Shown here: piece after piece, positions 1-64,000 of the stretch
How positions within the stretch are numbered: position 1 is the first letter of the stretch
Layout of the letters: the number at the start of each line of letters is the position of its first letter
Origin: Paludibacteraceae bacterium
Lineage (GTDB): Bacteria > Bacteroidota > Bacteroidia > Bacteroidales > Paludibacteraceae
Assembly (NCBI GenBank): GCA_017464475.1
Contig: JAFTZQ010000005.1
Coordinates: forward strand, 186,001 to 250,000
DNA: 64,000 nucleotides
Direction: 5' to 3'
Program-made: the position numbers and the translations under genes
Notes under the pieces: model-generated
Database searches by the model: none
The model's input: the letters and a program-made list of their open reading frames with translations, nothing else
Told to the model about the DNA's origin: nothing

Positions 1-1
1 G

Positions 2-1279
2 GTAGTGTATATGACGCAGGAGATCTCGCCTGCTGCCTTGGTGCGTATCTACGAAGCCCTCGGACGTCCCGCTGAGGGACGTGTGGCGGTGAAGATCTCT
101 ACGGGTGAAGCAGGCGGACACAACTACCTCAAGCCCGAACTCATTCGTCAGTTGGTTAATCAGGTGAATGGAACGATTGTGGAGTGCAACACCGCTTATC
201 CGGGCAAACGCAACTCTTTCGAGGCGCATTGGCAAACCATCAAAGACCATGGTTTTCTTGACATCGCGTCCGTGGATCTCATGGACGAGGAGGGCTCTAT
301 GCGTATTCCGGTGCAGGACAGCACGTGGATCCATTATGACCTCGTCGGATCGCACCTCGCCAACTATGATTTCATGATCAACCTTGCCCATTTCAAAGGG
401 CATGCCATGGGCGGTTTCGGCGGTGTGCTCAAAAATCAGTCTATCGGTGTGGCTTCGGCGGCAGGCAAGGCGTATATCCACTCTGCCGGTGTGACGGAGG
501 ATGTAAATGAGTGCTGGTCGCATACAGGTAACCAAGACGGTTTCCTGGAGTCCATGGCGGCTGCGGCTCAGGCTGTACATAACTATTTCGGCTACGGCGA
601 ACGGATCTTGTATATCAACGTGGTCAATAACCTCTCTGTGGACTGCGACTGCGACAGCCATCCTGCGGCACCGGAGATGAACGATATAGGCATCCTTGCG
701 TCTCTTGACCCTGTGGCGCTTGACCAGGCCTGCGTGGATCTGGTTTTCCATTACCCGTCCAAAGAGGGCGATGACGCGGCTGCACTCATCGAGCGTATCA
801 ACTCGCGCCATGGTATCCATATTCTGGAGCACGCTGCCAAGATCGGTTTCGGTTCGCGCGAGTACCAACTCGTCTCTATCGACGGCGAAGATATGTTAGC
901 GAGACTCAACGAGCAGCATATCAGTCTGATTGTCCGCAACGCCGGACTGACGACCGAATACCACCAGCACGGCGTGAACGACCTGCTGCAACTGCTGGAG
1001 AACGAACCGCAACGTCTGCAAGGCGCCGTAGTGGCGGACAAGATGATCGGCAAGGCGGCTGCGGCGCTCATGGCAGTCGGTGGTGTCAAGCAGGTACATA
1101 CCAACCTTATCTGTACACCGGCACGCGAGATGCTGGAGAAAGCGGGTATTCAGGTCTCTGCCGCAGAGGAAGTGGAGATGATTCTCAACCGAGACAAGAC
1201 AGGTCAATGCCCCATGGACCAAAGTCTCAACGGAACGGATGATCCGGCAGAGTGCGTGGCTATCCTAAAAAATAAATAA
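2..1279 (+). CDS. DUF362-DUF1893 fusion protein, 5' end cut by window
   Basis: The first ~290 residues match DUF362 proteins (VAVKISTGEAGG, IVECNTAYPGKR, NLAHFKGHAMGGFGG, GILASLDPVALDQACVDLV), a family often associated with Fe-S proteins but without a settled reaction. The last ~110 residues (SLIVRNAGLTTEYHQHG, KMIGKAAAALMA) match DUF1893. The order DUF362 then DUF1893 is known in Bacteroidales. The frame is open to the window edge. A GTG at 5 and an ATG at 11 lie in frame, but homologues usually carry a few residues before YMTKEISP, so the real start is probably upstream. It converges with aroC. No signal peptide is visible, so it is probably cytoplasmic. Identity is good; function is unknown. 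Confidence 0.85.
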   Translation, partial: VVYMTQEISPAALVRIYEALGRPAEGRVAVKISTGEAGGHNYLKPELIRQLVNQVNGTIVECNTAYPGKRNSFEAHWQTIKDHGFLDIASVDLMDEEGSMRIPVQDSTWIHYDLVGSHLANYDFMINLAHFKGHAMGGFGGVLKNQSIGVASAAGKAYIHSAGVTEDVNECWSHTGNQDGFLESMAAAAQAVHNYFGYGERILYINVVNNLSVDCDCDSHPAAPEMNDIGILASLDPVALDQACVDLVFHYPSKEGDDAAALIERINSRHGIHILEHAAKIGFGSREYQLVSIDGEDMLARLNEQHISLIVRNAGLTTEYHQHGVNDLLQLLENEPQRLQGAVVADKMIGKAAAALMAVGGVKQVHTNLICTPAREMLEKAGIQVSAAEEVEMILNRDKTGQCPMDQSLNGTDDPAECVAILKNK

Positions 1280-1309
1280 AGCCAGCGAGGAGCAATATAA
1301 CAAGGTTCG

Positions 1310-2284
1310 TTAAGAGAGAACCAGGTTAGCGAGAGCCAGAGCGGCCATCGCTTCCACGACAGGCACGGCGCGAGTGGCAACACAGGCGTCGTGCCTTCCT
1401 TTTACGCCTGCCTTGGGAGTGGAGGGAGTGGGTTTGAAGACACACCGGAAAGTGATCGGAGTACCATCTGCGATTCCTCCTGCGATGCCGCCGGAGATAT
1501 GGTTGATAGCCGAACCGGGTTGCGTCACTCCGCCGAAACCGGTTCCGTATTCGAATCCTTTGCAGGCATTGATGGACATAATAGCAAAAGCGAGTTCGGC
1601 TTGTAACTTATTGAAAATCGGTTCACCTGTGCCGGCAGGAAGCCCTTCGATGACGCATTCCACGATGCCTCCGATAGAGTCGCCGTCTTGACGGTACGCC
1701 TCGATGGTGTCTGCGAATTTGGCGGGGTCTGTCTCTGCTCCCACCTGAATGAGTTTAGCCTGTATGGAGATGCCTTTAGCCGCCAGTTGCTGTTTCGCTA
1801 TACATCCGGCTACCACTCTTGCTGCGGTCTCTCGGGCTGAGGCTCTGCCTCCTCCGCGGTAGTCACGAATACCGTATTTCTGTTCGTACGTCTTGTCGGC
1901 GTGCCCGACGCGGTACGAGTGTTTGAGAAACTCGTAGTCTTCGGGTCGCGCATCTTTGTTCCTTATGATAAAAGCAATCGGAGTGCCGAGAGTGACGCCA
2001 TCCATTACTCCGGAGAGCCATTCCACCTCATCGGGTTCACGGAAAGCTCTGGTAGATGTGCCGTAAAAAGCTTCTTCCGTTACTGTGTCGTTTACGTCTC
2101 GTTTACGTGTCGTTTCCGTGTCGTTTACGTGTCGTTTACGTGCTGCACGGCGGTCTAACTCGTAGTTGATCAGATCCAAATCAATATGCAGCCCTGCGGG
2201 AACGCCGTCCAGCACGCCGCCTATAGCCGCTCCGTGCGATTCGCCGAAGCTCGTAAATGTCCAGTTGTCTCCGAATACATTCAT
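1310..2284 (-). CDS. aroC: Chorismate synthase with internal repeat insertion
   Basis: Last shikimate-pathway step: FMNH2-dependent conversion of EPSP to chorismate in the cytoplasm. Hallmarks are TSFGESHG near the N-terminus, GHADKTY, GIRDYRGGGRASARET, SINACKGFEYGTGF and GRHDACVATRAVPVVEAMAA. At 324 residues it is shorter than the ~355-360 usual in Bacteroidales: the stretch before NHISGG and the one before GRHDACV are shortened. Conversely, the segment after LDRR is replaced by a lysine/aspartate-rich insert with an 11-residue period, encoded by five 11-bp repeats. The ATG at 2284 sits directly next to a 22-bp tandem array. The catalytic histidines are kept, so it is probably active. Confidence 0.93.
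   Translation of the reverse strand: MNVFGDNWTFTSFGESHGAAIGGVLDGVPAGLHIDLDLINYELDRRAARKRHVNDTETTRKRDVNDTVTEEAFYGTSTRAFREPDEVEWLSGVMDGVTLGTPIAFIIRNKDARPEDYEFLKHSYRVGHADKTYEQKYGIRDYRGGGRASARETAARVVAGCIAKQQLAAKGISIQAKLIQVGAETDPAKFADTIEAYRQDGDSIGGIVECVIEGLPAGTGEPIFNKLQAELAFAIMSINACKGFEYGTGFGGVTQPGSAINHISGGIAGGIADGTPITFRCVFKPTPSTPKAGVKGRHDACVATRAVPVVEAMAALALANLVLS
2085..2139 (-). repeat. 11-bp x5 tandem repeat inside aroC
   Basis: Five consecutive 11-bp units, GTGTCGTTTAC on the plus strand (GTAAACGACAC in coding sense) with single-base variants. Because 11 is not a multiple of 3, three units make one 11-residue protein period (KRHVNDTETTR then KRDVNDTVTEE). The same unit recurs at 24007-24050 behind ftsK. 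Confidence 0.95.
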
Positions 2285-2286
2285 AT

Positions 2287-2352
2287 CTATGGCATGATAA
2301 TTGAATTCCTATGGCACTATAATTGAATTCCTATGGCATGATAATTGAATAA
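2287..2352. repeat. 22-bp x3 tandem repeat upstream of aroC
   Basis: Three 22-bp copies with unit CTATGGCATGA + TAATTGAATTC, one base different in copy 2 and two in copy 3. The array starts two bases upstream of the aroC start codon, so it occupies the aroC 5' region and the divergent spacer towards the PCMD gene. The unit is two 11-mers. Confidence 0.95.
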
Positions 2353-2375
2353 TTTGCTGCAAAAGTAGTAAAAAG

Positions 2376-2407
2376 TTTGCATATATGCAAAAAAAAGTGT
2401 AACTTTG
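2376..2407 (+). promoter_or_regulatory. Promoter of PCMD protein gene
   Basis: -7 box TAACTTTG at 2400-2407 with a TTTG at 2376 about 20 bp upstream. The upstream block is the perfect palindrome TTTGCATATATGCAAA (2376-2391), recurring in weaker form in other promoters here. Predicted transcription start is around 2413, so only the ATG at 2426 can be the start codon. Confidence 0.75.
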
Positions 2408-2425
2408 CACAAAATTTATCGATGT

Positions 2426-3514
2426 ATGAAGAAATTATTAGTAGTGTTGAGTATTCTCGGGGTGTTTAGTGCGGCGAACGCACAGCAATTACCGGATCCG
2501 CATTTCGAGAGTTGGGGAGGTAAGTTCAACGGAGATGTCCAGTTGACGGAATGGCATGGATCGAATGTCAACCAAGCCGGATTTAAGTTCACCTTTTTAT
2601 ATCAAAAGCCCGGTCGAACGGGTTATTGCGCGTACGTAACAGACCGCGCTGTGGGAATACCTAAACTGGGTATCGGCGCCACGGGTCCCGGTTACCTGTC
2701 GCTGGGTGTGCCATGGCAGTATCTGAGGGGTCTGAATGTGAATGGTGCGACCGCCGGAACGGAAGGCGGTATCGCTTGGAAACACCGTCCGGACACGATG
2801 AGCGTGTGGGTGAAACGCGTGGGACCCAAGACGAATGACGAAGATTTTCATTTGCTTTATTATGCTTGGCAGGGCACGTCGAAAAGCCACCTGTACAAGA
2901 ATAAGAAAGGCGGTTGTACGGCTACGGAGCGCATCAACGAGGAGAGCGATATCCGTCGCGCTACGGACGGCAATGAGTGCGGTGTGGACGAACCGGCAAA
3001 GCAGATTGCCGAAGGATGGTATCGCGCTCGTGCCAAATATGACGAGTGGACCCAAATCAAAGTGCCTATTCTGTATATGAGCAACGGCAAACCGACGATG
3101 TGCAATGTGATTTTCTCGGCGGGTAACTATCCGGCTTTCCGTGCGAACGACGGTCTGTACGACGGCAACGCGCTGTATGTGGATGATGTCGAGTTGATCT
3201 ACTCGTCGCGAATTGACAAACTGACCATCAACGGCAACGAATGGAAGGAATTCAATCCCGATACGGAGAAAGTACAAGTATTGGAGCTTTCAGCCCTCAG
3301 CCTTCAGCCTTCAGATATCCGGATAGCCGGTTATCGCGGCATAGGTACGCTGACCAATATCAAGGGAGAGAAAGCGCGTTTCAACGGCCGCAGACTGGAC
3401 GGTCAGGAAATGACGGTTGTACCCGGTGAAATCAACGGAACGCCTTGGGTGATCACGGTCAAAGCAGAAGACGGCAGCAGTACGCACGTGTATAAAGTAC
3501 AAATTAAAAATTAA
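2426..3514 (+). CDS. Secreted PCMD-domain (putative carbohydrate metabolism) protein
   Basis: A 362-residue exported protein with a Sec signal peptide (MKKLLVVLSILGVFSAANAQ). The body resembles the PCMD family of Bacteroidetes surface proteins: DPHFESW after the signal, a WVKRVGP strand region and the closing ALYVDDVELIYSS, followed by an Ig-like C-terminal region (residues ~275-362). PCMD is a predicted carbohydrate-related domain without a proven reaction. The in-frame TTG further upstream overlaps the promoter and is rejected as start. Between VLEL and DIRIAGY a run SALSLQPS is encoded by 7-bp repeats. The stop codon lies inside an AATTAAA repeat that runs to the next gene. Confidence 0.75.
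   Translation: MKKLLVVLSILGVFSAANAQQLPDPHFESWGGKFNGDVQLTEWHGSNVNQAGFKFTFLYQKPGRTGYCAYVTDRAVGIPKLGIGATGPGYLSLGVPWQYLRGLNVNGATAGTEGGIAWKHRPDTMSVWVKRVGPKTNDEDFHLLYYAWQGTSKSHLYKNKKGGCTATERINEESDIRRATDGNECGVDEPAKQIAEGWYRARAKYDEWTQIKVPILYMSNGKPTMCNVIFSAGNYPAFRANDGLYDGNALYVDDVELIYSSRIDKLTINGNEWKEFNPDTEKVQVLELSALSLQPSDIRIAGYRGIGTLTNIKGEKARFNGRRLDGQEMTVVPGEINGTPWVITVKAEDGSSTHVYKVQIKN
3288..3314 (+). repeat. 7-bp tandem repeat inside PCMD gene
   Basis: Nearly four units of a 7-bp repeat (TTCAGCC, with CTCAGCC variant), in frame, encoding SALSLQPS between two structured segments. It looks like an insertion into an existing linker. Confidence 0.8.
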
Positions 3515-3529
3515 AAATTACGAATCGCG

Positions 3530-4717
3530 TTGATAGTAGAGAATTTGGATATTGTTGACTGGGTGCTCATCGGAGTGCTGGGAGTGCTGTTTGTCGCGCA
3601 AATATATTGGTACGCGCGCTACATGTGTGCTCCGGCGAGGAAGATGAGGAGAGACCGGAAGAAGGGACAAGGGAACCAAGTACCAAGTACCAAGAGTGAG
3701 TTGCCCCCTGTCTCGGTTATCCTTTGTGCGCATAACGAGGCGTATAATATCTCGCAATATCTGCCGGTTCTTTTGACTCAGGACTATCCGGAGTACGAGG
3801 TGATTGTGGTGGATGACGGTTCGGAGGATGAGACGCGCGCTATGGTTGAGCGATATATGGTGAATGACCCGCGGCTGCATCTGACATTCGTGCCGTACGG
3901 CGCACGCGTGGGTTCGACCAAGAAATTAGCCCTGACGCTGGCTGCCAAGGCGGCTAAATACGAGTACCTGCTCCTTACTGACGCCGACTGCGTGCCAGAA
4001 AGCAATCATTGGATCAGCGAAATGATGCGCGGTTTTCAATCGTCAAAAGACATCGTTTTGGGGTTCAGCCCTTATTTCGCGGAGAAAGGGCATGTGAACC
4101 GCTTGGTGCGATACGATACATTATTTAACGGGTTGCATTACTTGGGAGCAGCGCTTTGCGGTCATCCGTATATGGGCGTGGGACGGAATTTAGCGTACCG
4201 CAAAGAGCTGTTCTTTGCCTCCGGCGGTTTCACCCATCTGATGAATAAGATTGCGGGGGACGACGACCTGTTTGTCAACCATGTGGCGACAAAAACGAAC
4301 ACAGCGGTCGTGCTGAGTAGAGACAGTTTCACATGGTCGCTTCCGAAGAAGACGATGAAGGAATGGTGGCAGCAGAAGAGGCGCCATCTGTCCGTCTCTC
4401 CGGCTTACAAAGGGAGTACGAAAATACGTCTGGGCATAGAGCCGATGCTCCGCGGACTGTTCTACGCGACGGCGTTACTGATGATGGTGATCTATTTCCC
4501 GACCTCATATATGGAACTTCCTGTGATCCCGTTTATGGTGGTAGTGGGGCTGTTCCTCGTGAGATGGATCCTGCAGACCGCAGTCTTGAATGTGTCTGCC
4601 CGGCGAATGGGCTTGCCGCGGTTTAATATGTTCAGCGTCCTATGGTTCGACATTACCTTGCCGCTCGTCTCGGCTTGGATGCTAATGGTGCCCAAACGCA
4701 GCGGCGCTAAATGGTAA
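3530..4717 (+). CDS. Membrane GT2 family glycosyltransferase
   Basis: Family 2 glycosyltransferase of the processive membrane type. There is an N-terminal membrane segment (residues ~10-30), a GT-A fold with PVSVILCAHNEAYN, VIVVDDGSEDET, the metal site LTDADC, AGDDDLF and the acceptor motif QQKRRH, then three C-terminal membrane segments (~300-390). It probably transfers a sugar to a lipid or polysaccharide acceptor at the inner membrane; the substrate cannot be read. No ATG is available near the start; TTG at 3530 is the most likely start, 15 bases after the previous stop. Residues ~45-57 (GNQVPSTKSELPP) come from an ACCAAGT repeat shared with preA. The paralogous GT2 half of the fusion at 8094-9884 is close by. 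Confidence 0.88.
   Translation: MIVENLDIVDWVLIGVLGVLFVAQIYWYARYMCAPARKMRRDRKKGQGNQVPSTKSELPPVSVILCAHNEAYNISQYLPVLLTQDYPEYEVIVVDDGSEDETRAMVERYMVNDPRLHLTFVPYGARVGSTKKLALTLAAKAAKYEYLLLTDADCVPESNHWISEMMRGFQSSKDIVLGFSPYFAEKGHVNRLVRYDTLFNGLHYLGAALCGHPYMGVGRNLAYRKELFFASGGFTHLMNKIAGDDDLFVNHVATKTNTAVVLSRDSFTWSLPKKTMKEWWQQKRRHLSVSPAYKGSTKIRLGIEPMLRGLFYATALLMMVIYFPTSYMELPVIPFMVVVGLFLVRWILQTAVLNVSARRMGLPRFNMFSVLWFDITLPLVSAWMLMVPKRSGAKW
3662..3705 (+). repeat. ACCAAGTACCAAG element inside GT2 gene
   Basis: A 44-bp stretch with TACCAAG repeated in 7-bp steps and ending GAGTTGCC. It aligns along its length with 41987-42029 inside preA, an unrelated gene, in the same reading frame (VPSTKxELP in both). Confidence 0.85.
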
Positions 4718-4754
4718 CAATTTAACAGTTTAACAATTTAACAACTAAACAAAT
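4718..4754 (+). repeat. 8-bp tandem repeat filling the GT2-DUF3467 spacer
   Basis: From the base after the GT2 stop codon to the next ATG the spacer reads as 8-bp units CAATTTAA, CAGTTTAA, CAATTTAA, CAACTAAA and a partial fifth. Confidence 0.85.
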
Positions 4755-5066
4755 ATGGCTAACGAGAAAAATCAATTGAACATCAACATCGCTCCGGATA
4801 AAGCACAAGGAGTGTTTGCCAATTTGGCATTGATAGCACATACTCCGACGGAGTTTGTATTGGATTTTGCGCAGATCATGCCCGGTATTCCGCAGGCTAC
4901 TGTGGTTTCACGCGTGGTAGTGACGCCGGATCAGGCAAAGAAGATCTTAGGCGCACTGCAAAACAATATCGCTCAATACGAGCAGAAATTCGGTGTGATC
5001 AAGCCGGTAGGCGGTCCTGTACACGGTAGCACCCTGCCCTTGACCTTCACCGGTGGCGAAGCCTAG
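4755..5066 (+). CDS. DUF3467 family protein
   Basis: A 103-residue protein matching DUF3467 (LNINIAPDKAQGVFANLALIAHTPTEFVLDFAQIMPG, here split: the motifs are AQGVFANLALIAH and FVLDFAQIMPG, then VVTPDQAKKILGALQ). The family is widespread in Bacteroidetes, small and soluble, with unknown function; its fold has been compared with small gas-vesicle/roadblock-like proteins but no role is proven. Full length and a clear ATG. It is separated from the GT2 gene only by an 8-bp repeat spacer, which suggests cotranscription. Confidence 0.85.
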   Translation: MANEKNQLNINIAPDKAQGVFANLALIAHTPTEFVLDFAQIMPGIPQATVVSRVVVTPDQAKKILGALQNNIAQYEQKFGVIKPVGGPVHGSTLPLTFTGGEA

Positions 5067-5139
5067 TCGCGTTCGGCAAATGGATCGCAAGAGCCAAACC
5101 GCTCCGCTAATTGGCAAGTGCGACCATTGCCTCCGCTCT

Positions 5140-5163
5140 CCCCAAAAATTAAAATTTTCGGGG
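5140..5163 (+). terminator. Hairpin between DUF3467 and nucleoside phosphorylase
   Basis: CCCC-A-rich arm pairs with the T-rich-CGGGG arm (10 pairs, one A.C mismatch) around a tiny loop. No T-run follows, so it may be a weak terminator or an mRNA-stabilising hairpin. The rest of the 133-bp spacer holds a 24-bp sequence repeated at 54678. Confidence 0.4.
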
Positions 5164-5199
5164 ACCCCATTATTGAAAAACAACAAAATATTTATTGCT

Positions 5200-6075
5200 A
5201 TGAAAACATTCCCAGCATCGCAGTTAATCATCAATGCGGATGGTTCTGCATTTCATTTACATCTCAAACCGGAGTTCTTGGCGGACAAGGTGATCCTTGT
5301 GGGCGACCAGGACCGAGTAAATATGGTAGCATCCTTCTTCGACGAAGGATCGATCGAGTGCGACGTACAGAGCCGCGAGTTCCACACCATCACCGGTAAA
5401 TACCACGGCAAACGTATCTCGTGTATCTCGACGGGTATCGGTACCGATAACTGCGACATCGTTATGAACGAGATTGACGCGCTCGCAAACATCGATTTTG
5501 CGACCCGCACGGAGAAAGCCGAGAAGCGCGTGTTGGACATCGTTCGTATCGGTACGTGCGGCGGTATGCAGGAGGATATTCCTCTGGGTACGTTCCTGGT
5601 AAGCCAGAAATCCATTGGTTTCGACGGCGTCTTGGCATTCTATGAGGACCGCGACAAGATCGCTGACCTCGGTTTCGAGAAGGCGTTTGTGGACTTCGTC
5701 GGCTATCCGAAAAAAGCGGCTGTGCCGTATGTTGTAGCCGCTAATCCGGAGCTTGTGGACCGCATTGCGAAAGACGATATGATGCGTGGTTGCACGATCG
5801 CTGCGAACGGTTTCTACGGACCGCAAGGTCGTGTCCTGCGCGTGGATCTGGCTGTGCCGGACATCAACGAGAAGATCACCGCTTTCCGTTATGAAGGCCA
5901 GCGCATCACCAATTATGAGATGGAAGGTTCTTGCATCGCCGGCTTGGCGCTCCACATGGGACACCGCGCTATGACCGTTTGCTGCGTCATCGCACAGCGC
6001 AAGATCGAAGCCGCCAACACCGATTATAAACCCCGTATCAAAGAGTTGGTACACACCGTATTAGAGAGAATATAA
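5200..6075 (+). CDS. udp: Nucleoside phosphorylase (uridine phosphorylase-like)
   Basis: A 291-residue phosphorolytic nucleoside phosphorylase of the PNP/UDP family, cleaving nucleosides to base and (deoxy)ribose 1-phosphate in the cytoplasm. Family signals: VILVGDQDRVNMVASFF, phosphate-site STGIGTDNCDIVMNE, IGTCGGMQEDIPLGTFLV and NYEMEGSCIAGLALHMGH with the catalytic Glu-Met-Glu region. The Bacteroides Udp type is the best fit; specificity is inferred. The open frame extends upstream to 5053, but MKTFPASQLIINADG at 5200 is the natural start. Its TAA overlaps the next ATG (TAATG), so the following peptidase is translationally coupled. Confidence 0.88.
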   Translation: MKTFPASQLIINADGSAFHLHLKPEFLADKVILVGDQDRVNMVASFFDEGSIECDVQSREFHTITGKYHGKRISCISTGIGTDNCDIVMNEIDALANIDFATRTEKAEKRVLDIVRIGTCGGMQEDIPLGTFLVSQKSIGFDGVLAFYEDRDKIADLGFEKAFVDFVGYPKKAAVPYVVAANPELVDRIAKDDMMRGCTIAANGFYGPQGRVLRVDLAVPDINEKITAFRYEGQRITNYEMEGSCIAGLALHMGHRAMTVCCVIAQRKIEAANTDYKPRIKELVHTVLERI

Positions 6076-8069
6076 TGAAGAAAATCCTATTCGTAATGGC
6101 TGCGGCGTTGACGCTTGTAGCCTGCCAAAAGAAAGAGCAACCGCAATCCTTCCAATACAACGTGGATAAGTTTTATGACTTGGAGATCCTGCGCTATGAC
6201 GTGCCGGAGTTCGATTCGTTGAGTCTGCAGCAGAAGCAGCTCATCTATTGCCTGAGTGAAGCGGCTCTATGGGGACGCGATATCTTGTTCGACCAGAACG
6301 GACGCTACAACCTCCGTATCCGTCGTGCGTTGGAGAACCTGTATGTGAACTACCCGTATGATAAGAATACGGACGAGTTTGCCGCCTTCGAGCGTTACCT
6401 CAAGCGCGTCTGGTTCTCCAATGGTATTCACCATCATTATTCCGAGGATAAGTTCCTGCCGGAGTTCAGCCAGGAGTGGTTCGTGAACGCCTGCAACGAA
6501 GCCGGCATCGTGTATGACGAGGAGATCATCCCGGTGATGTTCGACCCGGCAATCATGGCGAAACGCACTACCGCGCAGGACGGCGTGGATCTGGTGCTCA
6601 ACTCTGCCGGCAACTACTACGGCGAAGGCGTGACCCAAGCGGAAGCCGAGGAGTGGTATGCCCTTCATAAGGACAACAGCCCTGAGCCGCTCTGGATCGG
6701 TCTGAACTCCAAACTTGTCAAAAACGCAAACGGCGAGATCGAGGAGCAGGTTTATAAAGTGGGCGGTCTCTACGGCGAAGCGCTCGAACACATCGTTTAT
6801 TGGCTCCGCGAAGCGCTGAAATATGCCGAAAACGACGCCCAGAAACTGGCAATCGAGAAAATGATTGAGTTCAACGAAACGGGTGACCTCAAGACTTTTA
6901 ATGAATATTGTATCGCGTGGGTGCGCGACCTCGACAGCCGCGTGGACTACGTCAACGGTTTTACGGAGACGTACACCGACCCACTCGGAATCACCGGCAC
7001 ATGGGAGTCCATGGTTAACTTCAAGGACCTTGCGGCTACCAAGCGCACCCAACTCATCTCCTCCAACGCGCAGTGGTTTGAGGATCACTCGACCACCGAT
7101 CCCAAATACAAGAAAGAGGAGGTGAAAGGTGTGACCGCAAAGGTTATTACCGCGGCTATCCTTGCCGGCGACTGCTATCCCGCTACGCCTATTGGTATCA
7201 ATCTGCCGAACGCCAACTGGATTCGCAAGGAGTACGGCTCCAAATCCGTCACCATCGACAATCTCATGCACGCGTACAACGAGGCGGCAAAGGGTAACGG
7301 CTTCAACGAGGAGTTCATGATCGACGACGAGATCCGCGCTATCTATGAGCAGTACGGAGCGGCCTGCGGTGACCTCCATACGGACCTCCATGAGTGCGTC
7401 GGACACGGTTCCGGCAAGCTGCTGCCGGGTGTGACCAAGGATGCACTCAAGGAGCATGCTTCGACGATTGAGGAGGCGCGCGCGGACCTCTTCGGGCTCT
7501 ATTATCTGGCGGATCCCAAACTCGTGGAACTCGGTCTGCTGCCCAATATGGAGGCATACAAGGCCGGGTATTACCAGCAGATGATGAACGGTCTGATGAC
7601 CCAATTGGTGCGTATCGAACCGGGCAAAGATATCGAGGAAGCGCACATGCGTAACCGCCAACTTATCGCCGGATGGGTCTATGATCATGCGACCAACAAA
7701 GAGGTGGAGATTATCGAGCGCGACGGCAAGCACTACCTCCAAATCAACGACTACGAAGGTCTGCGTCGTCTCTATGGCGAGCTGCTGGCTGAGATCCAGC
7801 GCATCACCTCCGAAGGCGATTATCCTGCTGCCAAAGCGATCGTGGAGAAATATGCGGTTAAGGTGGACCAGGACCTGCACAAAGAGATCTTGGAGCGCTA
7901 TAAGAAACTGAATCTCGCGCCATACAAGGGCTTCGTCAATCCGGTCTATACTGCCGTTCGCGATGCCGAAGGCAATATCACGGATGTCCAAATCGATTTC
8001 ACGGAAGGCTATGTAGAGCAACATCTCCGTTACAGCCACGACTACAGCCCGCTGCCGGATGTCAATTGA
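6075..8069 (+). CDS. Dipeptidyl-peptidase III-like (M49) lipoprotein
   Basis: A 664-residue lipoprotein: signal MKKILFVMAAALTLVAC with lipobox cysteine 17. The zinc site HECVGH (residues ~438) followed by EEARADLFGLYYL supplies the M49 HExxGH...ExxRA ligands, so it should be a metal-dependent dipeptidase of the DPP III family, exported and lipid-anchored in the envelope, for peptide use. Length agrees with Bacteroidetes members. It starts on the overlapping TAATG with the phosphorylase gene. A 9-bp repeat spacer leads to the next gene. Confidence 0.9.
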   Translation: MKKILFVMAAALTLVACQKKEQPQSFQYNVDKFYDLEILRYDVPEFDSLSLQQKQLIYCLSEAALWGRDILFDQNGRYNLRIRRALENLYVNYPYDKNTDEFAAFERYLKRVWFSNGIHHHYSEDKFLPEFSQEWFVNACNEAGIVYDEEIIPVMFDPAIMAKRTTAQDGVDLVLNSAGNYYGEGVTQAEAEEWYALHKDNSPEPLWIGLNSKLVKNANGEIEEQVYKVGGLYGEALEHIVYWLREALKYAENDAQKLAIEKMIEFNETGDLKTFNEYCIAWVRDLDSRVDYVNGFTETYTDPLGITGTWESMVNFKDLAATKRTQLISSNAQWFEDHSTTDPKYKKEEVKGVTAKVITAAILAGDCYPATPIGINLPNANWIRKEYGSKSVTIDNLMHAYNEAAKGNGFNEEFMIDDEIRAIYEQYGAACGDLHTDLHECVGHGSGKLLPGVTKDALKEHASTIEEARADLFGLYYLADPKLVELGLLPNMEAYKAGYYQQMMNGLMTQLVRIEPGKDIEEAHMRNRQLIAGWVYDHATNKEVEIIERDGKHYLQINDYEGLRRLYGELLAEIQRITSEGDYPAAKAIVEKYAVKVDQDLHKEILERYKKLNLAPYKGFVNPVYTAVRDAEGNITDVQIDFTEGYVEQHLRYSHDYSPLPDVN

Positions 8070-8070
8070 C

Positions 8071-8097
8071 AATTTGTTTAATTTGGTTAATTTGTGA
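8071..8097 (+). repeat. 9-bp x3 repeat spacer
   Basis: Three 9-bp units (AATTTGTTT, AATTTGGTT, AATTTGTGA). The GTG start of the next gene lies within the third unit. Confidence 0.7.
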
Positions 8098-9884
8098 ACC
8101 ACGTTAAACTTCCGATATCGAAATCCATCGCCAATAGAATTCTTCTATTGCAGGCAATTCACGGGGACCCTCTGATGAGGGTCTCTCGCGATATGCCGGA
8201 TGATGTGATTGTCCTCCACGACGCCCTCCAACAAATTCGTGACACCTTCGGCACACCCGCACAATATGCATCCCCTTCCTCCCTCTCCTTGGGAGAGGGG
8301 CGGGGTGAGGTTTTATATCTCAAGAATTGTGGTACCGCCCTTCGTTTTTTGGAGGTTCATCTGCAGAAATGTTACCCGGGCGCACCGATCACGCTTACCG
8401 GTGACTCGCGGCTCATGGAGCGCAAAGGAAAACCCACGACCCAAACCACTTCTGCTCTCATCTTGCACGGCGAAGATATCCCCGTTGCCGAAAACGAATC
8501 TCCCTATATCACGATGAGCCGCCGCATGGTCTCCATGTATCAGCCATGCATGGCTGATGATATAGAGCCATGCTGGTCCTCCGCCGCTTTCTGGTACGAG
8601 TACATCGCCATCCATGGCGGCGAGTTGCTGTTAGAGGGACTCAAAGAAAACTCCCTCCAAGGTGACCGCATAGTAGCAGACATCTACGCCGCCCATTTCG
8701 GCGTCCAAACAACCTTCACCCCCGAAGGAGCACGCATAGCCAAAACTCCCTCCCTCTTTTCCCCTCCCCCTGAGGGAAGGGTTAGGGTGGAGTTTACCAA
8801 CTGCCCTGATTTATATCCGGCAATCGCGCTGACCTGCGAACGCCTCGGCATAACGCTGAATGCCACCGGCACAGAGCGCTTGCGGTTCAAAGAATCCGAC
8901 CGCATAGAGGCGGTGCAAAAGCACGAAGTGCGCTCCGACCACCGAATGGCGATGGCACTCATGGCTGCGGATTTTCCCGTATCTGAATCCGAACAAGAAT
9001 GTATCGCCAAAAGTTACCCCCGGTTTGTAGAATTCTGGCACTTGGTTAGCAGTCGGTACCGCGACCACTTCGTGACCACTACGGACATTACAGACGGGTT
9101 TGTTACCCATATTACCCCGATCCGGGGCGTCAACGATGACAATTTAGGCAAGAAACATGCCCTCTCCAAACTCATCCATGCCGCCCAAACGGAATACGTC
9201 TGGCTCCACGATGACGATGTCGTCTGGCACGAGGTCTTGGTCAAACCTGAAAGCGATCTTGTAATTCTGCCACTAAAGATGGTGAGCGAAAGCGATAGAC
9301 CTTCCTTGTTGGAAAAATTACAAATAGCCGAGTACGCCGCCATCCAAGAGCTGACCATGCGTACTGCCAAAGGTGGTCATGCCGTCATGTGTTCCGGCGC
9401 GAATCTCATTGTGCGCAGGGAAGCATGGTTGGAGTGCGAAGGAGACCTCCATCCCGAAATCCCGTCAGGAGACGATATGTTCCTCTTGGAAGCCATGAAA
9501 CGTCGAGGCATGAAGATTGCGGTCATTGACGAACCCGACTACACCGCCGTCGTTCGTCCTATATCCACATGGAAGGCTTTCTTCCGCCAGAGAATGCGCT
9601 GGGCAGGCAAAGCACCTAAATACACCGATCCTGACATCCTCCGTTGCGGCGCACTGGTCGTGGCAGCCAATATCCTCCAACTCCTCTGCCCCTTCATCCT
9701 CCTTATCAAATTCCCGATTGAATACGGCCTTATCCGCAAAAGAGAAACTACAAACCACCAACCACAACCCACAAATAAAGAACCACGCACCGCGTGGTAC
9801 GTGGCTCTCTTGCTAGAGCTCCTCTATCCTTTCTACCTTATCCTTTCCCTCCTCGGCGGTCTCTTCCGCCAGAAGAAGTGGTAG
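8094..9884 (+). CDS. Eroded EPSP synthase fused to GT2 glycosyltransferase
   Basis: Residues ~1-310 are recognisably AroA: LPISKSIANR (Lys/Arg substrate site), LKNCGTALRF, TGDSRL, KESDRIEAV, SDHRMAMA and the late AKSYPRFVEFW. However, the region that normally carries the SSQ(F/Y) motif is gone, as is ~30 residues between ESDRIEAV and SDHR. Residues ~325-596 are a GT2 domain lacking its first beta strand: HDDDVVW metal site, SGDDMFLLEAM, RQRMRW acceptor motif, then C-terminal membrane segments. There is no stop between the halves. In-frame palindromes at 8281, 8539 and 8761 and a 7-bp repeat at 9745 sit inside. Start is GTG 8094 in a repeat. The 3' end overlaps hipT by 47 bp tail to tail. AroA activity is doubtful. 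Confidence 0.8.
   Translation: MNHVKLPISKSIANRILLLQAIHGDPLMRVSRDMPDDVIVLHDALQQIRDTFGTPAQYASPSSLSLGEGRGEVLYLKNCGTALRFLEVHLQKCYPGAPITLTGDSRLMERKGKPTTQTTSALILHGEDIPVAENESPYITMSRRMVSMYQPCMADDIEPCWSSAAFWYEYIAIHGGELLLEGLKENSLQGDRIVADIYAAHFGVQTTFTPEGARIAKTPSLFSPPPEGRVRVEFTNCPDLYPAIALTCERLGITLNATGTERLRFKESDRIEAVQKHEVRSDHRMAMALMAADFPVSESEQECIAKSYPRFVEFWHLVSSRYRDHFVTTTDITDGFVTHITPIRGVNDDNLGKKHALSKLIHAAQTEYVWLHDDDVVWHEVLVKPESDLVILPLKMVSESDRPSLLEKLQIAEYAAIQELTMRTAKGGHAVMCSGANLIVRREAWLECEGDLHPEIPSGDDMFLLEAMKRRGMKIAVIDEPDYTAVVRPISTWKAFFRQRMRWAGKAPKYTDPDILRCGALVVAANILQLLCPFILLIKFPIEYGLIRKRETTNHQPQPTNKEPRTAWYVALLLELLYPFYLILSLLGGLFRQKKW
8281..8310 (+). repeat. GC-rich palindromic mini-element in AroA-like part
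   Basis: Perfect 8-bp stem CCCTCTCC/GGAGAGGG around TTG, followed by GGCGGGGTGAGG. Read in frame it gives SLSLGEGRGEV between AQYASPS and LYLKNCGTA, where normal EPSP synthases have only a short link. Same class as the elements at 46155, 48380, 48487 and 51744. Confidence 0.8.
8539..8558 (+). repeat. 20-bp perfect palindrome in AroA-like part
   Basis: ATCAGCCATG followed directly by its reverse complement CATGGCTGAT. In frame it encodes YQPCMADD, exactly where the SSQ substrate-binding region of EPSP synthase is missing. Confidence 0.8.
8745..8800 (+). repeat. Degenerate palindromic mini-element in AroA-like part
   Basis: C-rich arm (CCCTCCCTCTTTTCCCCTCC) and G-rich arm (GAGGGAAGGGTTAGGGTGGAG region, 8772-8792) form an imperfect hairpin; in frame it reads SLFSPPPEGRVRV just before EFTNCPDL of the EPSP synthase fold. 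Confidence 0.6.
9745..9779 (+). repeat. 7-bp x5 repeat inside GT2 membrane tail
   Basis: Units AAACTAC, AAACCAC, CAACCAC, AACCCAC, AAATAAA in frame, encoding the polar run TTNHQPQPTNK between two membrane segments of the glycosyltransferase half. Confidence 0.75.
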
Positions 9885-10812
9885 TTAATCTTTTTAACCT
9901 GTCACGCAGCAATGATTTATAGGCATCTTTCTGCTCTTGCGTGATAAACGAGCGGTCGATCGTCTCTTCCCATTTCGGCAAACAGGAAACAAAACGCTCT
10001 ACTGTTTGACGGATAAAATGTTCCGGAAGGTTAGCATGCTTAGCGGCTTCTTCAAAATCGCACAACCGGATATTAGATTTCTTTCCATTCAGCGTCAACG
10101 CCATTTCCTCTTTATCCTTTGGATTCACCAAAGCCACATTCACAAGGTCGTAAGCAGGAGTAAAAACTTGCTGGTTTGCAGGTTTATACAACGAGAAGTT
10201 CTTCAAATGCATATCGTTGTTGCCCGTCAGGAAGCAAAAGATCAACAGTTCGTAGAAATTCGTCAAATCCAACTGCGGGATAGCAGAATACTGAGTAATC
10301 AATTTGGCTACTTGTTCATAACTGCTTTTGTACTTGTCTTCCGTCTTGCGCTCCGCCAGTTGGCACATGTCTTCCATCAATACCTTTTCTCCTTTTGCCC
10401 CCCGGTCGAAACGACGGGTGATATATCCGAGACTTCCGTCTGCCAGGCGGATGAGCGAATGTCGAGCAACGGACAATTTGGCGTCCTCAGCCAAGTGCAT
10501 GGTCAGGTCTTCCACTTCCGGTAATCGTTCGTACAACTCGGTCTGCGGTTTGAAAACATATTGTCCCCATAATCCCACTATAGTCAGACGTTTGCTGCCT
10601 TCATGGTCTGTGAGATTAAGCGACAATTTGGCTTGCACGCCGGTAAGAGTTGTCTGCGAACGGATGATCTCTGTTGCCAACCGCTCCATGTCCGCCTGAG
10701 TATATTCCATGAGCGGCTGTTCTTTTATACCGAACATCTTCTTGGCGCAGGACGGATGAAAATCCACCTGCCCGGGCTCTAATTCCTTATAGCAATACAG
10801 ACATTTGCACAT
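9838..10812 (-). CDS. hipT: HipT-type Ser/Thr kinase toxin (HipA C-terminal domain)
   Basis: A 324-residue HipA-like kinase lacking the N-terminal HipA subdomain, which is encoded separately just upstream. It opens with a C-x2-C zinc ribbon (CKCLYCYKELEPG), then GVQAKLSL (phosphate-binding loop), YITRRFDR, the catalytic loop GNNDMHLKNFSLYK (Asp and Asn ligands) and the metal motif PAYDLVN. Known HipT/HipA kinases phosphorylate tRNA synthetases or related targets and halt growth; the target here is unknown. It is last in hipB-hipS-hipT. Its final ~15 residues (TTTSSGGRDRRGGKG) are antisense to the end of the glycosyltransferase gene, an extension created by tail-to-tail overlap. Confidence 0.88.
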   Translation of the reverse strand: MCKCLYCYKELEPGQVDFHPSCAKKMFGIKEQPLMEYTQADMERLATEIIRSQTTLTGVQAKLSLNLTDHEGSKRLTIVGLWGQYVFKPQTELYERLPEVEDLTMHLAEDAKLSVARHSLIRLADGSLGYITRRFDRGAKGEKVLMEDMCQLAERKTEDKYKSSYEQVAKLITQYSAIPQLDLTNFYELLIFCFLTGNNDMHLKNFSLYKPANQQVFTPAYDLVNVALVNPKDKEEMALTLNGKKSNIRLCDFEEAAKHANLPEHFIRQTVERFVSCLPKWEETIDRSFITQEQKDAYKSLLRDRLKRLTTTSSGGRDRRGGKG

Positions 10813-10817
10813 ATTGA

Positions 10818-11138
10818 TTATTCTTCTACGGGTTGCACACTAACCGCTCCTATACAATCTTTGCAGCATAGCAACAACAATCCCATTCGGTCTAATTGGG
10901 AAATATCGCTATTACGCAATGCCACATCCAGCAACCAGCCTTCCGGTATCAAGCCATCGAAAAAAGGATGCAGGATATTGCTGTCATACGGTTGTTCGCG
11001 CAGAGGCAAAGTTAAACTTACAGGCTCTGCGTCAGCCTTTTCTAAATAGCGGCTGTCATAGGTGAAACGGTATCCCGTTTCTGTTTCTTCCAAACGCCCT
11101 GCCAAAAGGTCGCGGACATAGATGTTAGCTTTGCGCAT
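10818..11138 (-). CDS. hipS: HipS-like protein (HipA N-terminal domain)
   Basis: A 106-residue stand-alone HipA_N domain (YVRDLLAGRLEE, YLEKADAEPVSLTLPLREQPY, FFDGLIPEGWLL, DRMGLLLLCCKDCIGAVSV). In single-chain HipA this segment is fused to the kinase. In the described HipBST system of E. coli O127 the equivalent HipS acts as antitoxin, so that role is the best inference here. It overlaps hipB by 14 bp and ends five bp before hipT, consistent with one operon. Confidence 0.85.
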   Translation of the reverse strand: MRKANIYVRDLLAGRLEETETGYRFTYDSRYLEKADAEPVSLTLPLREQPYDSNILHPFFDGLIPEGWLLDVALRNSDISQLDRMGLLLLCCKDCIGAVSVQPVEE

Positions 11139-11337
11139 GATCTTTGGGTTGAGCGGTTAAACAATAGTTGAAGAGGTTGAGCAACTGATTAACCGTATCC
11201 ATACGGGCAGTTGTTTTTCCCTGCTCCAATTCTCGGAGGAACGCCAGACTTACCCCCGCTTTACGAGCCGCCTCCTCTTGTGTTAAGCCATATTGTTTCC
11301 GCAAGGCTTTGACAGTGGTTGCAATTTCCGTTCTCAT
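11125..11337 (-). CDS. hipB: HipB-like XRE-family regulator
   Basis: A 70-residue Cro/CI helix-turn-helix protein: ALRKQYGLTQEEAARKAGVS then FLRELEQGKTTARMDTVNQLL. As first gene of the hipBST operon it should repress its own promoter and help neutralise the kinase. A near-perfect palindrome lies just upstream of the start codon. Full length for the family. Confidence 0.9.
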   Translation of the reverse strand: MRTEIATTVKALRKQYGLTQEEAARKAGVSLAFLRELEQGKTTARMDTVNQLLNLFNYCLTAQPKDHAQS

Positions 11338-11339
11338 AA

Positions 11340-11356
11340 TACTATATATTATAGTA
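11340..11356 (-). promoter_or_regulatory. Candidate HipB operator
   Basis: TACTATATATTATAGTA is a near-perfect 17-bp inverted repeat two bases upstream of the hipB ATG, inside the predicted leader. Its placement in an XRE-regulated toxin-antitoxin operon suggests an operator; binding is not shown. The rest of the 107-nt leader is AT-rich. Confidence 0.5.
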
Positions 11357-11451
11357 GATAATCTTGCTTTCTGTGCTGGTTATACTTACGATAGCATATA
11401 AATTTGTACTTTTTTACTTAATTTATATACCATAATAGTTAAAATTCGCCG

Positions 11452-11483
11452 CAAAGGTACAACTTTTTTGTGAGATATGCAAG
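11452..11483 (-). promoter_or_regulatory. hipBST promoter
   Basis: On the minus strand a TACCTTTG -7 box (11459-11452) with CTTGC at 11483-11479 about 20 bp upstream. Predicted leader to hipB is about 107 nt. Confidence 0.65.
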
Positions 11484-11609
11484 TTTTCTTACGTTTTTCA
11501 TAAATTTGTCGGGTCTTTTGGGGCAAGGCATAGGATGGTCAGGGGCAGGAGAGAGTGTCGGCGATGGGTAACGGATGACTAAGAATATACAAGAACAACC
11601 AACGGTTTA

Positions 11610-11875
11610 TCCGCCAAATGTGGCGGATGCAATAAAAAAATAACATGGCAGAAATGGCAAAAGTGGCAAAAAAATGACATTGCACTATTTGCACTATTTG
11701 CACTTTGACGGTCAAAAAGTATAGAAAGTGCAGAAAGTGCAAAAAGTGCAATACAAAAAATAACATGACCGGATTGACCGGATTGACCGTTTTGGGGTTG
11801 AAACGGTCAAAAAGGTCAAAACGGTCAGAACAAAAAATTATATGTCAGTTTTGCCAGTTTTGCCAGTTTTGCCAT
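11610..11875. repeat. Nested 9-bp tandem/inverted repeat cluster
   Basis: The 604-bp gap between hipB and the next gene holds no gene but a modular structure. After a small hairpin (11610-11627) come arm A (11645-11679), hairpin B/B' (11680-11709 and 11711-11751), hairpin C/C' (11767-11793 and 11801-11826) and arm A' (11843-11875), which is the reverse complement of A. Each arm is three 9-bp units: TGGCAAAAG-like, TTGCACTAT, GACCGGATT. The link after the first hairpin and after B' is the same ~20-bp sequence ending AAAAAATAACATG (11628-11647, 11747-11767). Folded, this gives an outer stem enclosing two hairpins. Confidence 0.85.
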
Positions 11876-11941
11876 GTCAAAATTAGAGATGACAATTATG
11901 ATATGACAAAAATTTATATACCGGCTGACAAGTATATCAAT

Positions 11942-14065
11942 CTACTTCTTTGTCACCATTTTCTCTATTTCATTTGCGCGCTCTGCGGAGATCTCATTCA
12001 TTTTCATCAATTTGTCAAGCAAGCGACGTTCATTTTCTGAAATAATACCATCCTCTAATGCATCTTCAAATGCTTCAAGATATTCTTTTTCCGCTTCCGT
12101 TAATTGCGGTTTTTGTAAACTTGCTTCAAGTTCTGCTGCTCGTTCTTCGGAAATGCCTAATTTTATTCGCAGTTTGTTCAGTAATCGTCGTTCGCTTCCA
12201 CCTAATTCTCCATCCGCAAGACATTCTTTGACTTCGTCTAGATACTCTTGTTCTTCGCCTGTTAGTTGCGATGTTTCATCTATTGCGGGTTCTATTAGTT
12301 GCTGTTGAGCAAGCTCTCCTGTAAGCTGTTTCATCGGCGCGAACTTGACCTTTATTGAAAGAATGGCATTTTCTTGCATTTGGTACTTTGCTTCTTCTGT
12401 TTTACTCCACTCTAAACCGGCAGAGGCAAATAGAGATTTTAGTTCACCTTTAATCTCTCTCATTTCATTGCTTTCTACCATTTGGCTCTTGCGCGTTTCA
12501 ATTCTTTCTTCGTGGGTTAGAAGCGACCCTTCCATTCTTTGTGCATACAATCTTTGCCAAGAAGGTTCGTTAGCATACCAAACCATTCCTTCCGGAAGTA
12601 TAGGTGGTTGGTTTGGCGTGAAAGTCTGGTGCATGTTGATAGAATGAGTGAGCTCTTCTATTAAATGTCGGCTATATTCCAGATGCCCTGATACATTTCC
12701 TTCAACTACCTTATGTTGTCCACTTGCATTTCCGCTCATATTTCCTGAAATCGTTCCATCAGATGATGAAGTATTAAGACATTCAATAGTAATTTCTGTC
12801 GCACCTAATTTTTGAGCCAGAGAACAAAACTCACGCACTTTGTCCTCAATTAGTTCCAATTGATAATTCTCAAATGGCAAATACTTGTGAGGCAAATACG
12901 GGTGACCAATATATAGTTGGTTCGTGACAGGATGTCCAATAGGGAAATCAATTTCAGGTAGATTATCTACACTTATAACATTTAATGTCTCTTGATTCAA
13001 ATCTGTATATTGTTTTACAGGCAAGAGAATTTTGCGCTGATTATAAGGGCGTTCAAAGAATTTTTCTTTAAACATGGCGTCTATTGTATAAAAGTCGCTT
13101 GTCGCATCTTGTTTGAGCGTTTTGTTTTCTCCTGCGTCAGTAGTGTATACTATTTCTTCATCGTTTCCGTTTATCGCTGCAAACAACGCTAATTTTCTCA
13201 TCTCATCAATTTCGAATTCTGCATCTGTATGTGTTGATAAAGAAAAGTATGCATTATATAAGCGATAGGCAATATTAGCAACCCATTCCGTATTTTCAGA
13301 ATCTGATTCGCTTAGGGCTTTTCGAAAAGCAGTGATGGCATTTGAATAGTCTTCTAAACAAAAGTAGTAAACTCTGCCCAACCACTCATCCCAGACTGAA
13401 GCGTTTTCAGGTTGGTCTATAGCACACTGCCGTAATCTGCTGATCGCTTCCGTATATTTATGTTTTTCTACAAGCGCTCCAATTTCTTTATTCCATCTGT
13501 CGAAATCAGAGGCTTGTGGTTCTACTGCTTTTGCCATTTGTGTGAACAAGGAAGACAAAAATCTTCCTATCCTTGCAATATCGCGATCATCAGAAATATC
13601 TGCTAAGAAGTAAGAAATATGAATCGGAGCATTATTCCCGTCATAGTCATAAAAGTATAAACATAACTCTTGATACTCTACTCTGGATATTATATCCCAT
13701 GTCCAATTTATAGTTGTATCTTCGTTGATATTACTACTATCCACAATGACATGAATTCCCTTATCTGTCAACACAAGACCTTGCTTGAGTGGATCTCTAA
13801 AAAAGATACCTGTTGTAGTATCCCGCACAATAAGAATTTCTTCGTTGCGTTCAATTCCAAAATAAGGACGAACTAGTGAACGTATAGATTCTGGTATCGG
13901 ATAGATAAATAAGTCTGTCCCATCATTGTATTTTCGATAATTAGAATACCCTTCTTTGAATATTTGAAAGGGTGTTTTGCTAGAACCGCTAGGGAGTTTG
14001 TTACCACATTTTGGGCAGAAGGAAGCTCCGTCCTTTACGTTCGCCCCACATTTTGGACATTTCAT
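11942..14065 (-). CDS. Zinc-ribbon / TPR protein with twin C-terminal helical repeats
   Basis: A 707-residue soluble protein. Order: double-cysteine zinc ribbon (CPKCGANVKDGASFCPKCG, residues 3-21); a ~150-residue region of unknown fold; TPR-like helices around 190-285 (YTEAISRLRQ, YSNAITAFRKAL); a middle region without clear homology; and two related ~45-residue acidic repeats at the C-terminus (EEQEYLDEVKECLADGELGG, EAEKEYLEAFEDALEDGIIS, each followed by ERRLLxKL). These repeats resemble helical modules of stress-associated zinc-ribbon proteins. The start is 5 bp after the TM2 gene, so the two form one unit. No function is known; a scaffold or sensor role is a guess. Confidence 0.65.
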   Translation of the reverse strand: MKCPKCGANVKDGASFCPKCGNKLPSGSSKTPFQIFKEGYSNYRKYNDGTDLFIYPIPESIRSLVRPYFGIERNEEILIVRDTTTGIFFRDPLKQGLVLTDKGIHVIVDSSNINEDTTINWTWDIISRVEYQELCLYFYDYDGNNAPIHISYFLADISDDRDIARIGRFLSSLFTQMAKAVEPQASDFDRWNKEIGALVEKHKYTEAISRLRQCAIDQPENASVWDEWLGRVYYFCLEDYSNAITAFRKALSESDSENTEWVANIAYRLYNAYFSLSTHTDAEFEIDEMRKLALFAAINGNDEEIVYTTDAGENKTLKQDATSDFYTIDAMFKEKFFERPYNQRKILLPVKQYTDLNQETLNVISVDNLPEIDFPIGHPVTNQLYIGHPYLPHKYLPFENYQLELIEDKVREFCSLAQKLGATEITIECLNTSSSDGTISGNMSGNASGQHKVVEGNVSGHLEYSRHLIEELTHSINMHQTFTPNQPPILPEGMVWYANEPSWQRLYAQRMEGSLLTHEERIETRKSQMVESNEMREIKGELKSLFASAGLEWSKTEEAKYQMQENAILSIKVKFAPMKQLTGELAQQQLIEPAIDETSQLTGEEQEYLDEVKECLADGELGGSERRLLNKLRIKLGISEERAAELEASLQKPQLTEAEKEYLEAFEDALEDGIISENERRLLDKLMKMNEISAERANEIEKMVTKK

Positions 14066-14070
14066 ATCAT

Positions 14071-14457
14071 TTACAATTTAGTTCCGCAAGATTCGCAGAA
14101 GTTATTCTCTATGCTATTTTCTGCTCCGCAATTCGGACATTTCTTGGTTTTCTCAGTACTATTTTCGGGCAAGAACCTATTTTTTCCGGGTTTATGCGAA
14201 GTCGTGGTCTCGAATTCTACATCTTCAACAATCGGATCCTCAGAAATAGTATTGCCATTACCATATTCTGCATTAAATTTTGCATCACCCATTGTTAAAT
14301 ACATAATGCCCTCAACAAATGCAATGATTGCAGGTATATATGTCCAGCAGAAAACAAGATAGATGATACCCTGCACGTTTTTGCCCAAATAAAACTTATG
14401 GATTCCCAAGCCACCCAAAAAGAAAGCAAGGATGGCTGCAACATATCTATTTTTCAT
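14071..14457 (-). CDS. TM2-domain membrane protein with zinc ribbon
   Basis: A 128-residue protein with a TM2 domain (AAILAFFLGGLGIHKFYLGK, then VFCWTYIPAIIAFVEGIMYLTMG): two membrane helices and the turn motif GxxGxHxFYLG. It ends in a zinc ribbon CPNCGAENSIENNFCESCG, matching the ribbon at the start of the next protein. The cytoplasmic ribbon may recruit that protein to the membrane (inference). Start at ATG 14457. Confidence 0.85.
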   Translation of the reverse strand: MKNRYVAAILAFFLGGLGIHKFYLGKNVQGIIYLVFCWTYIPAIIAFVEGIMYLTMGDAKFNAEYGNGNTISEDPIVEDVEFETTTSHKPGKNRFLPENSTEKTKKCPNCGAENSIENNFCESCGTKL

Positions 14458-14474
14458 ACTCTTTATAGTTAAGA

Positions 14475-14702
14475 TTACATTCGATATGCATCCATATATG
14501 CTGTGCTGATATAGTTCATAGCGCGGTTCATGTCAATTCCGTATTGCTGCGAAAAGGCTTGGGCAATGCGCTGTTTGCCAGCCGTTGAATTTAGAGGGCT
14601 GGACATTTGGTCATGAAGAACTCGGACGGAAAGTCCAGCCGGAAGGCGATAACCGCCTGCTACTAAGTCGCGCTTAACGACAATTTCAAACATGTAAGTC
14701 AT
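14475..14702 (-). CDS. Small conserved hypothetical protein (DUF6140-like)
   Basis: A 75-residue protein (MFEIVVKRDLVAGGYRLPAG, SVRVLHDQMSSPL, QRIAQAFSQQYGIDMNRA, YISTAYMDAYRM). It resembles small Bacteroidales proteins grouped as DUF6140, recalled from memory and tentative. No signal peptide or membrane segment. A better start may be the third residue Met (MFEIVV). Its upstream side faces the large inverted-repeat element at 14775-14914. Confidence 0.55.
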   Translation of the reverse strand: MTYMFEIVVKRDLVAGGYRLPAGLSVRVLHDQMSSPLNSTAGKQRIAQAFSQQYGIDMNRAMNYISTAYMDAYRM

Positions 14703-14774
14703 AATAATAAATGTTTTAGATAGTTATTAATATTTCAGGATACAATAAAAAGCGTGGGCTTTCGCTCGCTTCAT

Positions 14775-14914
14775 TTGATTTGTTGAGGTCCTAGACTTAC
14801 CTTATTAACTCAAATAAATGCACGGAAAACTCACGCGGGAACGTGAGCGTGCATAAACCGTACTTGAGTTAATAATGATTTTGTTTTAACTTGTCTAGGG
14901 TTTCAACAAATCAA
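14775..14914. repeat. 140-bp nested inverted-repeat element
   Basis: Three stacked helices with the same axis: outer 22-bp arms (14775-14796 with 14893-14914, 19 of 22 paired), middle TTATTAACTCAA/TTGAGTTAATAA (14802-14813 with 14864-14875, perfect) plus ATGCACG/CGTGCAT (14818-14824 with 14848-14854), and inner CTCACG/CGTGAG (14830-14835 with 14842-14847). It occupies the gap between two small-gene units. Candidates are a structured RNA, a MITE-like element or a recombination site; none is proven. Confidence 0.75.
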
Positions 14915-14983
14915 GTTTGGGCTTATTACGCTTATTTTGCGCAACGCTTTGCGCTGTTATGTCTTGTTTATTTCACCGCTTTT

Positions 14984-15205
14984 TTACGCTGTTGGTGCAT
15001 GCATCATCTCATACAAATACGCAGGACTTTGGATGTATAGTTCGTTCTCCTCGTCTTGCAAGGCAGGCATAAGAGATGAGTTATAGACCTTCTCCATTGC
15101 TTGCTCTACACCACAGCCGGTATCTTCCATTACATACCGAATCAACTCGCTTATCGCGTAGTCTGTCAAATAAACTGCTATTTGTTGATGGCTTGGCTGG
15201 GTCAT
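14984..15205 (-). CDS. Small DUF3791-like protein, third gene of putative toxin operon
   Basis: A 73-residue acidic protein (IAVYLTDYAISELIRYVMED, GCGVEQAMEKVYNSSLM, IQSPAYLYEMM). Its pattern of two helices around a 'xxxEQAMxxVYNSxL' stretch is similar to DUF3791-type partners of DUF3990 proteins. It overlaps the DUF3990 stop by ATGA, so it is translationally coupled. It probably acts with the DUF3990 protein, possibly as immunity/antitoxin; assignment is tentative. Confidence 0.6.
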   Translation of the reverse strand: MTQPSHQQIAVYLTDYAISELIRYVMEDTGCGVEQAMEKVYNSSLMPALQDEENELYIQSPAYLYEMMHAPTA

Positions 15206-15690
15206 AAAATCTCTACCTTTACTTTCTTGATAAAACGCAATGCTTTCTCTGTACCAAAATAATATTGCTGGTCCAGATATTTGTCTTGAAGTGCTGCTGC
15301 CGCTTGTTCCGGAGTGTAGATGTTCTCACGATAGTTCGTAATCTGCAATACCACGCCGTCATCTGCAATCGGGCCTATGACAATATCGTAGTCATGGATT
15401 GGTTGCTGACTTTCGCGATCACGATTTGCATCCACAAACAAGAACCATTCTACGGTTGCCTTCTCCGGGAATACTTTTACTTTAAGATCAGAGTGCAATG
15501 CCGTCTCGTCAAACTCATAACTAATCAAAGTGGCTTTTCCTCCGAAGAGACGCGCTTTTTTGGATGCCATACGAATTGCCGTCTCACGCGAATCTGTGAG
15601 ATAGAAGCCTTTGCCGAAATCCTTGTGATTTAGGCTTCGGGAAAGAACGATTGTCTCTATATCCGTATTTGTTCCGTGGAATATTATCAT
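15202..15690 (-). CDS. DUF3990 protein, putative ADP-ribosyltransferase-like toxin
   Basis: A 162-residue protein matching DUF3990: MIIFHGTNTDIE, NHKDFGKGFYLTDSRETAIRMA, EWFLFVDANRD, YDIVIGPIADDGV and QYYFGTEKALRFIK. The H-G-T and GKGFYLT motifs are those that place the family with the ADP-ribosyltransferase-like fold. Such genes commonly sit with DUF3791 genes in a toxin-antitoxin-like arrangement, as here. ATG 15690 overlaps the DUF3791 stop (ATGA); an in-frame start further upstream lies inside that gene and is rejected. Enzymatic activity is inferred from fold only. Confidence 0.8.
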   Translation of the reverse strand: MIIFHGTNTDIETIVLSRSLNHKDFGKGFYLTDSRETAIRMASKKARLFGGKATLISYEFDETALHSDLKVKVFPEKATVEWFLFVDANRDRESQQPIHDYDIVIGPIADDGVVLQITNYRENIYTPEQAAAALQDKYLDQQYYFGTEKALRFIKKVKVEIL

Positions 15691-15902
15691 GCCAATGTCC
15701 CTCCGTTTTGACGGCAAACAAGTATCATATCATCAATAGTCTCATCCATTGATTGCAAGTGTTCCACATCATAAAACTCCACTAAGAAAGCAAGGGCTTT
15801 GTGTGCTTGCAGATAGCGGAAAGCGGCTTGCCGTGTCATGGCAAACCTGCGTGCAAACGCCTGTATTGCACTGGTTAAAAATGGAATTTCGTACTTGCTC
15901 AT
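15687..15902 (-). CDS. DUF3791 protein, putative antitoxin partner
   Basis: A 71-residue protein (MSKYEIPFLTSAIQAFARRF, MTRQAAFRYLQAHKALAFLVEFYDVEHLQSMDETIDDM), typical DUF3791 in length and in the tail pattern HLQS-x-DE-x2-DD. First gene of the three-gene operon. ATG 15902 is chosen over the one at 15917, because a TAACTTTG box at 15935-15928 puts the transcript start near 15921. Confidence 0.8.
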   Translation of the reverse strand: MSKYEIPFLTSAIQAFARRFAMTRQAAFRYLQAHKALAFLVEFYDVEHLQSMDETIDDMILVCRQNGGTLA

Positions 15903-15927
15903 ATCAACTCTTTGCAACTTTCGGCTG

Positions 15928-15935
15928 CAAAGTTA
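15928..15935 (-). promoter_or_regulatory. Promoter of DUF3791-DUF3990 operon
   Basis: TAACTTTG on the minus strand 25 bp before the chosen start. The surrounding CTTTGCAAC...GCTGCAAAG is an inverted repeat that could be an operator. Confidence 0.6.
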
Positions 15936-16059
15936 CTGAAAATATTTGAAATACACAAGGATTTTGCTAAAATTCTTTTTTGTGCGTACGTTTTTAGGGA
16001 GTTTTGTGCCTCGGTCTTGAGTCGGTCTTCTCTCGCTCATCGGTCGGTGGATAAAACAA

Positions 16060-16138
16060 CACACGCGCGTACCATATTAGTACGCGCGTATGTGTGTAAG
16101 GGACTAAGATACTAGGATCCTAGTGTCCTTGTGTCCTT
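16060..16138 (-). terminator. rnf operon 3' hairpin and 8-bp repeats
   Basis: Just beyond the rnfA stop: on the minus strand 8-bp units AAGGACAC x2, TAGGATCC, TAGTATCT, TAGTCCCT, including the palindrome ACTAGGATCCTAGT (16111-16124). Then follows a strong hairpin with arms CACACGCGCGTAC and GTACGCGCGTATG (16060-16092). No T-run, so termination is inferred from position. Confidence 0.5.
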
Positions 16139-16140
16139 AT

Positions 16141-16743
16141 TTATACCACACCACTGAAGCCCATGAACGCCATAGCCAGCAGACCGGCGGTCAGGAGAGC
16201 AATCGGAGTACCCTTCATTGCTTCGGGCACTTTATTCAATGCCAGCTGCTCACGGATACCTGCGAACAGGATCAGCGCAAGAGCAAAACCAACAGCCGTT
16301 GCGAAAGCATATACTGTGCCGGAGAGCAGACCATACTCAGCTCCGAGCGGCAGTTTAGCCAGCAGCTTGCTCTGGTCAGCCACGATAAGAGCTACACCCA
16401 GAATACAGCAGTTGGTGGTGATCAGCGGCAGGAACACGCCGAGTGCCTGATAGAGCGCCGGAGACACTTTCTTCAGCATGATCTCAATCATCTGCACAAG
16501 CGCAGCGATGACGAGGATGAAGAGAATGGTCTGGAGGAACTCAATACCCCAAAGCACCAGCAGTTTCTGCAGCAGGTATGTAACTACCGTCGCGAGGGTG
16601 AGCACGAACGTCACAGCGGCACCCATGCCCAGCGCGGTGTCAATCTTCTTACTTACACCCAGGAACGGGCAGATGCCCAGGAACTGGCTCAATACAATAT
16701 TGTTAACAAATATTGCAGAGATGAAAATCAAAAAATATACCAT
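16141..16743 (-). CDS. rnfA: Rnf complex subunit A
   Basis: A 200-residue polytopic inner-membrane protein with six helices. RnfA/RnfE signatures: FVNNIVLSQFLGICPFLGVSKK, LPLITTNCCILGVAL. With RnfE it holds the membrane [2Fe-2S] cluster and forms part of the ion path of the ferredoxin:NAD+ oxidoreductase. The C-terminus (KGTPIALLTAGLLAMAFMGF) is that of the family. Last gene of rseC-like-rnfB-C-D-G-E-A, 5 bp after rnfE. Confidence 0.96.
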   Translation of the reverse strand: MVYFLIFISAIFVNNIVLSQFLGICPFLGVSKKIDTALGMGAAVTFVLTLATVVTYLLQKLLVLWGIEFLQTILFILVIAALVQMIEIMLKKVSPALYQALGVFLPLITTNCCILGVALIVADQSKLLAKLPLGAEYGLLSGTVYAFATAVGFALALILFAGIREQLALNKVPEAMKGTPIALLTAGLLAMAFMGFSGVV

Positions 16744-16748
16744 GATGC

Positions 16749-17336
16749 TTATTTCTTTTGAAGTTTATTAACAATCGCCATGAGGTACGCAAGGCAGATG
16801 AATGCACCCGGAGCGAGGACGAAGATCAGAGCTGCGAACTGGCTGCTGTAGATCTGGAGTCCGAAGACTGTGCCGGCGCCCAGGAACTCGCGGATGACAC
16901 CCAGTACGGTGAGCGAGAGGGTGAAACCGAGACCCATTCCCAGTCCGTCCAGCGCGGAGAGACCCACGGTGTTTTTAGCGGCAAAAGCCTCTGCACGGCC
17001 GAGCACGATACAGTTCACCACGATCAGCGGAATGAACAGACCGAGCACGTCATAGATAGCCGGCAGATAAGCCTGCATCACCAGTTGAACCATGGTCACG
17101 AACGTAGCGATGACGACGATGAAAGCCGGGATACGCACTTTGTCCGGGATGAGGTTCTTGAGCATGGAGATCACCACGTTCGAGCAAACGAGCACGAAGA
17201 GGGTAGCCAAGCCCATGGACATACCGTTAACAGCGCTGGTGGTAGTAGCCAGAGTCGGACACATACCGAGCACGAGCGCGAAAGTCGGATTCTCTTTGAG
17301 AATACCGTTGGTGAGAGTTTTCATTGCATTACTCAT
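16749..17336 (-). CDS. rnfE: Rnf complex subunit E
   Basis: A 195-residue membrane protein paralogous to RnfA: GILKENPTFALVLGMCPTLA near the N-terminus and PLIVVNCIVLGRAEAFA mid-protein, each with a cluster cysteine. Partner of RnfA in the membrane core. Its start overlaps the rnfG stop by 4 bp. The C-terminus (LAYLMAIVNKLQKK) is slightly shorter than some homologues. Confidence 0.96.
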   Translation of the reverse strand: MSNAMKTLTNGILKENPTFALVLGMCPTLATTTSAVNGMSMGLATLFVLVCSNVVISMLKNLIPDKVRIPAFIVVIATFVTMVQLVMQAYLPAIYDVLGLFIPLIVVNCIVLGRAEAFAAKNTVGLSALDGLGMGLGFTLSLTVLGVIREFLGAGTVFGLQIYSSQFAALIFVLAPGAFICLAYLMAIVNKLQKK

Positions 17337-17959
17337 AGTGTTTCCTCCGTTTCTTGTGCTTCTTCAGCGGGTTGTTCTTGTAATTGCGAAGCGCCGGTAG
17401 CAGCTTCTACAGATTGCGCTGCGATCGCTGCGTACGCTTTGTTGATAGCTTTGAGGAACGCGCGGGAAGAGATAGTAGCGGCTGTGATAGCATCTACCTC
17501 ACCTCCGTCTTTGGTTACCGCGAGAGCACCGGCTTTCTTACCGATGATAGAGCGGTTGCCGATGGCGTCTTTGAACCAGTGGTCGATATGTGCACCCAGA
17601 CCCGGAGTCTCCGTCTGTTTGAGTACTACATAGTCCAGCACTTTGCCTTCTGCATCCAGACCCACCATGATCACTTGCGGTCCGTCGAAACCAACTTCGC
17701 TGGTCTCTACTGCTGTAGCAATCCATTGATCGTCCTTGAACGCTTTGTAGATCGTCAGACCCTCAACCTCTTCCGGTTCTGCAACCGTGCATCCCTCCGG
17801 AAGAACGGCAAGGATAGCTGCCTGTTGTTTCTGTGCTTCTTGCAGCGCGATATTCTTCTCGGTCAGGATATATACTCCTGCGAGCGCGCCTGCGGCTACC
17901 ATCGAGATGATAACCAGCGAGAGCACCATATTCTTGAATGTACTTTCTAGTTTAGCCAT
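17333..17959 (-). CDS. rnfG: Rnf complex subunit G (FMN-bearing)
   Basis: A 208-residue protein with one N-terminal membrane anchor (VLSLVIISMVAAGALAGVYIL) and an FMN-binding domain on the outer side. DAITAATISS near residue 165 contains the threonine that is covalently flavinylated in the family. GLGAHIDHWFKD is the other conserved motif. The tail after residue 190 is a glutamate-rich extension (EEQPAEEAQETEETL). It passes electrons between RnfD and the RnfC/B side. Lies between rnfD and rnfE. Confidence 0.95.
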   Translation of the reverse strand: MAKLESTFKNMVLSLVIISMVAAGALAGVYILTEKNIALQEAQKQQAAILAVLPEGCTVAEPEEVEGLTIYKAFKDDQWIATAVETSEVGFDGPQVIMVGLDAEGKVLDYVVLKQTETPGLGAHIDHWFKDAIGNRSIIGKKAGALAVTKDGGEVDAITAATISSRAFLKAINKAYAAIAAQSVEAATGASQLQEQPAEEAQETEETL

Positions 17960-17971
17960 GATCGTACCTCC

Positions 17972-18976
17972 TTATGCTTTTTTAGGTTCGCCGAAACGCT
18001 GCGGACGAATCTTGTTCAACAATGGAACGCAAGCGTTCATGATCAGAATAGCGAAGGACATACCTTCGGGGTAGTTACCCCATGTACGGATGACCATTAC
18101 GATAAATCCGATGCCAATACCGAAGATGATCTTACCCCATGCACTCATCGGGCTGGTGACATAGTCGGTTGCCATGAAGAACGCACCGAGCATCAGACCG
18201 CCGGAGAGCAGTTCGTAAGCCACATATTCGCCGGTAGTCAGACCCTCCGGCAGAGCGCCTGCCAGACCGGTGCAAGCCGCGAAGCAAGCTACGGTTGCGA
18301 TGATCGCTACCGGAATATGCCATGTGATGACGCGGCAGCAGATGAGGATGAGACCGCCGATGATGAGCGCCAATGCACTCACTTCACCCAGCGAACCACC
18401 CATCACACCCAGGAACGAATCCATGAGCGAAGGCAGCTGGTCAATGACCGAAGCGTCACCGGCTTTAACAATATGTTTCAGATAATAGAGCGGAGTAGCA
18501 CCCGTCTCTGCGTCCACGTACGAACCTCCGAAACCTTGCGGAGTCGGCCATGTGGTCATCTGCGCAGGGAAGGAAATCAACAGGAACACACGTCCCACCA
18601 GAGCGGGGTTGAAGGGGTTTTGTCCCAGACCGCCAAAGGTCATTTTGCCGACGCCGATAGCAACGATTGCGCCGATGATAACAATCCACCAGTCGAGGTT
18701 GGACGGCAGGTTGAATGCCAGCAACAGACCGGTCAGGACAGCGGAGAGATCTCCGATAGTCATTTTTTGCTCTTTGAGCACGAAACGGCTAATACACCAT
18801 TCTGTCAGCACGCAAGCGCAGATAGAGATGGCTGCCGTGATAAGAGCTCCCCAGCCGAACTCAATCACAGATACCACATAAGCAGGCAGCAGCGCGAGAA
18901 TAACCAGAAGCATGTTCTTACGCACGCTATCACCGCTATGGGCGTGAGGAGCCGGAGCAACAATAAGATTTTTCAT
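17972..18976 (-). CDS. rnfD: Rnf complex subunit D
   Basis: A 334-residue integral membrane protein with about nine helices. AETGATPLYYLK carries the threonine for covalent FMN. The N-terminus (APAPHAHSGDSVRKNM) and the TYVTSPMSAWGKIIFGIGIG-type motif (here TDYVTSPMSAWGK) are family hallmarks. Core of the ion-translocating module. 12 bp before rnfG. Confidence 0.96.
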   Translation of the reverse strand: MKNLIVAPAPHAHSGDSVRKNMLLVILALLPAYVVSVIEFGWGALITAAISICACVLTEWCISRFVLKEQKMTIGDLSAVLTGLLLAFNLPSNLDWWIVIIGAIVAIGVGKMTFGGLGQNPFNPALVGRVFLLISFPAQMTTWPTPQGFGGSYVDAETGATPLYYLKHIVKAGDASVIDQLPSLMDSFLGVMGGSLGEVSALALIIGGLILICCRVITWHIPVAIIATVACFAACTGLAGALPEGLTTGEYVAYELLSGGLMLGAFFMATDYVTSPMSAWGKIIFGIGIGFIVMVIRTWGNYPEGMSFAILIMNACVPLLNKIRPQRFGEPKKA

Positions 18977-19005
18977 TTGTTATTGTAATTAGTGATTTAA
19001 CAATG

Positions 19006-20352
19006 TTATTTTTTCGCAGCCGCAGCGCGCTCGCGGAGGATAGCGCCCACTTTGGCTTTACCCGGACGGATACCGTCGAGCAGACGGCGGTGAGCAGGAC
19101 ACGTGAAGACGCAGCAACCGCAGTCGATGCAGTCCATGATATCATGTTTCTCCAGCTCGTCGTACATCTCCAGCTCTGCCATACGGCTCAGCAGATACGG
19201 CTCCAGACCCATCGGACAAGCCTGAACGCACTTGCCGCAACGGATACAGTTCTCTTCTTCCGGACGAACGCTCTCTGCCTCGGTCATAAAGAGCAGACCC
19301 GACAGACGTTTGTTAGCCGGCATACCCTCGATATGATCCATCGCGCGACCCATCATCGGACCGCCGCCGATGATCTTTCCGGTGTCCGCAGGAACACCAC
19401 CTGCCAGCGCAATCACTTCCTCGATCGGCGTACCGAAACGAACGGAGTAGTTGCCCGGTTTGGCGAGGTTCTTACCGGTCACGGTCATAACGCGCGAGAT
19501 CAGCGGTTTGTTCTTCTGAACAGCCTCATAAACGGCGAAGATCGTAGCCACATTGTCCACCACGGCTCCTACCTCGATAGGCAGTGCGCCGGAGGGTACC
19601 TGACGACCGATACATGCGTCGATCAGTTGTTTCTCACCGCCCTGCGGGTAACGCAGCTTGAGCGGCATCACCTCAATACCCAGCGAAGCGTTTGCCAGCT
19701 TCGTCATGTGCTCGATCGCATCGGGCTTGTTGTTCTCGATACCGATGATTGCACGGTTGACACCCAGCGCTTTCTTGAGGATCTGAATACCGATGATGAT
19801 CTCCTCGCCATGCTCCAGCATCAACTGGTGGTCGCAAGTCAGATACGGCTCGCACTCTACACCATTGACAATCAGCACTTCGGCTTTCTTACCGGGAGGC
19901 GGCAGCAGTTTGACGTGTGTCGGGAAGCAAGCTCCGCCGAGACCCACGATACCCGCAGCCGCGATCTTGTCGATGATCTCTTTCGGCTCCAATGTGCACT
20001 GGCGAATGATCTCCGGCTTGCGGTCGATTTCAGGAATCCACTCGTCGCCCTCTACATCGATGAAGATCGCCTGCATCGGCGCGCCCCATGCATCGGTGGT
20101 GGCATCGATCTTGGTTACTGTTCCGCTTACCGGCGAACAGATGTTCGCACTCACGAATCCACCGGCTTTTGCCAGCAGTTCGCCTACTTTTACTTTCGCT
20201 CCGACAGCCACTACAGCCTGAGCCGGTGCACCGATATGCTGTACAAGCGGAATAATCGCTTGTTTAGGCAGCGGGCATACCGTAATAGGCTGGTGCGCGG
20301 AGAATTGTTTGTTGTCATGCGGATGAACTCCGCCTATTTTGAATGTTCTCAT
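19006..20352 (-). CDS. rnfC: Rnf complex subunit C
   Basis: A 448-residue peripheral subunit that binds NADH/FMN and iron-sulfur clusters on the cytoplasmic face. N-terminal GGVHPHDNKQ, the nucleotide region GLGGACFPTHVKL and NGVECEPYLTCDH, and two C-terminal [4Fe-4S] motifs CIRCGKCVQACP and CIDCGCCVFTCP. Usual length. rnfB ends five bp upstream. Confidence 0.97.
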   Translation of the reverse strand: MRTFKIGGVHPHDNKQFSAHQPITVCPLPKQAIIPLVQHIGAPAQAVVAVGAKVKVGELLAKAGGFVSANICSPVSGTVTKIDATTDAWGAPMQAIFIDVEGDEWIPEIDRKPEIIRQCTLEPKEIIDKIAAAGIVGLGGACFPTHVKLLPPPGKKAEVLIVNGVECEPYLTCDHQLMLEHGEEIIIGIQILKKALGVNRAIIGIENNKPDAIEHMTKLANASLGIEVMPLKLRYPQGGEKQLIDACIGRQVPSGALPIEVGAVVDNVATIFAVYEAVQKNKPLISRVMTVTGKNLAKPGNYSVRFGTPIEEVIALAGGVPADTGKIIGGGPMMGRAMDHIEGMPANKRLSGLLFMTEAESVRPEEENCIRCGKCVQACPMGLEPYLLSRMAELEMYDELEKHDIMDCIDCGCCVFTCPAHRRLLDGIRPGKAKVGAILRERAAAAKK

Positions 20353-20357
20353 AATTC

Positions 20358-20774
20358 TTAACTTTTTTGTGCCATGGCGATTAAGTTGGGGAACGCAGCT
20401 CTTGGCGTTGCCAAAGCCTTGATTTTCTCTGCGATAGCAGGATCGAAACCCTTCTTCTCACCCTCTTGCGCAGCAGGGGTCTCCGCTTGTGCGTCCGCAG
20501 GGGTTAAGATCAGTTTTACTTGTTCCATCGTGGGATCGCCACCAACGGGACATGCCAGACCGTCAATGCCTCCGGCTTTAACACAAGCCTCCGCAAAGTT
20601 ACGACATCCGGCGAAACCGCATCCGCCGCAGTTGGCACCCGGCAACACAGCCGCCACAAGGTCAATGCGCGGATCTTCTTCCACTTTGAAGTATAGGCTG
20701 ACAACATACAGCAGGATCGCTGCCAGTAAGGCTACCACGCCTAATACTCCCATTGAAATCAGAATTAAATTCAT
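20358..20774 (-). CDS. rnfB: Rnf complex subunit B, short form lacking ferredoxin domains
   Basis: A 138-residue RnfB: N-terminal membrane helix (LGVVALLAAILLYVVSLYF) and the first Fe-S domain CGGCGFAGCRNFAEAC...C. Typical Bacteroidales RnfB continues for another 130-200 residues with two or more ferredoxin-like [4Fe-4S] motifs. Here the chain ends in a low-complexity linker (TPAAQEGEKKGFDPAIAEK) and stops. Only five bp separate the stop from rnfC, so the missing part is not encoded in another frame nearby. Electron entry would need a separate ferredoxin or a changed route. Confidence 0.9.
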   Translation of the reverse strand: MNLILISMGVLGVVALLAAILLYVVSLYFKVEEDPRIDLVAAVLPGANCGGCGFAGCRNFAEACVKAGGIDGLACPVGGDPTMEQVKLILTPADAQAETPAAQEGEKKGFDPAIAEKIKALATPRAAFPNLIAMAQKS

Positions 20775-20825
20775 TTTCTTGGATTTTTGTTTGTTATTTG
20801 TGTTAATATTAGTATTTGCTCTTGT

Positions 20826-21245
20826 CTAGATCTTCCTTGCCGTGAAGGAAAACTGGGTCTGCAGGCGGTGCTTGAACACACTCAGCCCGATATAGTACAG
20901 CGCGATGCCGCAGAGCGAAATCGTGCCCACTATCGCCTCTGACCATGGGGTCAGAATATCCAATATAGCGATCAACGCAACCATGACGACGAAAGGCAGA
21001 ATGTAAGCGAGTAGCACAGCTTTCCACGCCAGCCGTTCACGAACCAGAATCTCCACTTGGTCGCCCGGCTGCATCGGCTCCAGCATCACGGCGTCCATCT
21101 CCTTCTCCTGACTCTCCGCAGACATGCACATACTCCTCGCTTTGCACGCCGAGCACGCACTCGTTTGCACGATGCGGATGTGCGCCATCTCACCGTCGAT
21201 GCGCTCCACAATCCCCTCATGTCTGATCATTTCGTCCATGTCCAT
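20826..21245 (-). CDS. RseC/MucC-like protein, first gene of rnf operon
   Basis: A 139-residue protein of the SoxR-reducing system RseC family: cytoplasmic N-terminus with a cysteine cluster CSACKARSMC, the strand motif PGDQVEILV, then two membrane helices (VLLAYILPFVVMVALIAIL and VGTISLCGIALYYIGLSVF). In Bacteroidetes it usually leads the rnf operon, as here, and may help assemble or reduce Rnf-linked partners. Start Met 1 or Met 3 both possible. Confidence 0.9.
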   Translation of the reverse strand: MDMDEMIRHEGIVERIDGEMAHIRIVQTSACSACKARSMCMSAESQEKEMDAVMLEPMQPGDQVEILVRERLAWKAVLLAYILPFVVMVALIAILDILTPWSEAIVGTISLCGIALYYIGLSVFKHRLQTQFSFTARKI

Positions 21246-21383
21246 ACTTAAAGCGGCTGCAAAGATACAAATTATTTTTCATATACGCAAGCGCACGCGT
21301 ACTTTATTTATAAAAATTAGTCTTTTTGTTATAAAAAATCATAATTTTTCACCTTTCACCTTTCGCCTTTCAACTTTTTTTTG

Positions 21384-21391
21384 TACCTTTG
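21384..21391 (+). promoter_or_regulatory. ftsK promoter -7 box
   Basis: TACCTTTG, 20 bp before the ATG at 21411. The upstream half is a CACCTTTC/GCCTTTC 7-bp repeat run (21350-21373) rather than the usual TTGC block. Confidence 0.6.
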
Positions 21392-21410
21392 CGTGCTAAA
21401 TTTGGATATT

Positions 21411-23951
21411 ATGCCCCGAACATCATCTAAAGTATCGAATACCTCTGCGGATCCGTCCCCTCGCGCCATCAAGGTGGAGAAACCGAACGTCTGGGAAACG
21501 GTGAAGCATTTTATGATGGCGAGAGAGACGCGAATGATCTGCGGCATCCTGCTGCTGACCTTCGCGGTAATCGCGCTCCTCGCTTATGTCAGTTACCTTT
21601 TTACCGGTCCGTTTGACCAGTCGATTCTCTCGCTCCCGAGAGCGGAGAAAATTGCTAATCGCGAAGCGATCCGCAATCTCCTTGGCTTGCCCGGAGCGGA
21701 GTTGGCGCAGTTCCTCATCGACGGCAGTTTCGGTTTTGTGTCCATCCTGCTGATCGGTATGCTCGGCGCGTACGCGCTACGCATCATGCATGTGTTGCGG
21801 GATATTCCGGCGCTGAAGATTTTCCTCTGCGGCACGTTCCTTGTCCTCTGGGGATCGGTAACACTCGGTTTCGCGCATAACATGGTGCATAAATTGGGCG
21901 TTTTCCTTTGGGGCGGAGCGTTCGGAGAAGCGTCCGCTCGATGGATGGTCAGCTACGTCAACGAGATCGGTACAGCCCTGATTCTGGCCGCGGCAATGGT
22001 TATTTTCCTGATCGTCAGCGACCGGCGTTTCATCGATAAATGCAAAGCTTTCGGCGAGTGGTGTAAAACACTCTTCAAAAAGAAAGAGAAGCCCGCTCCA
22101 ACCCCGCAAGAAGAGAAGGAAAAAACGGAGGAGGAAGTGACCATCGACATCCCGATTGACGTTGAGGAAGAGAAGAAAGACGAACCCAAAGACGAACCGA
22201 AAACAGGAGAAGTGACCTTCACAATCGAGAATGTTGACAAACCCGAAGAACCGAAAGATCCCGAAGAGCCCGACAAACCCGAAGAACCGGAAATCCCGGA
22301 ATCTCCGGAAAAACCGGAAACTCCGGATCTGGAGATAGAAGATGTCACGGAAGATGAACTGTACACCAAGGATCCCGACAAACTGCTGGAGAAACTCGGT
22401 CCGTACGACCCGCGCAAGGATCTGGAGTTCTACAAGTTCCCCAGTCTCAACCTCCTGAAAGTCTATGACAACGAATCGGCGCCGCTTATCGACGAGAACG
22501 AGCAACGCGCCAACGGAGCACGGATCGTCACCACTCTCCGCAATTATGGCATAGAAATTGATAGTATCAAAGCAACGGTCGGACCGACCGTGACGCTCTA
22601 TGAAATAGTGCCGAAAGCAGGTATACGCGTGGCGAAAGTACAGGCGCTCGAGAACGATATTATGATGAGTCTCTCCGCTACGGGAATCCGTATCATCGCC
22701 CCGATGCCCGGCAAGGGAACAATCGGTATAGAAGTCCCGAACGAGAAACCGCAGACCGTCTCGATGCACTCCGTCATCGCCTCCAAGCGTTTCCAAGAGG
22801 AAACGAAAATGCGGCTACCGATCGCTTATGGACGAACGATCACCAACGAGGTCTTTATGTTTGACCTCGCCAAAACGCCGCACTTGCTCGTCGCGGGTGC
22901 TACCGGAACAGGTAAATCGGTTGCCATCAACGCCATCATCACTTCGCTTCTCTATAAGAAGCACCCGGCGGAGCTCAAACTCGTCATGGTGGACCCGAAA
23001 ATGGTGGAGTTCGCGCCCTACAAGCCGCTCATCAAGCATTTCCTCGCGGCTATGCCGGACACCGATCCGGACCAGATCGTCATTACCGACTGCGACAAGG
23101 TCGTCAACACCCTCAACTCCTTGGTAATCGAGATGGAGAACCGGTACAAACTGTTGATGGATGCCGGCGTGCGCAACTTGGAGGATTACAACGATAAGTT
23201 CGTCCGCAGAAGACTGAATCCCAATAAGTTAGTGGCTGATAGTCTCCACCACCAGTACCTGCCATATATCGTCATCATCATCGATGAGTACGGCGATTTT
23301 ATCATGCAGGCGGGCAAACAGGTCGAGACGCCGATCGCACGTATCACCCAGAAAGCGCGTGCCGTCGGTATGCACATGATACTCGCTACCCAGCGTCCGT
23401 CCGTCAACATCGTCACCGGTGTCATCAAAGCGAACATTCCGACGCGTATAGCTCTGCGCACGCAATCGGTCATCGACTCGCGAACCGTGCTCGATGCGAA
23501 AGGAGCCGAACAGCTTATCGGACGCGGAGACTCGCTCTATGCCGGAAACGCATCCGTCACACGTATCCAGTGCGCCTTTGTGGACACGCCCGAAGTGGAC
23601 GAAATCGTCAAACATATATCCAAGCAACAGCGCTACACAGAACCGTATCAGTTGCCGGAATATGTGGGCGAAGGAGGCGAAGGAGAAGCGCTCGCACCGG
23701 GATCCGTGGATATGAAACGCCTGGATCCGATGTTCGCAGACGTGGCGCGATACGTGGTTGCTAAACAGGAAGGTTCTACCAGCCGCCTGCAACGTGCTTT
23801 CGAGATCGGTTATAACCGCGCAGGAAAACTCTCCGACCAACTCGAAGCTGCAGGCATCGTCGGACCGAACAAAGGACCAAAGGGACGCGATGTCCTCATC
23901 CAAGACATGGATGCCCTCGAGAAACTGCTGGAAGAACTGGGCGTCAAGTAG
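21411..23951 (+). CDS. ftsK: DNA translocase FtsK
   Basis: An 846-residue septal DNA pump that moves chromosome termini and activates Xer recombination. Four N-terminal membrane helices (to residue ~205), then a 110-residue linker of charged KPEEPKDPEEP repeats, the alpha/beta motor (Walker A GATGTGKS, IDEYGDF as Walker B, ATQRPSVNIVTG) and a C-terminal winged-helix gamma domain (LQRAFEIGYNRAGKLSDQLE) that reads polar sequences. The frame stays open to 21381, but that lies upstream of the predicted transcript start, so MPRTSSK at 21411 is the start. Confidence 0.96.
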   Translation: MPRTSSKVSNTSADPSPRAIKVEKPNVWETVKHFMMARETRMICGILLLTFAVIALLAYVSYLFTGPFDQSILSLPRAEKIANREAIRNLLGLPGAELAQFLIDGSFGFVSILLIGMLGAYALRIMHVLRDIPALKIFLCGTFLVLWGSVTLGFAHNMVHKLGVFLWGGAFGEASARWMVSYVNEIGTALILAAAMVIFLIVSDRRFIDKCKAFGEWCKTLFKKKEKPAPTPQEEKEKTEEEVTIDIPIDVEEEKKDEPKDEPKTGEVTFTIENVDKPEEPKDPEEPDKPEEPEIPESPEKPETPDLEIEDVTEDELYTKDPDKLLEKLGPYDPRKDLEFYKFPSLNLLKVYDNESAPLIDENEQRANGARIVTTLRNYGIEIDSIKATVGPTVTLYEIVPKAGIRVAKVQALENDIMMSLSATGIRIIAPMPGKGTIGIEVPNEKPQTVSMHSVIASKRFQEETKMRLPIAYGRTITNEVFMFDLAKTPHLLVAGATGTGKSVAINAIITSLLYKKHPAELKLVMVDPKMVEFAPYKPLIKHFLAAMPDTDPDQIVITDCDKVVNTLNSLVIEMENRYKLLMDAGVRNLEDYNDKFVRRRLNPNKLVADSLHHQYLPYIVIIIDEYGDFIMQAGKQVETPIARITQKARAVGMHMILATQRPSVNIVTGVIKANIPTRIALRTQSVIDSRTVLDAKGAEQLIGRGDSLYAGNASVTRIQCAFVDTPEVDEIVKHISKQQRYTEPYQLPEYVGEGGEGEALAPGSVDMKRLDPMFADVARYVVAKQEGSTSRLQRAFEIGYNRAGKLSDQLEAAGIVGPNKGPKGRDVLIQDMDALEKLLEELGVK

Positions 23952-24105
23952 CCGCAAAATAGCAAATAACCTGCCAAAAAAATGCAGTAAACCTGCTGTC
24001 AAACACGTAAACGAGACGTAAACGAGACGTAAACGACACGTAATCGGAAGCCGACGACGTCGGGAGAACAACGGGAGAATAACGGCAGAACAATAGGAAA
24101 AATAA
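23952..24105. repeat. 11-bp array filling the ftsK-lolA spacer
   Basis: The spacer from the ftsK stop to six bases before the next ATG is 154 bp, 14 x 11. The middle is unmistakable: GTAAACGAGAC x2, GTAAACGACAC, GTAATCGGAAG (24007-24050), one unrelated unit, then GGGAGAACAAC, GGGAGAATAAC, GGCAGAACAAT (24062-24094). The first five units are only loosely alike. The first block matches the repeat inside aroC. Confidence 0.85.
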
Positions 24106-24111
24106 AGCAAC

Positions 24112-24681
24112 ATGCAACATTTATTAATGATATTAACCATCCTTTCGTCCTTTTTGACGAATTTGGAGGAGAAGACGCTGCAGTCGGCGTTCACGGTCAC
24201 GGTAGCGGAAGAGGTAAACGCGCCGATGAATTTCCCCGGCGAAATCATTATGCACGGACGAAACTTTCGTCTGGAGATGATGGATATAGAGGCGGCGTAC
24301 GACGGCAAAACGATGTACATGTACTCCGGCGAGACCGACGAACTGACGCTCTCCAACCCGACCGACCAAGAACTCCTGGAGGCGAACCCGTTCCTCTACG
24401 CCAAAGCGCTTATACCGGTTTGTAACATCACAGAACGCGCTTCTGCGGATGGAAAAGAGACCATCGTCACCCTGACGCCCAAGGATCAGTCCATCGGCAT
24501 CAACCGCTTCACCCTCCGCGTGCGAAACAGCGACCTGATGCCACTGTCGGCGGAAATCAAAGAGGGAAAGAAGATTTCAACCCTGAAGATGAAAGAGCCG
24601 AAGTTTGTCGCAACAACACCCGAGGAGATCTTTGTATTGAAACCAAGCAAAAATACGTTTGTGAACGATATGCGCTTCTAA
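24112..24681 (+). CDS. LolA-like outer-membrane lipoprotein carrier family protein
   Basis: A 189-residue exported protein with a weak signal (MQHLLMILTILSSFLTN) and the LolA pattern: LQSAFTVTVAEE, GEIIMHGRNFRLEM, AYDGKTMYMYSGETDELTL, then VTLTPKD and FTLRVRN. LolA carries lipoproteins through the periplasm. The Bacteroidetes forms are divergent, so the function is by fold family. The final TAA is the start of an 8-bp array leading into trxB. Confidence 0.8.
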   Translation: MQHLLMILTILSSFLTNLEEKTLQSAFTVTVAEEVNAPMNFPGEIIMHGRNFRLEMMDIEAAYDGKTMYMYSGETDELTLSNPTDQELLEANPFLYAKALIPVCNITERASADGKETIVTLTPKDQSIGINRFTLRVRNSDLMPLSAEIKEGKKISTLKMKEPKFVATTPEEIFVLKPSKNTFVNDMRF

Positions 24682-24727
24682 ATGAGAAAATAAGAAAATG
24701 AGAAAATGAGAAAATAAGAAAATGAAT
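24680..24727 (+). repeat. 8-bp x6 repeat between lolA-like gene and trxB
   Basis: AAATGAGA, AAATAAGA, AAATGAGA, AAATGAGA, AAATAAGA, AAATGAAT: six in-register units from inside the stop codon to inside the trxB start codon. The related unit AAATGTGA appears inside trxB at 25574-25613. Confidence 0.95.
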
Positions 24728-25735
24728 GAACAAATGGTAAATAAAGTAAGATGTTTGATAATCGGTTCCGGACCTGCCGGCTACACGGCTGCCATCTATG
24801 CCAGCCGTGCGAACCTGCAACCGGTACTCATTGAAGGTCCGCAACTCGGCGGGCAGTTGACCACGACCACGGAAGTAGAGAATTTCCCCGGCTACCCGGA
24901 CGGAGTAGAACCGTTCCAGATGATGGACGATATGCGCCGTCAAGCCGAGCGCTTCGGCACAACTTTCGTCTCCGGTGTGGTAACCAAAGTAAACTTTCAA
25001 ACAACCTCGAACACGGGCGAAGCCCGCAAACCTCATCAAGTCTGGGTAGAAGACACAGACTTGTACGAAGCAGACGCAGTCATCATCGCTACAGGTGCGA
25101 GTGCCAAATACTTGGGCATCGAGTCCGAGCGCACCTACAAAGGACGCGGCGTGTCTGCCTGCGCTACCTGTGACGGCTTCTTCTATCGCAAGAAAACCGT
25201 AGCAGTAGTCGGCGGCGGAGACACAGCCTGCGAAGAAGCAAACTATCTGGCTGGACTGTGCGAAAAAGTCTATATGATTGTTCGCAAACCCTTCCTCCGC
25301 GCATCGGAAATCATGCAGCAGCGTGTCCTGAACAACCCCAAGATCGAAGTCCTCTTTGAGCACAACACGCTCCAACTGACCGGCGAAGGAAAAGTGCAGG
25401 GAGCGGACCTGATCTACCGCAAAGGCGAACCGGACGAAGAAATCCGCCATATAGCGATTGACGGTTTCTTCCTCGCTATCGGACACCATCCCAACACCGA
25501 CCTCTTCAAGGACTACGTAGCCCGCGACCCGGAGGGATATATTATCACCAATGGAGCCTCAACGCAGTGCTTCAAATGTGAAAATGCGCAAATGGGTAAA
25601 TGTGAAAATGAAAAATTGCCCGGCATCTTTGCCGCAGGAGACTGCGCAGACCCGCACTACCGTCAGGCGATCGTAGCCGCAGGCAGCGGCGCTAAAGCAG
25701 CGATCGAAGCAGATAAATATATCAAGAGTTTGTAA
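24722..25735 (+). CDS. trxB: Thioredoxin reductase with internal 8-bp repeat
   Basis: A 337-residue FAD/NADPH flavoprotein that reduces thioredoxin. FAD site IGSGPAGYTAAIYASRA, redox-active CATC in VSACATCDGFF, NADPH site VGGGDTACEEA, and the closing GIFAAGDCADPHYRQ. Between NGASTQ and LPGIFAAGD, where homologues have a short turn, sit about 16 extra residues (CFKCENAQMGKCENEK) encoded by five 8-bp units. These add two cysteines on an exposed loop. Start ATG lies in the upstream 8-bp array. DUF456 overlaps the stop by one base. Confidence 0.95.
   Translation: MNEQMVNKVRCLIIGSGPAGYTAAIYASRANLQPVLIEGPQLGGQLTTTTEVENFPGYPDGVEPFQMMDDMRRQAERFGTTFVSGVVTKVNFQTTSNTGEARKPHQVWVEDTDLYEADAVIIATGASAKYLGIESERTYKGRGVSACATCDGFFYRKKTVAVVGGGDTACEEANYLAGLCEKVYMIVRKPFLRASEIMQQRVLNNPKIEVLFEHNTLQLTGEGKVQGADLIYRKGEPDEEIRHIAIDGFFLAIGHHPNTDLFKDYVARDPEGYIITNGASTQCFKCENAQMGKCENEKLPGIFAAGDCADPHYRQAIVAAGSGAKAAIEADKYIKSL
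25574..25613 (+). repeat. 8-bp x5 repeat inside trxB
   Basis: Units AAATGTGA, AAATGCGC, AAATGGGT, AAATGTGA, AAATGAAA, in frame, before the conserved GIFAAGD strand. Similar in unit and length to the array at the gene's own 5' end. Confidence 0.92.
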
Positions 25736-26208
25736 TGGATATCTTCTTATTGATTATAGCGGCGCTACTGATACTCGTGGGTATTATAGGCTGCATCGTT
25801 CCCAGTCTGCCGGGTGTGCCGCTTGCCTATGCCGGCTTATGGATAGCGCAAGCCACAGAGCGAATCGACTTCAGTTGGCAGATGCTGCTGGTGTGGGGTA
25901 TAGTAACCATCGTCGTTAGCATCTTGGACTACGTCGTTCCGGCGTGGGGCACAAAGCAATACGGCGGTACGAAATACGGCGTCTGGGGTAGCACAATAGG
26001 CGTCTTCGTTGGCATGTTCTTTGGAGCGCTCGGAGTCATCATCGGACCGCTCGTCGGAGCTGTATTGGGTGAACTCATCGGAGGAAAAGAAGTAGCGGAA
26101 GCGCTACGCGCCGGATGGGGCAGTTTCATCGGACTGCTCTTCGGCACAATCCTGAAATTAGTCTGCTGCGGCTTAATGGCGGTAGCATTGATACAAGCAA
26201 TTTGGTAA
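25735..26208 (+). CDS. DUF456 family membrane protein
   Basis: A 157-residue hydrophobic protein with four to five membrane segments and two glycine-rich loops (GCIVPSLPGVPLAYAGLW; GTKQYGGTKYGVWGSTIG), diagnostic of DUF456. Function unknown. The ATG overlaps the trxB stop (TAATG), so it is in the same transcript. Confidence 0.88.
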   Translation: MDIFLLIIAALLILVGIIGCIVPSLPGVPLAYAGLWIAQATERIDFSWQMLLVWGIVTIVVSILDYVVPAWGTKQYGGTKYGVWGSTIGVFVGMFFGALGVIIGPLVGAVLGELIGGKEVAEALRAGWGSFIGLLFGTILKLVCCGLMAVALIQAIW

Positions 26209-26224
26209 AATATAACAAGTAAAT

Positions 26225-26590
26225 ATGAAAGAAATAACCACAAAAAAATTATTAGACACGATTATTGAAGGAGTGCGCAACCGCAAAGGACAGCGGATTG
26301 TCTCCATCGACCTTCGCAAAATCAAAGAAGCTCCGGTGGAGATGATGCTGATTTGCGAAGGACAGAGTAACACCCAAGTTTCAGCTATCGCAGACGAGAT
26401 TGATGATTTCGTTCGCACAAAGACCCACGTCCATCCTCTGAGCGTAGCAGGACAGGAAAACGCAGAGTGGATCGCAATGGACTATGGTACGATCTTCGTA
26501 CATGTGATGCAGCGTCCTGCGCGGGAGTTCTACGACATTGAGCACCTCTGGGCGGATGGCAAAGTGACCGAACTACCCGAGATTTTATAA
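26225..26590 (+). CDS. rsfS: Ribosomal silencing factor RsfS
   Basis: A 121-residue RsfS/YbeB/Iojap protein that binds uL14 and blocks subunit joining under starvation. Motifs: VSIDLRKIKEAPVEMMLICEG, STQVSAIADEI (as NTQVSAIADEI), GQENAEWIAMDYGTIFVHVM and REFYDIEHLWADG. Full length. Directly upstream of ftsH, a common Bacteroidetes arrangement. Confidence 0.95.
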   Translation: MKEITTKKLLDTIIEGVRNRKGQRIVSIDLRKIKEAPVEMMLICEGQSNTQVSAIADEIDDFVRTKTHVHPLSVAGQENAEWIAMDYGTIFVHVMQRPAREFYDIEHLWADGKVTELPEIL

Positions 26591-26602
26591 ACAAAACAGA
26601 AT

Positions 26603-28639
26603 ATGGCAGAGAGAAAAAATAGAAACCCGCGGCAACCCGAGCAACAACCGGGAGGCGGGCGTCGGTGGATCAGCATCGTCTTATACACGCTTGCTTTTGC
26701 GCTGATGGGATTTTATTTCTTTGGAGACAAAGAAGGTAGAGGCTCCAGCAAGGATCTAAGCTATACCAAACTGACAGCATATATCGAAGTCGGTGCGATT
26801 GAGAAGATCGAGGTGGCAGACGATCTGCAAGCCAAAGCGACCGTGAAACCGCAGAGTTACACCCTCGTCTTCGGTACGCAGGGAGATGGAGAAAAAGCAA
26901 GAGGCGTCTTGGTAACCCAAGTGCCGTCCATAGAAGAGTTCTCCAAATTCATGGATGGTGTGAACGCTTCGCGCAAGGAAGCGGGGCAGGCTGCCATCGA
27001 CGTGACCTATAGTAAGTCGCGCGACTACTGGTACCTGATCTTGGTGAACATATTACCCTTTGTGTTAATCGTGCTGTTCTTCTTCTATATGAGTCGTGGC
27101 ATTGCGGGAGCCGGCGGACCCGGAGGTATCTTCGGCGTCGGCAAAGCGCAAGCGCAACTCTTCGACAAGGACAAGAAGGACAAAGTGACCTTCCAGGACG
27201 TGGCAGGTCTCTATGGAGCAAAACAAGAGGTGCAAGAGATCGTAGAGTTCCTCAAGAACCCGAAGAAATATACCGAGATCGGAGCTAAAATACCGAAAGG
27301 TGCACTCTTGGTGGGCCCTCCGGGAACCGGTAAGACCTTGCTCGCAAAAGCCGTAGCAGGAGAAGCGGATGTACCCTTCTTCTCGATGAGCGGATCCGAT
27401 TTCGTGGAGATGTTCGTCGGCGTGGGAGCAAGTCGCGTCCGCGATCTCTTCCGTCAAGCGAAAGAGAAAGCACCGTCTATCATCTTCATCGATGAGATAG
27501 ATGCCATCGGTCGCGCCAGAGGAAAGAACACCTTCACCGGCGGTAATGACGAACGCGAGAGTACGCTGAACCAGCTCCTGACCGAGATGGATGGATTCGG
27601 TACGAACTCAGGAGTCATCATTCTGGCGGCTACCAACCGTGCAGACGTGCTGGATGCAGCGCTCCTGCGCGCAGGACGGTTTGACCGACAGATACATGTC
27701 GAACTGCCGGATCTCCAAGAGCGCAAAGAGATATTCCAAGTGCATCTCCGTCCGCTGAAGCTGGACGAGAGTGTGGATATCGATTTCCTTAGCAAACAGA
27801 CACCGGGCTTCTCCGGAGCCGATATTGCGAATGTCTGCAACGAAGCAGCTTTGATTGCAGCGCGTGGCGGACGGAAGAAAGTGACCAAGCAGGATTTCAT
27901 GGATGCCGTTGACCGTATCGTCGGAGGCTTGGAGCGCAAGAACAAAATCATGACCGAAGAGGAAAAACGCTCCATTGCATACCATGAGGCGGGACACGCT
28001 ACCATCAGCTGGATGCTGCGCTGGGCGAATCCGCTGGTCAAAGTGACTATCGTACCGCGAGGAATGGCATTGGGAGCCGCTTGGTATCTGCCCGAAGAGA
28101 GACAGCTGACCAACGAAGAGCATATTCTGGACGAACTATGTTCACTCTTGGGAGGACGTGCTGCAGAGCAACTGTTCCTCAACCAGACTTCCACCGGTGC
28201 TCTCAACGACTTGGAGCGTGCTACCAAGCAGTCTTACGCCATGGTGGCGTACTATGGTATGAGCGACAAACTGAAAGATGTCAGCTTCTATGACTCCACG
28301 GGACGCTATGACTACGGCTTCACCAAACCCTATTCGGACAGCACGGCGGAACTGATAGACCGAGAGACGCAGCGTATCATCGCAGAGCAGATGGCGCGCG
28401 CCAAACAGATCCTGACCGAGCACGCCGAAGGACATCACCGGATAGCCGAACTGCTCATCGAGCGCGAGGTAATCACCTCGGAGGATGTAGAGCGTATCCT
28501 CGGTCCGCGTCCATGGAAGAGCCGCGGCGACGAACTGCTGGAGGTCAATGCCGCACTTGCCGAGGCAGAGAAGGCTGCCAAACCCAAGAAACGCGCTCCA
28601 CGTAAGAAGAAACAACAAACAACAGACAATAATGAATAG
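26603..28639 (+). CDS. ftsH: ATP-dependent zinc metalloprotease FtsH
   Basis: A 678-residue membrane AAA+ protease for quality control. Two membrane helices (residues ~20-38 and ~140-165) around an extracytoplasmic domain, the AAA module (Walker A GPPGTGKT, Walker [30 protein letters not shown]) and the M41 zinc site HEAGH. The tail ([18 protein letters not shown]) is basic. The next gene begins within its last 8 bases. Confidence 0.97.
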
Positions 28640-31439
28640 ACTACTGCTTAACTTAGTGCTGCTTTGCGCAGCAGTCATGGTGTCGGCTCAAGAGACACCG
28701 GAGAAACTGCCGATGGACCCGGAGGTTCGCTACGGCAAATTGGAAAACGGATTAACCTATTACATCCGTCATAACGAGCAACCCAAACAGCGCGCGGAGT
28801 TCCATATCGCCCAAGCGGTGGGAGCTATTCTGGAGGAAGACCACCAGAACGGTTTGGCGCACTTCCTGGAGCACATGGCGTTCAATGGTACCCAGCATTT
28901 CCCGGGAAAAGGTATCATCAATTACTTTGAGTCCGTGGGCGTCAATTTCGGCGGAAACATCAATGCGTACACCTCGATTGACGAGACCGTTTACCGTCTC
29001 TCGGATGTGCCCACGTACCGTGAGGGTATTGTGGATAGCGCATTGCTGGTGATGCACGACTGGAGCTGCGGATTGCTGCTGCTGGACGAAGAGATTGATG
29101 CGGAGCGCGGTGTCATTCTGGAGGAATGGCGCACCGGACGTACTGCCAGCCGCCGTATATGGAAAGAGATGAACGCCAAGATGTATCCCGGCACGCAATA
29201 TGCCAAACGCGACGTGATCGGCGACACCGCAGTAATCAACAACTTTGAATACCAAGCGCTCCGCGATTACTACCATAAATGGTATGGACCGGACAATCAG
29301 GCTATTATCGTCGTGGGAGACATCAATGTCGATACTATCGAGGCGAAGATCAAACGTCTCTGGGCAGATGTACCGCGTCGCGCGAACTATGGCGAACGTC
29401 CCATCTATACGGTCAACCACAATGACAAGCCGCTGGTAGTTATTGTGACCGATCCGGAAGCAGAAGGAAGCCGTATCACGATAGAGTATAAGTTCGACGA
29501 GATACCGGAGGCTTTGCAGAATACCGCACAGGAGTATATGCTGAGTCTGGTACGCGGTATTGTATGCGATATGCTGGATAATCGGTTCTCGGAACTGGCG
29601 CTCGATCCGAAGGCTTCGTTCACCGGAGCAGGTTGCTACTATGGTTCCGCAGCGAAGAAGATGGACGCTTTCTATGGCGTTTCTATTCCGAAAGAAGGTC
29701 GTGAGACGGAGGCATATAATGATCTGCTGTTCCAATTGGAGAAGATGCATCGCTATGGCTTTACCCAGAGCGAGTTGGATCGCGTGAAGAGCGAGAGACT
29801 CAACTCTATGGAGAAATACTATAACGAACGCAACACACGCAAGAATATCACGCTGGCGCGCGAGTGCATCCGCAATTTCGAGAACCACGAGAGCATGCCG
29901 GGCGTAGAATGGGAGTATGAGTTCACCCAAGCAGTCCTGCCGATGATCTCTCTGGAGACCGTGAATAACTTAGCGAAATCGCTTATCCATGCAAACCCGA
30001 CCGTAGCTATCTCCGGTCCCCAGAAGGAGGGAGTGAACATTCCTTCCGAAGAGCTTATTCTCGCTTCTCTGGCAGGTCAGAGCGAATTGGCTATCGAAGC
30101 GCCGGTAGAGGAAGCCTTTGACAGCGAGCTGGTAAAGAAAGCGCCCCGCAAGGGAAAGATCAAATCCTTCCGCTTCAACGAAGAGATAGAGGCTACGGAA
30201 TGGATTTTGGCAAACGGTGTGAAGGTAGTCTTCAAACCGACGGAGTTCAAAGCAGACGAGATTCTGATGCGCGGCTTCTCCAAAGGTGGTTACAGCCAAG
30301 TGAAGACAGCCGATCTGCCTTCTGCGATGGTGGCTACTTCGATTGTCGGACTCTCCGGTATCGGACGTTTCAATGCCACCCAGTTGCAGAAAGCCTTAAC
30401 AGGAAAGAGCGTCAGCATTGATCCGTCCATCAACAGGAACACGGAGCATATTGCCGGTTCGTCCAGCATAAAGGATTTCGAGACGTTGCTCCAACTGACG
30501 TATCTCTATTTCACCGCTCCGCGTCGCGATGAACAAGCATACGAGACCTTCCTCGCATTGATGAATAACCAACTGGCAAACCGTGACAAGAACCCCAAGA
30601 TCGCTTTCTCCGATTCTGTCCAGATGATGAGTTCCAACCATTCACAGCGTACCATTCTGGTTGATAGCGAGATGCTGAAGAAAGTGTCTCTGGACAAAGC
30701 GCTGGAGGTCTATAAAGCCCGTTTCGCTAATCCGGCGGACTTCACCTTCGTCTTCGTGGGCAATATCAATCCCGAGGATCCCAAAGTGAAAGATATGATC
30801 TGCTTGTGGCTTGGCGGACTGAAGACCAAGAAATGCCAGCACGAAGAGATCATTGACCACCATGAGACCGTGGCACTCGGTCAGCAGAAGAACTATTTCT
30901 CCCGCCAGATGGAGACCACTACGGCGTCCAACTATATCCAATATACCTCTTACGACATGCCTTATACGCTGGCGAATGATCTGAATATGGAGATGATCGG
31001 ACGTATCCTCTCTACGCGCTATCTGGAGTCGATCCGTGAGCGCGAAGGTGGTTCGTACGGCGTGGGTACATACGGATATATGAGTATTCTGCCGAGTGCT
31101 GAAGCTGCTTTGCTGATGGAGTTCGATACGGATCCGAAGAAGCAGGAGAGACTGATGGAGATCATTCATGAGGAAGTACAGACCATCATCGAGAACGGAC
31201 CTTTGGCAAAGGATCTGCAGAAGGAGAAAGAGTCAATGCTGAAGGATTTCCAAGAGGATCTGGAGAAGAACACGTATTGGCGTCAGCAGCTGTATATGTA
31301 CTATCTCTATGGCGTCAATAATATCCGTGACTACAAGCCTGCGGTGGAGGCAATCACAGCCGAAACCGTGCAAGCTACGCTGAAGGAGCTGGTCAAAGCA
31401 GGTAATGTATTTGAGGTAGTCATGTTCCCAGAGAATTAA
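28632..31439 (+). CDS. M16 family zinc metallopeptidase, exported
   Basis: A 935-residue pitrilysin-family peptidase. Signal [20 protein letters not shown], first M16 domain with the inverted zinc motif HFLEH and the distal glutamate region ERGVILEEWR, then a second inactive half (VFVGNINPE; SVGTYGYMSI type motif as YGVGTYGYMS). Likely periplasmic, degrading oligopeptides. ATG 28632 overlaps the ftsH stop by 8 bp; the open frame upstream is antisense-free coding of FtsH and not used. Confidence 0.93.
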   Translation: MNRLLLNLVLLCAAVMVSAQETPEKLPMDPEVRYGKLENGLTYYIRHNEQPKQRAEFHIAQAVGAILEEDHQNGLAHFLEHMAFNGTQHFPGKGIINYFESVGVNFGGNINAYTSIDETVYRLSDVPTYREGIVDSALLVMHDWSCGLLLLDEEIDAERGVILEEWRTGRTASRRIWKEMNAKMYPGTQYAKRDVIGDTAVINNFEYQALRDYYHKWYGPDNQAIIVVGDINVDTIEAKIKRLWADVPRRANYGERPIYTVNHNDKPLVVIVTDPEAEGSRITIEYKFDEIPEALQNTAQEYMLSLVRGIVCDMLDNRFSELALDPKASFTGAGCYYGSAAKKMDAFYGVSIPKEGRETEAYNDLLFQLEKMHRYGFTQSELDRVKSERLNSMEKYYNERNTRKNITLARECIRNFENHESMPGVEWEYEFTQAVLPMISLETVNNLAKSLIHANPTVAISGPQKEGVNIPSEELILASLAGQSELAIEAPVEEAFDSELVKKAPRKGKIKSFRFNEEIEATEWILANGVKVVFKPTEFKADEILMRGFSKGGYSQVKTADLPSAMVATSIVGLSGIGRFNATQLQKALTGKSVSIDPSINRNTEHIAGSSSIKDFETLLQLTYLYFTAPRRDEQAYETFLALMNNQLANRDKNPKIAFSDSVQMMSSNHSQRTILVDSEMLKKVSLDKALEVYKARFANPADFTFVFVGNINPEDPKVKDMICLWLGGLKTKKCQHEEIIDHHETVALGQQKNYFSRQMETTTASNYIQYTSYDMPYTLANDLNMEMIGRILSTRYLESIREREGGSYGVGTYGYMSILPSAEAALLMEFDTDPKKQERLMEIIHEEVQTIIENGPLAKDLQKEKESMLKDFQEDLEKNTYWRQQLYMYYLYGVNNIRDYKPAVEAITAETVQATLKELVKAGNVFEVVMFPEN

Positions 31440-31443
31440 GCGA

Positions 31444-32187
31444 ATGAATATAGTAGTAGTAAATGATGATGGTTGGGGCACAGCGGGAATCCGTCTGTTA
31501 GCCAAAGAGATGACTCGTTTGGGGCATGTGACAGTTATTGCCCCGGACGGGCCGCGAAGCGGTAAAGGTGCGTCCATCAGCGTAGAGACGCCGATCTATC
31601 TTCGCCGCATAGAGGAGCATGATCTGAACGGAGCGGATGTCTATGTGACCAACGGCACGCCGGCAGACTGTATCAAGATCGCGCGGGAGTACATCTTTCC
31701 GAATGAACAGATTGATCTCGTGGTATCGGGAATCAACCATGGTTCCAATGCTGCGGTGAACGCGATGTATTCCGGCACGATCGGAGCGTGTCTGGTAGCC
31801 GCAGAGAAAGGTATTCCTGCAATCGGATGGTCTATAGACGACCACCGTCCGGATGTGGACTTGCACTGGCTGCAGCCTTTCCTCGTGGACGTGACGCAAC
31901 ATCTGTATGAAGAGGGAATCGCTCCGCGGACGGTATTCAATATCAATGCGCCTGTGGGCGAGATAGAAGGAATCCGCTGGACGCGGCAATGCGTGGGACA
32001 CTGGGCAAACGAACTGGCTCCTATAACCGAACCGCTGCCGGAAGGCGTGCTGCAAGGATGGAAATTAGCCGGAGCGTTCATCAACGAAGAACCTTCGGCG
32101 AACGATACCGATATATGGGCGATGGAGCATCAACTGCTCTCTATCACGCCGCTGTCATTAGACTGGACGGACTATGGATCGCTTTGA
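31444..32187 (+). CDS. surE: 5'/3'-nucleotidase SurE
   Basis: A 247-residue metal-dependent nucleotidase active on nucleoside monophosphates. N-terminal VVNDDGWGTAGI with the metal-binding DD, PDGPRSGKGASIS, GTPADCIKIA, VSGINHGSNAAVNAMYSGTIGA. Four bp after the M16 stop. The last 14 bases overlap the start of the next small gene. Confidence 0.95.
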   Translation: MNIVVVNDDGWGTAGIRLLAKEMTRLGHVTVIAPDGPRSGKGASISVETPIYLRRIEEHDLNGADVYVTNGTPADCIKIAREYIFPNEQIDLVVSGINHGSNAAVNAMYSGTIGACLVAAEKGIPAIGWSIDDHRPDVDLHWLQPFLVDVTQHLYEEGIAPRTVFNINAPVGEIEGIRWTRQCVGHWANELAPITEPLPEGVLQGWKLAGAFINEEPSANDTDIWAMEHQLLSITPLSLDWTDYGSL

Positions 32188-32452
32188 CCGCTACTGGATC
32201 GGAATACTGATCGGGCTGATACTGCCTGCCGCTTTCGGGCTGACGTATATCGAAGTGATGAACCTCTGGTATCCGCTGCAGACCCTGCAGTTCCAAGCCG
32301 GAGGTGTGTTAAGTAAACTGCTGCTGGTAAGCGTGTTTCCTGATCTGGCACTAATCTTCGTATTCTACACCACGGATACATGGCGTCTCAGCAAAGGCGT
32401 GCTGGTCGGAGCAATGCCATATATTTTAGCATCGCTTATTGTATCGATGTGA
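32174..32452 (+). CDS. Small membrane protein of unknown function
   Basis: A 92-residue protein with three predicted membrane helices (YWIGILIGLILPAAFGLTYI; LSKLLLVSVFPDLALIFVFY; VLVGAMPYILASLIVSM). It starts inside surE and its last 17 bases overlap the end of lpxB on the opposite strand. The pattern fits small proteins found beside surE/lpxB in Bacteroidales; a role in the lipid A region is only suggested by location. Confidence 0.7.
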   Translation: MDRFDRYWIGILIGLILPAAFGLTYIEVMNLWYPLQTLQFQAGGVLSKLLLVSVFPDLALIFVFYTTDTWRLSKGVLVGAMPYILASLIVSM

Positions 32453-33545
32453 TGATGTCGGCAGCCGTAGCAGAAGCAGGCTGCGATCCCAAGAGAGAAG
32501 AGAGATGTTCGTACGAAGCGAGCATCTCTTTTTGGTATGCTTCGTTGTGCAGCAGGCGGTTCAGTTCTGCTGCCACATTCGAAGTGGTGAAATCGTTGGC
32601 GACGCACTCTTTGATGACTTCGCGTTCGGAGATGATATTAACGAGCGTGAAATGGCGGATTGAGAAGACCATCGGTTGCGCCCAGCGGATGAGTCCGATG
32701 AGGCGGGAGCAAGCCAGATGGTAAACCGCCACTTGCGGGCATCTCAAGAGCGCCGTTTCCAGCGTCGCTGTTCCGGAATTGACCACAGCGGCTGAGGCCT
32801 GCAGGAGTGTGGAATAGGTATCGCGCGTCAGCGTTTCGTTCGGTTGCAAATAGGGCGCATAGAACGAGTCTTCTATCCCCGGAGCGGCACAAACGATCCG
32901 TTTGTACTCCGGGAACTGCCGCGCAGCGTCCAACATCCGCGGCAGGCAATGACTGATCTCCGAAGGTCTCGAACCGGGCAGGATAGCAATCATCTTTTGT
33001 CTTGCTGTCTGAGAGTTCTTGGCAGTCGCGAAATGCTGTACGGTTTCCGCTGTCGGGTTTCCGACAAACGTGCAGCGGTAGCCGTAGCGGGCATAGAATT
33101 CCGGTTCGAAAGGGAAGATGCCCAATACCTCGTCGCATAGCCGTGCGATGGAGTGGATCCTTCTGCGTTTCCATGCCCACACTTTGGGAGGGATATAATA
33201 GACGATTTTGGTGTGCGGCAGGTGCTTGCGGCAGAAAGCAGCCATACGGAGGTTGAAAGAAGGATAGTCAATGAGGACCAGCACGTCCGGTTTTTCCTCC
33301 AGCAGGGTCTGCTGCGCAATGCGGAAGTTCGTCCGAATATCGCGCCAATGACTGATGACTGCTGCAAAGCCCATGAACGCCATGTGCCGGATATGTTGGT
33401 AGAGATGACATCCGGCGGCTTCCATATTATCGCCTCCCATTCCGGCAAAAACAGCCTGCGGCTCGCGTTGCGCTATTTGCGCAATCAACGCAGCCGCATG
33501 CTTATCACCGGACGCTTCGCCCGCTATGAGGTAGTATTTCGTCAT
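32436..33545 (-). CDS. lpxB: Lipid-A-disaccharide synthase
   Basis: A 369-residue GT19 enzyme joining UDP-diacylglucosamine and lipid X in lipid A synthesis. MTKYYLIAGEASGDKHAAAL, GMGGDNMEAAG, VLIDYPSFNLRMA, YYIPPKVWAWKRRR, LPGSRPSEI and NSGTATLETAL are all present. The frame extends 14 codons upstream through the CCTAGG repeat array, but MTKYYLI at 33545 is the family start. Confidence 0.96.
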   Translation of the reverse strand: MTKYYLIAGEASGDKHAAALIAQIAQREPQAVFAGMGGDNMEAAGCHLYQHIRHMAFMGFAAVISHWRDIRTNFRIAQQTLLEEKPDVLVLIDYPSFNLRMAAFCRKHLPHTKIVYYIPPKVWAWKRRRIHSIARLCDEVLGIFPFEPEFYARYGYRCTFVGNPTAETVQHFATAKNSQTARQKMIAILPGSRPSEISHCLPRMLDAARQFPEYKRIVCAAPGIEDSFYAPYLQPNETLTRDTYSTLLQASAAVVNSGTATLETALLRCPQVAVYHLACSRLIGLIRWAQPMVFSIRHFTLVNIISEREVIKECVANDFTTSNVAAELNRLLHNEAYQKEMLASYEHLSSLLGSQPASATAADIITSIQ

Positions 33546-33560
33546 ACAGATGTCTAATGA

Positions 33561-33637
33561 ATAACCTAGGTATAACCTAGGTATCACCTAGGTATCACCT
33601 AGGGTTGACCCGATCTTGATAGTATCTTAATAGTATA
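33561..33637. repeat. 11-bp x7 array between glmM and lpxB
   Basis: ATAACCTAGGT x2, ATCACCTAGGT, ATCACCTAGGG, then TTGACCCGATC, TTGATAGTATC, TTAATAGTATA: seven 11-bp units ending at the base before the glmM stop codon. The first 49 bp differ from 44531-44579 at one base. Confidence 0.95.
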
Positions 33638-35011
33638 TTATCCTTGAATTACCTTTATCACACTCTGAGCGAGGGCGTTGGCTTGCTCCATCGTAGCCGC
33701 TTCGGAATAGACGCGGATGATGGGTTCGGTATTGGATTTGCGGAGGTGAACCCATCCTTCGGCGAAATCGATCTTCACGCCGTCGCGGTCGTTGATGCGC
33801 TCGTTGCGGTAGAGTTCTTTCACCTTGGCGAGAATAGCATCGACGTTGGTATCGGGAGTGAGGTCGATACGATTCTTGCTGATGCAGTAGTCGGGCAGGG
33901 TAGCGCGCAGTTCGGACACTTTCATATCCAGATGCGCCAGATGGCTGAGGAAGAGCGCGATGCCGACGAGTGCGTCTCTGCCGTAGTGGCACTCCGGATA
34001 GATGACACCTCCGTTGCCTTCTCCGCCGATGACCGCATTCACACGTTTCATCTCCGCTACTACATTGACCTCGCCAACAGCGCTGGCGCTATACTCGCCG
34101 CCGTGCGCCCGGGTGACATCGCTCAGCGCGCGCGTGCTGGACATATTGCTGACGGTATTGCCCGGTGTATGGCTGAGGATGTAATCCGCTACGCTGACGA
34201 GCGTGTATTCCTCGCCGAACATCTCTCCGTTTTCGCAGATGATAGCGAGCCGGTCCACATCGGGATCCACCACAAAACCCACATCGGCTTTGCCGGATTT
34301 GAGCAAGTCGCTGATCTGGGTCAGATGCTGCGGCAGCGGCTCCGGGTTATGCGGGAAATGTCCATCCGGCGTGCAGTTGAGTTCGATGATATTCTGTACT
34401 CCTACGGCTTTGAGAATAGCCGGAATAGCAAGTCCTCCGACGGAGTTGACACAGTCGATAGCAACTGTGAAATTCCGCTTGCGGATGGCTTCTACGTCCA
34501 CCAGTTTCAATTTGAGCACCTGCTCAACGTGGTAAGGCAGGTAATCCTTGGAGGTCATGTGACCCAAGTCATCCACTTCGGCGAAGGTGAAATCTTCTTT
34601 CTCCGCAATCGCCAATACACCTTTTCCTTCGGCATCATTGAGGAACTCTCCTTTCTCGTTGAGCAGTTTGAGTGCGTTCCATTGCTTTGGGTTATGGCTG
34701 GCGGTAAGGATAATACCTCCTGCGGCATGTTCGCCCGTGACGGCAAGTTCGGTGGTGGGCGTAGTGGCGAGTCCGATATTAACCACGTCATATCCCATTC
34801 CCATGAGCGTGCCGCAAACGATTTGCTCTACCATGTGTCCGCTCAGCCGCGCGTCGCGTCCCACTACGATCTTGTTATTTCCCGGTAGCGCAGCGCGTCG
34901 CTGGGTAGCATAAGCCGCTGTGAAACGAACAATATCCACCGGGTTCAACCCCTCTCCCACACGTCCGCCGATCGTACCGCGGATGCCGGAGATACTTTTA
35001 ACTAAACTCAT
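33638..35011 (-). CDS. glmM: Phosphoglucosamine mutase
   Basis: A 457-residue alpha-D-phosphohexomutase making glucosamine 1-phosphate for peptidoglycan and LPS. Active serine loop ILTASHNPKQWN, metal loop DPDVDRLA, substrate loop GEGNGGVIYP and phosphate site RKSNTEPIIRVYSEA. The start SISGIRGT is typical. lpxB follows after an 11-bp array, so both may share a transcript. Confidence 0.93.
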   Translation of the reverse strand: MSLVKSISGIRGTIGGRVGEGLNPVDIVRFTAAYATQRRAALPGNNKIVVGRDARLSGHMVEQIVCGTLMGMGYDVVNIGLATTPTTELAVTGEHAAGGIILTASHNPKQWNALKLLNEKGEFLNDAEGKGVLAIAEKEDFTFAEVDDLGHMTSKDYLPYHVEQVLKLKLVDVEAIRKRNFTVAIDCVNSVGGLAIPAILKAVGVQNIIELNCTPDGHFPHNPEPLPQHLTQISDLLKSGKADVGFVVDPDVDRLAIICENGEMFGEEYTLVSVADYILSHTPGNTVSNMSSTRALSDVTRAHGGEYSASAVGEVNVVAEMKRVNAVIGGEGNGGVIYPECHYGRDALVGIALFLSHLAHLDMKVSELRATLPDYCISKNRIDLTPDTNVDAILAKVKELYRNERINDRDGVKIDFAEGWVHLRKSNTEPIIRVYSEAATMEQANALAQSVIKVIQG

Positions 35012-35012
35012 A

Positions 35013-35591
35013 TTATTGCTTAACTTTGATTTTCAGTATATATACATAAGGTGTCACGGACGATTGCTCGGCGTTAAATCCTAATTTGCTTGGGACGATG
35101 ATTTCGCATACCGACTCCGGATATTTCATCAGCCGAATAGCCAGATGCCAAGCCGTTGCTTCGCACTCGCTCAGGTTCGTATAATGGAACTCATACGGAT
35201 ACGACTGATCCAAGGTGCTCCAATAACTCAGCGTGTCCGCATTCTCCGTCAGACCGAATTTCTTGTACCGCGCGACGATGAGGTCGTTCGGAATAATCTC
35301 CAAATCAACCGTATCAATCTTCGTGGGGCTGATGGTGTCGTATCGCACGGAGTCCCCGCGCGAGATGAGATGGAAATAGAAATTGTCCACTCCCGATACT
35401 TTGTAGTACTCTTTTTCTCCCCAGACATGATCAATAGAAGGTTCTTCCTTGAGAATCTGCAGGTTATTTCGGCTGATATAGTTGGCAATCAGCCTGTCTT
35501 CTTGGTCGCGGAGTCTGGAATAGGTGTTACTACTGCATCCGGATGCAATAATAATCAGACTAACCAAACTCAATAAAATACTCTTCTTCAT
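35013..35591 (-). CDS. DUF4827 (FKBP-like) lipoprotein
   Basis: A 192-residue lipoprotein (signal ending IIIASGC, Cys 19). The body matches DUF4827 of Bacteroidales, related to FKBP folds (YISRNNLQIL, YYKVSGVDNFYFHLISRGDSV, EIIPNDLIVARYKKFGLT, ESVCEIIVPSKLGF). Peptidyl-prolyl isomerase activity is unproven. Its start overlaps the stop of the FKBP-like gene by one base, and glmM begins 1 bp after its stop. Confidence 0.82.
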   Translation of the reverse strand: MKKSILLSLVSLIIIASGCSSNTYSRLRDQEDRLIANYISRNNLQILKEEPSIDHVWGEKEYYKVSGVDNFYFHLISRGDSVRYDTISPTKIDTVDLEIIPNDLIVARYKKFGLTENADTLSYWSTLDQSYPYEFHYTNLSECEATAWHLAIRLMKYPESVCEIIVPSKLGFNAEQSSVTPYVYILKIKVKQ

Positions 35592-36112
35592 TATTTCAAT
35601 TCTAATTCAATCATTACATTTTCATACGGAGGGATATCATTGGTGCCCTGCATTCCGAACGCGGTGTACCAAGGCACAAACATTCTGATGCGGCATCCAC
35701 GATGCCATTCCCTGATGCTAAATTCAATCGCGATGGGCAACTCTTGTTTGCCGATGGTATATGTGCCCTCGCTGTCCTTCAGCCGTTTCCCGTTCAAGTC
35801 GTACACCTGCATGTGGATGACCCATTCTTCGCCTCTTTGGGGAGTCGGAGAGTCGGTATCGCCTCGGTCCAAGATGGTGATCCACGCTCCGCCTTCGTAG
35901 AGCGCGTATGGTTCGTCTTGCGCTTGAGCCAGTTGCAGCAACTGTTTATCTGCCGCTACCGCCAAGTCTCTATTGACCTGCATCAGCGCTAATTGGGCGC
36001 TATCGACTTGAGGCGCTTCTCCTTTGCGTTGGCTGGGGCGCTGCGGCGCTTGGTGTCCGCAACCGACGAGGAGAACCAAGCACAGTCCTATGATGCATTG
36101 CGCTTTTCTCAT
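35591..36112 (-). CDS. FKBP-type peptidyl-prolyl isomerase-like lipoprotein
   Basis: A 173-residue lipoprotein: MRKAQCIIGLCLVLLVGCG with lipobox Cys 18, a glutamine-rich spacer, then an FKBP-like domain (GEEWVIHMQVYDLNGKRLKDS, GKQELPIAIEFSIREWHRG, RMFVPWYTAFGMQG, ENVMIELELK). Probably a periplasmic folding helper. ATG 36112 overlaps the stop of the upstream regulator gene (ATGA); a longer frame inside that gene is rejected. Confidence 0.82.
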   Translation of the reverse strand: MRKAQCIIGLCLVLLVGCGHQAPQRPSQRKGEAPQVDSAQLALMQVNRDLAVAADKQLLQLAQAQDEPYALYEGGAWITILDRGDTDSPTPQRGEEWVIHMQVYDLNGKRLKDSEGTYTIGKQELPIAIEFSIREWHRGCRIRMFVPWYTAFGMQGTNDIPPYENVMIELELK

Positions 36113-39100
36113 GAGTTGTTTCCCTTTTTCTCCAATGCGGCACGACGGTATTCGCTCGGCGTAACGCCGTACGTGTTCTTGAAGCATTTGGCGAAATACC
36201 GGCTGTCGTTCATTCCTACCATGTATGTGACTTCGGTGATGTTATACTGTCTCTCCTCCAAGAGTTGCGCCGCGCGTTTGATACGCATTTCGCGGATGAA
36301 CTCAACCGGACTCAGCCCGGTGAGGCTCTTCAGTTTGTTGAAGAATACCGTTCTGCCCATTCCCATCTCTTCTACCAATTCATCTACGGTGAGGGTGTTG
36401 TTATCCAGTTGTCGCTCCATCACATCCAGTAGTCTGGCGAGGAAAGCATCTCCCGGAAGCGGATCGTCCGTCTTCTGCGGCTCTAAACGCATCAGCCGCT
36501 GGCGGTAACTCTGTTCCAATTGTTCGCGTTGCGTGAGGATATTTTGTACCCTTGCGCGCAGGTATTCGGGTTCGAAAGGTTTCGTGACGTAGTCATCGGC
36601 TCCGAATTCCAGCGCTTGCAGCCGGCTCTCAATGGCTGTTTTGGCTGTGAGAAGGATCACCGGAATGAAATCAAAATCTCTATGCTGCTTGATCCATTGC
36701 GTCAATTGGAGTCCGTCCACTTTCGGCATCATCAGGTCTGTGACGACCAGATCAATATGATTGTTGGAGATAATTTCCTCTGCTTCTTCTCCGTCCGCTG
36801 CTGTCTCTACGTGGTAGTCGTGGCTCAATATCTTGGTCAGGAAATTCCGCATATCCACATTATCGTCCACTACCAGAATCGTCCTTGGCTGGTCTTGCTG
36901 CTCTTGCTCCAGTTGCTCCAGTTTGTCTTCGAACGTGGGAGCCGTAACGGCTTGCGAGGAAGCATCGTCTGCGATGAACTCCACCTCGTTTCCGAAATGC
37001 TCTTTGCCGGAGTGAAGGAGGACGGTGATCTTGGTACCTTTGCCCACTTCGCTCTCCACCTCTATATATCCGTGGTGCAAATCTACCAGCTCTTTGGTCA
37101 GATTCATACCGATTCCGGTTCCGGTGATGCCGGTGTTATTGAGTTCGTTGTTGCTGGAGAAGCGCTCGAAGAGGACATTCCGTTTCTCCGGTGCGATGCC
37201 GACACCTTCGTCCTCTACCGCCAGCGTCACAAATCCCGGTTTGGAATCAATGATCACACGGATGGATTTGCCGGCAGGAGTGAATTTGAACGCATTGCTG
37301 AGGAGGTTCCAAAGGATGGTGTCCATTCGTTCGCGGTCCACCCAGACGGTCGAGTCCTCTGTGCGGTTATCGATCTCGAAATGGATATGTTTCTCGTACG
37401 CCTCTTTGCGGAAGTTGGCGCTCGTTTCTTCCACCAGATTGCTGAGCATGGTCTGCTGGATTTTGAGTTTCATCTTCTGGTTTTGCACTTTTCGGAACTC
37501 CAGCAACTGGTTCACCATGCGCAACATCCGTTGCCCGTTGCTTTGCACGATCTCCAACTGGCTGCGGACGCTTTGGCTGATGCGTTCGTTCTGGAGGATA
37601 TTCTCAATAGGCGCTACAATGAGCGTGAGCGGCGTGCGGAGTTCATGGCTGATATTGGTGAAGAACCGCAGTTTGATATCCGTCACTTGTTGCTCTACGA
37701 TCACTCGTTGGCGGAGTCCGTTGAACACCGAAACGGCATAGGAGATGATGCCGATGAGGAGAGTGAGACCGAGTATGTACAACAGAATCGCCCACCATGT
37801 AAGCCAGATCGGTTTGTTTACACAAATGACCAGGGTCTGCTCGTTGTTCACTTCGATTCCTTCGCGGTTGGTGGAGCGGACATGGAAGATATAGGTACCA
37901 TGGTGAAGATTGTTGTACGCCACTCGCCGCAGGTCGCGTGCATATCGCCATTCATGGTCGATGCCGTCCATCTTATAGAGATACATGATCTGGTCGGCTG
38001 CTACGTATTCCATCGCGGAGTATTCAATCTCGATATTACTCTTGTACGGAATGGAAATGGTGTCTCCGTAGAGGACAGAGTCTGCCACTTCTATTTTGGT
38101 GATCCGCATCGGCGGAACAGACTCGGAGCGATGGATACGGCGTGGGTCAAACGAGCAGTAGCCGTTCGAATAGCCAAAGAGGATTTGACCGTCCGGCGTG
38201 CGCAGCGCTTCTGCCTCGGTGAAATAGATATTATCCTCTCCGTCCAGCGCGTCGTAGTAGTATAAATTGCCGGTGCTCAGATCTAGTTGGGCAATATCGC
38301 TTTCGGAGCAGAACCAGAGGTTCGTGCTGTCGCAGGTCATAGCCAGAATGATATCATGGAAGACCTCTGTGGCAACGATCTCCGGTTTCTCCGCTTGCGG
38401 GTCAATACTCAGTAATCCGCCTCCGAACGAACCCAGCCATAGTAGTCCATGGCTATAGCATAGCGCGCGGATATCGTAACTCGGAATGACAGTACATTCC
38501 ATGTTTTGCAGGTTCACTTTGAGAACACCGGTAGTTGTGGCGCACCATAAGTTTTCGTCAATAAGCAAGATGTCGCGCACTTTCATGCCGTGTCCTACCA
38601 CTTGCGGTGCGCTCCATGTTTTTCCTTCTTTCCGCAGGATATTGACGCCTCCGCCGTACGTAGCGACATACAGCGTGCCGTCTTTGCCTTCTTCGATATC
38701 ATAGATATCAGGGTGCGAGGTAGGAATGATGGTTCCGTCCGACATGTTTTTCAGTCCGTTGCCTTTGGTGCCATATAACATGCCATGCGAACTCTCCAGT
38801 GCGCAATATACGTTTGTCTCCGATTTGACGAGGGTAAGCACTTCTCCTTGTCGAGTGGTAGCGAAAGCGCGTACTTCACCATTCGCTTCCAAGGAGTGTC
38901 TCATGTCGTGCAGTTGATACGGCGTGGGTTCCATGTTGATGCAATCGACGCCTCCGTCGTACGTCGAGACCCACATCAGTCCGTCGCGATCAATATACGC
39001 TGTATGGATCATGTTGGTCAGTCCGTCAATCGGATAGACCAGTTCATCTTTCTCGTAATCGTAATAACTCCATCCACCTCCGGTGGGGTTGACCCAAGTG

Positions 39101-39669
39101 CGTCCTTGTTGGTCCTCCAAGAGGAAGAAATGCTGTCTGAGTAGCCCGGCATAGCGGCTGTCCAAAGGTGGAGTGAAGCGTTTCCATTGCCCGAAGCGGT
39201 AGCGCAGGATGCCGTAGGTATCGTCCGTTTGCCAGATCACGCCCCGCGAGTCCACTTTCGTGTGCTTCTCCGCTTCGTTCATTTTGAGTAACATCCCTTC
39301 CGGCAGGCTGTCGTACGGGAATTCGGTTGTTACTTGGCGTGCGGCGTCCAGACGGTAATAGTGTCCGTCGTACGTTGCCCACCATAGTTGTTCCCGGTCA
39401 TCCTCATAAATCAGTTCCACACGATTGTTGACTTGCGCTTCTTCTCCGTTGCGCATGGCTTTGAAGGTCACAAACTCGTATCCGTCGAAACGGTTCAATC
39501 CATCCCATGTGCCAAACCACATGAAGCCTTGCTTGTCCTGCATGATTGCCATGACGGTATTTTGGCTCATGCCATCTTTGATGGAATAGTGCTGCACGAC
39601 GTAGTGCTCGTTTGCGCCCGCGCATAGCGCGAAAAGCAATAGTCCGATGAGGAGACGGAAATGCTTCAT
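36109..39669 (-). CDS. Hybrid two-component system regulator (HTCS)
   Basis: A 1186-residue one-protein signalling system. Signal peptide; periplasmic beta-propeller (Reg_prop repeats such as DKQGFMWFGTWDGLNRFDG, DRDGLMWVSTYDGGV) to ~500; Y_Y_Y domain; membrane helix ~630; HisKA with FFTNISHELRTPLTL; HATPase (NLLSNAFKFTP, VEDEGVGIAPEKR, GTGIGMNLTKELV); receiver domain (VVDDNVDMR, phosphoacceptor in LVVTDLMMPKVDG); AraC-type DNA-binding domain at the end (GMNDSRYFAKCFKNTYGVTPSEYRR). HTCS usually sense glycan fragments. No glycan genes adjoin it; the amylase cluster lies 5 kb away. Confidence 0.95.
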   Translation of the reverse strand: MKHFRLLIGLLLFALCAGANEHYVVQHYSIKDGMSQNTVMAIMQDKQGFMWFGTWDGLNRFDGYEFVTFKAMRNGEEAQVNNRVELIYEDDREQLWWATYDGHYYRLDAARQVTTEFPYDSLPEGMLLKMNEAEKHTKVDSRGVIWQTDDTYGILRYRFGQWKRFTPPLDSRYAGLLRQHFFLLEDQQGRTWVNPTGGGWSYYDYEKDELVYPIDGLTNMIHTAYIDRDGLMWVSTYDGGVDCINMEPTPYQLHDMRHSLEANGEVRAFATTRQGEVLTLVKSETNVYCALESSHGMLYGTKGNGLKNMSDGTIIPTSHPDIYDIEEGKDGTLYVATYGGGVNILRKEGKTWSAPQVVGHGMKVRDILLIDENLWCATTTGVLKVNLQNMECTVIPSYDIRALCYSHGLLWLGSFGGGLLSIDPQAEKPEIVATEVFHDIILAMTCDSTNLWFCSESDIAQLDLSTGNLYYYDALDGEDNIYFTEAEALRTPDGQILFGYSNGYCSFDPRRIHRSESVPPMRITKIEVADSVLYGDTISIPYKSNIEIEYSAMEYVAADQIMYLYKMDGIDHEWRYARDLRRVAYNNLHHGTYIFHVRSTNREGIEVNNEQTLVICVNKPIWLTWWAILLYILGLTLLIGIISYAVSVFNGLRQRVIVEQQVTDIKLRFFTNISHELRTPLTLIVAPIENILQNERISQSVRSQLEIVQSNGQRMLRMVNQLLEFRKVQNQKMKLKIQQTMLSNLVEETSANFRKEAYEKHIHFEIDNRTEDSTVWVDRERMDTILWNLLSNAFKFTPAGKSIRVIIDSKPGFVTLAVEDEGVGIAPEKRNVLFERFSSNNELNNTGITGTGIGMNLTKELVDLHHGYIEVESEVGKGTKITVLLHSGKEHFGNEVEFIADDASSQAVTAPTFEDKLEQLEQEQQDQPRTILVVDDNVDMRNFLTKILSHDYHVETAADGEEAEEIISNNHIDLVVTDLMMPKVDGLQLTQWIKQHRDFDFIPVILLTAKTAIESRLQALEFGADDYVTKPFEPEYLRARVQNILTQREQLEQSYRQRLMRLEPQKTDDPLPGDAFLARLLDVMERQLDNNTLTVDELVEEMGMGRTVFFNKLKSLTGLSPVEFIREMRIKRAAQLLEERQYNITEVTYMVGMNDSRYFAKCFKNTYGVTPSEYRRAALEKKGNNS

Positions 39670-39670
39670 A

Positions 39671-39710
39671 TTTAACGATTTAACAGTTTAACGTATTAAG
39701 GTTTAACGAT
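39671..39710. repeat. 8-bp repeat spacer between rfbA and HTCS gene
   Basis: TTTAACGA, TTTAACAG, TTTAACGT and further related units fill nearly the whole 41-bp space between the rfbA stop and the HTCS start. Confidence 0.8.
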
Positions 39711-40604
39711 TTAATGTGAAGCCAAGCGCTCCAGATAGCGTCCATAAGCGGTCTTCATCTCTTTGCCGAGCGCAGCAAGTTGTTCGGTTGTGATCCAACC
39801 GTTTTTCCAAGCGATCTCCTCTATGCAGCTGACGTAGAATCCTTGGCGGTTCTGGATAGTAGCAATGAAATTGCCGGCGTCGAGCAGGCTGTCGCAGTTG
39901 CCGGTGTCGAGCCATGCGAAACCGCGGCTGAAGAGTTTAACGCGCAGCGTTCCTTCCGCGAGGTATAGTTTGTTGAGGTCTGTGATCTCGTATTCTCCGC
40001 GTGCGCTGGGTTTGAGTGCTGCGGCTTTGTCGCAGACCGTGTTATCATAGAAATACAGACCCGGAACGGCATAGTTGCTCTTGGGCTCCGCCGGTTTCTC
40101 CTCCAGACTCTTTACAATCAATTCCGCTTCTTTTCCATCGGTGTGTTTTTCCTCGAACTCCACAACGCCGTACGCGCGCGGGTCTGCCACTTCGTATCCG
40201 AAGATGCACGCTCCGCCGTGTTGGACGCTCTCGACAGCCTCTTTGAGCATTCGTCCGAAATGCTGGCCATAGAACATATTATCGCCGAGGATGAGACATC
40301 CGGGTTCACCATTGAGGAACTCTTTGCCGAGCACGAACGCTTGCGCCAAGCCGTTTGGCACAAGTTGCACTTTGTATTTCAAGGTCATTCCGATGCGGCT
40401 GCCGTCGCCCAACAGTTCCTCGAACATCGGCAGATCGCGAGGTGTGCTAATAATCAATACTTCGCGAATTCCCGCCATCATCAGAGCACTCAGCGGATAG
40501 TAAATCATCGGCTTGTCGTAAACCGGCATGATTTGTTTACTGATCGCTTTACTCAATGGATACAAGCGCGTAGCGCTGCCTCCGGCTAAAATAATTCCTT
40601 TCAT
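39711..40604 (-). CDS. rfbA: Glucose-1-phosphate thymidylyltransferase
   Basis: A 297-residue RmlA nucleotidyltransferase making dTDP-glucose for rhamnose and O-antigen sugars. MKGIILAGGSATRLYPLSKAISKQ, LGDNMFYGQHF, FGYEVADPRAYGVVEF, EEKPAEPKSNYAVPGLYFYD and FAWLDTGNCDSLLDA are conserved. No other rml genes are in the window. HTCS follows behind an 8-bp repeat spacer. Confidence 0.96.
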   Translation of the reverse strand: MKGIILAGGSATRLYPLSKAISKQIMPVYDKPMIYYPLSALMMAGIREVLIISTPRDLPMFEELLGDGSRIGMTLKYKVQLVPNGLAQAFVLGKEFLNGEPGCLILGDNMFYGQHFGRMLKEAVESVQHGGACIFGYEVADPRAYGVVEFEEKHTDGKEAELIVKSLEEKPAEPKSNYAVPGLYFYDNTVCDKAAALKPSARGEYEITDLNKLYLAEGTLRVKLFSRGFAWLDTGNCDSLLDAGNFIATIQNRQGFYVSCIEEIAWKNGWITTEQLAALGKEMKTAYGRYLERLASH

Positions 40605-40703
40605 ATCTATGGTATGTTAACGTTAGCGTCCGCAAAGATACAATAAAAAATTGACACTCGCAAATAAAAGTGTCAATTTTTACACATTTATGTGTATTTT
40701 CTG

Positions 40704-41579
40704 TCAAATGAGCGCTAAAATAGCGGCAAGGAAGGTAGTAACCATCAGGATCGGCATGTGTTTGTCCAGTCCCTCGTCATTGGCTCCGACGAATCCGACA
40801 TGCCACGCCCAGACAGGCAATACGGCTGTTACCCAATAGTTGCCGAGGACGGTGAAAATAACCAGACTGCCAAGCAACAGAACGAGCTGGTAAATCCGTG
40901 CTCCTATAGGTCCCAAGAGACTTGCGAAAGTACGTTTGCCGTGTTCCATGTCGTTCTCCATGTCGCGTATATTATTGAGGTTCAACACGCTCACGCACGG
41001 AAGTCCGATCGCGACTCCGCTCCAGAACACGTCCCAGTTCATCGTTTGAGTCAGGAGGTAGAAAGAGCCCATTGTGCTGACCAGACCGAAGAAGATGAAT
41101 ACGCCCAAGTCTCCTAATCCGTAATAGCCGTAGCTATGTTTGCCGAGGGTGTATGTGACGGCTCCAATGATCGCCAGCAGTCCAAGTGCTGTGAATCCTT
41201 GACTTTGCATATTGAAGAGCGTACCGAACGCGCTGTAAATCAGCGCGGTACCGAAGACGGCGCATATCCCGACAAATAGCCATATTACCTTTTTCATTTG
41301 CTCCACGGTGATAGTACCTGCTTGCAGGCCATAGGGAGTGCGCTCTTCCTGGAAGAGGTCGGTGCCTTTCTGGTCATCGCCTAATTCGTTGCAGAGATTG
41401 CTGAGGATTTGCAGACTGATAGTTGTACACATCGCCAGAGCGAAAACGATCCATTCATGGATGGAGAATGAGTTACCGCTTGCGTGCATGTATTTTGCAG
41501 CCAAGCCGGATCCGAGAATGATTCCCGACATAGAGAGGGGAAGCGTTCGAAGTCTAAAAGATTGAATATACGGATTCAT
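40704..41579 (-). CDS. menA: 1,4-dihydroxy-2-naphthoate polyprenyltransferase
   Basis: A ~291-residue UbiA-family prenyltransferase for menaquinone, with about eight membrane helices. N-LCNELGDDQKGTD (substrate Asp-rich motif) and NLNNIRDMENDMEHGKRT (second Asp motif) are clear. ATG 41579 (MNPYIQSFRLRTLPLSM) fits both the family start and a promoter box at 41611-41604; earlier Met codons lie at or before the predicted transcript start. Menaquinone supports the anaerobic respiration expected with Rnf. Confidence 0.93.
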   Translation of the reverse strand: MNPYIQSFRLRTLPLSMSGIILGSGLAAKYMHASGNSFSIHEWIVFALAMCTTISLQILSNLCNELGDDQKGTDLFQEERTPYGLQAGTITVEQMKKVIWLFVGICAVFGTALIYSAFGTLFNMQSQGFTALGLLAIIGAVTYTLGKHSYGYYGLGDLGVFIFFGLVSTMGSFYLLTQTMNWDVFWSGVAIGLPCVSVLNLNNIRDMENDMEHGKRTFASLLGPIGARIYQLVLLLGSLVIFTVLGNYWVTAVLPVWAWHVGFVGANDEGLDKHMPILMVTTFLAAILALI

Positions 41580-41603
41580 AACAATACGATTCATAACGAG
41601 CGG

Positions 41604-41611
41604 CAAAATTA
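41604..41611 (-). promoter_or_regulatory. menA promoter -7 box
   Basis: TAATTTTG on the minus strand with TTGCG about 20 bp upstream, divergent from the preA promoter. Confidence 0.6.
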
Positions 41612-41661
41612 CTATAATTATTTGATATACGCAAGAATGGAGCACTTTTTTTGTGTATTTC

Positions 41662-41692
41662 TTGCGTATTTGAAAAAAAAGTAGTACTTTTG
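41662..41692 (+). promoter_or_regulatory. preA promoter
   Basis: TTGCGTATTTG followed by an A-run and TACTTTTG at 41685-41692. The leader to the ATG is about 70 nt and is mostly the 11/22-bp array. Confidence 0.7.
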
Positions 41693-41710
41693 CAGCCGTA
41701 ATTAACCATG

Positions 41711-41765
41711 ATACCCGTATAGTTTAATTCAAATACCCGTATAGCTTAATCCAAAATCCAGTATA
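41711..41765 (+). repeat. 22-bp x2 (11-bp x5) array in preA leader
   Basis: ATACCCGTATA + GTTTAATTCAA, ATACCCGTATA + GCTTAATCCAA, then AATCCAGTATA: five 11-bp steps ending one base before the start codon. Confidence 0.88.
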
Positions 41766-41766
41766 T

Positions 41767-43227
41767 ATGCTACACCTGAATGAAGAAACAGCACGGTGCC
41801 TCTTGTGCCACAATGCGCCCTGCGGAGAGAAGGTAGCTCGCGCTATTCGCGCAGCCCGTTTTGAGAACCTATACACCGCCGTAGAGCTTTTTAACGAAAT
41901 CTCGGATGCGGAATTGGCAGCGGCTGAAAAAGCCTGTATCCACTATGACAAGCCAATACGGATTGCGGCTCTTAAAACCGCAATCCAAGGACAAAGGGAC
42001 GCAGTACCAAGTACCAAGGCGGAGTTGCCTTCGCTGGAGATCAATTTCTGCGACATGGTGTGCGAGAACCCGTTCTTCCTGGCTTCTTCGGCGGTATGTA
42101 CCAATTATGACATGGTAGCCCGCGCCTTCGAAGCCGGCTGGGCAGGTGTGTTCTACAAGACCATTACCAAAGCGGATATCCGTGAGGTTTCGCCGCGCTT
42201 CGACGCCGTGCGAAAGGAAGGAACGCCTTTTGTCGGATTCAGGAACATGGAGCAGTTGAGCGAAAATCCGTACACGATGGACTTTGATATTCTCCGCCGC
42301 CTGAAGCAGAACTATCCTTCCAAACGCGTTATTGCTTCGATCATGGGACAGACCGAAGAGGAGTGGATCGAGTTGGCAAAAATGGCGGAAGAGGCAGGTT
42401 GCGATGCTGTGGAGCTGAATTTCTCCTGTCCGCAGATGCGTCTGACGGGTTTGGGAAGCGATATTGGACAGAACTCGGAGTTAATCCTTTTTTATACATC
42501 GTACGTGCGCGACGCGGTTTCGATCCCCGTTATACCGAAGATGACGCCTAATATCATGTCTATGACGTCTCCTGCGCTGGCATGTTTCTACGCCGGAGCG
42601 TCCGGTATTAGCGCCATCAATACGATCAAGTCCATTACGATGAGTCATGAGGCAGAGGTGAGTGAGAAAAAGACCGTTTCCGGTTACTCGGGCAAAGCAG
42701 TCAAACCGATTGCGCTACGCATGATTTATGAGATGACAGGCAATCCGATTTTGCACAAGGCGGGTATTGAGAAGCATATGGATATATCGGGTATCGGAGG
42801 AATCGAGACTTGGCGCGACGCGCTGGAGTTTATCCAACTCGGTTGCCGGAACGTGCAGGTTTGTACGGCTGTGATGCAATACGGGTATCGGATCATAGAT
42901 GATTTGATACTGGGTCTGCAACATTATATGGCTTCCCGCGGTATTACGGAGTTGAAGAAACTGGTGGGCGAAGAGTTGAAAAATATCGTTTTGCCATCTG
43001 ATCTGGACCGCGAGACGATGGTTTATCCGATGATCGACAAGGAGAAATGTATCGGTTGCGGAAGATGCTATGTCTCTTGTATGGACGGCGGTCACCAAGC
43101 GATTGAGTTCGGCGAAGACCGCAAACCGCGTGTGGTGGGCAGCAAATGCGTGGGATGTCATTTATGCCGTTTGGTGTGTCCGACGGGCGCGATCTCATTG
43201 GCAAAGCGAATCAAGAAAGCGAGGTAA
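41767..43227 (+). CDS. preA: Dihydropyrimidine dehydrogenase-type oxidoreductase PreA
   Basis: A 486-residue DHOD-fold flavoprotein with two C-terminal [4Fe-4S] motifs (CIGCGRCYVSC, CVGCHLCRLVC). Core motifs: NFCDMVCENPFFLASSAVCTNYDMVARAF, VELNFSCPQM, PVIPKMTPN, GASGISAINTI, SGIGGIETWRDA. NAD-dependent PreA with PreT reduces pyrimidines; no preT gene adjoins, so the electron partner is open. Residues ~75-88 (QRDAVPSTKAELPS) come from an ACCAAG repeat element between the short N-terminal Cys domain and the barrel. A strong terminator follows. Confidence 0.9.
   Translation: MLHLNEETARCLLCHNAPCGEKVARAIRAARFENLYTAVELFNEISDAELAAAEKACIHYDKPIRIAALKTAIQGQRDAVPSTKAELPSLEINFCDMVCENPFFLASSAVCTNYDMVARAFEAGWAGVFYKTITKADIREVSPRFDAVRKEGTPFVGFRNMEQLSENPYTMDFDILRRLKQNYPSKRVIASIMGQTEEEWIELAKMAEEAGCDAVELNFSCPQMRLTGLGSDIGQNSELILFYTSYVRDAVSIPVIPKMTPNIMSMTSPALACFYAGASGISAINTIKSITMSHEAEVSEKKTVSGYSGKAVKPIALRMIYEMTGNPILHKAGIEKHMDISGIGGIETWRDALEFIQLGCRNVQVCTAVMQYGYRIIDDLILGLQHYMASRGITELKKLVGEELKNIVLPSDLDRETMVYPMIDKEKCIGCGRCYVSCMDGGHQAIEFGEDRKPRVVGSKCVGCHLCRLVCPTGAISLAKRIKKAR
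41987..42029 (+). repeat. ACCAAGTACCAAG element inside preA
   Basis: A 43-bp relative of 3662-3705: AAGGACAAAGGGAC, then GTACCAA x2, then GGAGTTGCC. In frame, joining the N-terminal segment to the DHOD domain. Confidence 0.85.
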
Positions 43228-43263
43228 GCGCAGCCGATCCGGAATACAGATGGATACAGAACC

Positions 43264-43293
43264 AAAAAAGAGACCCGAAAGAGTCTCTTTTTT
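43264..43293. terminator. Bidirectional terminator, preA and tRNA-Phe
   Basis: AAAAAAGAGAC pairs perfectly with GTCTCTTTTTT around CCGAAAGA. The T-run on either strand lets it end both preA (plus) and tRNA-Phe (minus). Confidence 0.88.
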
Positions 43294-43294
43294 G

Positions 43295-43367
43295 TGGTGC
43301 CAACGGGAATCGAACCAGTGACACAAGGATTTTCAGCCCTTTGCTCTACCAACTGAGCTATGGCACC
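43295..43367 (-). tRNA. tRNA-Phe (GAA)
   Basis: 73-nt cloverleaf on the minus strand: acceptor GGTGCCA/TGGCACC with discriminator A, TTCGATT T-loop, anticodon GAA in the loop of AGGGCTGAAAATCCT. CCA is not encoded. Promoter 140 bp upstream at 43554-43510. Confidence 0.97.
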
Positions 43368-43509
43368 TCGCGCGAGCTACGGCTCAATACGATTCGCGAT
43401 TACATCGCTCATATGAATTTTCGCCGTGCTCTCGCTCTTCGGTCCGCAAACGCTTCGCTGGTTTACGTCCCGATGGGACCATGCGGAGTGCTTGTTTTGC
43501 GAAAAGCGG

Positions 43510-43554
43510 GTGCAAAAGTACTGCTTTTTTTTGAATTGACCAAATTTTTCTGCA
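43510..43554 (-). promoter_or_regulatory. tRNA-Phe promoter with extended conserved block
   Basis: Ends in TACTTTTGCAC (minus strand). The whole 45-bp block, containing ATTTGGTCAATTC and an A8 run, is the same as 54246-54290 before the Thr-Tyr-Gly-Thr tRNA cluster except for one base. Confidence 0.8.
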
Positions 43555-43558
43555 TTTT

Positions 43559-43591
43559 TTTTGCAAATATGCGTATTTTTTTGTAATTTTG
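43559..43591 (+). promoter_or_regulatory. trmO promoter
   Basis: TTGCAAATATGCG block then TAATTTTG at 43584-43591, divergent from and abutting the tRNA-Phe promoter. Leader about 60 nt. Confidence 0.65.
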
Positions 43592-43655
43592 CGGTGTTTT
43601 TGATCGCCCATGCATGGTCGATCCATAAAAAACAGATAAAGAGCGACGAACTATT

Positions 43656-44459
43656 ATGGAGCTAAAAGTGATTGCAATCGCCCGTAACGGGCACACGGAC
43701 AAGTTCGGTATTCCGCGTCAGAGCAGAGAGGAAAGTCCGATCTTGACGCGGATTGTGTTTGAGCCGGAGTATAATGTGCGCGAAGCGTTGAGAGGCATAG
43801 AGGGTTACAGCCATTTGTGGCTGATATGGGGATTCTCGGAAGTACCAAGTGACAAAGAACCAAGTGACAAAGAACCAAGTACGAAAGAATGGTCTCCGAC
43901 GGTTCGTCCGCCGAGGCTGGGAGGGAATAAGCGGATGGGTGTTTTTGCGACGCGGAGTCCGTTTCGACCCAATCCGATTGGATTGAGTAGCGTGAAAAAC
44001 CTCACCCCGAAAGGTTCTATGGATGTCCATCGGACATCCAATCGGGCAGAGCCCTTCACTCACTCAAGAGAGGGAGTATATATCGGAGAAAGCGGTCGGA
44101 TGGAGTTGATTGTGAGCGGGGCGGATGTGCTGGACGGGACGCCGATATATGATATTAAGCCTTATTTGAGTTTCAGCGACAGCCATCCTGAGGCGCAAAA
44201 TGGTTTTGCGGAGGAGACTAAGGACCGAGAATTGGAGGTCGATTGGTCTCTTGTGGCGGAAGGGGAAGAGAGGGATTCTGCGCTTCCGGATGAGGAGACG
44301 AGGCGCGCGATAGAGTATATTCTGAGTCAAGATCCGCGTCCGGGTTATCAGGACGATCCGGAGCGGGAGTATAAGATGGATTATGCCGGGTGGCGGGTGA
44401 CGTTTCGAGTAAATTCAAATTCAGTAGCGGTCGTGTGCCAAGTCAGCCGGATCGGTTAA
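43656..44459 (+). CDS. trmO: tRNA m6t6A37 methyltransferase TrmO
   Basis: A 267-residue SAM-dependent enzyme that methylates t6A37 of tRNA-Thr. IARNGHTDKFGIPRQS, YSHLWLIWGFSE, RPPRLGGNKRMGVFATRSPF, RPNPIGLSSVK and VSGADVLDGTPIYDIKPYL are diagnostic. Two insertions disturb the core: PSDKEPSDKEPSTK (ACCAAGTGACAAAGA repeats) after WGFSEV, and a segment with an 8-bp-stem palindrome (PKGSMDVHRTSNRAEPFTH) after SVKNLT. Active-site motifs are kept. It sits beside a tRNA gene, but it acts on other tRNAs. Confidence 0.9.
   Translation: MELKVIAIARNGHTDKFGIPRQSREESPILTRIVFEPEYNVREALRGIEGYSHLWLIWGFSEVPSDKEPSDKEPSTKEWSPTVRPPRLGGNKRMGVFATRSPFRPNPIGLSSVKNLTPKGSMDVHRTSNRAEPFTHSREGVYIGESGRMELIVSGADVLDGTPIYDIKPYLSFSDSHPEAQNGFAEETKDRELEVDWSLVAEGEERDSALPDEETRRAIEYILSQDPRPGYQDDPEREYKMDYAGWRVTFRVNSNSVAVVCQVSRIG
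43842..43887 (+). repeat. ACCAAGTGACAAAGA repeat inside trmO
   Basis: Two full copies of a 15-bp unit (GAACCAAGTGACAAA) plus partial ones, in frame. Same base composition and core (ACCAAGT) as the elements in the GT2 gene and preA. Confidence 0.85.
44021..44039 (+). repeat. Palindrome inside trmO
   Basis: GGATGTCC-ATC-GGACATCC, a perfect 8-bp stem, encoding MDVHRTS in a stretch absent from usual TrmO sequences. Confidence 0.75.
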
Positions 44460-44464
44460 GGAGG

Positions 44465-44585
44465 CAAGGGTGTTGCGAGGGTATTGTTGTGCCGTTTCGA
44501 TTGGCTTATCGTTATACTTGTATAGGCTGAATAACCTAGGTATAACCTAGGTATAACCTAGGTATCACCTAGGGTTGACAGCAAG
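44465..44585. repeat. 11-bp array downstream of trmO
   Basis: Part of the 343-bp gap after trmO. ATAACCTAGGT x3 and ATCACCTAGGG (44531-44574) are exact; CAAGGGTGTTG/CGAGGGTATTG (44465-44486) also pair up in register, and units between are weak. The 49 bp from 44531 match the lpxB-glmM array except one base. Confidence 0.85.
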
Positions 44586-44597
44586 GAGAGAGGAAAA

Positions 44598-44646
44598 GTG
44601 AAAGGTGAAAGGTGAAAAGTGAAAGGTGAAAAGTGAAAGGTGAAAG
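44598..44646. repeat. 7-bp x7 repeat upstream of amylase
   Basis: Seven units GTGAAAG/GTGAAAA in perfect 7-bp register. The same unit fills the spacer at 49429-49463. Then a purine-rich stretch with ATAGAAAA repeats leads to the promoter. Confidence 0.95.
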
Positions 44647-44713
44647 GAAGAAGGAAGGATGGAAGAGAAAAACATAGAAAAATATAGAAAATATGGAAAA
44701 AACGCGCGCGCAC

Positions 44714-44744
44714 TTGCATATATGAAAAAAAAGTAGTAATTTTG
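44714..44744 (+). promoter_or_regulatory. Promoter of GH13 gene cluster
   Basis: TTGCATATATG, A-run, TAATTTTG at 44737-44744, followed by GCAGCCG as in the preA promoter. Leader ~52 nt. Confidence 0.7.
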
Positions 44745-44802
44745 CAGCCGTTTTTAACTGAGTTAAAGAGACGGAGTAAATTTAAACAAAATAATATAAA
44801 CC

Positions 44803-46263
44803 ATGAAAAAAACGATTCTAATAGTAGTCTCCCTATTTATATACGCGGGCGTGGTGCGCGCGGAGAACATTGGTGTGCCGAGCGAGTGCGAGGATGTGAT
44901 GCTGCAGGTGTTCTATTGGGACAGTTACAAGAACCAGACGAGCACGGACAGCAAATACGGTCGTACGAGATGGATTGATCTGCTGAAAGATACTGCGGCA
45001 ATCAATGCCAATTTTGACTTGGTATGGTTTCCGCCGAGTGCTTATGGCGACGGCGGCAACGGCAACGGCGGTGTGGGTTACACCCACAGACAATTGAGCA
45101 ACCAGACCAGCGACTGGGGATCGCGCGCCAAGCTGGAAGAGTTGATTGCTGCGTTACACAAAGGCAATACAAGGGTGTTGGCAGATATTGTGATTAACCA
45201 TCGCGGAAACAAGAGCAACTGGTGTGATTTCTACGCTGATAATTTCGGAACGTACGGTACGTACCAGTTGACACAGCAGCATATATGCAGTAGCGACGAG
45301 GGTTTCACGAATAGCAGTTCGACGTGCTATGGCGCTGACAAGTCGGAGCGCGGAAACGCGGACACGGGAAGCAATTTCGATGGAGCGCGCGATCTGGACC
45401 ATACGAACGAGTTGGTGCAGAACTGGGCAAAAGCGTACGTGCAATGGATGATCAATGTGATGAAATACGACGGATTCCGGTATGACATGACTTTGGGTTA
45501 TCATGGTCGGTATCTGAGTATGTACAATGAGGCAAGTCATCCGTATCTGTCTGTATCGGAGTTGTGGGATGGAATCGACCGTCAGGTGCGCCATTTGCAG
45601 GAGACGAACTATAACACGATGATTTTTGATTTTCCGCTGAAGTACCAGATTCACCAAGCTATCGTGGGCGGTTCGTACGGCAAGTTGCGCAACCCGTCTA
45701 ACAGTCTGCGCGGCAAGGGTTATGCCAAGTATGCGGTTACGTTCCTTGATAATCACGACACGTTCGAGCGCGAGAGTTACGGCGATAACCAGTTCGGAGG
45801 TCAGAATATCAATCTGAAAAACCCGACGCATATGAACCGGATTTTGCAAGGGTATGCTTATATTCTGATGATGCCGGGTGTTCCGTGCGTGTTCTGGCCG
45901 CATTGGAAGACGTACCAGAGTGAGATCAATGCGCTGATTGCGGCGCGTAAGTTAGCCGGTATTCATTCGGAGTCGGCTGTGCTGAGCGAGACCACTTCTC
46001 AAAACAATTATGAGGCGGTTATTCAGGGTCACCACGGTCAAGTGATGCTTCGTTTGGGCAGCAACCGTAGTACGGAGACGCCGGAAGGGTATGAGAAAGT
46101 GGTGAACGGACCGGTGCATACCGTTTATTATAAGGCGGGCGCACAGGGGATAGTAACCCCTTCCAACTCCCCCTCAAGGGGAGAGAAGGTCGTCAAAGAC
46201 GGACAACTCTATCTGAAGTATGAAGGACGGATGTACGATGTGCAGGGGAGGAGAGTTAATTGA
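44803..46263 (+). CDS. Secreted GH13 alpha-amylase
   Basis: A 486-residue exported amylase. Signal MKKTILIVVSLFIYAGVVRA, then a (beta/alpha)8 barrel from residue ~25: DVMLQVFYWDSY, VWFPPSAYG, DIVINHRG (region I), GFRYDMTLG (nucleophile Asp), VSELWD (acid/base Glu) and FLDNHDT (third Asp). All three catalytic acids are present, so it should cut alpha-1,4 glucans outside the cell membrane. After the C-terminal beta domain comes a palindromic-element peptide (TPSNSPSRGEK) and the tail VKDGQLYLKYEGRMYDVQG shared in style with its neighbours. No SusC/SusD is adjacent. Confidence 0.93.
   Translation: MKKTILIVVSLFIYAGVVRAENIGVPSECEDVMLQVFYWDSYKNQTSTDSKYGRTRWIDLLKDTAAINANFDLVWFPPSAYGDGGNGNGGVGYTHRQLSNQTSDWGSRAKLEELIAALHKGNTRVLADIVINHRGNKSNWCDFYADNFGTYGTYQLTQQHICSSDEGFTNSSSTCYGADKSERGNADTGSNFDGARDLDHTNELVQNWAKAYVQWMINVMKYDGFRYDMTLGYHGRYLSMYNEASHPYLSVSELWDGIDRQVRHLQETNYNTMIFDFPLKYQIHQAIVGGSYGKLRNPSNSLRGKGYAKYAVTFLDNHDTFERESYGDNQFGGQNINLKNPTHMNRILQGYAYILMMPGVPCVFWPHWKTYQSEINALIAARKLAGIHSESAVLSETTSQNNYEAVIQGHHGQVMLRLGSNRSTETPEGYEKVVNGPVHTVYYKAGAQGIVTPSNSPSRGEKVVKDGQLYLKYEGRMYDVQGRRVN
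46155..46187 (+). repeat. Palindromic mini-element in GH13 gene (copy 1)
   Basis: AACCCC...CTCCCC-CTCAA-GGGGAGAGAA; stem 46167-46172 with 46178-46183. In frame it reads TPSNSPSRGEK directly before the conserved C-terminal tail. Confidence 0.85.
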
Positions 46264-46630
46264 GAATTGAAATTAGTAGTGTAGCGATAATTTTAAGAAA
46301 AAAACATATAAAACCCTTTTGAAGGCTTTATGAAATCGAAAATACGCAGCCCCCGAGCCTAATGGCTCTTGCGCCCAAGTCCTTGTATGCCGGTCAGTAA
46401 GCAAGCTTCCTGCCGTCATTCATGCCCTTGGTCTCCATCGATTGCCTAAATAGGCACCGATGGGCTGCTTACAAAAATATCCCTTCGGGATTGGAAAATT
46501 AGAAAAATCTATGCAGCGCGTAGAGCGGGGTATTGGAATAAATTCATAAGTAACTATGTAATAGTGCTTTACATTATATAAAACTTAAAATATCGCAACA
46601 ATAGTAAATTGAAATTTAAAATATAATAAG
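46264..46630 (+). other. 367-bp intergenic region with several hairpins
   Basis: No ORF of note. It contains GAGCC/GGCTC (46355-46368), a two-step hairpin CCATCG..TGCCT/AGGCA..CGATGG (46435-46463) and ATCCC/GGGAT (46479-46491), with C-rich text between. The last 120 bp before the next gene are AT-rich and carry no clear TAnnTTTG box. It may be a structured leader or a small RNA, or debris of a lost gene. Confidence 0.4.
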
Positions 46631-48493
46631 ATGAAAAAAACAGGATTGATTTTAGCAGCCCTTCTGTGCTGTATGGCGGGATGGGCGCAGAGCTATGGAA
46701 TTTTGGTGAACGGAAAGATGTATTATGCTGCTTCGTACGAAGGACCGGATCCATACGGAGAGGGTTTTGAGCAGTATTTGTCGCATGTTCAGGTGTCGAA
46801 CGGCGATAAATTGCAGTTGTACGACGCAGACCACAAGGCAGCTTGGGCAGTGGATTTGAATAGTTCTTCAGTAGCCGGTTTTACGCGCGACGGCGACCAT
46901 TACAATGTGAGCGTGAGTGGGTGCTATGATTTCTATATCAAGTTGAAATATGAGGCTGACCAGTTGTATATCGGTCCGAGTGGTCCAGGTACCGTATGTG
47001 GCGAAGGACAGGATATCAGCAAGGGTGATCCTGTTAATCCGGGTTACGGTGGTTCTGTTCCGGCTAAATGTCCGGATGTGATGTTGCAGGCGTTCTACTG
47101 GAACAGTACAAGCGGAAGTGCCGGCGAAGGTGGCGGCAATGGTTTTGGCCGAACCAAATGGATTGATTTTCTGAACGGCAATAATGGTTCGTCGGCAGAG
47201 GAGATCGGTCAATGGTTTGATATGATCTGGTTCCCGCCGATGAGTGCCGGAAGCGGACTGGGCTATCACCCGTCGGATTACAGTTCATTGAGCAGCGACC
47301 GTGGCACGAAGGAAAAACTGACGCAGATGATTGAAATTATTCATAAGAACGGCGGTCGTGTGATAGCTGATATTGTGATCAATCACGGCGATGCGAAGAG
47401 CGGCTGGTGCGGTTACGCAAGCGGTTATAATTTCGGAACGTACGGTAAGTTTGTGCCGGACGGAAGTTATATTTGCAGCACCGATGAGGTGAATAATTCT
47501 GCATCGGGTGCTCCGGCAGAGTGTGTCGGTTTCGCGACAGGTAACGCCGATGACGGTTATGGCGATGAAGCCAATTATGCTGCTTCTCGCGACTGGGATC
47601 ACACGAATGCAAATGTCCGCAATATGTTCAAGGCATACCTGAAATGGATGCGCAATGTGGTCAAAGTAGATGGCTTCCGCTATGACTACTGCAAGGGTTA
47701 TCATAACAGCCATATCAATGAGTATAACAAAGCGGCTGAGGCTTATTTCAGCGTCATGGAGTATTGGGACGGCAATGTGAACACCTTGCAGGACCGTTTG
47801 AATGATGCAGGATGGAATACTGCGACCTTTGATTTCGCAACCAAATATACGGCTTTCAATGACGGTATTGCGGCAGATAACTATTGGAAACTGAAAGGTG
47901 CAGGTCTGCCGGGAGCAGGTAAGTCCCGCTATGCCGTTACGTTCATCGACAGTCACGACTCGCATCTGCGCAACAACGGCAATGAGTTCTGCGGAGATGG
48001 CAATTCGATGGGTCTTTGCAAGGACAAGCTGCTGCAAGCGAACGCTTATATGCTGAGTATGCCGGGTGTGCCGTGTGTGTTCTGGCCGCACTGGGTAACT
48101 TACAAAGAGACGATTAAGAAAATGATCAATGCCCGTTACAAAGCAGGTGTTCATAGCGAGAGCGCCGTGAGCGACGAAGCCGGAGACGGTTTCTATAAAG
48201 CTACGATTACCGGAACGAATGGTGAGATCCGTCTGTTGCTGGGTCCGAATTCGGGTTATAACAGCACGCCGAGCGGCTACACGCTGGCTGTGAAGGGTAA
48301 CGGTTATGGCGTCTATTATAAGATGAATAGCGCGCGCGGGGACAAGAACACCGAGCGTAAAGACCTGACGCAGGGAATAGAAATAACCCCCTCCGGCTCC
48401 CCCTCAAGGGGAGAGAAATTCGTTCAGGATGGTCAGTTGTTGATCAAAGTGGGCGAACAAGTGTTCGACGCTTTCGGACGGAGAGTGAAATAA
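46631..48493 (+). CDS. Secreted GH13 amylase with N-terminal binding module
   Basis: A 620-residue exported protein. Signal MKKTGLILAALLCCMAGWAQ; residues ~21-120 form a beta-sandwich-like module (SYGILVNGKMYY, LSHVQVSNGDKLQLYDADHK, SGCYDFYIKLKYEADQLYIG) shared with the next gene; residues ~140-570 are a GH13 barrel (DVMLQAFYWNST, DIVINHG, GFRYDYCKG, VMEYWDG, FIDSHDS with three catalytic acids). Then comes the palindromic-element peptide TPSGSPSRGEK and the tail VQDGQLLIKVGEQVFDAFG. Its stop codon is part of a second, identical palindromic element. Confidence 0.92.
   Translation: MKKTGLILAALLCCMAGWAQSYGILVNGKMYYAASYEGPDPYGEGFEQYLSHVQVSNGDKLQLYDADHKAAWAVDLNSSSVAGFTRDGDHYNVSVSGCYDFYIKLKYEADQLYIGPSGPGTVCGEGQDISKGDPVNPGYGGSVPAKCPDVMLQAFYWNSTSGSAGEGGGNGFGRTKWIDFLNGNNGSSAEEIGQWFDMIWFPPMSAGSGLGYHPSDYSSLSSDRGTKEKLTQMIEIIHKNGGRVIADIVINHGDAKSGWCGYASGYNFGTYGKFVPDGSYICSTDEVNNSASGAPAECVGFATGNADDGYGDEANYAASRDWDHTNANVRNMFKAYLKWMRNVVKVDGFRYDYCKGYHNSHINEYNKAAEAYFSVMEYWDGNVNTLQDRLNDAGWNTATFDFATKYTAFNDGIAADNYWKLKGAGLPGAGKSRYAVTFIDSHDSHLRNNGNEFCGDGNSMGLCKDKLLQANAYMLSMPGVPCVFWPHWVTYKETIKKMINARYKAGVHSESAVSDEAGDGFYKATITGTNGEIRLLLGPNSGYNSTPSGYTLAVKGNGYGVYYKMNSARGDKNTERKDLTQGIEITPSGSPSRGEKFVQDGQLLIKVGEQVFDAFGRRVK
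48380..48418 (+). repeat. Palindromic mini-element (copy 2, in coding sequence)
   Basis: 39 bp identical to 48487-48525. Stem CTCCCC/GGGGAG. Read in frame as EITPSGSPSRGEK. Confidence 0.95.
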
Positions 48494-48525
48494 CCCCCTC
48501 CGGCTCCCCCTCAAGGGGAGAGAAA
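48487..48525 (+). repeat. Palindromic mini-element (copy 3, provides stop codon)
   Basis: Identical 39 bp to copy 2, 107 bp downstream, but in another frame: its AAATAACC gives AAA-TAA, the stop of the GH13 gene. The rest lies in the 67-bp spacer before the next gene. Confidence 0.95.
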
Positions 48526-48560
48526 GGATAGATATAAACTAAAACTAAACTAAAATAATC

Positions 48561-49427
48561 ATGAAAAAGATTTTTATGTTGATGGCTGCGCTGGTATGTG
48601 CAGCAGGGATTTTTGCCCAGAGTTATGGGGTATTGGTGAACGGAAAAGTTTATTATCCGGGAACGAAAGTAGATGAGTTTGAGGGATTTCAGCAGTATCT
48701 GGCGCATGTGCAGGTAGCCTCCGGCGACCAGTTGCAACTCTGCGACGCAGAGAACCGTGCGGTATGGGTGGTGGATCTGAATCCTGCTTCGGTAGCAGGT
48801 ATTACTCGCGAAGGAGATATCTACAAAGCTACCGTCAGCGGATGCTATGATTTCTACATCAAGCTCAAATATCAGGCAGACGAACTCTATATCGGTGCCG
48901 GAACGGACTGCGGCGAAGGTATTGATATCAGTGGTTTGGACGATGTGGATGAGGACGATGTGAACTACTATGCCATCGGTTGGATCAACGGAGCAGACAA
49001 CGGCGAGGCGGCATATGATCAGTATGACGACAATCTGCTGTTTGTCGATGGTAAGTTGACCATTGATTGCCAGATGGGTAGTTATATTGCCATTAAGGAT
49101 CATAAGGGCAATTTCTATTATTCCAAAGCAGCAACCACGATCGAGAATAGTTCTGTGACGATGGACTGGGCTAACGGTTGGTCCGGTTGTGAGAAATGGG
49201 CTATTCCTGAGGGTGTGAACTATATCATCATCCGCAGCGCGAAGTTCAAAGGTCAGATCCAGCTGGAGCGCGTGGATAAAGCGACATACGACGCTTATCA
49301 CTATAGCGGCAACCAAGCGATTGAGAACACCGAGGTGAGCGAGAAAGCGCACAAGGTGATCATTGACGGTCAGTTGCGTATCGTTCGCGGCGAGCGTGTC
49401 TTTGACGCTACAGGACGCGAGTTGTAA
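48561..49427 (+). CDS. Secreted non-catalytic binding protein, duplicate of amylase module
   Basis: A 288-residue exported protein (signal MKKIFMLMAALVCAAGIFAQ). Residues ~21-115 repeat the N-terminal module of the preceding amylase almost motif for motif (SYGVLVNGKVYY, LAHVQVASGDQLQLCDAE, SGCYDFYIKLKYQADELYIG). Residues ~125-245 form a second beta-rich domain (YYAIGWINGADNGE, GSYIAIKDHKGNFYY, GVNYIIIRSAKFKG) like SusE/F-type starch-binding domains. Ends in the tail IIDGQLRIVRGERVFDATG. Probably binds alpha-glucan at the surface; ligand inferred from neighbours. Confidence 0.7.
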   Translation: MKKIFMLMAALVCAAGIFAQSYGVLVNGKVYYPGTKVDEFEGFQQYLAHVQVASGDQLQLCDAENRAVWVVDLNPASVAGITREGDIYKATVSGCYDFYIKLKYQADELYIGAGTDCGEGIDISGLDDVDEDDVNYYAIGWINGADNGEAAYDQYDDNLLFVDGKLTIDCQMGSYIAIKDHKGNFYYSKAATTIENSSVTMDWANGWSGCEKWAIPEGVNYIIIRSAKFKGQIQLERVDKATYDAYHYSGNQAIENTEVSEKAHKVIIDGQLRIVRGERVFDATGREL

Positions 49428-49428
49428 G

Positions 49429-49463
49429 GTGAAAGGTGAAAATTGAAAGGTGAAAGGTGAAAG
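49429..49463 (+). repeat. 7-bp x5 spacer between binding protein and GH13 gene
   Basis: GTGAAAG, GTGAAAA, TTGAAAG, GTGAAAG, GTGAAAG: five units from two bases after the stop to the base before the next ATG. Same unit as 44598-44646. Confidence 0.95.
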
Positions 49464-51857
49464 ATGCGTAAACTTGTTCTAAGTATATTGGTGATGTGTG
49501 TTGCCTGCGTATTTGCGCAGGTGACACCTTCTCCGAATCCTATTCCAGTGGGCTATGCCGGCGAAGTGACGATTGTTTATGACGCTACGAAAGGCAGCGG
49601 AGGAATGGTGGGTGCCACCAAATGTTATGCCCACACGGGTCTCATTACTGCGGATTCGAAGAATACCGGCGACTGGAAGAATGTCATCGGTTCATGGCGT
49701 GGAGCGACTCAGCCTCAGTTGACTGCTTTGGGCGACAATAAATGGCAGTTGGTAATACCGAATATCTATTCGTTCTACGGCGTGCCGGAGACGACGGATA
49801 TCAAAGCGTTGGCTTTTGTGTTCCACGACGGTCCGAGCGGAAGCAAGGAAGGCAAAGCTGTGTCGGGTGACATCCTCGTTTATCTGGGCGAAGAAACCGG
49901 TGGAGATATTTGGGACGCAGTGGCAGATGTGGCTCCCGTGACGGGCACTCGTCCTTCGGGTGTCAGCAACGGTATTTACTATGGGGCGGATGGTACGTCT
50001 GTGACGCTGTGTACGTATGCAGCAAGCCATACCGAGCCGGCAAGACGCGTTTTCCTGCTGGGCGATATGACCGACTGGAAACTGGATGCGGCGCACCAGA
50101 TGAAGCGCGACGGCAACTATTTCTGGATCACCCTCACGGGCTTGGAGGCGGGAAAGGAGTATCGTTTTCAATATGCTGTGGAGCGTGCGGATGGTGTGAA
50201 GAAACAGATCTGCGATATCTATTCGGAGAAAGTGATTCACTCCGACGACCAATGGGAGCCGAAGCAGGTGGATCCGACCTTGATTGATTATCCGACCAGA
50301 GGTGCTGACGGCGGCTATGTGACTGTTATTCAACCCGGTAAACCGGAGTATCAATGGTCGAGCGCTACGCTCAATTTCCAGCGTCCTGCGCGTGAGAACC
50401 TGATTGTCTATGAGGTGTGGGTATATGATTACACCACCAAACGGACCTTCAAGGGTTTGATAGACCGGCTTGATTATATCCAGAACTTGGGTGTGAATGC
50501 GATCGAACTGATGCCTATTACGGAGTTTGAGGGCAATCAGAGTTGGGGCTATAATCCGGTGCTTTATTTTGCGCTGGACAGGGCGTACGGCAAGGCGGAT
50601 GATTTCAAGCAGTTGGTGGATGAGTGCCATAAACGCGGCATTGCGGTGATCATGGATATGGTGTTCAACCATACGAACGGTTCTAACCCGATGGTCAAAC
50701 TCTATCCTTGGACCAGCAGTGATAAGTCGCAGACGGAGTTGCGGCTCAACCCGTGGATCAATATCAATCCGCCGGAGGGCGACAACGGCTATGGCGAGGA
50801 ATGGAACCATGATTTCGGACCTGCCAAAGAGATGTTCGAGCGCGTGTTCGAGTATTGGCTGCGGGAGTATAAGATTGACGGCTACCGTCTGGATCTCAGT
50901 CATGGTCTTTGCGGCAATACCAACAATGCGGTGTCTAACCTCATCAGTTATTACAACAATCATGTCAAGGCGGTGTCGAATGGCGCTTATATGATTTTGG
51001 AGCACTGGGGCAACGGACAAGACCAGTTAATCGGTCAGGGCATGCAATGCTGGACGGGTAATGTGATTACGAATGCGTATTGCCAGACGGCGATGGGTTG
51101 GCTCAAAGACGGCGATGGTTTTGATGGCGCCAACAGAGCAGGGTATGTCTCTTATGCCGAGAGCCACGATGAGGAACGAATGCAATACAAGGCGAAGATG
51201 TACGGTAATGGTGATTTGAAGACCAACGAGACTGCGCGTCTGGGACGTGTGGCGGAGAATGTGGCATTCAATGTGCTGCTGAAGGGCGCGCACATGTTGT
51301 GGCAGTTCGAGGAGTTGGGTTACGACATCTCGATTGACCAGAACGGTCGTACCGGCAGCAAACCTAATCCGTCCACCAAGGGGTATTTCGTTCAACCGGC
51401 GCGTGTGGATGCCTTCACCAAGTGTGCGCAAGTGATCACGCTGCGGACTCAGTTGATGCCGAATGCCTTTACCGGCACGCCGAGCGTCAGCATCGGTTCC
51501 GGCAAAGCGCTTCGTACGATCCAATGGGGCAATAATGTGTTCGTTGCGGCTAACTTTGGCGTAGAAGGAAATCAGGCGGTGTCGCTTCCGTCAGGTACGT
51601 GGTATGATTATCTGGGAGGAGCAGTCAAGGCAACTGCTACTACCTGTGTTCTCGCACCGGGTGAATTGAAAGTGTTCACCGGTATGCAAGTCATTGCTCC
51701 GACATTCGCTGATATCCAGAAGAGGGACGCACAGGGGATTGAAAACCTCTCCCCGACCCTCCCCACAAGGGAGGGAGTAAAATTCCTCCACAACGGTCAT
51801 TTGTATATCCTCCGCGGCGACGGAACTTACACGCTCACGGGCGCGCGCGTTCAATAA
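49464..51857 (+). CDS. Secreted multidomain GH13 (pullulanase/amylase-like)
   Basis: A 797-residue exported enzyme. Signal MRKLVLSILVMCVACVFAQ; an N-terminal beta domain (~20-160); a CBM48-like domain (~190-270, RRVFLLGDMTDWKLDAAHQM, EYRFQYAVE); a GH13 barrel (~310-690: YEVWVYDYT, GVNAIELMPITEFEGNQSWGYNP, DMVFNHT, DGYRLDLSHG nucleophile, ILEHWGN acid, YAESHDEER); a C-terminal beta domain; the element peptide LSPTLPTREG and the tail LHNGHLYILRGDGTYTLTG. Domain order fits branching- or debranching-type GH13; exact specificity open. Confidence 0.92.
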   Translation: MRKLVLSILVMCVACVFAQVTPSPNPIPVGYAGEVTIVYDATKGSGGMVGATKCYAHTGLITADSKNTGDWKNVIGSWRGATQPQLTALGDNKWQLVIPNIYSFYGVPETTDIKALAFVFHDGPSGSKEGKAVSGDILVYLGEETGGDIWDAVADVAPVTGTRPSGVSNGIYYGADGTSVTLCTYAASHTEPARRVFLLGDMTDWKLDAAHQMKRDGNYFWITLTGLEAGKEYRFQYAVERADGVKKQICDIYSEKVIHSDDQWEPKQVDPTLIDYPTRGADGGYVTVIQPGKPEYQWSSATLNFQRPARENLIVYEVWVYDYTTKRTFKGLIDRLDYIQNLGVNAIELMPITEFEGNQSWGYNPVLYFALDRAYGKADDFKQLVDECHKRGIAVIMDMVFNHTNGSNPMVKLYPWTSSDKSQTELRLNPWININPPEGDNGYGEEWNHDFGPAKEMFERVFEYWLREYKIDGYRLDLSHGLCGNTNNAVSNLISYYNNHVKAVSNGAYMILEHWGNGQDQLIGQGMQCWTGNVITNAYCQTAMGWLKDGDGFDGANRAGYVSYAESHDEERMQYKAKMYGNGDLKTNETARLGRVAENVAFNVLLKGAHMLWQFEELGYDISIDQNGRTGSKPNPSTKGYFVQPARVDAFTKCAQVITLRTQLMPNAFTGTPSVSIGSGKALRTIQWGNNVFVAANFGVEGNQAVSLPSGTWYDYLGGAVKATATTCVLAPGELKVFTGMQVIAPTFADIQKRDAQGIENLSPTLPTREGVKFLHNGHLYILRGDGTYTLTGARVQ
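51744..51780 (+). repeat. Palindromic mini-element (copy 4)
   Basis: CCCTCCC-CACAA-GGGAGGG stem (51757-51775), in frame as SPTLPTREG, again just before the conserved C-terminal tail. Confidence 0.85.
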
Positions 51858-51862
51858 ATAAT

Positions 51863-52504
51863 ATGTACATCGCAATCGCCGGAAATATCGGAGCAGGAAA
51901 GACGACGCTGACGAAGATGTTAGCGAAGTATTACGGATGGGAGCCGCGGTTTGAATCCGTGAGCTTCAATCCGTACTTGGAGGACTATTACGGCGATATC
52001 AAGCGATGGGCGTTTTGTCTGGAGACTTATTTCCTCAAGGAACGGTTCAAGGACATGCTGGCTGTACAGAAAGCGGGGCATACGATTGTCCAAGACCGCT
52101 CAATCTTCGAGGGTGTCTATGTCTTCGTCCGCAATAACTACGAGCGCGGAGACCTGTCCGAGCGCGATTTCGAGACGTTCATGGAGCTCTTCGACCTCAT
52201 GAAATCGCAGATGAAAATGCCGGATATGATGATTTACCTCCGTAAGTCTGTTCCGGCGCTCGTTGCCCAGATTCAGAAACGCGGACGGGACTATGAGCAG
52301 CAGATGGAGATTGACTACCTCAAAGGGCTGAATGATAAATACGAAGATTTTATCTTCCATCGCTATGAGGGACGTGTCCTTGTTATCGAGTCGGACGGAA
52401 TGGATTTTGAGAACAACCCGAAGGATTTCAGGCATGTGATCGACCGCGTGGATGCTGAACTCTTCGGACTCTTCAGTGAAAATAACTGGAATAATAACTT
52501 ATAA
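51863..52504 (+). CDS. Deoxynucleoside kinase (first of tandem pair)
   Basis: A 213-residue dNK-family kinase that phosphorylates deoxynucleosides for salvage. P-loop GNIGAGKTT, substrate motif RFESVSFNPYLEDYY, QDRSIFEG (DRS), lid region RGRDYEQQMEIDYL. Six bp after the amylase stop. 56% or so of positions look alike with the next gene by eye; the pair probably split purine deoxynucleosides between them, as in other bacteria with dGK/dAK pairs. Confidence 0.92.
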   Translation: MYIAIAGNIGAGKTTLTKMLAKYYGWEPRFESVSFNPYLEDYYGDIKRWAFCLETYFLKERFKDMLAVQKAGHTIVQDRSIFEGVYVFVRNNYERGDLSERDFETFMELFDLMKSQMKMPDMMIYLRKSVPALVAQIQKRGRDYEQQMEIDYLKGLNDKYEDFIFHRYEGRVLVIESDGMDFENNPKDFRHVIDRVDAELFGLFSENNWNNNL

Positions 52505-52541
52505 AACCTCCCGCGGCGTGGAGTAATATGCCGAACGCGAC

Positions 52542-53189
52542 ATGCACATAGCTGTAGCAGGAAACATCGGGTGCGGAAAGACCACCCTGACAAACATGTT
52601 AGCCAAGCATTATGGCTGGGAACCTCGTTTCGAATCCGTGGAGTATAACCCTTATCTCGCTGATTTCTACCAAGATATGGCGAGGTGGTCGTTTAATCTG
52701 CAGGTCTATTTCCTCAACAAGCGTTTCAAAGACGTCGTGGAGATCGGTCAGTCGGACAAGTATATCATCCAGGATCGCACGATCTATGAGGACGCGCGTA
52801 TTTTTGCGCCAAACCTGCATGACCAAGGGATGATGAGTGATCGTGATTTCGAGAACTACCAGGACCTCTTTGAGCTCATGACAACTCTGGTCAAGATGCC
52901 GGATCTGCTGATCTATGTGCGTGCGTCTGTTCCGACGCTCGTTGCGCAGATCCAGAAACGTGCCCGCGGCTATGAGCAGCAGATGAAACTGGATTACCTC
53001 CAGGGTCTGAACGACAAATACGAAGCTTGGATCAAGGATTACAAAGGCAAACTGCTGATCATTGAGGGCGATAAGATCAAGTTCGGCGAGAACCCCGAGG
53101 ATTTCCGTTGGGTAACCGACCATATAGACGCCGAACTCTTCGGCCTCTTCCCCTTCGAAGCCGAAGAGAAAACCGGCAAGGAGATATGA
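52542..53189 (+). CDS. Deoxynucleoside kinase (second of tandem pair)
   Basis: A 215-residue paralogue of the previous kinase: GNIGCGKTT, RFESVEYNPYLADFYQDM, QDRTIYEDARIF, RARGYEQQMKLDYLQGL. Differences at the substrate-contact ED/EG position after DR(S/T)IxE suggest different base preference. Tandem orientation with a 37-bp gap; terminator downstream. Confidence 0.92.
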   Translation: MHIAVAGNIGCGKTTLTNMLAKHYGWEPRFESVEYNPYLADFYQDMARWSFNLQVYFLNKRFKDVVEIGQSDKYIIQDRTIYEDARIFAPNLHDQGMMSDRDFENYQDLFELMTTLVKMPDLLIYVRASVPTLVAQIQKRARGYEQQMKLDYLQGLNDKYEAWIKDYKGKLLIIEGDKIKFGENPEDFRWVTDHIDAELFGLFPFEAEEKTGKEI

Positions 53190-53224
53190 TAATCCGAAGT
53201 CATGCTTGATTATATCTCACAATA

Positions 53225-53250
53225 AAAAATCGTCCTTTGGGGCGATTTTT
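53225..53250 (+). terminator. Terminator after deoxynucleoside kinases
   Basis: AAAAATCG pairs with CGATTTTT, with TCC/GGG inside and a TTT(G) loop; ends in a T5 run. Confidence 0.85.
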
Positions 53251-53251
53251 C

Positions 53252-53282
53252 TTGCATATTTGCAAAAAAAGCAGTACCTTTG
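53252..53282 (+). promoter_or_regulatory. Promoter of Xer recombinase gene
   Basis: TTGCATATTTGCAA block, A-run, TACCTTTG at 53275-53282. The ATG is only 4 bases further, so the mRNA would start at or near the start codon. Confidence 0.7.
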
Positions 53283-53286
53283 CAGC

Positions 53287-54231
53287 ATGATTCAGCATTT
53301 CTTGGATTATATTGCGATCGAGCGGAAGTATTCGGCTCGGACGGTGGAGGCTTACCGCGATGATCTGCGGGACTTTTGCCGTTTCCTGGGTGTGCCGCAG
53401 GATCAGTACGATCCGAAGAAGGTGGACGAGAATGATGTCAAGACTTGGATGCTGGATCTGCTGGAGGAGCAGAAACAGTCCCCGCGGTCGGTAAAACGCA
53501 GGCTATCGGCATTGCGCAGTTTCTATAAGTTCCTGCTTCGTACCAAACTGACCGACCGCGACATCACCGCCCGCGTTGTTCCGCCTAAGGCGGACAAGCC
53601 GTTGCCGGTGTTCTTCCGCCCGGAAGAGATGGAGGCGGTTGCGCGGATGAACGACGGATCCGCAGATGCGGGGGAGGCAACTTTTGAGGAGGTACGCGAT
53701 TTTCTGATTATTGAGATTCTGTATCAGACCGGAATGCGTCAGGCGGAGTTGTTGGGACTACAGGATGCCGATCTGGACTTGGCGCAGGGGCAGGTGCGCG
53801 TCTTCGGTAAACGGCGTAAGGAACGGGTGATTCCTATCGGCGAGGCATTGAAGGGGCTGATCCGGAACTACCTGGAGGAGCGCAAAGCGATAGCCGGAGA
53901 GAGAAGCGAGGCATTTCTCGTCAAGCGAACCAAGAAGGGCGAGGTGGTGCCGATGACGAAAAACACCTTATATAATATTGTGCGCGCGCGTATGGGAGAA
54001 GTGAGTACGCTGAAGAAGCACTCGCCGCATGTGCTGCGTCACACGTTTGCGACCGCGATGTTGGATAACGGTGCCGATATCCGTACGATTCAGGAGCTTT
54101 TGGGTCACGCATCGCTCTCCACGACCCAAGTCTATACGCATACCACCTTTGAGCAAATAAAGCGTGTCTATATGGCGACTCACCCCCGAGCAAAGGGTGC
54201 TGGAGGGTCAAAAAACAAGAAAAACGACTAA
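53287..54231 (+). CDS. xerC: Tyrosine recombinase XerC/XerD
   Basis: A 314-residue site-specific recombinase that resolves chromosome dimers at dif. N-terminal SAM-like domain (FLDYIAIERKYSARTVEAYRDDL), catalytic domain with Arg in YQTGMRQAELLGL, HVLRHTFAT, LGHASLSTTQVYTH and the nucleophile Tyr of that last motif. XerC against XerD cannot be decided from sequence alone. The frame is open to 53206, but that part is terminator and promoter; MIQHFLDYI is the start. It lies ahead of the tRNA-tuf cluster. Confidence 0.93.
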   Translation: MIQHFLDYIAIERKYSARTVEAYRDDLRDFCRFLGVPQDQYDPKKVDENDVKTWMLDLLEEQKQSPRSVKRRLSALRSFYKFLLRTKLTDRDITARVVPPKADKPLPVFFRPEEMEAVARMNDGSADAGEATFEEVRDFLIIEILYQTGMRQAELLGLQDADLDLAQGQVRVFGKRRKERVIPIGEALKGLIRNYLEERKAIAGERSEAFLVKRTKKGEVVPMTKNTLYNIVRARMGEVSTLKKHSPHVLRHTFATAMLDNGADIRTIQELLGHASLSTTQVYTHTTFEQIKRVYMATHPRAKGAGGSKNKKND

Positions 54232-54245
54232 AAAATGCATTTTTT

Positions 54246-54290
54246 TGCAGAAATATTTGGTCAATTCAAAAAAAAGCAGTACTTTTGCAC
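54246..54290 (+). promoter_or_regulatory. tRNA cluster promoter with extended conserved block
   Basis: TGCAGAAA.ATTTGGTCAATTC, A8, GCAG, TACTTTTGCAC. Identical to the tRNA-Phe promoter block over 45 bp except one base. Protein gene promoters in the window have a different upstream half. Confidence 0.8.
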
Positions 54291-54319
54291 GCTTTTTCGT
54301 CGGAAGTGTATTGACGAAC

Positions 54320-54392
54320 GCCTCTATAGCTCAGTTGGTAGAGCACTAGATTTGTAATCCAGCGGTCGTTGGTTCGAGTCCGACTAGAGGCT
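54320..54392 (+). tRNA. tRNA-Thr (TGT)
   Basis: 73 nt; acceptor GCCTCTA/TAGAGGC, discriminator T, anticodon TGT in TTTGTAA loop, TTCGAGT T-loop. First of four, same order as the E. coli thrU-tyrU-glyT-thrT-tufB cluster. Confidence 0.96.
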
Positions 54393-54411
54393 CAAAAGAT
54401 CTTTGAAAAAT

Positions 54412-54493
54412 GGGTGTGTTCCAGAGTGGCCAAATGGGGCAGACTGTAAATCTGCTGTCTTCGACTTCGGTGGTTCGAATCCATCCGCACCCA
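54412..54493 (+). tRNA. tRNA-Tyr (GTA)
   Basis: 82 nt class II tRNA with long variable arm; acceptor GGGTGTG/CGCACCC, discriminator A, anticodon GTA in CTGTAAA loop. Confidence 0.96.
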
Positions 54494-54523
54494 CACATTG
54501 CGCGGCAGTGCTGCAAATGCGAC

Positions 54524-54596
54524 GCGAAAGTAGCTCAGTCGATAGAGCACTAGCCTTCCAAGCTGGGGGTCGCGGGTTTGAGTCCCGTCTTTCGCT
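54524..54596 (+). tRNA. tRNA-Gly (TCC)
   Basis: 73 nt; acceptor GCGAAAG/CTTTCGC, discriminator T, anticodon TCC in CTTCCAA loop. Confidence 0.96.
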
Positions 54597-54601
54597 CTTA
54601 T

Positions 54602-54673
<72 letters not shown>

Positions 54674-54714
54674 CTCACGCGTTCGACAAATAGATCGCAA
54701 GCGCGCAAAAAATA

Positions 54715-54752
54715 AAAGGTTGGTCAACGGTCTACATTGACCGGCCTTTTTT
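54715..54752 (+). terminator. Terminator or attenuator between tRNA cluster and tuf
   Basis: AAAGGTTGGTCAA pairs with TTGACCGGCCTTT (G.T wobbles) around ACGGTCTACA and runs into T6. It would separate or attenuate transcription from tRNAs into tuf. Confidence 0.75.
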
Positions 54753-54817
54753 AAGTTAAAGGAAACAAACAAAAACAAATTTTGTTTATTAACGTTAATA
54801 AAAATTAAAGAATTACT

Positions 54818-56005
54818 ATGGCAAAAGAAAAATTTGACCGTTCGAAACCGCACGTAAACATCGGTACCATCGGTCACGTTGACCACGGAAAAACGACTCT
54901 GACCGCAGCTATTACCACCGTATTGGCAAAGAAGGGTCTTTCGGAGCAGCGTTCTTTCGATTCAATCGATAACGCTCCCGAGGAGAAAGAGCGTGGTATT
55001 ACAATCAACACCGCACACGTAGAGTATCAAACAGCAAACCGTCACTACGCACACGTAGACTGCCCGGGCCACGCTGACTATGTAAAGAACATGGTTACCG
55101 GTGCCGCTCAGATGGATGGTGCTATCATCGTAGTAGCTGCAACTGATGGTCCTATGCCTCAGACCCGCGAGCACATCCTGTTGGCTCGCCAAGTAAACGT
55201 ACCGCGTCTGGTTGTATTCATGAACAAGTGCGATATGGTTGACGATCCTGAGATGCTTGACCTCGTTGAGATGGAGATGCGTGAGCTTCTCTCGTTCTAT
55301 GAGTTCGACGGCGACAACACCCCGGTTATCCGCGGTTCTGCACTGGGTGCACTGAACGGTGTTCCGCAGTGGGAAGAGAAGATTATGGAGTTGATGGACG
55401 CTTGCGACAACTGGATCCAGCTGCCTGTACGCGCCGTTGACAAACCGTTCCTGATGCCGGTTGAGGATGTATTCTCGATCACCGGTCGTGGTACTGTTGC
55501 AACGGGTCGTATCGAGACCGGTGTCATCAAAGTAGGTGACGAGGTTCAGTTGATCGGTCTGGGTGCAGAGGGTAAGAAATCTGTTGTTACCGGCGTTGAG
55601 ATGTTCCGCAAACTGCTGGATCAAGGTGAGGCTGGTGATAACGTAGGTCTGCTCCTCCGTGGTATCGACAAAGACGAGGTTAAACGTGGTATGGTATTGA
55701 CTCACCCGGGTATGGTAAAACCGTACAGCGAGTTCAAGGCTTCGGTTTATATCCTGAAGAAAGAAGAGGGTGGTCGTCACACTCCGTTCCACAACCACGA
55801 TCGTCCTCAGTTCTACATCCGTACAATGGACGTAACCGGTGAGATCACTCTGCCGGAAGGAACTGAGATGGTAATGCCGGGCGATAACCTGGAGATCCAA
55901 GTTAAGTTGATCTATCCGGTTGCTTGCTCTGAGGGTCTGCGTTTCGCTATCCGTGAGGGTGGTCGTACCGTAGGTTCGGGCCAGATTACCAAACTGATTG
56001 ACTAA
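54818..56005 (+). CDS. tuf: Elongation factor Tu
   Basis: A 395-residue GTPase delivering aminoacyl-t[32 protein letters not shown], then domains 2 and 3 ([38 protein letters not shown]). Full length. Preceded by a ~65-nt AT-rich leader with TTAACGTTAA palindrome. Confidence 0.98.
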
Positions 56006-56028
56006 TAATCAATCACTATTCCTCAACC

Positions 56029-56057
56029 AAATCAACGAGCAATGCGCTCGTTGATTT
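56029..56057 (+). terminator. Hairpin after tuf
   Basis: Perfect 12-bp stem AAATCAACGAGC/GCTCGTTGATTT with loop AATGC. No T-run follows; it may set the tuf mRNA 3' end or slow transcription before tRNA-Trp. Confidence 0.55.
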
Positions 56058-56125
56058 GAGAGGAGGAAGCGCGACAATTATACGAGTTACGCAGTAACGA
56101 AGTCATTGATCGCCGCTTCCGACGA

Positions 56126-56196
56126 ACGGAAGTCCTCCAATGGTAGGAGAGCGGTCTCCAAAACCGTTAATGTGGGTTCGATTCCTGCCTTCCGTG
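56126..56196 (+). tRNA. tRNA-Trp (CCA)
   Basis: 71 nt; acceptor ACGGAAG/CTTCCGT, discriminator G, anticodon CCA in CTCCAAA loop, T-arm GTGGGTTCGATTCCTGC. Position between tuf and secE is standard. Confidence 0.95.
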
Positions 56197-56291
56197 CTGT
56201 TACATGACATAGCTTCCGATTCGACTTTAACCAAGGGTTAGAGCCGGATTGTTGGCGCAGATATAATATAAGATAAAAAATAACTACTGAT

Positions 56292-56480
56292 ATGAAAGTT
56301 GTAGAGTACATCCAAGAATCGTACAACGAACTGGTTCACAAGACGAGTTGGCCGACCCGCAAAGAGTTGGCGCAAAGCTCAGTGATAGTATTGATTGCTT
56401 CCATAATACTAGCGCTGATAGTATGGCTTATGGACTGGTGCTTTGAGTCGATCATGACTTTTGTTTACGGTCTGTTCTAA
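56292..56480 (+). CDS. secE: Preprotein translocase subunit SecE
   Basis: A 62-residue single-helix SecE: amphipathic start YIQESYNELVHKTSWPTRKEL with the conserved TSWPT, membrane helix VIVLIASIILALIVWLMDW. Clamps SecY in the translocon. Followed by an 8-bp repeat spacer and nusG. Confidence 0.96.
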   Translation: MKVVEYIQESYNELVHKTSWPTRKELAQSSVIVLIASIILALIVWLMDWCFESIMTFVYGLF

Positions 56481-56520
56481 GATTTGAGAATTTGAAGATT
56501 TGAGAATTTGAAAATTTGAA
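56481..56520 (+). repeat. 8-bp x5 spacer between secE and nusG
   Basis: GATTTGAG, AATTTGAA, GATTTGAG, AATTTGAA, AATTTGAA from the base after the secE stop to 7 bp before the nusG ATG. Confidence 0.95.
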
Positions 56521-56527
56521 AATTAGT

Positions 56528-57079
56528 ATGGCTGAAAACAAGAAACAATGGTATGTGATGCGTGTTATCTCCGGTAAGGAGGGCAAGGTAGAGGAGTATA
56601 TCAATTCTGCTTTGATTACCAGTTCTCTTTTCCAGGAGTACGTATCGCAAGTTCTGATTCCCAAGGAGAAAGTGGTGACGCTGAAGAACGGCAGGCGCAC
56701 GGAGAAAGATCGCAATCTGCTTCCGGGCTATGTGCTGGTAGAGTGTTACCTATGCGACGAGAGCTTCCCTCTGTTGCGTAATATTCCCCATGTGATGGGA
56801 TTCCTGAGCGGCGGTAAGACGTCTGCCAAGCCGGAACCGGTTTCGCAAGAGGAGGTCAACAAACTGGTTGGTATCGCTTCCGAATCGGAGAGCCGTGCAG
56901 CGAGCGAGATTTCGTTCCTCGTAGGCGAGAGCGTCAAGGTCGTAGATGGTCCGTTCAACGGATTCAAGGGCACTATCCAAGAGGTGAGTCAGGACAAACA
57001 CAAGCTGAAAGTGGTCGTCACGATCTTCGATCGCCAGACTCCTCTGGAGCTCGGTTTCAATCAAGTAGAAAAAGAGTAG
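56528..57079 (+). CDS. nusG: Transcription elongation/antitermination factor NusG
   Basis: A 183-residue NusG: NGN domain (KKQWYVMRVISGKEGKVEEYI, LLPGYVLVE) and KOW domain (VDGPFNGFKGTIQEVS). It binds RNA polymerase and couples to ribosomes or Rho. TTG 56516 lies in the repeat; ATG 56528 is the start. Slightly divergent mid-loop (RTEKDRNL) as usual in Bacteroidetes. Confidence 0.96.
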   Translation: MAENKKQWYVMRVISGKEGKVEEYINSALITSSLFQEYVSQVLIPKEKVVTLKNGRRTEKDRNLLPGYVLVECYLCDESFPLLRNIPHVMGFLSGGKTSAKPEPVSQEEVNKLVGIASESESRAASEISFLVGESVKVVDGPFNGFKGTIQEVSQDKHKLKVVVTIFDRQTPLELGFNQVEKE

Positions 57080-57186
57080 GAGACTTCGTTACAGGTCGTT
57101 AGTTACTACTCGGTAGTTTCAATTTATTAACCGGCCGAGGACGCCAAGTCCGCTATCAGGCCAAAAACTATTAACAACGTAAAACT

Positions 57187-57609
57187 ATGGCTAAAGAAAT
57201 TGCTGGTTTTATCAAACTCCAAATCAAGGGTGGCGCAGCCAACCCTGCACCTCCGGTAGGCCCGGCTCTGGGTTCGAAGGGTGTGAACATCATGGAGTTC
57301 TGCAAACAGTTCAATGCCAGAACGCAAGACAAAGCAGGCAAAGTACTGCCTGTAATCATTACCGTTTATGCTGACAAGTCGTTCGACTTCGTCGTTAAGA
57401 CTCCTCCTGTAGCAATCCAGTTGCTGGAGGCAGCCAAGGTGAAGAGCGGAAGCGACCAGCCGAACCGTACCAAGGTAGCAACGATCACTGAGGAGCAAGC
57501 TCGTCAGATCGCACAGGACAAGATGGTGGATCTCAACTGCTTCACCTTGGAGTCCGCTCTCCGTATGGTAAAGGGTACCGCACGCAGCATGGGTATCGTA
57601 GTAAAGTAA
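57187..57609 (+). CDS. rplK: Ribosomal protein uL11
   Basis: A 140-residue L11: [31 protein letters not shown] and [10 protein letters not shown]. Binds the GTPase-centre rRNA. A 107-bp leader after nusG has a GGCCGAGGACGCCAAG stretch that could hold the L1 autoregulatory site of the L11-L1 operon (inference). Confidence 0.98.
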
Positions 57610-57634
57610 TTCACTTCAATCAACATCAACAATT

Positions 57635-58324
57635 ATGGCAAAACTGACAAAAAAACAGAAGCTTGCTGCTGAGAAGATTGAAGCAGGTAAGCTCTACACG
57701 ATCGAAGAGGCAGCGGCTCTCGTAAAAGAGATCACTACCACTAAATTCGATGCAAGCGTAGATATCGACGTACGTCTGGGTGTTGACCCGCGTAAAGCCA
57801 ACCAGATGGTTCGCGGCGTCGTAGCGCTCCCTAACGGAACGGGTAAAGTAGTCCGCGTTCTCGCACTCTGTACTCCGGATCAGGAGGCAGCTGCCAAAGA
57901 GGCAGGTGCTGACTATGTAGGTCTGGATGAGTATATTGAAAAGATCAAAGGTGGATGGACTGACATTGACGTCATCATCACCCAACCTCAGATCATGGGT
58001 AAGATCGGTGCACTCGGTCGCGTATTAGGTCCTCGTGGCTTGATGCCGAACCCCAAGAGCGGTACCGTTACCATGGACGTAGCGAAAGCTGTAAAAGAGG
58101 TAAAAGGTGGTAAGATTGACTTCAAGGTTGATAAGTTCGGTATTGTACACACCTCTATCGGTAAAGTAAGCTTCAGCGCTGAGAAGATCGCTGAGAACGC
58201 TCTCGCGTTCATCGAAACGATCAAGCACCTGAAACCGGCGGTATCGAAAGGTGAGTACATCAAGAGCGTTTATCTTTCCAGCACTATGAGTCAGGGTATT
58301 AAGATCGATACCAAATCGCTTTAA
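57635..58324 (+). CDS. rplA: Ribosomal protein uL1
   Basis: A 229-residue L1: [65 protein letters not shown]-site stalk protein and translational repressor of its operon. 25 bp after rplK. Confidence 0.98.
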
Positions 58325-58346
58325 TCTCTAAAAACAACAGACAAGT

Positions 58347-58877
58347 ATGAAAAAGGAAGATAAAAATCTCGTCATTGAAGCGCTGGGTGCCCAACTGGCT
58401 GAGTACGCACATTTCTACCTCGTAGATATCGAGGGTTTGGATGCGGCGAAGACCAGCGAGTTGCGTCGCGCATGCTTCAAGCAGGAAATTAAGCTCTTGG
58501 TAGCTAAGAACACGCTGCTGCATAAGGCTCTTGAGAAAAAGGGTATTGATGCAGAGATCTTCTCGGCTCTCAAGGGTAACACCGCGCTGATGCTGAGCAA
58601 CACCGGTAATGCACCTGCCAAACTCATCAAAGAGTTTACCAAGGGCGATAAGACGGGTGAGGCTAAGCCGCAGCTCAAAGCAGCTTATGTAGAAGAGACT
58701 GTCTATGTAGGCAAGCAAAATCTCGAGTTCCTCTGCGCTATCAAGTCCAAGAACGAGCTCATCGCCGAGTTGGTTGCATTGCTGCAATCGCCTGCGAAGA
58801 ACGTTATCTCGGCTCTGCAGAGCGGACAAAACACCATCCATGGTGTACTGCAAACTCTCGGCGAGCGTGCCGAGTAA
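58347..58877 (+). CDS. rplJ: Ribosomal protein uL10
   Basis: A 176-residue L10, base of the L7/L12 stalk: FYLVDIEGLDAAKTSELRRACF, LVAKNTLLHKALE, GNTALMLSNTGNAPAKLIKEF, C-terminal helix ISALQSGQNTIHGVLQTL. 22 bp after rplA; the short gap leaves little space for a classical L10 leader. Confidence 0.97.
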   Translation: MKKEDKNLVIEALGAQLAEYAHFYLVDIEGLDAAKTSELRRACFKQEIKLLVAKNTLLHKALEKKGIDAEIFSALKGNTALMLSNTGNAPAKLIKEFTKGDKTGEAKPQLKAAYVEETVYVGKQNLEFLCAIKSKNELIAELVALLQSPAKNVISALQSGQNTIHGVLQTLGERAE

Positions 58878-58958
58878 TCGAAATATCGATATATCAAAAT
58901 ACAGATATTCCGAAAAAACAAATTAACTGAATAAAAAACTTTTTAAATTTATAAGACA

Positions 58959-59339
58959 ATGGCAGATCTTAAAGTTATTGCTGAAACATTAGTTAACCTT
59001 ACTGTTAAGGAAGTAAATGAACTCGCTACTATCCTCAAAGAGGAGTACGGAATTGAGCCGGCTGCTGCAGCTGTAGCAGTTGCTGCTCCTGCTGCTGGCG
59101 GCGCTGCTGCTGAGGCTGCAGAGGAGAAGACCTCTTTCGACGTAGTTCTGAAGAGCGCAGGTGCTAACAAACTCCAGGTTGTAAAAGCCGTTAAAGAGCA
59201 AACCGGTCTGGGCCTGAAAGAGGCTAAAGACATCGTTGACGCTGCTCCTTCTACCGTAAAGGAAGGTGTTGACAAAGCTACTGCAGAGGCTTTGAAGAAA
59301 GCTCTCGAGGAAGTAGGCGCAGAGGTAGAGCTGAAGTAA
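58959..59339 (+). CDS. rplL: Ribosomal protein bL12
   Basis: A 126-residue L7/L12: N-terminal dimer domain ([20 protein letters not shown]), alanine hinge [20 protein letters not shown], and globular domain [37 protein letters not shown]. The 81-bp gap before it has a decayed 8-bp pattern (CGAAATAT, CGATATAT). Confidence 0.98.
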
Positions 59340-59375
59340 TACCCCTACTGACCAACCACTCTGATCGGGTGGAAT

Positions 59376-59414
59376 AGGTTTAGATCCGCATGCAAATGTG
59401 GGTCTAAACCTTTT
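59376..59414 (+). terminator. Attenuator between rplL and rpoB
   Basis: AGGTTTAGATCC pairs with GGGTCTAAACCT, then TTTT. Placed like the rplL-rpoB partial terminator of other bacteria, which lowers polymerase against ribosomal protein output. The remaining 158 bp to rpoB are AT-rich without a clear gene. Confidence 0.8.
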
Positions 59415-59572
59415 CTGCTCAATAGGACAGAATGATTAAATAACTGAAAAATTTGGTAATTATTACATGGTGAAGATTAAAATAATATAAAACACATCAC
59501 CAACGATTTAGATTTAAATTATTCATTACCAACAGTTTAGTTCTGTTAAACAATTATCAACCATCTAAAATA

Positions 59573-62500
59573 ATGGCTACAACAAAAAAACAGCAGAGAG
59601 TCAACTTTAGCCGCATGCAACAGCAGATGCCCTATCCTGACTTTCTGGACATTCAGCTGAAGTCCTTCCAGGAATTTCTGCAGATGGATTCTACTCCGGA
59701 GCAGCGTCGTAAAGAGGGACTCTTTAAGGTATTCTCGGAGAACTTCCCGATTCAGGATACCCGTAACAGCTTCACGTTGGCATTTTTGGACTATTCGGTG
59801 GACCGTCCCCGCTACTCGATTGAGGAGTGCATCAAGCGCGGTCTGACCTATAGTGTGCCTTTGAAAGCCAAACTGCGTTTGAGCTGTGACGATCCGGATC
59901 ATGAGGATTTCGACACCGTCGTTTCCGACGTGTACCTGGGTACAATTCCTTACATGACGCCGAAAGGCACCTTTGTCATCAATGGTGCAGAGCGTGTGAT
60001 CGTCAGTCAGTTGCACCGTTCGCCGGGTGTATTCTTCGGCACGTCGATGCACTCGAACGGCACCAAACTCTATTCGGCGCGTATCATTCCGTTCCGCGGC
60101 TCGTGGATTGAGTTCGCTACGGACATCAACAAGGTCATGTATGCGTACATAGACCGTAAGAAGAAATTGCCGGTAACGACCTTGCTTCGTGCCATCGGTT
60201 TTGAGTCCGACAAGGACATCCTCAACTGCTTCGATTTGGCAGAGGAGGTAAAAGTGAACCGCGAGGCACTGGAGGCTTGTATGGGTCGTAAGTTAGCCGG
60301 CTATGTAATGAAACCGACGATCGAGGATTTCGTGGATGAGGATACCGGCGAGGTATCGTCCATCGAGCGAAACCAGATTGTGGTAGAGCGTGAGGAAGAG
60401 CTGACGCCGGAGATCATTGATATCATCCTGGAGTCCGGTTCCAAATCCGTCCTGCTGCACAAGGATCAGGAGCGCGAGAACGACTTCTCTATCATCTTCA
60501 ACACCTTGCAGAAGGATCCGGCTAAGACGGAGAAAGAGGCAGTCCTCTATATCTACCGTCAGTTGCGTAATGCAGAGCCGGCGGACGACGCAACGGCACG
60601 AGAGATGATCCAGAACCTCTTCTTCTCCCAGAAGCGTTATGACCTGGGTGAAGTAGGCCGTTATCGTATCAACCGCAAGCTCAACATGTCGATCCCGGAG
60701 GATACCCGTGTGCTGACCAAGGAAGATATGATCGAGATTATCAAATACCTCGTCAAACTGATCAACAGCAATGCCGAGGTGGATGATATCGACCACTTGT
60801 CCAACCGTCGTGTCCGTACGGTAGGCGAGCAGCTCTACAACCAGTTCGGTATCGGTCTGGCCCGTATGGCGCGCACCGTCCGTGAGCGTATGAACGTACG
60901 CGACAACGAGGTCTTCACTCCGACGGATCTGATCAATGCGAAATCGATCTCTTCGATCATCAACTCGTATTTCGGCACCAACGCGCTGAGCCAGTTCATG
61001 GACCAGCAGAACCCGTTGGCTGAAATCACCAACAAGCGTCGTATGTCGGCTCTTGGTCCCGGTGGTTTGAGTCGTGACCGTGCCGGATTCGAGGTGCGAG
61101 ACGTACACTACACCCACTACGGTCGTCTCTGTCCTATCGAGACGCCGGAAGGACCGAACATCGGTCTGATCTCTTCGATGTGTATCTATGCCAAGATCAA
61201 CGACCTCGGTTTCATCGAGACCCCTTACCGTCAGGTACATGACAGCGTAGTTGATCTGGATAACGAGCATGTCGTTTATCTCTCCGCAGAGGATGAGGAG
61301 AAGCAGGTGGTAGCACAGGGTAACGCTCCGTTGACACCGGATGGCCATTTCATCCGCAATAAGGTTAAGACCCGTCTGGGTGCTGATTTCCCTGTTGTGG
61401 GACCGGATCAGGTGAACCTGATGGACGTCGCTCCTTGTCAGATCGCTTCTGTCGCTGCAGCCCTCATTCCGTTCCTGGAGCACGACGATGCCCACCGTGC
61501 GTTGATGGGATCGAACATGATGCGCCAGGCAGTACCTCTGATCACCTCCGAGGCTCCTATTGTAGGAACCGGTATTGAGGAGCAGTTGGTTACCGATAGC
61601 CGCACCCAAATTGTTGCTGAGGGCGAAGGAACCGTAACGTATGTGGATGCAGATGTCATCCGCGTGCTCTACGATCGCTCCGAGGAGGACGAACTGATCA
61701 GCTTCGAGCCTGCTGAGAAAGAGTATAAGATGCCTAAGTTCGAGAAAACGAACCAGAATACAACCATCGACCTTCATCCGCTTGTCCGCAAAGGAGACAA
61801 GGTAACGAAGGGTCAGATCCTGACCGAGGGTTATGCAACCCAGGCAGGTGAGTTGGCGCTGGGTAAGAACCTGAAGGTGGCTTATATTCCTTGGAAGGGT
61901 TATAACTACGAGGATGCCATCGTGCTCTCCGAGCGCATTGTGCGCGAGGATATGTACACTTCTGTTCACGTAGTAGAGCAGTTGCTTGAGGTACGTGACA
62001 CGAAGCGCGGTATGGAGGAGTTCACAGCCGACATCCCGAACGTATCCGAGGATGCTACCAAAGACCTCGACGAAAACGGTATTATTCGTATCGGTGCTTA
62101 CATCCAGCCGGGTGATATCCTGATCGGTAAGATCACTCCGAAGGGAGAGACGGATCCGTCTCCGGAGGAGAAGCTGCTGAAGGCTATCTTCGGTGACAAA
62201 GCCGGCGATGTGAAGGATGCTTCTCTCAAAGCCAGCCCGTCCTTGGATGGTGTTATCATCGACAAGAAACTCTACGCGCGTGCCAATAAGGATCGCAAGC
62301 AGAAGATGGAGGATAAAGAGACGATGCAGAAGATGGACAATGAGTTCAAGGTTAAAGCCGATGCTCTCCGCGCCAAACTGATCGACAAACTCTATGCGCT
62401 GCTGAACGGCAAGGCTGCTGTTTCGGTAAAGGATATTCTGGGTACCGAGTTGATCTCCAAAGGTCAGCATTTCTCGAAGGAGCGTCTCAACGAGATCGAC

Positions 62501-63385
62501 TTCTTCTCCGTGCTCCTGGAGGGTTGGACTACCGACGAGCACAAGAACGAGTTGGCAGCTCAATGTATCCTGAATTACATCGCTAAATACAAAGAGATGG
62601 ATGCATCGCTCAAACGCGAGAAATTCAACCTCACTATCGGCGACGAACTGCCGAACGGTATTATCCAGATGGCGAAAGTTTATATCGCCAAGCGTCGTAA
62701 GATCCGCGTGGGTGACAAGATGGCAGGTCGTCACGGTAACAAGGGTATCGTTTCCAAGATCGTCCGTGTAGAGGACATGCCGTTCCTCGCGGATGGTACG
62801 CCGGTTGATATTGTGCTGAACCCGATGGGTGTGCCTTCCCGTATGAACATCGGTCAGATCTTCGAGGCAGTGCTCGGTTGGGCAGGTCAGGAACTGGGCG
62901 TTAAATTCTCTACGCCTATCTTCGACGGATGTACGATGGAGCAACTGGACGAGTGGACCGACAAGGCAGGTCTGCCGCGTGGCGGTAAGACCCAGCTCTA
63001 TGACGGCGAGACGGGTGAACCGTTCGACCAGATGGCTACGGTCGGTGTGACTTACTTCATGAAACTGGGGCACATGGTGGACGATAAGATGCACGCCCGT
63101 TCGATCGGTCCGTACAGCTTGATTACCCAGCAGCCGCTCGGCGGTAAAGCGCAGTTCGGTGGACAGCGTTTCGGTGAGATGGAGGTCTGGGCACTGGAGG
63201 CTCACGGAGCCGCACACGTGCTGCAAGAGATCCTGACCATCAAGTCCGATGACGTCACCGGTCGTGCCCGTACATACGAAGCAATCGTCAAGGGTGAGCC
63301 GTTCCCGACACCGGGACTGCCCGAGTCGCTTAACGTGCTCCTGCACGAATTGCAAGGTCTGGCACTCAGTATCAATATGGAATAA
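59573..63385 (+). CDS. rpoB: RNA polymerase beta subunit
   Basis: A 1270-residue beta subunit, full length. Hallmarks: [25 protein letters not shown], rifampicin pocket [31 protein letters not shown] (as [20 protein letters not shown]), [47 protein letters not shown]. The rifampicin region keeps the wild-type pattern. A long antisense ORF on the other strand is a codon-bias shadow. Confidence 0.98.
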
Positions 63386-63400
63386 AATTGGAGGGCAATT

Positions 63401-64000
63401 ATGGCTTTTAAACAAGAAAATAAACGAACCGGTTTCACCAAGATCTCTATTGGTCTTGCGTCTCCCGATGAGATCATGCAGATCTCTTCCGGCGAGGTGC
63501 TTAAACCGGAAACAATCAACTATCGTACTTACAAACCGGAGCGCGATGGTCTGTTCTGCGAGCGCATTTTTGGTCCTACCAAGGACTATGAGTGCCACTG
63601 CGGTAAATACAAACGTATCCGTTACAAAGGTATCGTCTGCGAGCGTTGCGGCGTAGAGGTAACTGAGAAGAAGGTACGTCGTGAGCGTATGGGACATATC
63701 AAACTGGTAGTGCCCGTAGCGCATATCTGGTATCTCCGTTCGCTGCCGTCCAAGATGGCTGCGCTGCTCGGTATCCCGACCAAGAAACTGGAGTCCGTCA
63801 TCTATTATGAGAAATATCTCGTGGTACGTGCCGGAGCGCTGGCGGGTCAGGAGATCGGCGAGAAGAACGAGGCGGACAAGAACCGTCTGCCGATCGAGGA
63901 CCGTATGTTGCTGGACGAGGATCAGTACATGCAGGTACTCAGCATCATGCCGGAGGACAACGAACTGCTGGAGGATACGGATCCGAACAAGGTAGTGATC
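63401..64000 (+). CDS. rpoC: RNA polymerase beta' subunit, 3' end cut by window
   Basis: First 200 codons: ATG at 63401 behind GGAGGGCAATT (RBS), [40 protein letters not shown] and the N-terminal zinc ribbon [20 protein letters not shown]. It continues past 64000. Starts 15 bp after rpoB. Confidence 0.97.

Follow-up and report, generated by a model that had tools for sequence, protein, structure and literature searches.

An 11-bp tandem repeat inside the chorismate synthase gene (aroC) of a rumen Paludibacteraceae genome is probably one copy of a dispersed minisatellite that is restricted to the genus, copied in blocks and homogenized within each genome. The unit consists of the core AACGASAC and three variable bases (NNNAACGASAC). 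It is dispersed over many sites, lies in ordered blocks, is spelled in a genome-specific way and occurs in coding sequence as stop-free copies. Taken together, these features suggest that the repeat itself was copied and has been kept alike across each genome.

The 11-bp unit in aroC and in an intergenic spacer

The window (the whole 64,000-nucleotide stretch that was analyzed) contains the repeat in two places, one coding and one non-coding (Table 1). The aroC ORF encodes 324 amino acids and matches the chorismate synthase family (Pfam PF01264) with an E value of 3.3e-96. The original prediction of five GTAAACGASAC-type units in the AroC frame is confirmed; read along the minus strand from 2139 to 2085, the units are GTAAACGACAC, GTAAACGACAC, GGAAACGACAC, GTAAACGAGAC and GTAAACGACAC. 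The in-frame TAA is absent from the third unit because GGAAACGACAC has a T-to-G difference, and the insert has a period of 11 residues because three 11-nucleotide units make 11 codons. The insert is presumably translated, as its frame is open and homology is found on either side. Its predicted place after the LDRR motif is borne out by the ORF and by two PDB chorismate synthases (among the matches listed) that lack it and run from LDRR directly into the next conserved block. A 22-bp tandem repeat (2.9 copies) also lies at 2287-2350 of the window, immediately upstream of the aroC start codon.

The same unit had been predicted in non-coding DNA between ftsK and lolA, and three units are indeed present there: two copies of GTAAACGAGAC followed by one of GTAAACGACAC, between the ORFs at 21381-23951 and 24112-24681 (ftsK and lolA are putative names carried over from that prediction). 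The window as a whole contains 8 unit matches with ≤1 mismatch, compared with a mean of 1.89 and a maximum of 5 in 100 shuffles. These shuffles, together with zero matches genome-wide for a reversed control, rule out a chance origin of the repeat.

Table 1. Positions, within the window, of the repeat units and of the features that carry or flank them
Feature	Position	Strand	Evidence
aroC, with an in-frame repeat-derived insert after LDRR	1310..2284	-	ORF; Pfam; PDB comparison
Five 11-bp units on the aroC sense strand, read as RKRHVNDTETTRKRDVNDT	2085..2139	-	
Stop-free unit GGAAACGACAC, in the codon phase where GTAA gives an in-frame TAA	2107..2117	-	
Block start CAAACAC, likewise ahead of several other arrays of the genome	24000..24006	+	
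Three 11-bp units in the ftsK-lolA spacer	24007..24039	+	
Block tail GTAATCGGAAGCCGACGACGTCGGGAGAA	24040..24068	+	5 genome copies (≤3 mismatches), each immediately after an array

Arrays occur across the genome as ordered blocks

The genome (G000) is a metagenome-assembled genome of 1.90 Mb in 36 contigs, with 71% completeness. A whole-genome search for GTAAACGASAC arrays, as the original prediction proposed, was made with the unit pair at ≤3 mismatches; it gave 19 overlapping matches that correspond to 7 arrays, while the reversed control gave 0. Of these, two lie in coding sequence (aroC, and valS on contig 14) and five in non-coding DNA. These seven sites, five of them non-coding, and the presence of the unit in several unrelated genes of the genus support the claim that the repeat rather than the protein was copied. 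The recurring element is not the loose unit that had been supposed but an ordered block, in which the first and last units are special. The tail GTAATCGGAAGCCGACGACGTCGGGAGAA stands directly behind 5 of the 5 non-coding arrays of G000 (≤2 mismatches), and a CAAACAC-like stretch precedes most of them. Other genomes have their own order: arrays of G104 mostly start with GTAAAAAAGAC, the first unit is NNNTACGAGAY in 15/15 arrays of G028, and all ggc units precede the gat units in 9 of the 10 G177 arrays that contain both. Arrays of G028 and of G177 also have common flank motifs, as judged by eye.

Several further repeats and likenesses were seen. Conserved flanks surround the G028 arrays (L416-L430), with CATTTTTCTTT upstream in many and TTTCATTTTGTCAAA downstream. 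The array at contig 13:3105 of G000 resembles, by eye, a shortened duplicate of the contig 8 array region behind a sugar-transferase-like ORF, and the likeness, also by eye, keeps parts of the flanks (L023, ~2106-2149; L021, ~2496-2528). A second 11-bp family in G000 has ATAACCTAGGT units ahead of ATCACCTAGGT at each of 6 sites, with no match for the reversed control; its two sites in the window, 33561-33603 and 44531-44573, both end in ATCACCTAGGG. An 8-bp unit, AAATGAGA / AAATGTGA, forms another spacer/coding pair in the window, occurring in the spacer at 24680-24725 before the ORF at 24722-25735 and again within that ORF (25574-25610). The heptamer GAAAGGT is repeated at 44593-44647 and at 49422-49463, 5 kb apart.

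One alternative is local slippage, by which every array would have grown at its own site from a short seed, with selection favoring hydrophilic, stop-poor 11-mers. The differing unit numbers between sites and the many unrelated short tandem repeats in the window and in AroC loops are what slippage would produce. However, seven arrays of one unit in a single genome against none for the reversed control, a common 29-bp tail behind five non-coding arrays, ordered unit variants common to different sites and the constant order of the second family at its 6 sites are poorly compatible with this explanation, which we regard as very improbable.

In the samples searched, the repeat occurs in one genus

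In the genus, a GTA-type unit pair (≤2 mismatches) is present in 51 of 178 genomes, including G000, and three AACGASAC cores at 11-bp spacing (≤2 mismatches) are present in 79 of 178, against 3 genomes for the reversed control. A sample of 393 genomes from across the order gave unit-pair matches only in G000 and one other genome. Outside the genus there is a single 2-mismatch match in 1 of 390 genomes, compared with one reversed-control match in each of 3 genomes, and the non-genus signal is therefore at background level; presence across the order can be discarded. Virus carriage was likewise rejected, as none of the viral contigs searched has an exact unit pair. In the samples searched, the repeat is limited to the genus, and among named genomes the closest are metagenome-assembled genomes of uncultured rumen Bacteroidales/Paludibacteraceae. 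We found no description of this repeat in Paludibacteraceae in the open PMC literature, which does not imply its absence from print.

Unit spelling is shared more within genomes than within sites

For 40 arrays of 21 genomes, drawn from among the matches listed of a GTA-centered pattern search, we compared unit type (positions 2-3, with stop-prone coding units excluded). Unit types agree at 0.88 for different sites in the same genome (43 pairs) versus 0.36 for the same site in different genomes (31 pairs). When genome labels were shuffled, the within-genome mean was 0.43 and 0.88 was reached in 0 of 5000 shuffles (p 0.0002). This comparison excludes G104, G140, G193 and G034, whose arrays come from a GTA-only search, and G153 and G163, which are near-copies of G000. 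With all 84 arrays, the likeness is 0.96 within genomes and 0.42 within sites. In the sample examined, unit spelling thus tends to track the genome rather than the orthologous site, as in concerted evolution.

The arrays of a genome are not always homogeneous. G090 and G170 have mixed units, and valS of G034 carries another 11-mer, GGCAAAAACAC, instead of GTA units. The orthologous gdhA spacer, compared at 26 of 30 loci, has GTA arrays in G000, G034 and G029, GAA units in G148, a mix in G170 and a different 11-mer in G077; in G071, G182 and G121 the genes abut. At five loci (L324, L328, L329, L330 and L336), the spacer behind gdhA contains ~40-bp direct copies of the gene's own 3' end.

Coding copies are free of stops and share their spelling between genes

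We examined 22 coding and 62 non-coding arrays. Coding arrays are in valS (9), aroC (5), an RNB-domain exonuclease gene (4), an ORF with EPSP-synthase and glycosyltransferase domains (2), mreC (1) and a class I tRNA synthetase gene resembling ileS (1); the Pfam check covers 10 of the ORFs that bear coding arrays, and the names rnr, aroA and ileS were given by eye. Tandem GTAAACGASAC has a TAA in all forward frames. In the stop-prone codon phase, GTA occurs in 0 of 21 arrays, whereas in the other phases it accounts for 38 of 60 units (Fisher 8e-8); the frame was placed for 21 of the 22 coding arrays, L246 having two open sense frames.

A working gene would be purged of stops in any case, and the shared spelling is more telling. 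The stop-free spelling GGA is found in aroC, valS and the RNB gene of G000, G034, G153 and G163, which together have 9 coding GGA units and 0 GGA among 42 non-coding units. The spelling GTT is found in the EPSP/glycosyltransferase ORF and valS of G027 and in mreC of G007. The same site in valS therefore has GGA in one genome group and GTT in another, putative group, each common to other genes of that group, which is the pattern expected if a stop-free version were copied from one gene to another. Exceptions are one non-coding array of G127 and the aroC array of G099, which also have GGA units. The latter array (L305) is a hybrid, with GTA and GGA units followed by two GAA units like those of the genome's other array, and may be a conversion edge.

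Under the reading that we prefer, whole blocks would be copied to new sites, and recombination or gene conversion among the arrays of a genome would homogenize the existing ones. Copies landing in tolerant surface loops would persist only as stop-free versions, which could then act as donors for further genes. Both this copying mechanism and any function of the arrays are inferred. A more elaborate version, which we put forward tentatively and at less than even odds, is a self-spreading array in two editions, a stop-rich one in spacers and a stop-free one copied from gene to gene, with genome-wide conversion homogenizing both; the coding editions would be GGA for aroC, valS and the RNB gene, and GTT for valS, the EPSP/glycosyltransferase ORF and mreC.

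AroC and ValS loops collect many repeat families

Across AroC of 80 relatives (80 loci, with the loop parsed in all but some of the rows), two loops, one after LDRR and one before TLGTP, range from no insert to long repeat-like inserts. Among loop inserts of ≥24 bp, 36 of 72 match non-aroC DNA of the genus (E<1e-3), compared with 4 of 72 pieces of the aroC core of the same length; without the four 11-mer loops the values are 32/68 and 4/68. The database for these matches consists of 118 sequences (449 kb) gathered around 11-mer arrays, and the matches cross genomes of the genus, not necessarily lying within one genome. Supported sister rows in the AroC tree differ by entire inserts (e.g., L125/L150 and L128/L163). 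In the ValS linker, by our own reading of 27 of 30 loci, AACGASAC-core arrays are present at 9 loci, a palindrome of the CCCTCTCC type at 4, repeats of the ACTAACGAGAC type at 5 and repeats of the CTAGGC type at 2. The AroC and ValS loops are hot-spots for many repeat families.

The particular insert of the window's AroC is not a young feature of this genome alone, being shared with the near-identical genomes RUG11067 and RUG13776 (98% and 97% AroC identity) and with the more distant G034, while the homologue comparison finds other relatives with no insert or with a different repeat in that loop. Sharing of the insert by close relatives was one half of the outcome named as counting against a copied repeat, and it is observed; the other half, a unit with no other genomic copies, is contradicted by the seven arrays. 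In the AroC tree, which includes 62 of 81 rows (L190 of G099 left out) and has a weak backbone, G034 stands apart from the window's group, and the insert label needs two changes, with one change sufficing in 0% of bootstrap trees. The insert may have had one origin or two. Among the three nearest AroC sequences, variable columns number 1 of 55 in the array and 20 of 230 outside it, a difference that is not significant (Fisher p 0.09). Most likely, the insert is a repeat copy that the enzyme tolerates, and the loop a hydrophilic extension that is likewise tolerated and has no separate role.

Orientation of arrays and the question of regulation

Non-coding arrays are co-directional with the downstream gene in a ratio of 61:17 (p 6e-7), or 57:17 (p 3e-6) when one recurrent site is counted once. 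This tally is based on our own crude codon-score gene calls, with 7 arrays having no callable downstream gene and L238 no array by pattern, and it excludes the orthologous gdhA, fic, lolA and transferase sites of G034, G148, G029, G072, G153 and G163. In the coding set, 22 of 22 arrays are in the sense direction. Here selection on the protein could be the explanation, because the sense peptide is hydrophilic and the antisense peptide hydrophobic (by eye). In the spacers, the bias may reflect a role at the RNA or DNA level or a strand-specific copying process.

The orientation bias would be expected if the arrays were operators for a DNA- or RNA-binding regulator, bound once per helical turn, with the spelling co-evolving with the regulator and the coding copies accidental. 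In agreement with this, 8 of 12 co-directional arrays of G028 end 182-217 bp ahead of the start codon and have common flanking motifs, and arrays are kept across species in some orthologous spacers. In contrast, orientation is unbiased in G140 (5:6), and arrays lie within coding regions of at least six gene types. The downstream genes that we checked are a mix of housekeeping and other functions (phosphofructokinase, a pyruvate-type oxidoreductase, EF-P, an FAD enzyme, an M13 peptidase, a sigma-54 activator, PanB, a PPIase and a TsaD-family protein; Pfam matched 9 of 10 proteins), and we reject a dedicated regulon. A structured RNA is also rejected: three window stretches, including the block and the AroC array, fold like their shuffles (z 0.31, 0.28 and -0.14), and Rfam at the gathering threshold identifies only 6 tRNAs in the window and five array loci. 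Because the downstream genes are mixed, folding is at chance and Rfam matches are tRNAs only, we do not commit to a regulatory role, and we consider operators an unlikely explanation.

In five genomes (L202, L216, L221, L231 and L408), an array recurs at a site ahead of a small gene whose product starts with MAKA, MGKA or similar; the 114-residue protein of L202 has no match to a Pfam family.

Comparison with known dispersed repeats

Dispersed repeats as such are already known, and what is new here is the 11-bp variant. The short tandemly repeated repetitive (STRR) sequences of cyanobacteria are dispersed arrays of a heptanucleotide. Compared with the STRR sequences, the present repeat is alike in being dispersed in short-unit arrays and different in unit length and phylum.

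BrickBuilt of Porphyromonas gingivalis is reported to have 23-nucleotide units and small inverted-repeat ends and to be always intergenic (PMC4596501). Our repeat, also from the Bacteroidales, is similar in that a tandem array of short units lies between a constant leader and tail in many genome copies (tail at 5/5 sites in G000, constant first unit in 15/15 arrays of G028). It is unlike BrickBuilt in its 11-nucleotide units, in the inverted ends, which we did not find in 60-bp flanks of 66 arrays from six genomes, and in its copies within conserved genes (22 coding arrays in 6 gene types). The likeness raises the alternative of a MITE-like element with a minisatellite core, moved in trans by a transposase. 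Blocks with constant ends and variable unit number, many copies per genome and insertion into spacers agree with such an element. However, the longest inverted match in the flanks equals that in shuffled flanks (largest, 7) and no transposase is linked to an array; the one array that adjoins an IS3-like ORF (by eye) is at a contig end, and in G034, G153 and G163 the same Fic-side site has another ORF in that place. We therefore regard a MITE-like element as improbable, and continue to favor block copying with homogenization.

Direct repeats of the TAACTGA type occur in Beggiatoaceae, Cyanobacteria and some Bacteroidetes, with two sets in Paludibacter; these heptamers are reported to lie, in the main genome treated, mostly within several nucleotides of a start codon and, in ORFs, to have forward copies at gene ends only (PMC4679880). 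Both systems are short direct repeats that are mostly intergenic, mostly forward to the downstream gene (61:17 here, although 5:6 in G140) and supplied with three-frame TAA stops. The present unit, in contrast, is the 11-bp NNNAACGASAC rather than a heptamer, and its forward arrays lie in the interiors of proteins, where unit variants remove the stop.

Rickettsia palindromic elements (RPE) and the Neisseria NEMIS/Correia elements are stem-loops of 100-150 bp with terminal inverted repeats, and NEMIS has a stop-free 107-bp form in ORFs and a stop-rich 155-bp form between genes (PMC2229807). The likeness lies in copies dispersed in spacers and in frame within conserved protein genes (62 non-coding and 22 coding arrays here) and, for NEMIS, in the stop-free coding versus stop-rich intergenic forms. 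The present repeat differs in being a tandem 11-mer, and it shows no long stem-loop or palindrome in the three window stretches, where RNA structure is no greater than in shuffles.

Implications

Change in protein loops is usually ascribed to local mutation. In the present case, the loop DNA of translation, shikimate and cell-shape proteins resembles copies of an intergenic repeat, and lineage-specific spellings are common to unrelated genes. A practical caution is that repeat-derived inserts will pass for protein features in alignments and structure models. If the two-edition reading is true, the loops of unrelated housekeeping proteins would evolve in concert with intergenic DNA. If block copying with homogenization is true, these bacteria would offer a natural and experimentally open system for the entry of new protein segments into essential genes, and for the concerted evolution of coding and non-coding repeats in bacteria.
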